DNA of 31,847 bases from a virus. The stretch is from the IMG/VR virus record IMGVR_UViG_3300035188_000181, positions 1 to 31,847 of that record. The stretch is one strand, 5' to 3'. The first letter of the stretch is position 1. Each line of letters opens with the position of its first letter. The notes beneath the pieces were generated by a model. That model ran no database searches, had not been told where the DNA came from, and saw only the letters and a program-made list of their open reading frames with translations. Made by a program: the position numbers and the translations under genes. Of the stretch, positions 1 through 31,847 are shown in pieces.

Positions 1-204
1 AATGTCATCAGCCGGGAAATCTGGAAGCTCTATCTCAGATTTTACGGAACCAAGCCCTCTGACCTTGGCTTCTTCCACCCATCTGCGAATTGTCTGGCGA
101 GGAACGCCAGTCGCATCAGACGCAGCCTTGAAGCTCCCAAACGTCTTGACGTAATGCAAACCCTTTAGGCATTGCTCGTCTTTAAGGCGTGATCCCGTGG
201 CCAT
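1..204 (-). CDS. Helix-turn-helix protein, N-terminal part (cut by left edge)
   Basis: The frame opens with ATG at 204 and runs 68 codons off the left edge. Residues about 20-50 (KTFGSFKAASDATGVPRQTI followed by RRW) look like a helix-turn-helix of the transposase/terminase-small type, followed by a short acidic stretch ending PDFPADDI. The start directly follows the TAA stop (205-207) of the preceding small membrane gene, so it belongs to the same leftward series. From memory, Rhizobiales phage proteins with this kind of N-terminus continue into a metallophosphoesterase domain; that part would lie outside the window, so it is only a suggestion. The reading frame is well supported and the function is not. 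Confidence 0.7.
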   Translation of the reverse strand, partial: MATGSRLKDEQCLKGLHYVKTFGSFKAASDATGVPRQTIRRWVEEAKVRGLGSVKSEIELPDFPADDI

Positions 205-435
205 TTAAGACTTGCACCGTTTGCGAATGTGATCCCAAGTCCCGCCGCGTTTTTGGCAATCACGCCACTGGGTCTCCAGATCAGGCGGCATTCTCTTTGT
301 TAGGTATGGAGCAGCAGATTTGACAATCTCAAAAGCGATGCCAAACCAAAACTTTGGACTTCTGACAACAACAATTGTACCAGCAAAGACGCCGAGCAGC
401 AAAACCAACAGCAATGCTGCATCGGCGAAATTCAT
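205..435 (-). CDS. Small single-pass membrane protein of the lysis region
   Basis: A 76-residue protein. I chose the ATG at 435 because it overlaps the stop of the preceding gene in a TGATG arrangement; the open frame extends further upstream but there it runs into that gene. Residues about 5-23 (ADAALLLVLLLGVFAGTIVVV) form one strong membrane segment. The C-terminal part is basic and has two cysteines (WRDCQKRGGTWDHIRKRCKS), so they could form a disulphide if it lies outside the membrane. Its place after the endolysin and a second holin-like gene suggests a role in lysis. It has no lipobox and no clear coiled coil, so I do not call it a spanin. Confidence 0.65.
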   Translation of the reverse strand: MNFADAALLLVLLLGVFAGTIVVVRSPKFWFGIAFEIVKSAAPYLTKRMPPDLETQWRDCQKRGGTWDHIRKRCKS

Positions 436-611
436 CACTTTGCAATGCTCTTGACAGCCGTATTCACTCCGCTGCGAATGAACATTCCCATTGCAGCGGT
501 TACACACAGATTGATGGTTTCTGAAATTCCAGCGTCACCAACCAAGTAAGCAGCGACAGATCCAACAATCGTTACGCCGCCGAGAATATAGGTCCGATAG
601 CCCTTCAGCAT
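435..611 (-). CDS. Small two-pass membrane protein, possible holin or antiholin
   Basis: A 58-residue protein starting at ATG 611, preceded by AAGGA seven bases upstream. The open frame extends further 5' but that part overlaps the endolysin in another frame. Two hydrophobic stretches (about residues 8-25 and 31-47) surround a short turn (VGDAGIS), and the C-terminus is basic. This is the size and layout of a small holin or of a holin partner. The cassette already has a three-segment holin candidate upstream of the endolysin, so this could be an antiholin or a second holin. The assignment rests on topology and position only. Confidence 0.6.
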   Translation of the reverse strand: MLKGYRTYILGGVTIVGSVAAYLVGDAGISETINLCVTAAMGMFIRSGVNTAVKSIAK

Positions 612-621
612 TTGATATTCC

Positions 622-1002
622 TTAGATGTATGGTTTCTTTCGTGGTAGCTGCCAATGCGGCGCATCTGGAAACGATTTCCAATCACCGCCCCATTCAAGA
701 GGCACGTCTTCTGCTCGTGCGGCAGCCCAAATAAATGGCGCGAGCTTGTGGTAAAGCGGCCAGTCCCATCGGGCCTTGCCATCGACCAATGGCACAACAT
801 CGACAGCGTGCCCTGTGATGTGTCTTGATCTCAAGATTTTGGTGGCACCGGCTTTCAAAAGTTCTTTCTGTCGCTCAAGCGTCCTCAAGCCCTCAACAAC
901 AGCAAAATCAACTTTTGTGATTTGTGCGGCCCGCTTAATCACCCGAACCAAGTCTGGATGAACACCTTTGAGCCTGGAAAGCGATGTAGACGATAACGTC
1001 AA
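622..1002 (-). CDS. Endolysin, M15-family peptidase (L-Ala-D-Glu or D-Ala-D-Ala type)
   Basis: A 126-residue zinc peptidase expected to cut peptide cross-links in peptidoglycan during lysis. The M15 signature is SRHITGHAVD, with predicted zinc ligands His61 and Asp68. The catalytic Glu103 lies in LEWGGDW and the third zinc ligand His116 in APHWQ. I start it at TTG 1002, not further upstream. A strong AAAGGAG lies eight bases before this codon, the family normally starts with TLS-SL-RLKGVHPDL as here, and the TTG overlaps the stop of a 38-residue frame (TTGA). The open frame continues 27 codons upstream to another TTG without a ribosome binding site. There is no signal peptide, so export would depend on the holin. 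The mode of action is confident; the exact bond cut is not. Confidence 0.93.
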   Translation of the reverse strand: MTLSSTSLSRLKGVHPDLVRVIKRAAQITKVDFAVVEGLRTLERQKELLKAGATKILRSRHITGHAVDVVPLVDGKARWDWPLYHKLAPFIWAAARAEDVPLEWGGDWKSFPDAPHWQLPRKKPYI

Positions 1003-1115
1003 GCGTGCTGCTCCTTTGGTCCGAGCTTTTTCTGATGGTGCAATGGACTTGGGCGTCTGCGCCTTACAATCCTTTTCCGCCAAGGCTTTGCGTTGGCGCC
1101 GGATGTTTTCTTCAT
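999..1115 (-). CDS. 38-residue very basic protein between holin and endolysin
   Basis: A short frame (ATG 1115 to TGA 999) encoding 38 residues, starting MKKTSGANAKPWRKRIVRRR. About a third of the residues are Lys or Arg. It has no ribosome binding site of its own, but its ATG overlaps the holin stop (ATGA) and its stop overlaps the endolysin TTG start (TTGA), the junction style of nearly every other gene here. It may encode a small peptide or may simply keep ribosomes moving between holin and endolysin (translational coupling). No domain is recognisable. The alternative is that it is only a coupling leader with no protein role. Confidence 0.45.
   Translation of the reverse strand: MKKTSGANAKPWRKRIVRRRRPSPLHHQKKLGPKEQHA
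1011..1017 (-). promoter_or_regulatory. Ribosome binding site that fixes the endolysin TTG start
   Basis: On the minus strand this reads AAAGGAG and lies eight bases before TTG 1002. It is one of the better Shine-Dalgarno matches in the leftward genes, and no such motif precedes the alternative TTG at 1083. It therefore decides the endolysin start. Confidence 0.75.
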
Positions 1116-1438
1116 TGATTGTTTGACGGAAGTTTAGGGCTTTTTGACCACCCTCTTGCCGCCCTCATAACGCCCTCGCAGAGCATCATTGCTGTAAGTC
1201 CGACTAAAAATCCCACTGCATGTTCTGTGCCTGCTTCAGCAGGAACAGGAAAATTGGCAGTCGCCATCTTATAGACCGGCGTTGTGAGGTATCCTGCTGT
1301 CAGGCTTCCGACAACAACAGCCGCGACAGCAGAAATCCAATCGTCAAATCCAGACAAAAACGCCCGAACAGTGCCGCCAGCAACACCAGCGATCAGGTGC
1401 GTCAACTTGATCCCGATAAACCCTTCAATCGGGTCCAT
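1112..1438 (-). CDS. Phage holin, three-segment type
   Basis: A 108-residue membrane protein starting at ATG 1438 with GAGGG just upstream. Three hydrophobic stretches are visible at about residues 12-30, 34-53 and 73-92, and the C-terminal tail is basic and polar (RAARGWSKSPKLPSNNQ), as in class I holins. It lies directly upstream of the M15 endolysin, the usual holin-endolysin order. Its function would be to permeabilise the inner membrane at a set time and release the endolysin. Family identity is inferred from topology and context and not from a specific motif. Confidence 0.75.
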   Translation of the reverse strand: MDPIEGFIGIKLTHLIAGVAGGTVRAFLSGFDDWISAVAAVVVGSLTAGYLTTPVYKMATANFPVPAEAGTEHAVGFLVGLTAMMLCEGVMRAARGWSKSPKLPSNNQ

Positions 1439-1499
1439 GCGTCACCCTCTAATTGTGCGCTTGGACCCTTATTGAAGCCTGAACAGAGCTTCGGGCAAT

Positions 1500-1522
1500 G
1501 TATTTCCAGTGATTTCTAGTGA
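1500..1522. repeat. Dispersed repeat copy A (two 10-bp units)
   Basis: On the plus strand bases 1503-1522 are two tandem ten-base units, TTTCCAGTGA and TTTCTAGTGA, preceded by GTA. The 23-base block matches copy B (16195-16217) at 22 of 23 positions and copy C (18415-18437) less well. It lies in the 85-base gap between the tail genes and the lysis cassette. The rest of that gap holds only a weak five-pair hairpin and the holin ribosome binding site. Confidence 0.7.
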
Positions 1523-1523
1523 A

Positions 1524-1724
1524 CTACCAGCCCGCCATTGTCGTGTATTTTTCGCCAAGACCATCGCAGTCCGCCTCAAATTCGGCTTTCTGCTCTGCGC
1601 TGTAGTTCCGGCGCTTTACTATCTTGAACGATTCGATTTCGCCATCAGCGTCTATGACGTTTTCCAGCCACAAAGCCTCAAGCGTGTTCGTCTTGATGTC
1701 ATGCGTTACGAATGCAAGTCTCAT
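1524..1724 (-). CDS. Conserved-looking small hypothetical protein after the tail fibre
   Basis: A 66-residue soluble protein starting at ATG 1724 with GAGG five bases upstream; it begins 11 bases after the fibre stop. The sequence (MRLAFVTHDIKTNTLEALWL onward) suggests a small beta-alpha fold ending in an acidic helix. I do not recognise a family. Its place just after a fibre gene would suit a fibre assembly chaperone or simply a spacer gene, but nothing in the sequence proves either. The frame, ribosome binding site and tight spacing make it a likely real gene. Confidence 0.6.
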   Translation of the reverse strand: MRLAFVTHDIKTNTLEALWLENVIDADGEIESFKIVKRRNYSAEQKAEFEADCDGLGEKYTTMAGW

Positions 1725-1735
1725 GTGATCCTCTA

Positions 1736-4189
1736 TTAAGCGTTTGACCCGCGTATGATGGCAAATGAAATGGTAGGCGTGTCAGATGCTGTACCGCCAG
1801 TTGTCCTAAACGAAATCTGAAATGAACCAGCCGCAACTGCCGTAACGTGCAACTCATATAGATTTGTTCCAGTCCTTTGGTTCAAAACAATAATGTCATT
1901 TGTTCCGACCTTTGAGTTGTTTACCGTAAACGATGCCCAAGTTGTTGAACCCGCAGCCGTGAACAATGTGATGCGTCCAACAGCCGAATTGATCGAAACG
2001 CTGGTCGTTCTCGAAGTTGATTGCGTGGCAGCGGCACCAGATCCGGTCCCGTATCCAAGCCGACCGCCTCCGGTATTTATGATTTCTCCGGCGCTGTTGA
2101 TTGTCAGTCTGTCAATATGTGACGTTGAGCCGTCATCTGTTGTGGCAAAGACAATTCTTCCAGGCGCGTCTGCGCCAGATGGCGCACCGTCAACTTGGTA
2201 TTTTATAGACGCGGCAATTCTCCATATTGCGCCGTCGTATAAATATCCTCTCAGAGCTAGAATGTTGTCATCCAAGACTGGAGCTGTAATTGTTGTTGTA
2301 TTACCGCCTCTCGCCTTGTAGCCATCTATGTTGCTTCCGCTGGCACTGGTTACTTGATTTCCAATTGATATTTGCGGGAGCGTACTGCTTGCATTCCAAA
2401 CAATAAATTGATTTTGTGTTTGTGCAACTGCTGCATCAGCCACTGTTTTGGCGTTTGCGTTTTGAATGATATAGGAAGCGCCAAGGGTAAGAATACTGTT
2501 TTTTGCATTTAGCGTTGCATTGTTTGCAGTTCCGTCAGAACCGAATGAGTATGTGTCAGTCGCATCATCAAACGTAATGGCGTCTGCTGCTGCTACATCA
2601 AAGCCGTTAAACCGCAAGGTGTTGGAAATTGGCTGGTATTGCTGAACGCTTGTTCCACTATACGAGACAAAAACGCCACCAGTTGTTCCGGCATATCCAG
2701 AAGCTGCGCCAAAATGAAAGGAAGAAGAAAACGCGCCATACATTGAGCTGGAGCTGATTGACGATGCCGGTATCGCATCAACTTCAAAATGTAGCGCGGC
2801 GTCTGGCTGAGAAATTAAAATCCCAGCAGCATCCTTTTTGGATGCTTTTTTTGAAGGGTAAATGCGCAGTCCATATCCAAAACTCGGCGTCAGCAGCAAT
2901 CGATCATGCACTGTGTCGGCATAGTCATAGTTTGTTGACAACTGCGATTGCCTCCATTCGCCGTTGTATGAATTGTTGAAATTGATTAGTGAATATGGGT
3001 CCGATCCGAACACATTTACCGATGAGATCGGTATTATGTAATAAGTTCCAGCGTTTAGATATAGCGATTTTTCAAGGGTTACTGTTGTAGCTGAGCAAGA
3101 AATATAATTGGCTTTTTTGAATCCAGTGACAGTTGTGCTTGCAAGAATAATTTGGCCGCCGCCGGATTTCAAAAATGATGTTGACGCATTTATTGTGAGG
3201 CTTGATACCGTTCCTGTTGCCGCCACAACTGTCGTAATTGATGCTGTTAAATCAATGATTGTTGCTCTTGAGTTATACCCAAGAGAAAATGCGGCCAATC
3301 CTGTAACGCCAGACAACTCAGAATTATATGAGCTTCCAGACAAAACATGTCCCGCTGTGTAGGAAAACAGATCAGCATTTCTGTTCTGGTTAATCGCCAG
3401 TGCTGATCCCCCAGTCCTTCTAAACAAAAATTCCGCGTTATACGTAGTGTCTATAATGTCTCCGACTGTGTAGCTATCAAGCGTAATACTTGGAAACGGT
3501 TGAGGTATAATTACGTCACCGGAAGAAATCTTGTATTGAAGCCCGCTTACGCCAGTAAGAGAATTTGACGTCTTACCAGTATATCTAATTTTTCGATTAT
3601 CAAACGCCAAAGCGCCGTCTCCAGGAGAATATGAAATTGTGTCGCTAGATGTTGGCACTCCTCCGTTTTTTGACAGTACAATTGCTGCGCCAGATGGTGG
3701 AAAATCTGTTGTATCGTCAAGATAAACGGTCGTTGTAGTGTCAATATTTGCCGGTTTTGCTGTGTCAGTGGTAACAACAGATCCGCCATCTATGAGAACA
3801 CCTCCGGCCAGTGTCTTGCCACGGAGAGCGTTAGTTTCAATCTTTGAAGATGTAATGGCATTTGCTGCGATTTGTGTCGCAGATATTGATCCATCAACAA
3901 CAATGCTTCCGTCAATTTTATTTGGAACACCAGACAGTTGCGCAGATGTAATGTAATCTGTCGGATCGATTGACGACACATAGGCGTATTTTACATAATA
4001 TGTTGTAAGCGGAGTGAGGTTAGTTATCGTTACAACTAACGACTTACCCTGATACACCAAGTTGGCTGCGCTAGGTGTAAATCCGCTTGTCGTTGAAGCC
4101 CACACTATAACGCTGTCCAAGTCATCACGGCCTGGATCATCAAGCGTCAAAATCAACGACGAAATAGAAGCTGTAAGTGTTGCTGGCAT
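1736..4189 (-). CDS. Tail fibre / tip-attached receptor-binding protein
   Basis: An 817-residue protein. ATG 4189 is chosen because it overlaps the TAA of the preceding tip protein (TAATG); the open frame runs 26 codons further into that gene. Residues about 1-85 look like a fibronectin III-type domain. They are followed by a GSISATQIAANAITSSKIETNALRG-type segment resembling the trimerising stalk at the C-terminus of lambda J-like proteins. The remaining 650 residues are Ser/Thr/Gly/Asn-rich beta-type sequence typical of fibres, with no enzyme motif. It probably attaches to the tip formed by the K-I-J fusion and binds the host receptor. The gene is AT-rich: one sampled line is 33% GC, far from the 68% sampled in the primase gene. 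Confidence 0.82.
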   Translation of the reverse strand: MPATLTASISSLILTLDDPGRDDLDSVIVWASTTSGFTPSAANLVYQGKSLVVTITNLTPLTTYYVKYAYVSSIDPTDYITSAQLSGVPNKIDGSIVVDGSISATQIAANAITSSKIETNALRGKTLAGGVLIDGGSVVTTDTAKPANIDTTTTVYLDDTTDFPPSGAAIVLSKNGGVPTSSDTISYSPGDGALAFDNRKIRYTGKTSNSLTGVSGLQYKISSGDVIIPQPFPSITLDSYTVGDIIDTTYNAEFLFRRTGGSALAINQNRNADLFSYTAGHVLSGSSYNSELSGVTGLAAFSLGYNSRATIIDLTASITTVVAATGTVSSLTINASTSFLKSGGGQIILASTTVTGFKKANYISCSATTVTLEKSLYLNAGTYYIIPISSVNVFGSDPYSLINFNNSYNGEWRQSQLSTNYDYADTVHDRLLLTPSFGYGLRIYPSKKASKKDAAGILISQPDAALHFEVDAIPASSISSSSMYGAFSSSFHFGAASGYAGTTGGVFVSYSGTSVQQYQPISNTLRFNGFDVAAADAITFDDATDTYSFGSDGTANNATLNAKNSILTLGASYIIQNANAKTVADAAVAQTQNQFIVWNASSTLPQISIGNQVTSASGSNIDGYKARGGNTTTITAPVLDDNILALRGYLYDGAIWRIAASIKYQVDGAPSGADAPGRIVFATTDDGSTSHIDRLTINSAGEIINTGGGRLGYGTGSGAAATQSTSRTTSVSINSAVGRITLFTAAGSTTWASFTVNNSKVGTNDIIVLNQRTGTNLYELHVTAVAAGSFQISFRTTGGTASDTPTISFAIIRGSNA

Positions 4190-7100
4190 TATGTGATGCT
4201 CGTCACGTTGATGGAACCAAGGGCAGAGGCTGATGAATAATTGCCCGACTTGTCGCGCATTCGGCACGCGACACGGTAGGTTATTCCCGTTGTTGAAAAT
4301 CTCGGGCTGTCAAACGTTCTGAGATCCACACTGGTTGATGTTGTCGCGCTTCTGATGATTTTACAATCTGGGTCTGTCCAGAAATTGTCTGTCGATCCAC
4401 TTACAACTGCATTAGGCGTATCATCGCCAGATGTTGCACCAGCCCTGACTTGCCCAATTCTAAATTCGTAAGCATCAAAATCATTGGGAGTTGCCGGTGG
4501 GTTGCTTACAACGAAATTGAGATTTGACGCTTTTCTTGTCACAGAAACAGTTGCTGTCGCCATAGATGCTGGCGGGGTGACGTCATGAATGAAGCTGCGA
4601 GCAGTGGTTGAGTAGTTCCCTCTGGCGTCATAGGCTTTGATGTAAAACGTCGTTGCGGATGTTGCGGATACGCCATTCAGAGTGGCAGCACTTGTGGCGC
4701 CTTTGTAAAGATACCCAGCCGATCCCCAGCTGCTGTTTGCTGAACGTATTTCGTAGCCAGCAATCGGCAGAGTTCCAGCGGTACTATCCGCCCAATCAAC
4801 ACCAAGAACGATTTTAGATGCCGCGATTTTGTTGATGGACTGGGTTGGAACCGGAACAGTGCCAGGAGATGAGACGGTCAAGCTAACGGACGCCGAGGTG
4901 GCTGAATACAGCCCTGCGCTGTCATAGGCTCTGACGTACCATGTCCTTGAAGTACCAGCAGAGGCTGGCGCAACCTCAATTTGTGTTGCGTCTGTCCTTG
5001 CTAAATATCCAGACCCACCCCAGCTTGTGTCTGACGTCCTGACCTCATAGCCCAAAACGTCAATTTCCGGGTTTTTTGTCCATCCAATGAAGACCTTGCT
5101 ACCATCAAAAGTGGTTGTCAGATCAGCCACAGCATTGGGCTTGTTTGTTCTTCCGACAACTTGATGCGAAGAAGTCGTCACCCACGGGCCTGTCCGCCCA
5201 TCTGAGGCAACAAGCCTCAATCGCATCGTGTAGTAGATGCCCTGCTCAACGTCTGAAAAATAAATGGGCTGGCCAATACGGGCAGATCCGCCATCTAGCC
5301 ACACACCACTTGAAAGGGACGATGTTTTGATGATTTGTCCCTCGACGTTCTGGACCGACTGCGGAACCCCGGAATTTGGAACTGAATAGGTTACTCTGAT
5401 GCGATAGCCATATTGACCGTTGCTTAAAACCTCCATCACCGTTTCGTCCGATTTAATGGATTGAACAGTAACAGTTGAGGTGATTACGGATTGAGACAAC
5501 GATGGAGGCTTTGTGATTTGGCTATCAAAATTGGGTATGGCCTCATTGTCGCTGTCGTAAACTGATGGCGCATAATCCACCAGCGTCAGCCTTGCCGTCA
5601 TGTTTTCCTGAGGCTCAACAGCAAGCACAAGACAGTCAACGCTCTCAGCATTGAGTGTGCCAGCCATGAACAAATTACCAGCCTTACCTTGCGTAGATGT
5701 TAGGCTGGCAGTCAGTGTTATGTCGGAATACAGTCCGCTCTGAGGCTTGGATGCAATTGTTCTTGTGACATCGGTTCCGTCTTCAAGCCTGATCCTGATG
5801 GTGTACTGCGTGCTTGCATCCATCGGGATCGCTTCTGTCAGCTTCAACTGTGTTGCACTGACAAATTCCTTGATGCGGCCAGACGCTATACCCCACATTG
5901 GCACGTCGTGCGTCACCTTTACCCTGTCACCTCTCTGGCAGATGAGATGCTCGATGTCTGCATTGAGTGTGTAGGTCTCTGGCCTCAATTTTAATTGCGC
6001 CAAGTGAAATCTGGCGTGTTTATAGATGGCCTTTTTTGTGGTCACGCCGGGAAGCGTAAGAGCTTCAAACAGTGTCGCATTTGCTGATGTATAACCGTCA
6101 TTATAGACGATCATTTCATCAGCCTGGTAGCCACGCTCGGAGTTGTTGAACTGAACACGAAAAGCGTGGGGAAGTTTTGGGTATGCTCTTGCACCCTCAA
6201 AACCCCATGAGTTTGCCGGCGTAAAAAATTGAGAGACGGTTGAGTTTGTCTTGTCAACAATCACTGTCCATTTCCCGTCCCGCAACGCAGGACTTGCTCG
6301 ACCACAGGCAGCAACGTCTCTTAACACTTCAAGAATGCTTCTTTGATCCACAACCAATAGATCGCACATGAACTCATTTGTGCTGCAGTAATTGTGCCAA
6401 GAGGCGAGAGATGTTAGATCGATCAGACTGTCTGAGATAGCCTGTGCATTTGCTGGATGCTGCAAGATATAACGGAATAGTGACGCCGGGTTTCTGGTCG
6501 GCCTGTCAACCCAAGACGTTCCGTTCCAGTCCTTGCAGATGGAAATGCAAGTCCCGTTAAAACCATCAACTGTGCCGCTCAATTGTTGCGAGGCCCGCAC
6601 ACGAATTGCAGTCATTGCCAAAGGCTTCGGTGCATTTATGGGCTTATTATCTGCAAATCCGGTGGCGGCGACAACGTAAGCACTTGTCAGATGCGTTCGG
6701 TTGTCGTTTACATCATTCCAAAGCTCATCGCTGCGCGTTGTTCTATAGACCCTGATTTCATGCGTTCCAGAGGCGACGTCAAATTCAACGTTCTTTGTAA
6801 AGGGCTTGAGATTGACAGCCGTATATTTGACGTTCTCTGAAATTGCCCTGACGTAAGTTGCGGCAGCAATTGTTATGTTTCTGCCTGATGTCGTAAGACC
6901 GGCTCCAGTTATTGTGAATGAAGCGTCCGGCCTCTTGTCAACATTTGACGCTGTGACAATAGAGTCGCCCTTGACAAGAACCCTCCACAGTTCTGTGCAA
7001 TTACCAGGAACAGTCGGAAATCTCGTAAATGTTGCGCTAAAACCAGTTTGCTCTGCCTGCAGGCGGGCAAGAAGATTTCCGCTGGGATTTGCATCTTTGT

Positions 7101-8841
7101 TATCGGTCAAAGAACCGGAAAGAACCGATATTTTGCTAAACTCATCAACAACGACAAAATGCCACTGGTAGACTTCTTCAAGCTGCTGATCGTTGTTAAT
7201 ATTGAAAAACGCCGTTGGAAGGCGAATTGTTTTTTCGTTGCTCTTGCTTGAAACGTCGCCCCAGTTTGTGATCGGTGCAAGCGTTGACGAGTTAAGCTGC
7301 CGCACCTGTAGAACTGCACTAAAGTCATCATCAACGTATTCGCCGACTTTTTGCGATCCTCCGGTCTTGAAGGCTCGAATGCCGTTTGGAAAATGAAGCG
7401 AGACGTTAATGTTTGACACATTTCCGCTTATCACACGGGTGATCGGTTTAGAGAGCAATCCCTTTCGATTTGTTCCACTTTGCGCGACGTATGTAGACGT
7501 CTGAAAAGTAAATGTGTTTGCAGTTGGAACTGATGCAATTTCAAACCATTCTGATGTCAATTCAGAATACCAAAAGTCACCAACACTTGCGCCATGATTT
7601 GTGCTTGTGATTGTGACAAGTCCGCTCGCGTTTCTTGACCAATCATAAGTCAATTGCGGAGCAAGCAGTTGGAAGTTTATAACCTCCTGCGTTGTGTCTC
7701 GGGGATAGATGTCGGAAAATTTGCTGTTCGTTTCACCACTTTCTCCGGTGAGCGTGGCGCTTGAAACTTCGTTCAAATTCTGAATTGGAATGTCTCCAAT
7801 TCTGATTTCTGAAACTTGCAAGGGACCATAACCCCAGCACAAAACAGCCCTGAGATAAGAGCTTACACCAGTTGTCTCGACATAGTTTTGGGCAGCCAGG
7901 GGCGGCGTATATTTGACTTTTCCAAGAACAATGGGAATGGCGCCGTATGGGTTTGGCTGGTTTGAGCCGCCTTCAAGAATGTTCTGTTTCTTTTCGTCTG
8001 CTAGTCCCTTGTTGCCTTCTTGACGAACAGGAAACAGATAATTCACCAAGAGGGCGCCTGCGCCAGCTATGGCGGCAGTTGCAAGCGCAGTTGTTGTCGC
8101 GAGGCCAAGGCCAAGGAACAGGAAATATGGGGCCAGAATTGGAGCAAGCAGCAAAGCGCCGACCAAGACGCCAATTTTCAGGACGTCTCTAAAGACGTCT
8201 CCTTCTGCGATTGCTCTGTATTCAACTCTTTGGCCCGCAAGCGGACGAAAATCTTTCCAGCGTTCCTTCGGGACATCAAATCCGTCCACGGTAATGATCG
8301 CAGGAGACCTGGTGCGCTCGGCTGGCGTGCAAGTCTGAATAAAAATCCACTGCTGGATTTCTGCCAAGGTGAGACCGGCTGGCACTTTCCCGTCCAGACG
8401 AACGGTTCGCAATGGATGCGCCAGCCCCGCCACAGAGACGCTCTCTGAGGCCCCTTCATACCTGTAGACCCCCTCCACCCTCTTGACCCAAATAGAGCCG
8501 TCCAGGCGCTCTACAACGGCATCTCGGCCTATTCTGACGTGGAGGAATTTTCCGGGCTCAGTGACAACCCCTACATGCTGGTTTCCGCCCCAAACACGAA
8601 AGACGACCACATCTCCAGGTTGTGGAGTGTCAACCCTTGCCCATCCCTCTCGATTTCGCGCTATGAGTTCGACAACTCTCTCGTCATCTGGCGCGTCGTA
8701 AAGTCCATCGAAGGACGGCAGATCGTTTCCAAACTGCTCTTTATGGACGAGCCTGACCAATCCCCAGCAGTCCAGACCATCCTTTGTGCGTCCGCCTGTG
8801 AGGTATGGAATGCCGATGTAATCGTTGACCCAGTGCGACAT
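4189..8841 (-). CDS. Tail-tip fusion: NlpC/P60 (K) + tail assembly (I) + host specificity (J/TipJ)
   Basis: A single 1550-residue frame combining what lambda makes from K, I and J. Residues 1-125 are an NlpC/P60 cysteine peptidase with Cys25 (GLDCWGL), His89 (NQHVGVV) and His101 (FLHV). Residues about 130-285 have a small ubiquitin-like region (VDGFDVPKERWKDFRPLAGQ) and a hydrophobic segment at about 222-268, as in I/TipJ N-termini. From about 290 the J-type body begins (GAIPIVLGKVKYTPPLAAQN, then LCWGYGPLQVSEIRIGDI). The last 315 residues or so hold three fibronectin III-like repeats with recurring Y-E-R and W-Y-RAYD motifs. The start overlaps the previous stop (TGATG). The protein should form the tail tip, open peptidoglycan locally and carry the fibre. 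The fusion is read directly from an uninterrupted frame. Confidence 0.88.
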   Translation of the reverse strand: MSHWVNDYIGIPYLTGGRTKDGLDCWGLVRLVHKEQFGNDLPSFDGLYDAPDDERVVELIARNREGWARVDTPQPGDVVVFRVWGGNQHVGVVTEPGKFLHVRIGRDAVVERLDGSIWVKRVEGVYRYEGASESVSVAGLAHPLRTVRLDGKVPAGLTLAEIQQWIFIQTCTPAERTRSPAIITVDGFDVPKERWKDFRPLAGQRVEYRAIAEGDVFRDVLKIGVLVGALLLAPILAPYFLFLGLGLATTTALATAAIAGAGALLVNYLFPVRQEGNKGLADEKKQNILEGGSNQPNPYGAIPIVLGKVKYTPPLAAQNYVETTGVSSYLRAVLCWGYGPLQVSEIRIGDIPIQNLNEVSSATLTGESGETNSKFSDIYPRDTTQEVINFQLLAPQLTYDWSRNASGLVTITSTNHGASVGDFWYSELTSEWFEIASVPTANTFTFQTSTYVAQSGTNRKGLLSKPITRVISGNVSNINVSLHFPNGIRAFKTGGSQKVGEYVDDDFSAVLQVRQLNSSTLAPITNWGDVSSKSNEKTIRLPTAFFNINNDQQLEEVYQWHFVVVDEFSKISVLSGSLTDNKDANPSGNLLARLQAEQTGFSATFTRFPTVPGNCTELWRVLVKGDSIVTASNVDKRPDASFTITGAGLTTSGRNITIAAATYVRAISENVKYTAVNLKPFTKNVEFDVASGTHEIRVYRTTRSDELWNDVNDNRTHLTSAYVVAATGFADNKPINAPKPLAMTAIRVRASQQLSGTVDGFNGTCISICKDWNGTSWVDRPTRNPASLFRYILQHPANAQAISDSLIDLTSLASWHNYCSTNEFMCDLLVVDQRSILEVLRDVAACGRASPALRDGKWTVIVDKTNSTVSQFFTPANSWGFEGARAYPKLPHAFRVQFNNSERGYQADEMIVYNDGYTSANATLFEALTLPGVTTKKAIYKHARFHLAQLKLRPETYTLNADIEHLICQRGDRVKVTHDVPMWGIASGRIKEFVSATQLKLTEAIPMDASTQYTIRIRLEDGTDVTRTIASKPQSGLYSDITLTASLTSTQGKAGNLFMAGTLNAESVDCLVLAVEPQENMTARLTLVDYAPSVYDSDNEAIPNFDSQITKPPSLSQSVITSTVTVQSIKSDETVMEVLSNGQYGYRIRVTYSVPNSGVPQSVQNVEGQIIKTSSLSSGVWLDGGSARIGQPIYFSDVEQGIYYTMRLRLVASDGRTGPWVTTSSHQVVGRTNKPNAVADLTTTFDGSKVFIGWTKNPEIDVLGYEVRTSDTSWGGSGYLARTDATQIEVAPASAGTSRTWYVRAYDSAGLYSATSASVSLTVSSPGTVPVPTQSINKIAASKIVLGVDWADSTAGTLPIAGYEIRSANSSWGSAGYLYKGATSAATLNGVSATSATTFYIKAYDARGNYSTTARSFIHDVTPPASMATATVSVTRKASNLNFVVSNPPATPNDFDAYEFRIGQVRAGATSGDDTPNAVVSGSTDNFWTDPDCKIIRSATTSTSVDLRTFDSPRFSTTGITYRVACRMRDKSGNYSSASALGSINVTSIT

Positions 8842-9362
8842 CAGAACAGCCCCGGAAAATAACTTGGTGTGAAGGTGTGCGCTGGGAATGGCTCAGCCGC
8901 CAGGCTTTGGACGACAAGCTCGGCAGTAATCTGATCCTTGTTGTAATTGACCGCACCCATCTGAAAACCGCTGAATGCAACCTCAACGGTGTTGGGTGAT
9001 GCAGTCATGACAAGCTCGATCAAAACTGAAGGAGGGCTGGTTATAGATCTTAATATTGGTGTAAGGTATCGGGTTACATCCATAACAGACAACTGACACC
9101 GTGGGGCACTCGCAATTTGTTCGTCAGGCAAAGTCAGTCGAAATGGAATGAAGATGTAGTTGTTTGATCTGCTGACAATTCCGTGAACCACTTCATCATT
9201 GGTTGTTAATCCAGTAAGGCGCTGCGTAAAACTGTCAGCAATCCTGATCGGAGTTGTTATTCCATTACCAGTGAATGTGAGCAAAATGGCAAGGCTGTCG
9301 TCTGCATCTGGCGACAGCATTGCCTTGATGGCTGTTGCAGATAGGCTGCTCAGACGGCTCAC
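8841..9362 (-). CDS. Tail tip protein, DUF1833 family (lambda L position)
   Basis: A 173-residue protein that matches the DUF1833 pattern as I know it: an N-terminal helix, an early LLTFTGNGITTPIRIAD strand region, IFIPFRLTLPDEQ, a central MTASPNTVEVAFSGFQMGAVNY and the typical C-terminal end EPFPAHTFTPSYFPGLF. It starts with GTG at 9362, overlapping the previous stop (GTGA). In the gene order it takes the place of lambda L, between the M-like protein and the K domain, so it is expected to be a tail-tip hub component. No enzymatic residues are evident, and unlike lambda L there is no iron-sulphur cysteine cluster. Confidence 0.82.
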   Translation of the reverse strand: MSRLSSLSATAIKAMLSPDADDSLAILLTFTGNGITTPIRIADSFTQRLTGLTTNDEVVHGIVSRSNNYIFIPFRLTLPDEQIASAPRCQLSVMDVTRYLTPILRSITSPPSVLIELVMTASPNTVEVAFSGFQMGAVNYNKDQITAELVVQSLAAEPFPAHTFTPSYFPGLF

Positions 9363-9721
9363 GGAACCACCTCAAGCATCATGTCAACAAGCCACAAAGT
9401 TGGCGAATGATAGCTTACTGTGTAAAGCTGCCCATCCGACTGTGGAAGAATTCGAACCTCTACGGTTGCGCCTGTTACTGGGTGTGCAAAATCAAATCTT
9501 GCGGTTCCCTTTATGGTGCTTTGCACAAATGTTTCCAGGGTCGCAATCTGGGCTGTGGTCATGTAGAACCCAACCTTCAACTGCTCGACGCCAAGCCCCC
9601 TTCTGCGGCGCTTGGGAGATCCCAAGTCCATGGGGGTTGAAAGAATATTCAGCGCCCTTGCGGTCTGAAAATCTTGACGCACATTCTGGGGAAGGCTGAC
9701 TGGCCATGTGTAAGCAGCCAT
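9359..9721 (-). CDS. Minor tail / tail-tip protein (lambda M position)
   Basis: A 120-residue protein starting at ATG 9721 with GGAGG six bases upstream, three bases after the tape measure stop. It opens with WPVSLPQNVRQDF, has a basic cluster at residues 37-41 (KRRRR), and then a compact beta-rich domain (FDFAHPVTGATVEVRILP). Short proteins of this kind directly after the tape measure are common in Rhizobiales siphophages. By position it corresponds to lambda M, the distal tail protein linking the tube to the tip hub. The role is assigned from position and general fold and not from a specific motif. Confidence 0.72.
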   Translation of the reverse strand: MAAYTWPVSLPQNVRQDFQTARALNILSTPMDLGSPKRRRRGLGVEQLKVGFYMTTAQIATLETFVQSTIKGTARFDFAHPVTGATVEVRILPQSDGQLYTVSYHSPTLWLVDMMLEVVP

Positions 9722-9724
9722 TCT

Positions 9725-11689
9725 TTACCTCCCTGTTAGATTTGGAGTGGTGCGGAAGGAGCTTCTGATCGCCATGTTTGCGGCTGACCCATAACGCCTT
9801 ATTTCTCCAGCAACCATGTCTCCGACAGAAACCTCGACGCGACGATTTCCGCGACCATCTGTCGTTTCGTTCGTGCTGACTTGCTGGCCGGAATAGTTGT
9901 TCACGACAACACTCGTTCCGCCGGTGGCGCCATCCATTTTTACCGGAATATTTCTTCCATCAGGTAGGGGAACGTAAGCCTCTGGAAGTCGCCCTTCTCC
10001 ATAAACAGCAACCTGTGGACTTCGCGCGATGCCACCAGATGAATAGGTCTTTAACGGCATTGCTCCGCGAGAAGTCATCACTCCTCCGTTTGCAAAACCA
10101 AGCGACCCCAAAAGAGCTTGAGAAAGAGGACCAAGTATTGCCTGCTGAATAGCAAGCCGCGCCAAGTCCGAAATCATGCTGTCAACAAGAGACGAAAAAT
10201 CAAGTTTTCCAGTCTTTACAAAATCAACAAGAGCATCTTCCATGCCCTGGAAAGCATTTGTGACCGCCTGATTTATGCCATCGGCAGTGTTTCCTGCGGC
10301 TTCCGCGTAATCCCGCAATGCTGTTTTGATGCCAAACTCAAATGTTCTGCTTTGTTCGTAGTTCAGCTTTTCAATTGCCTGGCGAGTGGCAAACATACTG
10401 TCTGCAACTTCACGATATTTTGCCGCAGTCTCCGGCAACATGTCATTCGTTGCCTGCGTAACGTCATGCTCGTGCTGTTTTGCACTGACAAGCTGCTGAT
10501 ATTCAAACTCCGACATGTTGACGGCTTGTCCCTCAAGCCTCAGAAGATCTATTGCTTCTGATTGCCTCAAAACATAATCAGAGATTTCGCTGTTTTGCTT
10601 TTTGAGCAGATCAATTCGCTTTTGAGCAGCAGATGCGGCTTTTTCAGCCTCATCGCCTGACATGAAATCATAGCCAGTTCCAAAGACTGGTTTTTGCTTG
10701 AATGCGCCAGTTCCATAGAAATCGTAGGCGTTTTTTGATGTTGGAACGCCGTCAGCTGGAATGTTGATTTCCAACGGCTTGCTCATCATTGATGAAAAAG
10801 GGCCATAGTCTTTTGCAATGCTATCAAGCCAGTCAAATATCGGCTTGATTTTCTGCCATTCAGCCGCAGTGTTAGAAAGAAACGTTGTCAAGCCATCAAA
10901 ATCAGCTTTTAACCCATCAAATATCCCAGAAATACCACCGTTGCTTTTCACGAATAAAAGAAGTTCATCTAGCAATTCATTTATTACTGGAAGCAATTCG
11001 CTTCCAATTTCAACAGCCAAAGAACGCGAAAGCCTTTGCATTACTGCAAGCCTATCGTTGAACTCGTCAGCAGTTGCTGCAAATTCTGGGCCAATCAAAG
11101 CGCCGTATGCGTCAAGCTCCTTGACAGCGTTGCGAATTGAATTTCCGCCTGCGTTCATAAGAGGCACAAGTTCAGCCGCGCTTTTCCCAAACAGTTTTTG
11201 CAAAGCAGCAGCTTTTTGCAATCCATCAGGCATTGCCTCGACGCGATCTGAAATTCTGGCTACTGCTTCTGTTGCAGTAATTGAGCCATCTCGTATTTCG
11301 GAAATAGTAATTCCAAATTGACTTAACGCATCTTTTGCTTTTACGCTTCCGCCAAGAGCATCGCCCATTGTTTTGGCAAGTCTCGACAAAGCACCAGAAA
11401 CGGACTCAATGTCAGTTCCATTTTGTTCCGCAACAAGCGAAAGTGCGTCTAGTTCTTCGACTGCAATACCAGTTTTCTGGCTCAAATCTTTCAATGTGTC
11501 TGCCGCATCAACTGCACTTTTAACCCACGAAACAACCTCTCGTGCAGAAAACGCAATTCCCAAAGCCCCAAGTGCTGCGGTGAGTTTAGAAACACCTCCC
11601 CCAAGGCTTGTCATTGATCCGCGCAGACGATCAATCTCTTGCTGACCCCTCACGTCAGCTGTAATTTTGATTGCGGCTCGCATATCCAT
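9725..11689 (-). CDS. Tail tape measure protein
   Basis: A 654-residue protein that sets tail length and helps DNA entry. It starts at ATG 11689 with GGAAGGG about nine bases upstream, five bases after the T stop. The N-terminus is a typical tape measure coiled coil (IKITADVRGQQEIDRLRGSM, then AVDAADTLKDLSQKTGIAVE). The long middle is helical. The C-terminal third has the lambda H-like pattern SMISDLARLAIQQAILGPL, then a Gly-rich FANGGVMTSRGAMPL and SGGIARSPQVAVYGEGRLPE. At the usual 0.15 nm per residue the tail would be about 100 nm; this is an estimate. It lies directly after the G/T chaperone pair, as expected. Confidence 0.93.
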   Translation of the reverse strand: MDMRAAIKITADVRGQQEIDRLRGSMTSLGGGVSKLTAALGALGIAFSAREVVSWVKSAVDAADTLKDLSQKTGIAVEELDALSLVAEQNGTDIESVSGALSRLAKTMGDALGGSVKAKDALSQFGITISEIRDGSITATEAVARISDRVEAMPDGLQKAAALQKLFGKSAAELVPLMNAGGNSIRNAVKELDAYGALIGPEFAATADEFNDRLAVMQRLSRSLAVEIGSELLPVINELLDELLLFVKSNGGISGIFDGLKADFDGLTTFLSNTAAEWQKIKPIFDWLDSIAKDYGPFSSMMSKPLEINIPADGVPTSKNAYDFYGTGAFKQKPVFGTGYDFMSGDEAEKAASAAQKRIDLLKKQNSEISDYVLRQSEAIDLLRLEGQAVNMSEFEYQQLVSAKQHEHDVTQATNDMLPETAAKYREVADSMFATRQAIEKLNYEQSRTFEFGIKTALRDYAEAAGNTADGINQAVTNAFQGMEDALVDFVKTGKLDFSSLVDSMISDLARLAIQQAILGPLSQALLGSLGFANGGVMTSRGAMPLKTYSSGGIARSPQVAVYGEGRLPEAYVPLPDGRNIPVKMDGATGGTSVVVNNYSGQQVSTNETTDGRGNRRVEVSVGDMVAGEIRRYGSAANMAIRSSFRTTPNLTGR

Positions 11690-11694
11690 TGAAA

Positions 11695-12030
11695 TCAGCC
11701 CTTCCGCCCGTTTATGATTTGGAGCGCGGCTCTCTCCATGACTTGCAAACCATCAAACACTTTGACGCGATCGGTTGTTTCGATTATGTTGAATAGGGCT
11801 TCAACAGCCTGGTAGTTCAACCCGACCAAGCCACCCATTGCACCGACAATCCATTGCGTTTGCAGACGCAGAAACGCAGTGACCGTTTCGACGTTCTCTG
11901 GCCAGATTTCCAAAGCATCGCTAGCCGTGTGCATCTCGATCAGCTCCTGCGGCGCACCAAAAGCCGCAAAATCATCAGCCACTTCGTCTTTGACGCCGCC
12001 GCTTGCCCATCGAACAGCGGCGTCAATCAG
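11695..12030 (-). CDS. T part of the GT tail assembly chaperone, reached by -1 frameshift (DUF1799-like)
   Basis: This frame is open from within the end of G and encodes 111 residues beginning LIDAAVRWASGGVKDE and continuing VADDFAAFGAPQEL. The part from EIWPENVETV to LNYQAVEALF matches DUF1799, the family often found after the G-like gene. There is a GTG at 11982 that could start it alone, but it has no good ribosome binding site. The A AAA AAC site at 12036-12030 leads exactly into this frame. Translation through the site would give a 224-residue GT protein (113 + 111). As in lambda, GT would bind the tape measure and tube protein during tail assembly and be absent from the virion. Confidence 0.85.
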   Translation of the reverse strand: MIDAAVRWASGGVKDEVADDFAAFGAPQELIEMHTASDALEIWPENVETVTAFLRLQTQWIVGAMGGLVGLNYQAVEALFNIIETTDRVKVFDGLQVMERAALQIINGRKG

Positions 12031-12036
12031 TTTTTT
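11992..12036 (-). promoter_or_regulatory. Programmed -1 frameshift site with downstream stem-loop
   Basis: On the minus strand bases 12036-12030 read A AAA AAC, in correct phase with G codons AGA-AAA-AAC, followed at once by the G stop TGA. Five bases further downstream GACGCCGC (12024-12017) can pair perfectly with GCGGCGTC (11999-11992), giving an eight-pair stem with a 17-base loop. Slippery heptamer, correct phase, short spacer and stem-loop together are the classical signals for -1 frameshifting. Confidence 0.88.
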
Positions 12037-12368
12037 CTTGGAGCGCCCGACAAGCTCTCAAAGAACGCACGGACAATCGCAGCGGCTACGGTTGGAATGT
12101 CCAGCAATGAGACCTTGCTTGCTTCAGAAAACACCAAGGCCTCATCTCCATCCGTAATACCGCTCCAACCGACAAGGATTTCATTGGCAAGACTTACGTC
12201 TGTTATCTTCCCAGCCTCAATAGCCTCGCGGATTTCGTTTATCCTTGTTTGACTTACACGCTTGAAACTTGCGTCAAACGTCTGCTTTTCAACCTTTCCG
12301 CCATCAACTGGTAGATGAACAACAACTGGCCAGCTGTACTCTGTGACGGCTTTGGCGATTGAAAACAT
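12027..12368 (-). CDS. Tail assembly chaperone G
   Basis: A 113-residue protein starting at ATG 12368 with AAGGA six bases upstream. It lies between the tail tube and T, the place of lambda G, and looks like the family: an N-terminal beta region (YSWPVVVHLPVDGGKVEKQT), a helical middle (RINEIREAIEAG) and a helical C-terminus ending APRKN. I recognise it mainly from position, size and the frameshift signal at its end. In lambda G is made in large excess over GT, and both coat the tape measure and recruit tube subunits. The last four codons contain the slippery sequence. Confidence 0.85.
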   Translation of the reverse strand: MFSIAKAVTEYSWPVVVHLPVDGGKVEKQTFDASFKRVSQTRINEIREAIEAGKITDVSLANEILVGWSGITDGDEALVFSEASKVSLLDIPTVAAAIVRAFFESLSGAPRKN

Positions 12369-12386
12369 GGAACTTCCTTGATTTCC

Positions 12387-13319
12387 TTACTTAACGGTGA
12401 TCGTCAGTTCGTCATTTCCAGAAGATGACGGAACAAACTGAAGTGGAAGTGACATCATGGTGATGCCGTTGTTGTCAGTATAAGATGGGTTGCTGACATT
12501 CACTCGGCTTGATGCAAGCTCGACTTTGTACCCAGCTGTCTTGCCGTGGATCAAAGACAGAGATCCTACAGTGGTTCCGATCGCAAGAGTAAAAAAGTCC
12601 TTTGTTGCAATTGTCGGAGCCTCAATGACAGCCGTTCCAGTGATGTTTCGGTCGTTTAGCTGAATATCTTCGGCGCCGATCAAAGAACGATAGACAACAG
12701 AGTTGTTGAAGTTGATGTTGAGCGATTGCAACGCTCCAGAGTAGCTAAACAGCGAGAATGTTGGAGTATTGTCTGAGTTTGCCACGTTTGGCGACTTGAA
12801 AGACGTGTAGTCAACAGTCGGAGCAGCCGTGTCTGTCGGTGCGTTGTACAGACCAAGGAACGTGAAACGATAAACCGGGATCTGGCCAGTCTCAATGACA
12901 AGCTCAAGATTGCCCCTTGCACCTTTGACTTTATGCAACACGCCGGACACGTTGTAGTAAATAGTGACGGAAGGCAGAGAGGTTGAAATTGGGGCGTATG
13001 CAACAGACGTCGCAGCCGTAACTGTTGAAGCCATCCCGCACGCTTTTAATAGCGCATCGTAAGCTGGGGCGGTTCCAGCTGTTCCGCTTCCAGCCATTTC
13101 AACGTCGAATGACACCCTGACATAAGCGCCAGCGACGAGTTGCTCGTTGGCGCCATAATAAGGCTTGATCAAGTCGCGACTTGCAAGCTCTGTTTCCATC
13201 GGGGTTATTTCGAGGTTTTTGCACAAAACTGCGTTTGCAGCGCCGGTGGGAACCGGATCAGTGCCGTAAGTCACCTCGGACTTCACCAGGATGGTGCGCT
13301 TGTTCGTATAAAGCGGCAT
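12387..13319 (-). CDS. Major tail tube protein (lambda V-like)
   Basis: A 310-residue protein starting at ATG 13319 after a GGGGG-rich ribosome binding site. The N-terminus (YTNKRTILVKSEVTYGTDPV) and the motif ELASRDLIKPYYGANEQLVA are typical of the tail tube family found in alphaproteobacterial siphophages. The rest is beta-rich and ends in a strand (LPLQFVPSSSGNDELTITVK). It should stack as hexameric rings on the tape measure. It is longer than many tube proteins, with an insertion-like region around residues 165-245 that could be an exposed domain. It lies between the tail terminator and G, as in lambda. Confidence 0.88.
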   Translation of the reverse strand: MPLYTNKRTILVKSEVTYGTDPVPTGAANAVLCKNLEITPMETELASRDLIKPYYGANEQLVAGAYVRVSFDVEMAGSGTAGTAPAYDALLKACGMASTVTAATSVAYAPISTSLPSVTIYYNVSGVLHKVKGARGNLELVIETGQIPVYRFTFLGLYNAPTDTAAPTVDYTSFKSPNVANSDNTPTFSLFSYSGALQSLNINFNNSVVYRSLIGAEDIQLNDRNITGTAVIEAPTIATKDFFTLAIGTTVGSLSLIHGKTAGYKVELASSRVNVSNPSYTDNNGITMMSLPLQFVPSSSGNDELTITVK

Positions 13320-13328
13320 TGTCGCCCC

Positions 13329-13748
13329 CTATTCGATGGAGTTTAGAGTTGTTCGGTAGGTCGCGGAAAACGTTAACGAGGTAACGCCAGCGGGTTGGTC
13401 TGCTTCCAACATCTGAAAATCAATTCCAGACGGGACAAGATCTGTCACAAGTCCGTCAAGCGTTGCATCAGCCATAATGCGTGAGTAAACATCGACACAT
13501 GCAGCGTCGGCCTGCTGGTCTGGAATATTCCCGCGAACCACAACCGATACACGAAAAGTCATATTCCAGGCCATTGTGCCAAGAGTATCTTGCGTTGGAA
13601 CCTCTGTAATAGGCTCGATCAATAACGCCGGACTTTCAGCACGAGAGAAGGCTTCAACCCGCGAGCGATAGATGCGCGTGCTGACGCCAGTGGTTCCGGC
13701 AAGGACTGCCGCCACTCGAGCCAATATTGTTTCGCGCTTCGAAGCCAC
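13329..13748 (-). CDS. Tail terminator (lambda U-like minor tail protein)
   Basis: A 139-residue protein starting with GTG at 13748, with AAGGA nine bases upstream and within a few bases of the previous stop. The pattern is that of tail terminators: an N-terminal helix (RETILARVAAVLAGT), then a strand that carries SPALLIEPITEVP, then FRVSVVVRG, a helix (ADAACVDVYSRIMADATLDG) and a C-terminal FSATYRTT strand. It would form a hexameric ring capping the tail tube before joining to the head. Its order (FII-like, then U-like, then tube) follows lambda except that no Z-like gene lies between FII and U. Confidence 0.83.
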   Translation of the reverse strand: MASKRETILARVAAVLAGTTGVSTRIYRSRVEAFSRAESPALLIEPITEVPTQDTLGTMAWNMTFRVSVVVRGNIPDQQADAACVDVYSRIMADATLDGLVTDLVPSGIDFQMLEADQPAGVTSLTFSATYRTTLNSIE

Positions 13749-13753
13749 GGTGC

Positions 13754-14032
13754 TTAATCCTTCGACATGTAGACCAGGCAGAAAACACCGTCATCAAGAG
13801 GCTGAACTTGGCGCACGACATACGCGCCACCATCCACTGTCAGGGTGTCTCCAAACTTGAGAGACGGATACACGGAAGCCTTGATAGTCAAGGCGTATTC
13901 TATGGAGATCACAGATCCGCCTGCGATCACTTCGCCAGGGCGATCGAGAAGGCCGACAGTGGTGGTTGTTCCATTTGAAACTGCCACCCCAAAGTCACTC
14001 AGGAATGCGTCTAATGGTTCCGCAAGCGCCAT
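13754..14032 (-). CDS. Head-tail joining protein (lambda FII-like)
   Basis: A 92-residue protein beginning MALAEPLDAFLSDFGVAVSN at ATG 14032, one base after the preceding stop. The frame is open for 26 codons upstream but that overlaps the previous gene. The short beta-rich sequence with SIEYALTIKASVYPSLKFGD and VDGGAYVVRQVQPLDDG is characteristic of the FII / head-tail connector group in alphaproteobacterial phages. It would cap the portal-adaptor channel and provide the surface that binds the tail terminator. The call is supported by both pattern and position. Confidence 0.85.
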   Translation of the reverse strand: MALAEPLDAFLSDFGVAVSNGTTTTVGLLDRPGEVIAGGSVISIEYALTIKASVYPSLKFGDTLTVDGGAYVVRQVQPLDDGVFCLVYMSKD

Positions 14033-14033
14033 T

Positions 14034-14219
14034 TTAGCCTGCGGCCTTCCGCGCCTTTGGCTTGGGCTCGGTGGCCTCGTCAGCCACTTCTGCAACAGGC
14101 ACGGCAGCACCTAAATTGAACAGCACACGAGCATCTTCAGCCGACACTTCGGCAATGCTACCAGCAGCGATGTGTACGCCACTTGCAGCAACGGCGCGAA
14201 GTGCTTTTATTTTCGGCAT
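14034..14219 (-). CDS. Small head-region protein (lambda FI position)
   Basis: A 61-residue protein. I start it at ATG 14219 because TGAGG lies six bases upstream. The first 45 residues (MPKIKALRAVAASGVHIAAG then AEVSAEDARVLFNLGAAVPV) form a small compact domain common next to capsid genes. The C-terminus is charged and ends PKPKARKAAG. It lies between the capsid gene and the FII-like gene, the place of lambda FI. Whether it acts in DNA packaging, as a connector or as a capsid accessory protein cannot be read from the sequence. Confidence 0.65.
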   Translation of the reverse strand: MPKIKALRAVAASGVHIAAGSIAEVSAEDARVLFNLGAAVPVAEVADEATEPKPKARKAAG

Positions 14220-14248
14220 GTCAATCCTCAATTCAACAACAAGAGGAA

Positions 14249-14269
14249 GGGGCCGGAATAACCGGCCCC
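14249..14269 (-). terminator. Strong hairpin just after the capsid gene
   Basis: Seven bases after the capsid stop (minus strand) GGGGCCGG and CCGGCCCC form a perfect eight-pair GC stem with a five-base loop (TTATT). The tail TTCCTCTTGTTG is pyrimidine-rich but not a pure T run. It may act as a partial terminator or as a 3' stabiliser that keeps capsid mRNA abundant relative to the connector and tail genes. Confidence 0.6.
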
Positions 14270-14275
14270 CACCAA

Positions 14276-15565
14276 TTAGGCGGTGAGCGCGTCAACCATC
14301 GCTGCAAAGGACTCGGCGTGACGCACGGCCACATCGACATCCTGAAGCGCAACAACGCGCATGGTGCCAGATGTCGACTGGCTGTAGGGGTCAACGGTCA
14401 GGTCGAGGGTGCCCCACATGCCAACCAGCAGATCGCTGAAATTGCCGTAGACAATCGCAGAGCAGACACCAGACGAAGACCCCTTGGTCAGATTAGACGG
14501 CACCTGGTTCGAAACAGCCGCATTGTAGCCATTCACGGTGTTGCCGTTTTCCCAAACAAACTGACCCGTGCTGCTTGCCTTCTCAGTCTGCTTGAGCTTG
14601 CCACGGACCTTGGCATTCGTCAGATAAGCCAGGTTGCCGACGTCAGCATTGGCCGACGAAACCGCACTCTCAAGGTCAACCATGTCGGCCCAATCCGGCG
14701 CCGCACCATTGGTTCCGCCGACGACCGAACCAATGCCCGAGACGTTCAGAATGCCACGCGGCTGGTTAGACGAGCCAGAGCCGTTGATCGCAGCAGCGTC
14801 AATTGCCAGAGCCAGAACGGTGGCGAGGTCCGAACGAACGAGGGCTTCAATGTCAACAGACGACTGGAGCAGCAGCTTGCGGCTGATGTCGGTGAATGCG
14901 CCGACAGTCTTGGGCGACAGTGTTACCTGGTCGAAAGCCTGCTGGCTCTCGGTCGGGGCAGAACCTTCTGCGACCCAGTAAGCGGTCGCACCGCCGGTCT
15001 GACGCGGGATAGCGACGTTGCCGACCAAGCCCGACATCATGCGAGCGCCAAGAGCAGCAGTCGCCATCCTATTGCGAAGGAGCGAGATGAAGTCCGACGC
15101 CATTACGTCGGTTGCAACCGTATGACCGCCAGCGGTCGTCGTGCCAACCGTCAGGTCACGCGACAGCACTTCAAACGGCACGTAAATGCCCTGCGCACGC
15201 TTGCCGATCTTAGAGCCAACTGCGTCGGAGCACTCCAGCTCAAAAGCAGCCGCTTCAAGAGCGCGGCGATCGGTCGGATTGGCGAGCGCGTTGAGAGCGC
15301 GGAGGAACGAGAACGAGCGGCTCTCCGTCTTGGAGAGGCCAATTTCGGGAGAGGGTGCAGAGGTCATTGGTTCCTGCTTTCCAGTGATTGATTCAAGAAA
15401 CGCCGCCCGAGCTTCATCAAGCGACTTTCCGCTGTCGATGAGAGTGCGGGCGAGATCAGCGTTGCCGTGGCGAGTGCCAAGGGCAGAGATTGCAGAAATA
15501 CGAGCGCGTTCGGCCAAAGCCGCAGCCACGCCCGCATCCGTGACGGAGGCGTCGGTATCGGACAT
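14276..15565 (-). CDS. Nested in-frame start: capsid precursor without protease
   Basis: Within the fusion gene ATG 15565 (Met191, MSDTDASVTD) is preceded on the minus strand by AAAAGGAA with seven bases between AGGA and ATG. This is a stronger ribosome binding site than that of the full gene, and it lies at the exact junction between the protease linker (EPEAPPAPNTEKEIE) and the delta-like domain. Starting here gives 429 residues, a normal size for an HK97 capsid precursor. A further in-frame ATG at 15367 (MTSAPSPE) with AGGA close by marks the probable start of the mature capsid. The nested product is inferred and not proven. Confidence 0.55.
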   Translation of the reverse strand: MSDTDASVTDAGVAAALAERARISAISALGTRHGNADLARTLIDSGKSLDEARAAFLESITGKQEPMTSAPSPEIGLSKTESRSFSFLRALNALANPTDRRALEAAAFELECSDAVGSKIGKRAQGIYVPFEVLSRDLTVGTTTAGGHTVATDVMASDFISLLRNRMATAALGARMMSGLVGNVAIPRQTGGATAYWVAEGSAPTESQQAFDQVTLSPKTVGAFTDISRKLLLQSSVDIEALVRSDLATVLALAIDAAAINGSGSSNQPRGILNVSGIGSVVGGTNGAAPDWADMVDLESAVSSANADVGNLAYLTNAKVRGKLKQTEKASSTGQFVWENGNTVNGYNAAVSNQVPSNLTKGSSSGVCSAIVYGNFSDLLVGMWGTLDLTVDPYSQSTSGTMRVVALQDVDVAVRHAESFAAMVDALTA

Positions 15566-16135
15566 TTCAATTTCCTTTTCAGTGTTTGGCGCGGGTGGCG
15601 CTTCGGGTTCTGCACGGTTGAGAACAACCGGGCGTTTCTCGTTTGCATCTGCACGACCAATTCCAACAGTCGGATCGGCAGGAACAGTCACAAGCGAAAT
15701 TTCGAACGGCTCCCAGCGGGTTGCCGTGTAGGTCGGCTGGCCGTCATCAAGTGTCTCGGTCATCTCAGATATTCGATAACCAAAGGACACGTTCCGCATG
15801 ATGCCATCCTGCACCATGCCAAACACCTCATCGGCTTTTGCCGTCTTGGCAAACCGAACGCGAGCGTGCCCGCGATTTTCGGACATCCATGCGCGCTCAA
15901 CAACGCCAATGATTTCATCAACGTTGTGGTTGTAAAGCAATGCGCCGCCATCATTGAGGCGTGCCAGATCAGCCGCCCCAGAACGATGGCTTAGAACCTC
16001 ATTTCCAAACCAGCGTTCAACTGGCAGTTCTGAGGAAAATGGAAATTCGATTATTCGCGTATCTGCCTCAACCGTTAGGCTTTCGGCAGGCGCTGCGCGT
16101 GTCAACGCGGTGAGTTCGAGTTTTTCAGTAGGCAT
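14276..16135 (-). CDS. Prohead protease - major capsid protein fusion (HK97 fold)
   Basis: One uninterrupted 619-residue frame. Residues about 1-160 are an HK97-type (U35) prohead protease, with the probable catalytic His70 (LLYNHNVDEIIGV) and Ser117 (MRNVSFGYRI). Residues about 190-255 are a helical, delta-domain-like scaffold (VAAALAERARISAISALGTR). From about 265 the HK97 capsid fold begins, with ERRALEAAAF-like and LTVGTTTAGGHTVATDVMAS motifs, AYWVAEGSAP, FTDISRKLLLQSS and a C-terminal VALQDVDVAVRHAESFAAM. Such protease-capsid fusions have been annotated in other phages. ATG 16135 is preceded by GAGG inside a hairpin. An internal start at 15565 may yield capsid precursor without protease. 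The expected outcome is assembly followed by self-processing near the delta domain. Confidence 0.92.
   Translation of the reverse strand: MPTEKLELTALTRAAPAESLTVEADTRIIEFPFSSELPVERWFGNEVLSHRSGAADLARLNDGGALLYNHNVDEIIGVVERAWMSENRGHARVRFAKTAKADEVFGMVQDGIMRNVSFGYRISEMTETLDDGQPTYTATRWEPFEISLVTVPADPTVGIGRADANEKRPVVLNRAEPEAPPAPNTEKEIEMSDTDASVTDAGVAAALAERARISAISALGTRHGNADLARTLIDSGKSLDEARAAFLESITGKQEPMTSAPSPEIGLSKTESRSFSFLRALNALANPTDRRALEAAAFELECSDAVGSKIGKRAQGIYVPFEVLSRDLTVGTTTAGGHTVATDVMASDFISLLRNRMATAALGARMMSGLVGNVAIPRQTGGATAYWVAEGSAPTESQQAFDQVTLSPKTVGAFTDISRKLLLQSSVDIEALVRSDLATVLALAIDAAAINGSGSSNQPRGILNVSGIGSVVGGTNGAAPDWADMVDLESAVSSANADVGNLAYLTNAKVRGKLKQTEKASSTGQFVWENGNTVNGYNAAVSNQVPSNLTKGSSSGVCSAIVYGNFSDLLVGMWGTLDLTVDPYSQSTSGTMRVVALQDVDVAVRHAESFAAMVDALTA
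15378..15387. repeat. Single unit of the dispersed repeat, inside the capsid gene
   Basis: Bases 15378-15387 read TTTCCAGTGA, identical to the first unit of copy A (1503-1512). It lies at the boundary between the delta-like domain and the mature capsid and encodes part of SITGK. A single ten-base match could be chance; it is listed because it sits at a module boundary like the other copies. Confidence 0.35.
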
Positions 16136-16139
16136 CAAC

Positions 16140-16160
16140 GCCTCAAAAATTACTTGAGGC
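16140..16160 (-). promoter_or_regulatory. Hairpin covering the ribosome binding site of the protease-capsid gene
   Basis: GCCTCAA (16140-16146) and TTGAGGC (16154-16160) form a perfect seven-pair stem with a seven-base loop. On the minus strand the 3' arm contains GAGG, the ribosome binding site five bases before ATG 16135. Folding would hide this site and could limit synthesis of the protease-containing form relative to the internally started capsid. Confidence 0.55.
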
Positions 16161-16194
16161 TGAAATTCTACTGCTTCACCTTTTTGTTGTAAGT

Positions 16195-16249
16195 GTATTT
16201 CCCGTGATTTCTAGTGATGTCAGCAAATCTGCTGAACATCACTGAAATC
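16195..16249. repeat. Dispersed repeat copy B with a long imperfect palindrome
   Basis: Bases 16195-16217 match copy A at 22 of 23 positions. The block continues into an imperfect inverted repeat: 16206-16225 pairs with 16230-16249 (19 pairs, two single-base bulges, four-base loop AATC). It fills the gap between the portal and the protease-capsid gene, and the portal stop lies in its distal arm. There is no T run, so it does not look like a terminator. Confidence 0.7.
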
Positions 16250-17762
16250 ATGCCGTGTTTTGAATTGCTTGTTCGTTCACAGCAATCTGATCGCCAGATT
16301 GTGCTGCGCCGTTCTTCGCAACAGATGCTGGATCTGTGTCAAATACAAGACCATTCTGTTGCGCCAGTTCAATTTCATAAGCACGGCCTTCGACAACAGC
16401 CTCAAAATCTCCGCCAGATGCAGCAATCACGTCGGCTTGTGTCATAAATCCACAGCGCACGGCTGCTTGATATGAGGCTATTTCCTTCTGCGGATCAACC
16501 CAAGACCAGCCACGCGGAACCCAGCGAACGGCGCGATAGAGTTCTGGGTTGTTTTCGTAATCAGGCAATGTCAGCTCACCTGACATCACGGCCATTTCAA
16601 GCCAATCAGGGAAAATGGCAGAATGAAAGCGTTCAATCAGCCAGTTCTGTAGAACGCGCCAATTGTCGCGCTCATCAAGAAGCTCAAGGCGACCAGAGCT
16701 ATAGTTGACCTCGCTATAATCACGCGACAAAGAGGCATAAGTCACGCCAATTCCTGCCGCCATGCTGCGAAGCATCGACTTTACAAACGGCTCAAATGTT
16801 CCGCCTGGACGCGCTGGCTTTGCTTCGGTGTAACTTTCTCCGGGCAGCAGACGCTCAATCCTTCCAGGCTCAAATGAAGAAACAAGACTTCCGTCTGCAT
16901 CCTCGCCGTCCGCCCCAGCCATGTCTTCCGGCGATGTGATGAAGCCCATTCGGCAAGCCTCTGCGCGGGCAGCTATGACTTCCGCCTCGGTGAAGCCAGC
17001 AAGGTGGTGCATTCTGAGGATTGCCGTAACAAACCAAGGAACGCCCCGGCTTTGGTTTGGCTGCTCGGCAACAAACAGGTGAATGATTTCACTTGCTGGT
17101 ATGCGCTTTTTCTGCGGATTTGTCGTGTGACCGGGAAAACCTGCATCAGCCGGATTGGTAATGTCAAAATGATAGGCAACAGGACGACCCCACTTGTCGC
17201 GCTCAACGCCCATTCGGATTTCGTTTCCATTCGGAGCCGTTGCGTTCAATTCAAAATCAAGCCTGTCTGACTCCATAAGCTCAAGTGCGAACGCAACACG
17301 GCTATCTCCAAATGGCTCGGCAATCTTCCTAACAAAGACCTCCCCATCTGTGACAACCGCCCTAACGATCGCCCGTTCCATTTCAGAAAACGACAACATG
17401 CCAGCCGTGTGGCACCGATTTGCCCGCTGCCATTTCTTCCAGGCTGCTTCAATCATGTCGTTCTTTGCTTTGTCTAACTTTCCGCCGCGCCTCATCTTGA
17501 CGGTCGCCTGCATTTGAATGCCAGTCCCGACAACATTGTTGCAAATTACGCGAACAGCGTTTCTTGCATGGTCGTTGTTTCTGGCAAGATCGCGTGAGCG
17601 TTCGCGAACTTTTTTCGCACCTTTGCGAATTTCGTTGTCGAGCGAATGCGATGACGTCACCCAATCGTTGACGTATCTGTTCAGCATTGCGGCATCAAAC
17701 CCACGGCGACGGCGAGGAGCGGGAAGTGGTTTTAAGCGAAACAAATCCAGAAGTCCCATCAT
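16248..17762 (-). CDS. Portal protein (lambda B family)
   Basis: A 504-residue protein of the lambda-type portal family. Typical blocks are RNNDHARNAVRVICNNVVGT near residue 65, AVVTDGEVFVRK near 140, MESDRLDFELN, GVERDKWGRPVAYHF, then HLFVAEQPNQSRGVPWFVTA and SLSRDYSEVNYSSGRLELLDE. It forms the dodecameric ring at the packaging vertex. It starts at ATG 17762 directly after the previous TAG, with GGAG four bases upstream; a second ATG follows at 17759. The C-terminus is plain and lacks a ClpP-type protease domain, consistent with the separate protease fused to the capsid. Gene order terminase, gpW-like, portal, protease/capsid follows lambda. Confidence 0.93.
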   Translation of the reverse strand: MMGLLDLFRLKPLPAPRRRRGFDAAMLNRYVNDWVTSSHSLDNEIRKGAKKVRERSRDLARNNDHARNAVRVICNNVVGTGIQMQATVKMRRGGKLDKAKNDMIEAAWKKWQRANRCHTAGMLSFSEMERAIVRAVVTDGEVFVRKIAEPFGDSRVAFALELMESDRLDFELNATAPNGNEIRMGVERDKWGRPVAYHFDITNPADAGFPGHTTNPQKKRIPASEIIHLFVAEQPNQSRGVPWFVTAILRMHHLAGFTEAEVIAARAEACRMGFITSPEDMAGADGEDADGSLVSSFEPGRIERLLPGESYTEAKPARPGGTFEPFVKSMLRSMAAGIGVTYASLSRDYSEVNYSSGRLELLDERDNWRVLQNWLIERFHSAIFPDWLEMAVMSGELTLPDYENNPELYRAVRWVPRGWSWVDPQKEIASYQAAVRCGFMTQADVIAASGGDFEAVVEGRAYEIELAQQNGLVFDTDPASVAKNGAAQSGDQIAVNEQAIQNTA

Positions 17763-18320
17763 CTAGCTCCTGCCAAAACGGACAAAAACATTGCGGCCAC
17801 TATCAAGGCCAGCTGCTATTTTCCGCGCACGACGCTCGGACTGAATGTCTGCCTTCAATTTTGTTTCCAATAGAATTAGGTCTGCCATCATCATTTTCTT
17901 TAAGCTGCGACCTCCTATTGTGTATTCTTGCACATCGCCGCCAGCTATCTTGGCACGAATTGCTGCTCTTACATTCTCAAGGTCAGTCTCGGCCTGTGTC
18001 CTTCCGTCGAATGTTCCGGCAGATGCCGCCGCGCTCGTAAGGCACTCAATCGATCCGGTTTCAACCGTGAAACGTTCAACGCCAGCAGTCACATAATCTT
18101 GAAAGAAAAGCGTGCCGGTTCCAAGCGTTGCAGATGAAGCTGCGCTCAACGTGAAATCCCATCCACCGGCATTGGCAACGCCAGTGACGTTGACTGTTGT
18201 TGACGATGTGCGGTGTCTTAGCGAAACAATGCGCGTCCACGTTGGCGATGTATATTCACCGTGAGACGGCTCAGACCACTTCACAGTATCCCCAGAAACG
18301 ATGACCCTTGGAATTGCCAT
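17763..18320 (-). CDS. gpW-like head completion protein with an N-terminal beta domain
   Basis: A 185-residue protein starting at ATG 18320. The last 80 or so residues are helical, and GGDVQEYTIGGRSLKKMMMADLILLETKLKAD resembles lambda gpW (68 residues), where a short beta hairpin with a GR motif precedes a helix starting S-L. Residues 1-100 are different: a beta-rich, Thr/Ser-rich stretch ending in a cysteine-containing strand (VETGSIECLTS) that looks like an immunoglobulin- or fibronectin-like sandwich. Position between large terminase and portal is exactly that of lambda W. The C-terminal part probably closes the portal channel; the extra domain may face outward. The gpW identity is inferred from pattern and position. 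Confidence 0.7.
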   Translation of the reverse strand: MAIPRVIVSGDTVKWSEPSHGEYTSPTWTRIVSLRHRTSSTTVNVTGVANAGGWDFTLSAASSATLGTGTLFFQDYVTAGVERFTVETGSIECLTSAAASAGTFDGRTQAETDLENVRAAIRAKIAGGDVQEYTIGGRSLKKMMMADLILLETKLKADIQSERRARKIAAGLDSGRNVFVRFGRS

Positions 18321-18332
18321 TTAATTTGGCCT

Positions 18333-20222
18333 TTACCAGCTAGAAATGAAATTGGACCGCTTGCGCGGCACTTGCTGCCGCTTATTTTGCACTAAGTCTG
18401 GCTGTTCCTTGCTGGTATTTTCCGTGATATTCAGTGATCTTTCAAACTGTTCCCAAATCGTCTTCCGATTATATCGCGTGTATAGCCACTGCATGGCTGC
18501 GTAAGCGTAAACAGCGCAGTCCAATGCCTCGTTTCGCGCTCCAGATTTCTTCACCCACTCACGAACAGGGAAGCCTTTGACGTAGCGCGTCACCTGCTTT
18601 TCTGCCGTCAACTGCGCGTAAAAATCTGGCGGCGCTTTAGCGTGAAAATGAATGAAGCCAGCCCCTGGCTGATTGAGCTTTAGACGAGCGTATAGTGTAC
18701 TTTTGCATGTGTCAGATCCAACGGGATGAACTTCGACGCCTCGCGCGTATGCCCTTCCCCGCCAATTGAAATCCACTTTTGTTGGCTTTCCGATTGGCGG
18801 CTTTCCACGCTGAGACTGGCCCTTGATCGCCATGATATGGCCCCGGCCCCTTGAACGGACGTAGCTATAAACCTCGTTTGTAAAGTGTCCGCCGCTGTCA
18901 ATCGCAACAGCCGCAATGGGCAATGGCTTTGCAATCTCGTGGTCTACTGGCCGTAGAATGATCTCATCCAATTGCGACCACACTTCGTCTCTGGCAGGGT
19001 CGCCGTGAATTTCCGTGTGGTACAGCAGCCAGCTTTCCTCGTCCCTTCCCCACCCATAGAGGCTGACCGCAAGGCGGTTATCTTGAACGTCAACGCCAGC
19101 GGTTACGGCTAAAACCGCAGGCGGCGCAACCGCTTCTTCATAGAACTCTGCCCTGCTGGCCAGATCTTCGGCGCCAATCTTTGAGGAATAGTCTTCCTCC
19201 CATGTCTCACCCAGCACAGTGTTAACAAAGGTCTTGAGCAGCGCCGCGTCTGACTTCGCCCGCAGGAACTCCTCAACGATTTCCGCCCACGATTTCCAGC
19301 CCAGCGGGCTATAAAGGGTCGAGATATGAAACCCCGCCGTCTTTCCGTCACTGTGAGCGGTAGCCCGCCACTCCCCGGCTGGCAGCATCTTAGCCTTGTA
19401 TCGTTCTTCGATCAGGACGCCGCAGGCTTCGCACTGGTAGCAAGCTGTGCCTGGGTCATCGTCTGACCATTTGATGTTCGCCCACTTAAGCCACTGCATC
19501 TCCTGACAATGTGGGCAAGGCACGAAATAGCGCCGCCTGTCGCTGTCATTGAACTCTCGTTCGATCCGGCTGATGTCCTTTGTGGTTGGCGTCGAGCACA
19601 TGAAGATCTTGCGCCGCGCAAAAGTTGTTGTGCGCTTGGCAGCCAGCGTGATGGGATCGCCCTCCCCGTCAACGTCCAACGGGTAGGCGTCTACCTCGTC
19701 AAGAAACAGGTATCTGACAGGCATGGACCGGAGGCCAGCCGCCGAGTTCGCCCCGGTCACGATCAGCACCCCACCGGGGAAATCCTTGGTCAGCATGGTG
19801 TTGCTGGTGTCACGGCTTTGGTTCTCAACAAACCGCTCCTTGAGCGCCGGTGTCTCCTCAATCATCGGCGCAATGCGCTGCTTGGAAAACCGCTTGGCAG
19901 TGTCTACTGTTGGCTGCACCAGCAGCATAGGGCCAGGAGCATGGTGCGCCACGAACCCCACCCAGTTATTCCCACACTCAGATTTCCCCACCTGTGCGCC
20001 AGCCATAAACACCACCTTCTGGACTGGCGAGGACGGGGAAAGAGTATCCATGATCTCCCGCAGATAGGGTGTGCGCTCAGTGCGCCACCGCCCAGGCTCG
20101 GCGCTTGCCTTCTGTGATAGCATCCGATGACTATCAGCCCAGCTTGACACCGTATAATCTGGATCAGGGGATAGGCCACGCCGGAAGGCGTCAGCATAGA
20201 TCGCACATGCAGCAAGGCTCAC
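18333..20222 (-). CDS. Terminase large subunit (lambda A / GpA family)
   Basis: A 629-residue packaging motor and nuclease. The ATPase part has a GpA-type P loop (MAGAQVGKSE, residues 73-82) and a Walker B (YLFLDEVDAYP, Asp175-Glu176). Two CxxC pairs (Cys236/Cys239 and Cys264/Cys267) form the zinc-binding insert seen in this family. The nuclease domain follows from about residue 365 (GVDVQDNRLAVSLYGWG, VAIDSGGHFTNEVY). It starts with GTG at 20222, overlapping the small-subunit stop (GTGA). The C-terminal tail is short, basic and contains copy C of the dispersed repeat (SLNITENTS), so its last 40 residues may be variable. GpA-type terminases usually cut at cos sites. Confidence 0.95.
   Translation of the reverse strand: MSLAACAIYADAFRRGLSPDPDYTVSSWADSHRMLSQKASAEPGRWRTERTPYLREIMDTLSPSSPVQKVVFMAGAQVGKSECGNNWVGFVAHHAPGPMLLVQPTVDTAKRFSKQRIAPMIEETPALKERFVENQSRDTSNTMLTKDFPGGVLIVTGANSAAGLRSMPVRYLFLDEVDAYPLDVDGEGDPITLAAKRTTTFARRKIFMCSTPTTKDISRIEREFNDSDRRRYFVPCPHCQEMQWLKWANIKWSDDDPGTACYQCEACGVLIEERYKAKMLPAGEWRATAHSDGKTAGFHISTLYSPLGWKSWAEIVEEFLRAKSDAALLKTFVNTVLGETWEEDYSSKIGAEDLASRAEFYEEAVAPPAVLAVTAGVDVQDNRLAVSLYGWGRDEESWLLYHTEIHGDPARDEVWSQLDEIILRPVDHEIAKPLPIAAVAIDSGGHFTNEVYSYVRSRGRGHIMAIKGQSQRGKPPIGKPTKVDFNWRGRAYARGVEVHPVGSDTCKSTLYARLKLNQPGAGFIHFHAKAPPDFYAQLTAEKQVTRYVKGFPVREWVKKSGARNEALDCAVYAYAAMQWLYTRYNRKTIWEQFERSLNITENTSKEQPDLVQNKRQQVPRKRSNFISSW
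18415..18437. repeat. Dispersed repeat copy C inside the terminase C-terminus
   Basis: This 23-base block matches copy B at 19 of 23 positions and lies in frame in the end of the terminase gene, where it encodes SLNITENT. Read in the same frame, copies A and B would encode SLEITGNT. Copy C is the only one of the 23-base copies inside a gene. Confidence 0.5.
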
Positions 20223-20749
20223 AGAGACAAGCCCTCAAGAGCTTTCCGCAGTTCAGCCGTCAGCTTTTGATGAATGGCAAACTGATCCATCTCAGCGGCA
20301 AGGTCTCCAGCGATCCGGTCGGGAATGTTGAGGATGCCGTCCCGCACAAGCCGCGCCACGCGGAACGCCTCGCGCTCAACCGCCGCGGCCTCAATCAACT
20401 TTCCCTCTTTCTCAGCCAGATCAAGTGCAGCAAGGTCAGCTTTCAGCCGTTCGTGACGAGTTTTTGCTTCAGTGTAGGTTTCAGTTTCACTGTCAAAGCT
20501 ATCAGGTGGGGGAGTGTTTGAATCGGGAGGTGTTAACATTCCTACATTCCCTTTCTCACGCCTGCCTCCTCTACCCGGAGCGTTATTCGCGGCAAGTTCC
20601 GCATCCGCCAATTCAGGATCAATGAGGTAGCCTTTGCCATGACGGCGAACCGACTTATTGAGCCGCCCCTCCGCAATAGCCTGCGAAATCGTCGTAGGTG
20701 CGACCCCTCGGCGCTTAGAATATTCCGTTGCGCTGATAACTTGAGGCAA
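20219..20749 (-). CDS. Terminase small subunit (Nu1-like)
   Basis: A 176-residue DNA-binding protein. Residues about 3-50 (VISATEYSKRRGVAPTTISQ then AIAEGRLNKSV) are a helix-turn-helix of the winged type found in lambda Nu1. A flexible Pro/Ser/Thr-rich linker (TPPDSNTPPPDSF) follows, then a long helix (YTEAKTRHERLKADLAALDL then AEKEGKLIEAAAVEREAFRV) for oligomerisation and a C-terminal segment that should contact the large subunit. It recognises the packaging site and recruits the large terminase, whose GTG start overlaps its stop by four bases. Confidence 0.88.
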   Translation of the reverse strand: MPQVISATEYSKRRGVAPTTISQAIAEGRLNKSVRRHGKGYLIDPELADAELAANNAPGRGGRREKGNVGMLTPPDSNTPPPDSFDSETETYTEAKTRHERLKADLAALDLAEKEGKLIEAAAVEREAFRVARLVRDGILNIPDRIAGDLAAEMDQFAIHQKLTAELRKALEGLSL

Positions 20750-20830
20750 CTTTACAACCTATTCGCTAGTGTTTAATCGGGCGGGGGAACGACCCTCGGT
20801 GTAACCCCTTGAAAAAGGACCCGCTTTTTT
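20750..20830. other. 81-base gap before the small terminase; candidate packaging (cos) site
   Basis: In lambda the cos site lies next to the small terminase gene. This gap holds a G-rich imperfect dyad at 20778-20798 (GGGCGG...CGACCC.TCGG) that loosely resembles the lambda cosN core, and an A/T-rich inverted repeat at about 20805-20830 (GGACCCGCTTTTTTC). I see no clear promoter. The cos idea is a positional guess. Confidence 0.25.
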
Positions 20831-21484
20831 CTACGGCCTCGCGGTTGCAATCGCTTGCGCAATTGATGCCTCAAGTTCTCTCATGAACTGCGACTGGATC
20901 ACGCGCTTGCCAATGCCAATCATGTTCAGCCGCTTTCGGTAGTTTCCAACGTCGGCCTCAATCAGCAGTGCGCGGAGCTTACCCCCTGCCATACGTTCGT
21001 AAACGCCGAAACTCCTGTTGTTGCCCTTTGGCGTTCCAACAAAATATTTCTTGCTGTTCGATTGCCCAGCGATCCTTCGGATTGTTGCAAGGCTGACGTT
21101 TCCAGATGCGTCACGCTTCACTGCTTTCGTTGGAACCAGCATGACGCCTGCTTCGCCACCCATTGCATCAATGCGGCGCTCAAAGCCTTTGACGCGGCGC
21201 TCCCCGCCTTGAATGCCATAAGCCAAATATCTGGCCTGTGCGTCCTTGGCGAATACCCATGCCGTCAGGTCTGTCTTTCGTGCCGCCTTGATGGTGAACG
21301 CCTTCTTGGTGAAGGCCGTTGGTGATGTGAAGGCAGTAGGCAGTTCAGATGTGATGTCTTTTTGCACGGCCTTTGCTGTAGAGGTCAAAGCCTTGGCGAT
21401 AGCAAAAGGCATCTGCTTTGATGTTAAAGGATCAATGCTTTTCAGGACTTTGTTGATTTCTGATTGCACGCTGAAACTAATCAT
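20831..21484 (-). CDS. Probable virion completion protein, gpZ-like (uncertain)
   Basis: A 217-residue protein starting at ATG 21484, which overlaps the previous stop by eight bases. The N-terminal helix and the stretch MPFAIAKALTSTAKAVQKDI, followed by FTKKAFTIKAARKTDLTAWV, resemble small tail-completion proteins of the lambda Z / minor tail type as I know them. The middle is basic and Gly-rich. No Z-like gene lies at its lambda place between FII and U, so this could be a displaced equivalent upstream of the terminase genes. It could also be an unrelated head-associated protein. No catalytic motif is visible. Confidence 0.45.
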   Translation of the reverse strand: MISFSVQSEINKVLKSIDPLTSKQMPFAIAKALTSTAKAVQKDITSELPTAFTSPTAFTKKAFTIKAARKTDLTAWVFAKDAQARYLAYGIQGGERRVKGFERRIDAMGGEAGVMLVPTKAVKRDASGNVSLATIRRIAGQSNSKKYFVGTPKGNNRSFGVYERMAGGKLRALLIEADVGNYRKRLNMIGIGKRVIQSQFMRELEASIAQAIATARP

Positions 21485-21704
21485 CTTTGACCCCCAGTGT
21501 GCGGCGCTTTTCCCACGCCTCAACGTCGTCTTGTCTATAAAAAACTCGTGATCCAATTTTGACGAACCTCGGACCTTCGCCCTTGCTTCGCCAATTGGCT
21601 AACGTTCTGAAATTTATCTGGCCTTGATAGCGCACCATCAGCTGGTAAGGCGTCATCAAGCCAGCGTCTGTTTGTTCTTCCGTGTTTGTGATCCAATTGC
21701 TCAT
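21477..21704 (-). CDS. Small MerR/AlpA-type helix-turn-helix protein
   Basis: A 75-residue DNA-binding protein. MTPYQLMVRYQGQINFRTLA then NWRSKGEGPRFVKIGSRVFY is the pattern of excisionase/AlpA-type winged helix-turn-helix proteins (HTH_17): a two-helix binding unit, a W-R-GP-F-K-G turn and then RQDDVEAW. The ATG at 21704 overlaps the preceding stop (ATGA). Such proteins act as excisionases or as transcriptional regulators. With no integrase in the window, and with a place inside the lytic series, a regulator of late genes is as likely as an excisionase. Confidence 0.75.
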   Translation of the reverse strand: MSNWITNTEEQTDAGLMTPYQLMVRYQGQINFRTLANWRSKGEGPRFVKIGSRVFYRQDDVEAWEKRRTLGVKDD

Positions 21705-22252
21705 CCGGCCCTCAACATTTCAAAAGGAAGTTCGTCACCCTTCGACCAATCGACTGGCGGCTTCGTGCTCTCAGGATCAATTCTGATTTGACGCACCTTT
21801 GCCCCCGGCCAGACGGTCTTAGCCTCGTTGACCATTTCAAACGACCACAGCATCCGCACGACCTCGTCGATCGACCAGACCACCGCCGCACGATCCTCGT
21901 GCGCCACCCGCCAGGCGCCTTCCGGCCCGTCTACGACGACCAGGAGCCTGCCATCTGGTAGCCGCCCCTCAAGGCGCTTCGGGCTGATGGGTTCGCAGCC
22001 GTCAGCTTCGGCCTCCCTGTCAAGCCGCATCCACGCCGCCCGCATCCTGGTCGCCTGGATCTCCTGCTCTGCGAGGTATCCGGTTTCGCAGGCGGCGTTG
22101 AGCTTCTCGAACTGCGACCAGAACTTTCCCGCCAACTCTGGGTTGATGCCCGCCACAAGTCGGGGCAGGCGCCCGCAGCCCCATTTCACCTCCATCGCCC
22201 GAGCGGTCTCGTCGAGCGCCTCGATCGCCAGCTGGGCGGCTGTCTTGCTCAT
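21701..22252 (-). CDS. Hypothetical phage protein, 183 residues
   Basis: Starts at ATG 22252 in an ATGA overlap with the previous gene. The N-terminal half is helical (TAAQLAIEALDETARAMEVK, then WSQFEKLNAACETGYLAEQE), and the second half holds a compact beta part (GRLLVVVDGPEGAWRVAHED) and an acidic, Trp-containing C-terminus. No cysteine cluster, nucleotide-binding loop or membrane segment is seen. It lies in the GC-rich stretch that begins here and continues through the primase, so it was probably acquired together with the replication genes. I do not recognise its family. A role in replication or in control of late transcription would be a guess from position only. Confidence 0.6.
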   Translation of the reverse strand: MSKTAAQLAIEALDETARAMEVKWGCGRLPRLVAGINPELAGKFWSQFEKLNAACETGYLAEQEIQATRMRAAWMRLDREAEADGCEPISPKRLEGRLPDGRLLVVVDGPEGAWRVAHEDRAAVVWSIDEVVRMLWSFEMVNEAKTVWPGAKVRQIRIDPESTKPPVDWSKGDELPFEMLRAG

Positions 22253-22788
22253 GCTGATCTCCGTCGCTTGCTCTTGACGATCTTGATTTCAGCCTGGATG
22301 CCCCTGGCCTTGGCCTTGAGGTTCCTGACCTCACCCTGCAGCCTCGAAACCTCGGTAAAATGCGGCTTCAATTCTTCCCTCTGCGCGTCAAGCCGTCTGA
22401 TCGCCGACAACCTGAACCCCGCCTGCTGGCCGCCGATCTTGAAGCCCTCATCCCTGACCATCTCCTCGTGCTGGCGAGAAACCTCCCGCCAAAGATCCCA
22501 CCAGGGGGCAACTTTCGCCTGTTGCCAGGTCAACTCCCTGGCCTTCTCCGCCATAGCGTCCATCACCTGACGCAGGGTAAGCTCAAGCTCCGCCAGATCA
22601 TCATCGCCCGCAGCAAAAAGGCCATTGGGATTGCGCTCGCGTGCAAAACTGCGCAATTCATGGAGCGGTTTTGCGCGCTCTTTGCGCAAATCCCTATGGC
22701 TTAGGGATTTGTTTTTTTGCGCACCCCCTGTTTGCGCAAATGTGCGCAAATGCCCAAAGTGATTTGCGCACATTTCCGGGCTACCCAT
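22249..22788 (-). CDS. Hypothetical coiled-coil protein; first 60 residues cross the repeat cluster
   Basis: A 179-residue frame from ATG 22788, which overlaps the primase stop by eight bases. The C-terminal half is a long charged helix (RRLDAQREELKPHFTEVSRL then QGEVRNLKAKARGI) ending in a basic KSKRRRSA tail, so it is likely an elongated or DNA-associated protein. The first 60 residues (MCANHFGHLRTFAQTGGAQK) are translated from the TGCGCA repeat cluster and look low in protein character. The true start may be an internal codon such as the ATG for MDAMAEKARE, leaving 22.6-22.78 kb as a control region. There is only a weak ribosome binding site before ATG 22788. Confidence 0.5.
   Translation of the reverse strand: MGSPEMCANHFGHLRTFAQTGGAQKNKSLSHRDLRKERAKPLHELRSFARERNPNGLFAAGDDDLAELELTLRQVMDAMAEKARELTWQQAKVAPWWDLWREVSRQHEEMVRDEGFKIGGQQAGFRLSAIRRLDAQREELKPHFTEVSRLQGEVRNLKAKARGIQAEIKIVKSKRRRSA
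22650..22775. repeat. Cluster of TGCGCA motifs with a perfect 14-bp inverted repeat
   Basis: Six TGCGCA hexamers start at 22650, 22683, 22718, 22733, 22743 and 22765. Two are exact TTTGCGCAAA palindromes (22681-22690 and 22731-22740). AAATGTGCGCAAAT (22738-22751) and ATTTGCGCACATTT (22762-22775) form a perfect 14-base inverted repeat with a ten-base spacer. A related palindrome CTTGCGCAAG lies at 25137-25146, just upstream of the primase gene. The cluster looks like binding sites for a protein: an origin with iterons, a ParB-type centromere or an operator. Confidence 0.6.
22688..22718 (+). terminator. Hairpin with T run on the plus strand inside the repeat cluster
   Basis: AAATCCCTA (22688-22696) and TAGGGATTT (22702-22710) form a perfect nine-pair stem with a five-base loop, followed by GTTTTTTT. 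On the plus strand this looks like an intrinsic terminator that would stop antisense transcription. Minus-strand transcripts have the A run before the hairpin and would not be stopped. Confidence 0.35.
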
Positions 22789-25072
22789 TTGAGGCCCCCA
22801 CGATCTCCGCCCAAGCGGTTTTGTTAACCTTTACGGCCGTCGCTTCCCGCCTCCTGACCTCCACCTTTTCGATCGTCAAAACGCCCGAGCTGATCCAGGC
22901 GGCGACAGCCCTCTTGGCCTCCTCCTCCTCCATCCCGTGATCCATCAGCACCTGGCCTACCCAACGTTTGGAGCCGCCCCTGCTGCTCTCGCCGTATGGG
23001 ATGCCAGTCTGCTTGCCGTCGTCGTCGATCACCCCCAGGTCGATCGCCTGCAGGATGCTGTTGATGGTGTCCTTGCTGACCTTGTGGAACGGCCCCGGAA
23101 CCTCCCACCTGGTCGCGACGCCGACGTGGTCGCCGTCGGCTCCCATGACGCCATTCGCCAGGGCGACGTTTTCGAGCATGTACCAGTCCGAATGCTCCGC
23201 CGGCGGCGCCAGGTTGGCCTTGTCAGAGTAAGTGCGGAAATGCAGCCTCCGGTTCTCGACGCCGAACTTGGCAGCCTCGGCCTCCGACATCTGGTTGATC
23301 ACGCGGGTATCGCGGGTGGCGTCGGTCAGCGCCTTGGCCCCGCGGCTGGTCTCAGCCGTGACCTCGCCGTCGCCGTTCTTCCTGGTATGGTGGATCAGCT
23401 CGATCGCCACGTTGCAGCGCTCGGCCAGCAGCACCCACTGGCGCATGACGGCGTTGATGGCGACGTTGTCGTTCTCGCTGACCTGGTGGCTGGCCACGAA
23501 GGGGTCCACCAGGAGCACGTCGATCCCGAGCGCAGTGATCTCCCTCTCGATCTCCCCCATGTCGGGCTCGACGATGATGGCGCCGGTCTTGGTCTCCTGC
23601 CTGGCGACGCAGAGCGGGGTGTCGCGGCCTGAGTTCAGGAACAGCCGCTCGCCGATGTCTTCGTCCGCGATCTTGTAGTGCTTGGCGATCGCTGCGAAGC
23701 GCCGGTCCAGCTCCTCGCGGGGGTCTTCGAGGCACCAAACCCAGACCTTCAGGGGCTTGGCCACGTTGACGCCCAGTAGCGGCTTGCCGGTGACCATCGC
23801 CATAGCCTCGACGAAGGTCAGGGATGACTTGCCGACGCCGCCGGGGGCGACGGTCGCAGAGACGAAGCGGCGGATCAGGTGACGGCCATAGACCCAGTCG
23901 CGAGGCGGGATCTGGTCTTCGGGCACCAGCCTGAAGGGTGATGCCTTGATGCCGCTCTTCTGCACCAGCTCATCGGGCTGCTGCTTGACCGGATGCTCCT
24001 GCTCGCGTTCGAGGTGAGCCGTGTAATCGGCCGGTGGCGTTGTCCTCGGCCTTTCAGCCTTCTGCTTCTCCCGCCACCTTGCCACGGCAGCATCCATGTC
24101 TGGCAGCCCCCGCAGCTGGCCACGTTCGAACCGTCCGAGGGTGGACCGGATCTTCCGCACCATCTCGTCAGGCCCGCGCCCCGGCCTGCTGAAATCGACG
24201 TGCGCCGAGTATTGCGGCCAGGCGGCGTCGTAGAGCTCCTGATCTGTCGGGACCGACCCGTTCTCACCGATCCACTGGATGAGAACGGCGAGGATCGTGT
24301 CCCGCATATATGCTTCTCGACCGTCCGAGATCTGCTCGGCGCCAAGGCCGAGAGCGCCGGTTGCGACCCGCTCAATCGGATCATTCTTCCGCGCCGTGTC
24401 GATTGAGTGGACCTTGGCGCTTGCAGGGTATGCCCGCATCACCTCTTCGAGGTCGTAGGCTCTCGGCTTGTACTTCAGCGGCACGAGCGACGTAAGTTCC
24501 GGCACCCTGCCTGGCTTTGTCGGCCATGCGATCGTTCCCGCGAGCCTCATCACACGGCTAGGGTTGGTGATCGCTCTATCACCCTCAAGGCTGTCAGCGA
24601 TACCTCCGAACGCAGCGCGGTGCTGCTCCTGGTCGGTGATGGCCTCGCGTAAAACCCAGTATGGTTGAAGCCTGGCGTGTGGATGCGTGCCCGTGCAGAC
24701 GATGAAGGACGGCGGCAGCGCCTTGGTTCTGGCAGGCGCCGCAGCCGACGACTCGGCGGTGTCGAGATCACCGGCGACAGCAGTAGTCGCGTAGTGGTCC
24801 GAGTCCGAGGCTCTGCCGAACGGTGGCAGATCAGGGTCTCGCAAGGCAACGCCGACGTAGACGTTGCACCGCTGCTGGTTCTTATCGACCGCATAGGCCG
24901 TCGCGGCCTCAATCTCGTCGGTACGATAGATCTGGCCAAGCCACCCCTTGCCGGTGTTGACCGCGATCTCGATCATGCCGTCGTCGTATTCGCCAGCGTT
25001 GCCGAACAGGTGCTTGAGGTGCTGGGCTATGTCGTCGGCATTCGGATGCAGATCCTGGGCGACTTCGGTCAT
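22781..25072 (-). CDS. Primase-helicase: AEP/RepB-like primase plus RecA-like (AAA_25) ATPase
   Basis: A 763-residue replication protein from ATG 25072; GTG 25078, closer to the GGAGG, is an alternative start. Residues 1-200 resemble a RepB-like archaeo-eukaryotic primase: CNVYVGVALRDP, the acidic pair in VAGDLD (Asp102, Asp104), LQPYWVLRE and NPSRVMRLAGTIAWP. Residues 230-340 are a helical linker (PriCT-like). From about 395 a RecA/DnaB-like ATPase begins with a P loop (VAPGGVGKSS, Lys415), VWVWCLEDP, a Walker B (IDVLLVDPF, Asp523) and LIHHTRKN. A C-terminal winged-helix-like region (SKRWVGQVLMDHGMEEEEAK) completes it. It should prime and unwind phage DNA. The gene is GC-rich (68% in a sampled line), unlike the tail genes, and lies beside the TGCGCA cluster. 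Confidence 0.85.
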   Translation of the reverse strand: MTEVAQDLHPNADDIAQHLKHLFGNAGEYDDGMIEIAVNTGKGWLGQIYRTDEIEAATAYAVDKNQQRCNVYVGVALRDPDLPPFGRASDSDHYATTAVAGDLDTAESSAAAPARTKALPPSFIVCTGTHPHARLQPYWVLREAITDQEQHRAAFGGIADSLEGDRAITNPSRVMRLAGTIAWPTKPGRVPELTSLVPLKYKPRAYDLEEVMRAYPASAKVHSIDTARKNDPIERVATGALGLGAEQISDGREAYMRDTILAVLIQWIGENGSVPTDQELYDAAWPQYSAHVDFSRPGRGPDEMVRKIRSTLGRFERGQLRGLPDMDAAVARWREKQKAERPRTTPPADYTAHLEREQEHPVKQQPDELVQKSGIKASPFRLVPEDQIPPRDWVYGRHLIRRFVSATVAPGGVGKSSLTFVEAMAMVTGKPLLGVNVAKPLKVWVWCLEDPREELDRRFAAIAKHYKIADEDIGERLFLNSGRDTPLCVARQETKTGAIIVEPDMGEIEREITALGIDVLLVDPFVASHQVSENDNVAINAVMRQWVLLAERCNVAIELIHHTRKNGDGEVTAETSRGAKALTDATRDTRVINQMSEAEAAKFGVENRRLHFRTYSDKANLAPPAEHSDWYMLENVALANGVMGADGDHVGVATRWEVPGPFHKVSKDTINSILQAIDLGVIDDDGKQTGIPYGESSRGGSKRWVGQVLMDHGMEEEEAKRAVAAWISSGVLTIEKVEVRRREATAVKVNKTAWAEIVGASNG

Positions 25073-25088
25073 GCTCACGGCACCCTCC

Positions 25089-25433
25089 TCACTCGCCTGC
25101 GCTTGATATGTCGGCGCATGTGTGCGACGCTTTGCGCTTGCGCAAGACTGACAGTCGCTTTTTGACAGCTGCCATTGATCGGTCGAGCTTGTAGGCAATG
25201 AAGCGCGTTGGAGCGTTTGCAGCCTTCATTTCAAGCAAACGCTGATCGTCATCCGGCTCCCATTCATTCGTCGGACTAAACATCGCCGCTGACTGCGGAT
25301 TGTAGACACGGAAAATCGGAATAAAATCGCGGTCGACTTCTTCGACGATCACACGACCGCCTTCGACAAGGCGTGAAAAAGTGCCGTCGAGACGTTGGCG
25401 CATGTATTGTTCAGCGGAAATGTAGCCGCTCAT
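25089..25433 (-). CDS. Small DNA-binding protein with Myb/SANT-like helix-turn-helix
   Basis: A 114-residue protein from ATG 25433, overlapping the stop of a 34-residue frame (ATGA) and preceded by GAGG. Residues about 56-102 (NEWEPDDDQRLLEMKAANAP then TRFIAYKLDRSMAAVKKRLS) have the W-x2-D-x2-L spacing and third helix of SANT/Myb-like or GcrA-like domains. The N-terminal half (MSGYISAEQYMRQRLDGTFS) may be an oligomerisation or partner-binding part. It lies directly upstream of the primase and contains the palindrome CTTGCGCAAG near its 3' end. It could bind those sites, but this is not shown by the sequence. Confidence 0.65.
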   Translation of the reverse strand: MSGYISAEQYMRQRLDGTFSRLVEGGRVIVEEVDRDFIPIFRVYNPQSAAMFSPTNEWEPDDDQRLLEMKAANAPTRFIAYKLDRSMAAVKKRLSVLRKRKASHTCADISSAGE

Positions 25434-25534
25434 GCGGTCCTCGTTGTCTGGATTGCTGAAAAAATGTCGGGCCTGAGATCCCGCGCCGTGACTGCGACCG
25501 CTTTGGCGATGGCGGTTTCGGTCCAGTGGGTCAT
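25430..25534 (-). CDS. 34-residue frame between the ParB-like and Myb-like genes
   Basis: Starts at ATG 25534 inside the ParB stop (ATGA) and ends with TGA 25430, which overlaps the next ATG (ATGA). It encodes MTHWTETAIAKAVAVTARDL followed by RPDIFSAIQTTRTA, which could form one amphipathic helix. Two matching four-base overlaps suggest it is translated by coupling. No family is recognisable. It may act mainly to carry ribosomes to the downstream gene. Confidence 0.5.
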   Translation of the reverse strand: MTHWTETAIAKAVAVTARDLRPDIFSAIQTTRTA

Positions 25535-26385
25535 GCTGCGCCGTCCATGATCGGGCGGTCAATCCACTCCATCGCCCACTCGCGATCGGCAGCAGACGGT
25601 GCGCTGTTCCAGACCTTCTCAAATGAGCGCCGCCACTTGATCGACCGCTCGGCGTCGTCTTGCGGATGGTGTGAAGGCGGGCTTGTCAGGCGCTGACGTG
25701 CGGAAACATTATCGCCGGCAGCAGCGCGCGTGATGATTTCGTCCTGCTGTTCCGGCTCAAGGCGAGCAAGCGCGTCAAGCTCCTCACCCTTGTCGAGGCT
25801 TGTTCCGATCACCTTGTCAAGGTTTTTGATCTTGTTCCCACGTGCTGCGTCGAGCTGCACCTTGCGCTCGGAGGTGCCGGTCTTCCTGGCGGTGTCGGCG
25901 GTGAAACGATCAATCTGATCAGATCGCAAAGTTTGCGAACTGATTTTAGACGACTTTCTATCACCCCCGTTCTTCGTCTCCGGATGCATCTCCTCATAAA
26001 GCCGCTTGCGCTCCGCTACGTGCAGTGCGCGCTCGGCAGGCGTGAGTTCGCCACGCATGAGGTTTTCATCAATCTCAGCAAGCCGGGCTTCTGTGTCTTC
26101 CGCCTCTACGATGATCGCCGGTATACTGTCCCAGTGCAGGCGTTTTGCCGCCTCAAGCCTATGAAGGCCAGCTACAAGCCAATAACCGACGCCCTTCTGT
26201 GGGCGAAGCGTAATCGGATTGATCAGCCCAACCTCGCGCATCGAAGCGCAAAGCCTTTTTACATTCTCATCATTCAGGCCGCGAAGTCTTCGGGCGTATG
26301 CAATGCCGTTGACTGCAATGTGGCGAACTTGAGGAGGGCTTGCGCCCTCCTCCTGTCCAATCGTCTTTGGTTCGCGGCTCACCAT
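25531..26385 (-). CDS. ParB/Spo0J-like protein with ParB N-terminal domain
   Basis: A 284-residue protein from ATG 26385, overlapping the previous stop (TGATG). Residues about 20-115 are a ParB N-terminal domain: VRHIAVNGIAYARRLRGLND, LINPITLRPQKGVGYWLVAG, the phosphate-binding GLHRLEA, and ENLMRGELTPAERALHVAER. A central region (TARKTGTSERKVQLDAARGN) resembles the ParB helix-turn-helix. There is no ParA gene in the window. Stand-alone phage ParB proteins can act as DNA-binding CTPases or transcription regulators or aid replication. It may bind the TGCGCA cluster; this is a hypothesis. The second half is charged and probably flexible. Confidence 0.8.
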   Translation of the reverse strand: MVSREPKTIGQEEGASPPQVRHIAVNGIAYARRLRGLNDENVKRLCASMREVGLINPITLRPQKGVGYWLVAGLHRLEAAKRLHWDSIPAIIVEAEDTEARLAEIDENLMRGELTPAERALHVAERKRLYEEMHPETKNGGDRKSSKISSQTLRSDQIDRFTADTARKTGTSERKVQLDAARGNKIKNLDKVIGTSLDKGEELDALARLEPEQQDEIITRAAAGDNVSARQRLTSPPSHHPQDDAERSIKWRRSFEKVWNSAPSAADREWAMEWIDRPIMDGAA

Positions 26386-27281
26386 CAGATCACCGGAAAG
26401 TCCATTGTTTCATTCCAGGCGATTTCGCTCTCCCGCCGTGGAACACCACCGGCGGCGTAGAACTTCAGCGTATTGATCAGGATTGCGTTGCGCTGAACCT
26501 CGTGCATGCGGCCCATATTCTGCTGCCGCACCTTGTCGATCAGATTGATTGCCCTCTTTGCTCCGCCACGCAGCGCGCGAACGTCTGCAAGGAATGCCGC
26601 GACGGCTTTCGCATTCTTCTGGCTGAACAAGTAGAGAATGGCTGCCAGCGCGCTCTCGTGCAGCTGGCGGGCATTTTTTGCAGCCATTTTCGCCTCTGCC
26701 ACGCAGTCGTCGAAGAGCGGCTGCTTGAGCTTGCGATAGGCGTCGAGAAGGTCGGTGTTGGCAAATGTTACAGACCTGTCCGTTGGGTTGTCGCTCGTCA
26801 GGATCAGCACCCAGCGCACAGCTGCTGCTGCACTGTTCGCATTGCTGATGCCGGCAATGGTGAAAGCATCATCGCCCTTGCGCTTCCGCCCGATGTCCAT
26901 GACGGAGAAGCTCTCATCGGAGATGCCGAACACGCAGTAGGTTTCAAATGGCGTGCCGGCACGCACACACGCGGCCAGACGATGCTGCCCGTCGCGCAAA
27001 ATGCCGGAACGCCCAAACTTTATGGTGTCGCCCGTAAGCGCCCAGCGCCCTTCGGTCATGTCGCGCGCGTATTGGGCGATGTGCGTCGTGCGCTTCGCGC
27101 GGTTGTGGGGGTTGAGATGCGTCAGGATGTGCTCTGCAAGCCGCGGCGTGATCTTCACGCGCCGGGAGTTTTCCGGCGGGTTGAGGCGCAGCGCGTTCAG
27201 CTGCTCAACCTGTTTTGTGATTGAAGAGTTCGGATCAATGAACCTCGGCCCGCTGTCGATCGTCTTGAGTGCTACTGTCAT
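26385..27281 (-). CDS. ParB/sulfiredoxin-superfamily-like phage protein
   Basis: A 298-residue protein from ATG 27281 with AGGA six bases upstream. The central WALTGDTIKFGRSGILRDGQ followed by HRLAACVRAGTPFETYCVFG carries the DGQHR motif typical of the ParB/Srx and DndB-like fold. A helical C-terminal half (AAILYLFSQKNAKAVAAFLA, then RAINLIDKVRQQNMGRMHEV) follows. Such genes are frequent in actinophages and alphaproteobacterial phages, often next to replication genes, and their role is not settled. It is unlike the neighbouring ParB in length and in lacking a helix-turn-helix. The superfamily placement is by motif only. Confidence 0.7.
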   Translation of the reverse strand: MTVALKTIDSGPRFIDPNSSITKQVEQLNALRLNPPENSRRVKITPRLAEHILTHLNPHNRAKRTTHIAQYARDMTEGRWALTGDTIKFGRSGILRDGQHRLAACVRAGTPFETYCVFGISDESFSVMDIGRKRKGDDAFTIAGISNANSAAAAVRWVLILTSDNPTDRSVTFANTDLLDAYRKLKQPLFDDCVAEAKMAAKNARQLHESALAAILYLFSQKNAKAVAAFLADVRALRGGAKRAINLIDKVRQQNMGRMHEVQRNAILINTLKFYAAGGVPRRESEIAWNETMDFPVI

Positions 27282-27340
27282 GGTGTTTCCTGCATGTGCG
27301 CCGCCATCTGACCCCTGGCGGCTTGGGGATCAGTGATGGG

Positions 27341-27439
27341 TCATGTGCCGGGCCTCAAGGTGCCGCGCGGCCACTCGGCGCCTTCCGGCCAGTTCTCGTA
27401 GGACAGCCAGTCTTTCGACACGCTGATTTTCTCCCTCAT
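27341..27439 (-). CDS. 32-residue protein resembling the C-terminus of the preceding gene
   Basis: Starts at ATG 27439 overlapping the previous stop (ATGA) and ends at TGA 27341. Its residues DWLSYENWPEGAEWPRGTLR align with GWFDENWPSTATWPREVSRP at the end of the preceding 82-residue protein, sharing ENWP-x-A-x-WPR and a final RP. It looks like a partial tandem copy. The 75 bases before the next gene (27282-27340 plus its binding site) contain nothing else I can name. Confidence 0.45.
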   Translation of the reverse strand: MREKISVSKDWLSYENWPEGAEWPRGTLRPGT

Positions 27440-27684
27440 GCGGTCCTCTGTTGTTGTGATGGTCTTGAAACTTCGCGCGGCCAGGTCGCAGTGCTGGGCC
27501 AGTTCTCATCGAACCAGCCGATCGCGCGTTCCCAGGTGGCGGTGTTCAGGTCTTTGCCAGCGGCAATTCGATCCAATGCAAGGCCCGCATTGAAAACGAT
27601 TGTAGATACGCGAGCGCGAGAGAGACCCCTGGCTGCGCAGTAGGCGTCGGCCACGGTCAGAAGTTGAGAACGAAGCAGATTCAT
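27436..27684 (-). CDS. First gene of the leftward operon, 82-residue hypothetical protein
   Basis: Starts at ATG 27684 (MNLLRSQLLTVADAYCAARG then LSRARVSTIVFNAG) with no ribosome binding site and a predicted promoter whose transcript would begin at or next to the ATG. The helical N-terminal half could be a helix-turn-helix (residues about 8-35), and the C-terminal half carries ENWPSTATWPREVSRP. I recall similar short proteins as the first gene opposite the repressor in Rhizobiales prophages, where a Cro-like or regulatory role would fit. The function is not established. Confidence 0.65.
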   Translation of the reverse strand: MNLLRSQLLTVADAYCAARGLSRARVSTIVFNAGLALDRIAAGKDLNTATWERAIGWFDENWPSTATWPREVSRPSQQQRTA

Positions 27685-27692
27685 GGCAGTGA

Positions 27693-27721
27693 ACAATGCG
27701 GAACAATTGCCGCGTTGTCAA
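27693..27721 (-). promoter_or_regulatory. Leftward (lytic) promoter
   Basis: On the minus strand TTGACA (27721-27716, perfect -35) is followed after 17 bases by CATTGT (27698-27693, weak -10). The ATG of the first gene lies eight bases further on, so the transcript would be leaderless or nearly so. A second TTGACA lies 17 bases upstream (27738-27733) without a matching -10. A TCCGC half-site touches the -10. Confidence 0.55.
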
Positions 27722-27826
27722 TACTGCATCCCTGTCAATCCATTTGGACGGATCTTCCGCCTAAATCAGTACAATTCTGAGTACATTCCGCACTTGTTAA
27801 TCCTATCCGCGCGGCATACTATCCGC
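27698..27826. promoter_or_regulatory. Repressor operator region with repeated TCCGC half-sites
   Basis: Within 130 bases between the divergent genes TCCGC occurs at 27756-27760, 27787-27791, 27806-27810 and 27822-27826, and its complement GCGGA at 27698-27702. One pair forms the dyad CGGAtctTCCG (27749-27759). CTATCCGC is repeated exactly at 27803-27810 and 27819-27826. They overlap both promoters, as expected for repressor operators. Confidence 0.5.
27794..27822 (+). promoter_or_regulatory. Repressor promoter, leaderless transcript predicted
   Basis: TTGTTA (27794-27799), a 17-base spacer and TACTAT (27817-27822). Transcription would start about seven bases later, at or next to the ATG at 27829. 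No Shine-Dalgarno sequence precedes that ATG, so a leaderless mRNA is likely, as for lambda cI made from PRM. TCCGC motifs lie in the spacer and at the end of the -10. Confidence 0.5.
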
Positions 27827-27828
27827 AC

Positions 27829-28470
27829 ATGTCGGAAAATCCCCACGACAAAAGCGGACTTGAGCGCAGGATTACTGAGCGTTTGCTTGAGCTTGGATTG
27901 AGCCCGCGGGCTGCGTCTGTTCAGGCTGGCGGCGGCCCGGATCTGATTCGCAATATCATCCGAGGACGGTCGCAGGCGCCGAGAGCAGAGAGCCTCGTGC
28001 GTCTCGCCTCTGTGCTTCAGGTGTCGCTGGACTACCTGATGACCGGCACTGGCAGCATTGAAAAAATTACATCCAACAACTTTGGCGCTAAACTTAAGGT
28101 TAGTTTACTATCTTGGGTTTCAGCTGGTCGTATGGCTTTTCCAGACGTCAGCGATGAAACCATTGGCATGATAGAAGAAATCGACCTGAGCCCGGACGGC
28201 GATTGGATCGCTCTCCAGGTTGTTGGCGACAGCATGGATCGCATAAGCCCGCCTGAAAGCATCATTTTCATTGATCGGCGCGACAAAGTCCTGGTGCCTA
28301 ACGCATGTTATGTGATCGCCAATGGCGACGGCGAGGCGACATACAAACGGTTCAGAACGAACCCGATGCGTTTCGAGCCCGTGAGCACCAACCCGTCTCA
28401 CGAGACGATCTACCCTCAGCGCGAACCGCTGATCGTCGGCCGCGTCAAAAAATCGATTCTGAAAATGTAA
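27829..28470 (+). CDS. CI-like phage repressor, S24/LexA family
   Basis: A 213-residue lysogeny repressor. Residues about 23-70 hold a lambda-type helix-turn-helix (LSPRAASVQAGGGPDLIRNI then IRGRSQAPRAESLVRLASVL). Residues 95-213 are an S24 self-cleavage domain with the predicted cleavage site Ala99-Gly100 (VSAGRM), catalytic Ser135 (VVGDSMD) and Lys173 (ATYKRF). RecA activation after DNA damage should therefore induce the phage. It starts at ATG 27829 with no ribosome binding site, in line with a leaderless transcript. It is divergent from the leftward lytic genes and ends at a strong terminator. It probably binds the TCCGC half-sites upstream. Confidence 0.93.
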   Translation: MSENPHDKSGLERRITERLLELGLSPRAASVQAGGGPDLIRNIIRGRSQAPRAESLVRLASVLQVSLDYLMTGTGSIEKITSNNFGAKLKVSLLSWVSAGRMAFPDVSDETIGMIEEIDLSPDGDWIALQVVGDSMDRISPPESIIFIDRRDKVLVPNACYVIANGDGEATYKRFRTNPMRFEPVSTNPSHETIYPQREPLIVGRVKKSILKM

Positions 28471-28496
28471 CAAGCCACCAGATCTAAGTTTGTTTA

Positions 28497-28519
28497 GCCC
28501 GGCTCCGGCCGGGTTTTTT
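28497..28519 (+). terminator. Intrinsic terminator after the repressor gene
   Basis: CCCGGC (28498-28503), loop TCCG, GCCGGG (28508-28513), then six T (28514-28519). An A-T and a G-T pair can extend the stem. This is a standard Rho-independent terminator 27 bases after the repressor stop; it separates repressor transcription from the early genes to the right. Confidence 0.92.
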
Positions 28520-28541
28520 GTTACGGAACTTATACTTAACT

Positions 28542-28556
28542 CATATACGGTATATG
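28542..28556. promoter_or_regulatory. Perfect palindrome CATATAC-G-GTATATG upstream of the early promoter
   Basis: A seven-base arm, one central G and a perfect seven-base complement. GGAAC (28525-28529) and GTTCC (28556-28560) lie around it. A related half-site TATACCG occurs at 28583-28589, in the spacer of the following promoter. It is probably an operator for a regulator different from CI, whose half-sites look like TCCGC. Confidence 0.55.
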
Positions 28557-28569
28557 TTCCTCTTTTAGG

Positions 28570-28598
28570 TTGACACGGCACTTATACCGCATTAACGT
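28570..28598 (+). promoter_or_regulatory. Promoter of the rightward early operon
   Basis: TTGACA (28570-28575, perfect -35), a 17-base spacer and TAACGT (28593-28598, weak -10), followed by AAGGAGG at 28613-28619 and the ATG at 28625. It lies after the repressor terminator and drives the small early genes and recombination genes. The weak -10 suggests need for an activator or moderate strength. Confidence 0.55.
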
Positions 28599-28624
28599 CC
28601 TCCCGGTCAGTCAAGGAGGACGAC

Positions 28625-28801
28625 ATGACTATCACCGAACAGCAAACCCGCATTCTCGCCGCCATCGCTGATCGCGGCTGGATCACCAACGAGCTTTACT
28701 TCGAAGCGGCCCGCGAGCTTTGCGCGCGCGGTCAGATCAAGCTGTCAACTCGCCGCACCGCTGTTGGCGCGACCAAGTTTGTTTGGGAGGCCGCACAATG
28801 A
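28625..28801 (+). CDS. Small early protein, 58 residues, possible winged helix
   Basis: Starts at ATG 28625 with a very strong AAGGAGGA four bases upstream and ends in an ATGA overlap with the next gene. MTITEQQTRILAAIADRGWI then TNELYFEAARELCARGQIKL has the helix spacing of a small winged-helix domain, and STRRTAVGATKFVW could be the wing. As the first early gene with the best ribosome binding site in the window, a regulatory or host-takeover role is plausible. No family name can be given. Confidence 0.65.
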   Translation: MTITEQQTRILAAIADRGWITNELYFEAARELCARGQIKLSTRRTAVGATKFVWEAAQ

Positions 28802-28989
28802 ACGCCGGCCTCGAACAGTTCCTCATTGCCTGTAATCTCATCCAAGAGGGGAGCCGCGATCTGGCGGCGTCCCACTTGAAGGCTGCTCTGCGGTCGATTG
28901 ACAGATCCAAGAAGCCTGATCTGGACATCCGCGCCGACATCATACGTCTGCTTGACATGGTGCAGCGCAACGCCGCGAGGGCCGCGTGA
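28798..28989 (+). CDS. Small helical early protein, 63 residues
   Basis: ATG 28798 overlaps the previous stop (ATGA). The sequence is almost all helix (MNAGLEQFLIACNLIQEGSR then DLAASHLKAALRSID), charged and soluble, possibly a two-helix hairpin. No motif is recognisable. It is coupled to genes on both sides by four-base overlaps, so it belongs to the early operon. Confidence 0.6.
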   Translation: MNAGLEQFLIACNLIQEGSRDLAASHLKAALRSIDRSKKPDLDIRADIIRLLDMVQRNAARAA

Positions 28990-29198
28990 CGACTGCAAAC
29001 GATTTCATGTCCCGTTTCACGGACGCACTGGCCGGTCTCACGCCGCAGCAGCGCGTCGAGAAGATCGATGCCTGGCTTCCCGCGATCCGCGACCCGCGCA
29101 AAGCGCAAAGCGCGGGCGTGAACGCCTTCGAACAGCACCTTGTGGTCGTCGAGCTGATGACGATCCGCGAAAACAACGTCGAGAGGATCACCTCATGA
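28986..29198 (+). CDS. Small early protein, 70 residues
   Basis: Starts with GTG at 28986 in a GTGA overlap; ATG 29007 is a possible later start. It encodes MTTANDFMSRFTDALAGLTP then QQRVEKIDAWLPAIRDPRK, a mostly helical protein ending ENNVERITS. It overlaps the next ATG (ATGA). No family is recognisable. Confidence 0.58.
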   Translation: MTTANDFMSRFTDALAGLTPQQRVEKIDAWLPAIRDPRKAQSAGVNAFEQHLVVVELMTIRENNVERITS

Positions 29199-29629
29199 AT
29201 GCCCGCGTCATCATTGCAGGGAACAATCGCGCGTTTCCAGCCGACGCCGCTCAAAGCTGCGCGGCATACCTCAACAAGATGTCTCGCCCGTCGCCTCCTT
29301 GCGGGCTTGAGGCTGCGGCCCGCTCTGTCGTCCTCCCAGAAGATGAGCGGGCCGCTTCTTTTTCTTACGATCTGACCGCTGGTCGGTGGATCGTGCCACC
29401 CCCTTCCCTCGCAAAGAGGGACGCTGGCGCATCGGCAGAACCGATGCAGTTTCTGGAGCCTTGTCACACACAGAGATCTCATACTCAGACCCACACTGAC
29501 TTTAGGAGACCGGCTCGTGGCAGTAACCACACAGCCGGTCTCATCAGTGCGGCTGTCGAGATCGCGACTGTGGTCGGAGGCATGGCTGCTTTCTCTGCGA
29601 TCGCCTTCGTGGTGCTGCTTTTGGCATGA
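29195..29629 (+). CDS. Early protein with C-terminal membrane segment, 144 residues
   Basis: Starts at ATG 29195 (ATGA overlap); the longer open frame upstream is a shadow of the previous gene. The first 110 residues are Pro/Ser/Arg-rich and look poorly structured, with His/Thr repeats (HTQRSHTQTHTDF). The last 28 residues (AVEIATVVGGMAAFSAIAFV then VLLLA) form one strong membrane helix, so it is probably a tail-anchored inner membrane protein. Small early membrane proteins of phages sometimes block superinfection, but nothing here proves that. Its stop overlaps the next ATG. Confidence 0.6.
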   Translation: MNARVIIAGNNRAFPADAAQSCAAYLNKMSRPSPPCGLEAAARSVVLPEDERAASFSYDLTAGRWIVPPPSLAKRDAGASAEPMQFLEPCHTQRSHTQTHTDFRRPARGSNHTAGLISAAVEIATVVGGMAAFSAIAFVVLLLA

Positions 29630-29919
29630 GCGAAACGACAAAAAACGCAGCCTGCTTTTTGACGGCCTGCATAATCGTTGATCTGGAAAACACGCAATCG
29701 GAAAAGCAATGGGAAGACGCACTCGAACACGGTTTGGTTTGTTGCGCAAACGTCCTGGCTAACATTGCAGTGTATCTCGACAAAGACGACGCCGGAGACG
29801 TTTTTCTTGATGGCTTGGATGAATATTTTTTGCCGTCTGTCAACTCAGCAGTCGAGGCATTGCGTGTCGTTCGAGCGGAACTGAGAAAAACGAAACTGGA
29901 TCACACGAGGTTCCATTGA
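29626..29919 (+). CDS. Small acidic early protein, 97 residues
   Basis: Starts at ATG 29626 (ATGA overlap). MSETTKNAACFLTACIIVDL then ENTQSEKQWEDALEHGLVCC has a hydrophobic start and four cysteines in the first 45 residues (Cys10, Cys15, and a CC pair). The rest is helical and acidic (YLDKDDAGDVFLDGLDEYFL). It ends in a TTGA overlap with the nuclease gene, so the two are probably translated together. It could be a partner or inhibitor of the nuclease; this is inferred from coupling only. Confidence 0.6.
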   Translation: MSETTKNAACFLTACIIVDLENTQSEKQWEDALEHGLVCCANVLANIAVYLDKDDAGDVFLDGLDEYFLPSVNSAVEALRVVRAELRKTKLDHTRFH

Positions 29920-30668
29920 GCGGACTTTTGCGTCACAAGCGGACTCATATCAGCGTCAGTCAATGTAATCTGTTTCAAGCTGATCATTGGCTGTATGTGG
30001 TCGAACAAATTCTCGGCAAACGCGGCTTATCTGGCGTTGCGGCAATTAGAGGTCAGGCTGTAGAAACGGCTGTCACGCTTGGACTTGTAAATCCGAGCGT
30101 CAGCATTTCCAAATGTAAGGATCTTGCGATTGCCGAATTTGAGCGCAGCACGGCGCTGATTTCGTCAAAATCATTGGAAAAAGAGCGAGCCGCAGTTCCT
30201 TTGATTGTGGAACAGGCGCTCAATGGCCTGCGCCCCTATGGTGTGCCGTCACATGTTCAGCAGATGGTAACATGGACGCACCCTGATCTGCCGGTCCCGT
30301 TCAAGGGATATATTGACTACATCTGGGACGAACACGGCATAATTGTCGACCTCAAAACTCAACTGGCTTTATCGAGCAAAATTAAAAGTTCACACGCTCG
30401 ACAGCTGGCACTGTACGGCGCTGCAATCTCTGACAACTATGCTCTTGGCGTTGCATATTTTACGCCGAAACACGGACACATTTTGTCAGTTGAGAACGCA
30501 AAAGCGCATCTCAACAGCCTTGTGTGTATCGCCAAAACGATCGACCGCTTTCTTGATCTCAGTGATGATCCTTACGAGCTTTTGAAGCTCGTCATTCCCG
30601 ACACAGAGTCATTCTATTTTGCGGATGATGAATTGCGCCAATTGGCGTTTGAACTTTCCGGCGTGTAG
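29916..30668 (+). CDS. PD-(D/E)XK nuclease, phage exonuclease of the RecB/Cas4-like superfamily
   Basis: A 250-residue nuclease starting with TTG at 29916 (GAGG five bases upstream, TTGA overlap). An N-terminal SVSQCNLFQADHWLYV resembles the first helix of RecB-type nucleases, followed by Glu50 (GQAVETAV). The active-site core is GYIDYIWDEHGIIVDLKTQ with Asp134, Asp145 and Lys147, and a later Gln163 in ARQLALYGAA matches motif QxxxY. It has no cysteine cluster of the Cas4 type. Beside an SSB-like protein and a RuvC-like resolvase it most likely resects double-strand ends in phage recombination. Superfamily membership is confident; direction of digestion cannot be read. Confidence 0.85.
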   Translation: MSGLLRHKRTHISVSQCNLFQADHWLYVVEQILGKRGLSGVAAIRGQAVETAVTLGLVNPSVSISKCKDLAIAEFERSTALISSKSLEKERAAVPLIVEQALNGLRPYGVPSHVQQMVTWTHPDLPVPFKGYIDYIWDEHGIIVDLKTQLALSSKIKSSHARQLALYGAAISDNYALGVAYFTPKHGHILSVENAKAHLNSLVCIAKTIDRFLDLSDDPYELLKLVIPDTESFYFADDELRQLAFELSGV

Positions 30669-30680
30669 CCGGGAGGCAAC

Positions 30681-30700
30681 GCTGCGGGCCTCATCGCAGC
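30681..30700 (+). other. Stem-loop in the nuclease - SSB gap
   Basis: GCTGCG (30681-30686) and CGCAGC (30695-30700) form a perfect six-pair stem with an eight-base loop. There is no T run, so it is not a standard terminator. It lies in the largest gap inside this operon (57 bases) and may affect mRNA stability or translation of the next gene. Confidence 0.4.
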
Positions 30701-30725
30701 AAAAGTGAAAGCAAAGGTAAAACGC

Positions 30726-31325
30726 ATGACATTATCTCTGGGACTTGGCGGCGGTGGAGGAACTTACATCCGTTTCAGTCCGTCGATCAATTCGTGGCAG
30801 CTTGGAAAAGACGAATTCGATTTGAAGAAGATCGTGTTTGATCTCGACACCATTAAGACGGGATGGGGTCTTGTAACCGAGGGACAGGCGCCACAGTGGA
30901 TTTGGGACGAGCGCATCGGACAGATGGGTATCAAGCCAGAAGGCGATTTCAAGCGAGGTTTTTCTGTCAGGGTTTGGCTTGGCCCAGACCGTGGATGGGC
31001 TGAATGGAGTTCCACTGGTACAGGGCCAAAAGAAGGCTTTTCGCAGCTATGGTCCGTTGCGGGCAAGCAAAAGACCGAAAATGACGGCAAGGTTGTGATG
31101 TGTGCCTATACAGGATCGACGCCGCTCAAGGTTGGGAAAGGAAACACCCGCGTTCCGAACTTTGAAATCATCGGCTGGATCGACCGCCCGTCTCATGACG
31201 ATATTGAGGACGAGGCACCGACTTCTGCCACATCACGCACTGCTCCACCAGCGACAGGATCTAAGGTGGTGCCGCCGCCAGCTGCGAAGAAGCAGGCCGA
31301 CCTCGCCAACATGGACTTCGGCTGA
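30726..31325 (+). CDS. Probable single-stranded DNA-binding protein (SSB-like)
   Basis: A 199-residue protein. I prefer ATG 30726 (AAAGG nine bases upstream) over GTG 30705. It opens MTLSLGLGGGGGTYIRFSPS. The first 150 residues are beta-rich with several aromatics suited to binding ssDNA (WIWDERIGQ, VRVWLGPDRGWAEW, PNFEIIGWIDRP). A flexible Thr/Pro/Ala linker follows and the end is ADLANMDFG, similar to the acidic-aromatic tip of SSB proteins that recruits partners. It lies between a nuclease and a Holliday junction resolvase. I call it SSB-like on this layout and context; no sequence family is proven. Confidence 0.6.
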   Translation: MTLSLGLGGGGGTYIRFSPSINSWQLGKDEFDLKKIVFDLDTIKTGWGLVTEGQAPQWIWDERIGQMGIKPEGDFKRGFSVRVWLGPDRGWAEWSSTGTGPKEGFSQLWSVAGKQKTENDGKVVMCAYTGSTPLKVGKGNTRVPNFEIIGWIDRPSHDDIEDEAPTSATSRTAPPATGSKVVPPPAAKKQADLANMDFG

Positions 31326-31795
31326 TGCTGATTGTTGGTGTTGATCCAGGCATATCGGGAGCCATCGCGTTTATGCGCGATGGCGACCTGGTTAACGTCG
31401 AGGATCTGCCCGTCGTAGAAGTGGCTCACGGCAAGGGCTCCAGGAAAGAGCTCTCGCCGCAGCTCCTGCATGATCGACTGCTTGATGCCGATGTCAGGAT
31501 CGACGTCGCGGTGCTTGAGGATGTTAACGCCTTTGGCATGGGTCGGACGTCAGCGTTTCGATTTGGCGAAAACGTCGGAACCATCAAGGGCGTGCTAGCC
31601 GCCAGCGGTATCAGAACGGTGATGGTGACGCCACAAAAGTGGAAAAAGGCAATGGGCTTAGGCAGGGACAAAGCACTGTCGCGCGCCAGGGCGATAGAGC
31701 TTTGGCCCGACAGCTCTCATCTCTTCAAGCGGAAGATGGATCACAACCGTGCTGAGGCGGCGCTGATCGCGGAATGGGGAAGACGGAATGGTTGA
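31325..31795 (+). CDS. RuvC-like Holliday junction resolvase
   Basis: A 156-residue RNase H-fold nuclease that should cut Holliday junctions or branched phage DNA before packaging. Catalytic acids are Asp7 (LIVGVDPGISGAIA), Glu65 (DVAVLEDV) and Asp139 (KMDHNRAEAALIAEW, with His140 and Glu144 near). The motif VTPQKWKKAMGLGRDKA is typical of the phage and poxvirus-like RuvC group. ATG 31325 overlaps the previous stop (TGATG). It completes a recombination set with the nuclease and the SSB-like protein. Confidence 0.9.
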   Translation: MLIVGVDPGISGAIAFMRDGDLVNVEDLPVVEVAHGKGSRKELSPQLLHDRLLDADVRIDVAVLEDVNAFGMGRTSAFRFGENVGTIKGVLAASGIRTVMVTPQKWKKAMGLGRDKALSRARAIELWPDSSHLFKRKMDHNRAEAALIAEWGRRNG

Positions 31796-31847
31796 TTACC
31801 AGCGAGGCGACGAACTGACGGTTGATCACATCCTCGACCAGCGTCAC
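31788..31847 (+). CDS. Start of the next early gene (cut by right edge)
   Basis: ATG 31788 overlaps the end of the resolvase gene by eight bases. Twenty codons are visible (MVDYQRGDELTVDHILDQRH). It is too short for a family call. The tight overlap and open frame suggest that the operon continues. Confidence 0.55.
   Translation, partial: MVDYQRGDELTVDHILDQRH

Follow-up and report, generated by a model that had tools for sequence, protein, structure and literature searches.

The short repeats clustered at positions 22631-22770 of the window (the whole stretch of viral DNA analysed, 31,847 nucleotides) very probably form the replication origin of a phage, with iterons to which the phage's own RepA-type helicase-primase would bind through its C-terminal winged helix. 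That it does so directly, that this loads the helicase and that the array acts as an origin are inferred from sequence comparison. The observation from which this reading starts is that an array of several short repeats, denser than chance would give, adjoins an initiator gene, as is typical of iteron origins.

The 31.8-kb virus contig encodes a lambda-J-like tail, tape measure, head, portal and terminase. A gene for a CI-like repressor lies at 27829-28470 and points to a temperate phage. Among the window proteins scanned (a subset) there was no integrase, which is compatible with a plasmid prophage or with an incomplete record.

A cluster of TGCGCA repeats adjoins the helicase-primase gene

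The array comprises six full TGCGCA cores, at 22650, 22683, 22718, 22733, 22743 and 22765 (six in 121 bp, 22650-22770), and two copies with one mismatch, at 22631 and 22671. Its repeats are units of 7-9 bp in both orientations, two copies read TTTGCGCAAA, and the array starts 11 bases past the stop codon of the minus-strand helicase gene. Seven further TGCGCA are dispersed through the window outside the array, and over the whole window the hexamer is rarer than chance (13 versus 20 expected), so that its clustering is the only unusual feature. Dinucleotide shuffling of the window, repeated 200 times, served as the null model for clustering; TGCGCA then reached at most 3 per 121 bp, versus the 6 observed. 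Any 6-mer reached at most 5 per 130 bp and any 7-mer at most 4 in the shuffles; the observed maxima, 7 for GCGCAA and 6 for TGCGCAA, both fall in the array. A preliminary description of this DNA had reported an above-chance cluster of six TGCGCA at 22650-22775 and a perfect 14-bp inverted repeat. The positions and the shuffles bear out the cluster, and the inverted repeat proved to be the core of a longer element at 22735-22778 in which two iterons face each other, with 17-nt arms (22735-22751 and 22762-22778) that are 94% complementary and 10 nt apart.

Between iterons, at about 22687-22711 on the minus strand, lies a hairpin, AAATCCCTA-AGCCA-TAGGGATTT, with a 10-bp stem and a single-strand DNA folding energy of -9.4 kcal/mol (z of -5.15, or -5.2 when rounded). 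It is possibly an unwinding element or a primase start element. A counterpart is clear in the relatives L030 and L049, weak in L004 and absent in L006, and we rejected universal conservation of the hairpin on the strength of the last two. CCC(T)TATAGGG-like hairpins or palindromes occur within many arrays (22687-22711 in the window; L030; L049-L054), and marine arrays contain CCCTATATATA. The cumulative GC skew ceases to fall at about 23 kb, where gene direction is unchanged, which is a weak sign of an origin.

A lone palindrome, TTGCGCAA, occurs at 25137-25146, roughly 67 bp upstream of where the helicase probably starts. It had been described as a related palindrome, and the sites were thought to flank the primase gene. 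The palindrome does exist, but no TGCGCA was found just upstream of the helicase in L004, L006 or L008; this single site was therefore discarded as a second functional site, and the idea of flanking sites is unsupported.

The helicase-primase ends in a predicted winged helix

The gene upstream of the array (22781-25072, minus strand) encodes a primase-like N-terminal part, a RepA-type ATPase of RecA fold (AAA_25 in Pfam) and, at the C terminus, a predicted winged helix. Its listed open reading frame extends to 25198, and homology to L004 starts at the ATG at 25072. An AlphaFold2 model showed a RecA-type core followed by helices and a two-stranded wing, with a C-terminal pLDDT of about 80. With Foldseek, the best PDB match to the helicase core was RSF1010 RepA (1olo; E 8.4e-10, 22% identity).

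The C-terminal domain (22784-23113, minus strand), a predicted winged helix by AlphaFold2 and structural comparison, is the proposed iteron binder. When compared alone by VIA-align it matched many winged helices with Z of 5-7; because none of these generic winged helices reached a Z of 8, we claim no specific relative, and P4 alpha's own domain was not among the matches. The model thus supports assignment to the winged-helix fold class without a particular relative. For this C-terminal region, Pfam assigned a domain in 0 of 29 members, a PDB sequence search returned no useful match, and Foldseek with the C-terminal model alone returned nothing below E 0.001. At the wing tip of the model stand Arg782-Arg784 (codons at 22847-22855, minus strand), which align with the columns that track the iteron in relatives (see below).

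The array is conserved in position and follows the helicase half

In L004, L006 and L007 the array is kept in place, in order and at nearly the same spacing, behind helicases that are 64%, 48% and 42% identical over their full length. At most corresponding places L007 has TGCGGAA or its complement, and this coordinated change reveals which way the sites that read as palindromes in the window are oriented. The residues encoded by the array differ in these three relatives and the repeats shift frame, indicating that the conserved element is the DNA and not the overlying protein. The preliminary description had named the reverse pattern, amino acids kept and the DNA motif lost, as evidence against a DNA site; we found the opposite, with motif and spacing kept and N-terminal residues and frame not.

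L006 and L007 share the window's helicase half and array layout but differ from it in the primase part. The locus L005:2-2290 is a natural chimera in which a primase part 94% identical to that of the window is joined to a different helicase half; after its helicase stop there is an array of ACGGGGGAAA-type units with a different hairpin. These comparisons indicate that the array belongs with the helicase half of the protein. When 14 window genes were tested, only the helicase was present at all of the loci compared (37/37). The likely binder of the array, which the preliminary description missed, is the C-terminal end of the helicase-primase itself.

The helicase-array arrangement is widespread and its repeats are lineage-specific

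Alignment-based scans of IMG/VR and of plasmids of Hyphomicrobiales yielded dozens of viral loci, two Methylobacterium contigs and four plasmids. An exact search of viral contigs for the array pattern found three loci only, so that the family is not apparent from sequence by itself. Most relatives have 3-12 repeats, either no more than 40 bp behind the helicase stop or 390-1540 bp beyond it, one to three genes on; no clear array followed the helicase in L012, L016, L086 or L093. The repeat is specific to the lineage and uniform in all or nearly all copies of an array: TGCGCAA in the window, and TGCGGAA, TGCGACA, TGCTCCA, TGCGTCA, TGCGCCA and others elsewhere. The attached primases vary: L032 has a Prim-Pol domain, and in L051 the Toprim gene stands separately.

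The Rhodoplanes serenus plasmid 1 (L053) and Methylobacterium indicum pVL1_6 (L054) are circular and combine the replication module with phage terminase, portal or tail genes; they are probably phage-plasmids, although not so labelled in their records. In many marine members a small gene for an HNH-like zinc-ribbon protein lies between helicase and array (L032:2349-2825; same position in L023, L036 and L063-L077). It had no Pfam match above the cut-off and is possibly a homing or origin-directed nuclease.

Wing-tip residues covary with the iteron

Covariation between helicase residues and iteron type was measured at 54 loci, in clades defined on the helicase core, over 399 alignment columns (L032 numbering); L071 was left out of the final statistics. 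Columns 665 and 663, at the wing tip, ranked first and second of the 399 by within-clade mutual information, with iteron labels that were assigned with the wing sequences in view rather than blind. In 0 of 1,000 within-clade permutations did any column match the value of column 665 or 663, in a test that treats clade members as exchangeable while the sequences, from metagenomic contigs, are non-independent. Two clades have an HNH-like gene between helicase and array; in these, the best wing column reached 1.07 of a possible 1.18 bits, and columns of the HNH-like protein or the helicase core reached at most 0.55; primase N-terminal columns were poorly comparable in this test because the contigs are cut.

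Several wing-iteron pairs recur across clades: QRR with TGCTCCA, RK with TGCGCCA, SRH or ARH with TGCGACA, and QRH, NRH or MRH with TGCGTCA. Residues and bases do not correspond one to one, as RK also occurs with TGCGACG, and RRP occurs with TGCGTCA while other RR wings occur with TGCTCCA. In the clade to which the window belongs, L003, L004 and L006 have the TGCGCAA core in common but different wings.

Near-identical pairs of loci display the same coupling. The arrays of L065 and L068 differ by few bases besides a change of GA to TC in 7/7 compared iterons, and the ends of their helicase genes are near-identical save for a 12-base run at the wing codons, encoding TSRHM or NQRRL; the proteins differ further upstream of the wing. 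Between L076 and L075 there are 15 protein differences, including the same S-to-Q, H-to-R and M-to-L wing change, and the same iteron change. L039 and L037 have 18 protein differences, none within residues 50-623, and L032 and L036 diverge in two islands, at the helicase end and in the array, on either side of a better conserved gene. Such covariation indicates recognition, that is, matching of protein to repeat, and not replication as such.

Alternative roles for the array

Since covariation speaks for matching rather than for origin use, the array bound by the helicase might instead serve as an operator or in copy-number control (autoregulation, handcuffing, incompatibility), with replication starting elsewhere. 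Plasmid iterons often serve both origin and control roles, and the array does lie within an operon, just ahead of the next gene. We nevertheless consider a purely regulatory locus improbable: the array is downstream of the helicase gene, away from its promoter, a scan of 22200-25400 (such scans are weak) found no sigma-70-like promoter, and the hairpin and the GC-skew change suit an origin.

A role as an early or late operator for another phage protein would draw on the regulator genes nearby, the candidates being the HTH_17 protein, the D5-like regulator, the CI repressor and the product of the overlapping 179-aa ORF. This ORF (22249-22788, minus strand) carries the array in its first ~46 codons, its start overlaps the helicase stop, and it is kept in L004 and L006, with an alignable ORF at the same place in L007. 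None of the four candidate genes was found at the plasmid or marine array loci, whereas the repeats change along with the swapped helicase half in L005, and binding by one of these proteins seems quite unlikely. In the comparison of 14 genes at 37 loci, ParB, CI, HTH_17, the D5-like regulator and the overlapping ORF were each rejected as a conserved binder, not being common to the array loci.

More doubtful still is a centromere, in which the ParB-like protein (ParB_N; 25531-26385), encoded 2.7 kb from the array, would bind the repeats for partition; parS sites can take the form of clustered inverted repeats. Where ParB-parS systems keep the ParB gene with the sites, no ParB homologue was found here in L006 or L007 (~3.9 kb upstream of the helicase covered), nor at any non-identical array locus, and repeat identity follows the helicase wing. 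Of the three options in the preliminary description, the findings support the replication origin and lend no support to the ParB centromere or the late operator.

That the repeats are a mere by-product of the protein encoded at 22249-22788, an idea suggested by an ORF that is open through the array in 4/4 relatives with its start overlapping the helicase stop in each, is refuted by the frame test and can be given almost no weight: the iterons occupy all three reading frames in the window and other frames in relatives, the N-terminal part of the 179-aa product is unconserved while its C-terminal part is conserved, and in plasmid relatives the array is intergenic between annotated genes. Because the ORF is open in all four relatives, the array is probably translated all the same, as a poorly conserved N-terminal tail.

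A proposed mechanism and its relation to known replicons

For the replication origin that we favour, the following mechanism can be proposed. The winged helix would bind the 7-9 bp iterons directly behind its own gene, and this binding would lead to assembly or loading of the helicase ring. The ring would open the adjacent hairpin or an AT-rich stretch, after which the attached primase would begin synthesis. Wing-tip residues would determine which iteron is read, giving each lineage its matched helicase-origin pair. The binding step is suggested by the covariation; loading, opening and priming are modelled on P4, IncQ and pRN1.

The alpha protein of phage P4 combines primase, helicase and C-terminal winged helix, and the P4 ori and crr carry short iterons in both orientations. 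The present system is alike in its single primase-helicase-winged-helix protein (the winged helix being predicted here) and in its short iterons of both orientations. It differs in that P4 alpha joins a DnaG/TOPRIM-type primase to an SF3 helicase, whereas we found AAA_25 and an RSF1010 RepA-like RecA fold instead of an SF3 domain, and primases of several kinds, attached or separate; unlike in P4, iteron and wing switch together between close relatives. The IncQ/RSF1010 oriV (RepA, RepB', RepC) shares the RepA-type fold of a hexameric helicase (1olo; here from the predicted structure), iterons with a hairpin, and a dedicated primase. In RSF1010, a separate RepC reads direct iterons of about 20 bp, whereas the repeats here are 7-9 bp, of mixed orientation and apparently read by the helicase through its fused winged helix; no RepC gene was found by Pfam or PHROGs among ten proteins around the array. 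Our best reading is a system functionally like P4 alpha/ori, or like an IncQ origin fused into one protein, that is a member of neither.

In the pRN1 replicon the origin lies directly downstream of the primase-helicase-winged-helix gene, and a stem-loop is needed (PMC4234260, which also sets pRN1 beside P4 alpha). The layout of gene and then origin is the same, but pRN1 is archaeal, has an SF3 helicase and lacks iterons. Modular covariation of initiator and origin is already known from the PLE satellites of Vibrio cholerae, where, in RepA_N/ori modules and the nuclease Odn, the initiator DNA-binding domain and the origin covary and swap as a module (PMC8263062). There, a whole N-terminal RepA_N domain swaps and the iterons are ~30 bp, whereas here minimal alterations of the wing accompany 2-bp changes in each iteron of 7-9 bp. 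Diverse iterons among close relatives are likewise known, from geminiviruses, in which iteron positions are conserved and sequences are diverse, a diversity that is unexplained (PMC12548392); geminivirus Rep is a rolling-circle protein of single-stranded DNA plant viruses and is unrelated to the helicase here. In the open-access literature searched, outside which most subscription journals lie, we found no description of the helicase-origin family or of a wing-tip code.

We see about an even chance that this family of phages and phage-plasmids carries a specificity-switching origin, in which a handful of residues at the wing tip change in concert with all or nearly all iterons, repeatedly and in parallel, as a readable protein-DNA recognition code. 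Incompatibility of co-infecting relatives or origin-directed nucleases would drive the switching. The near-identical pairs L065/L068, L075/L076 and L037/L039 make two questions on classic iteron origins directly testable: why iterons diversify between close relatives, and how an initiator shifts specificity while keeping its origin. The family may also offer modular replicons for Alphaproteobacteria that do not cross-react with one another.
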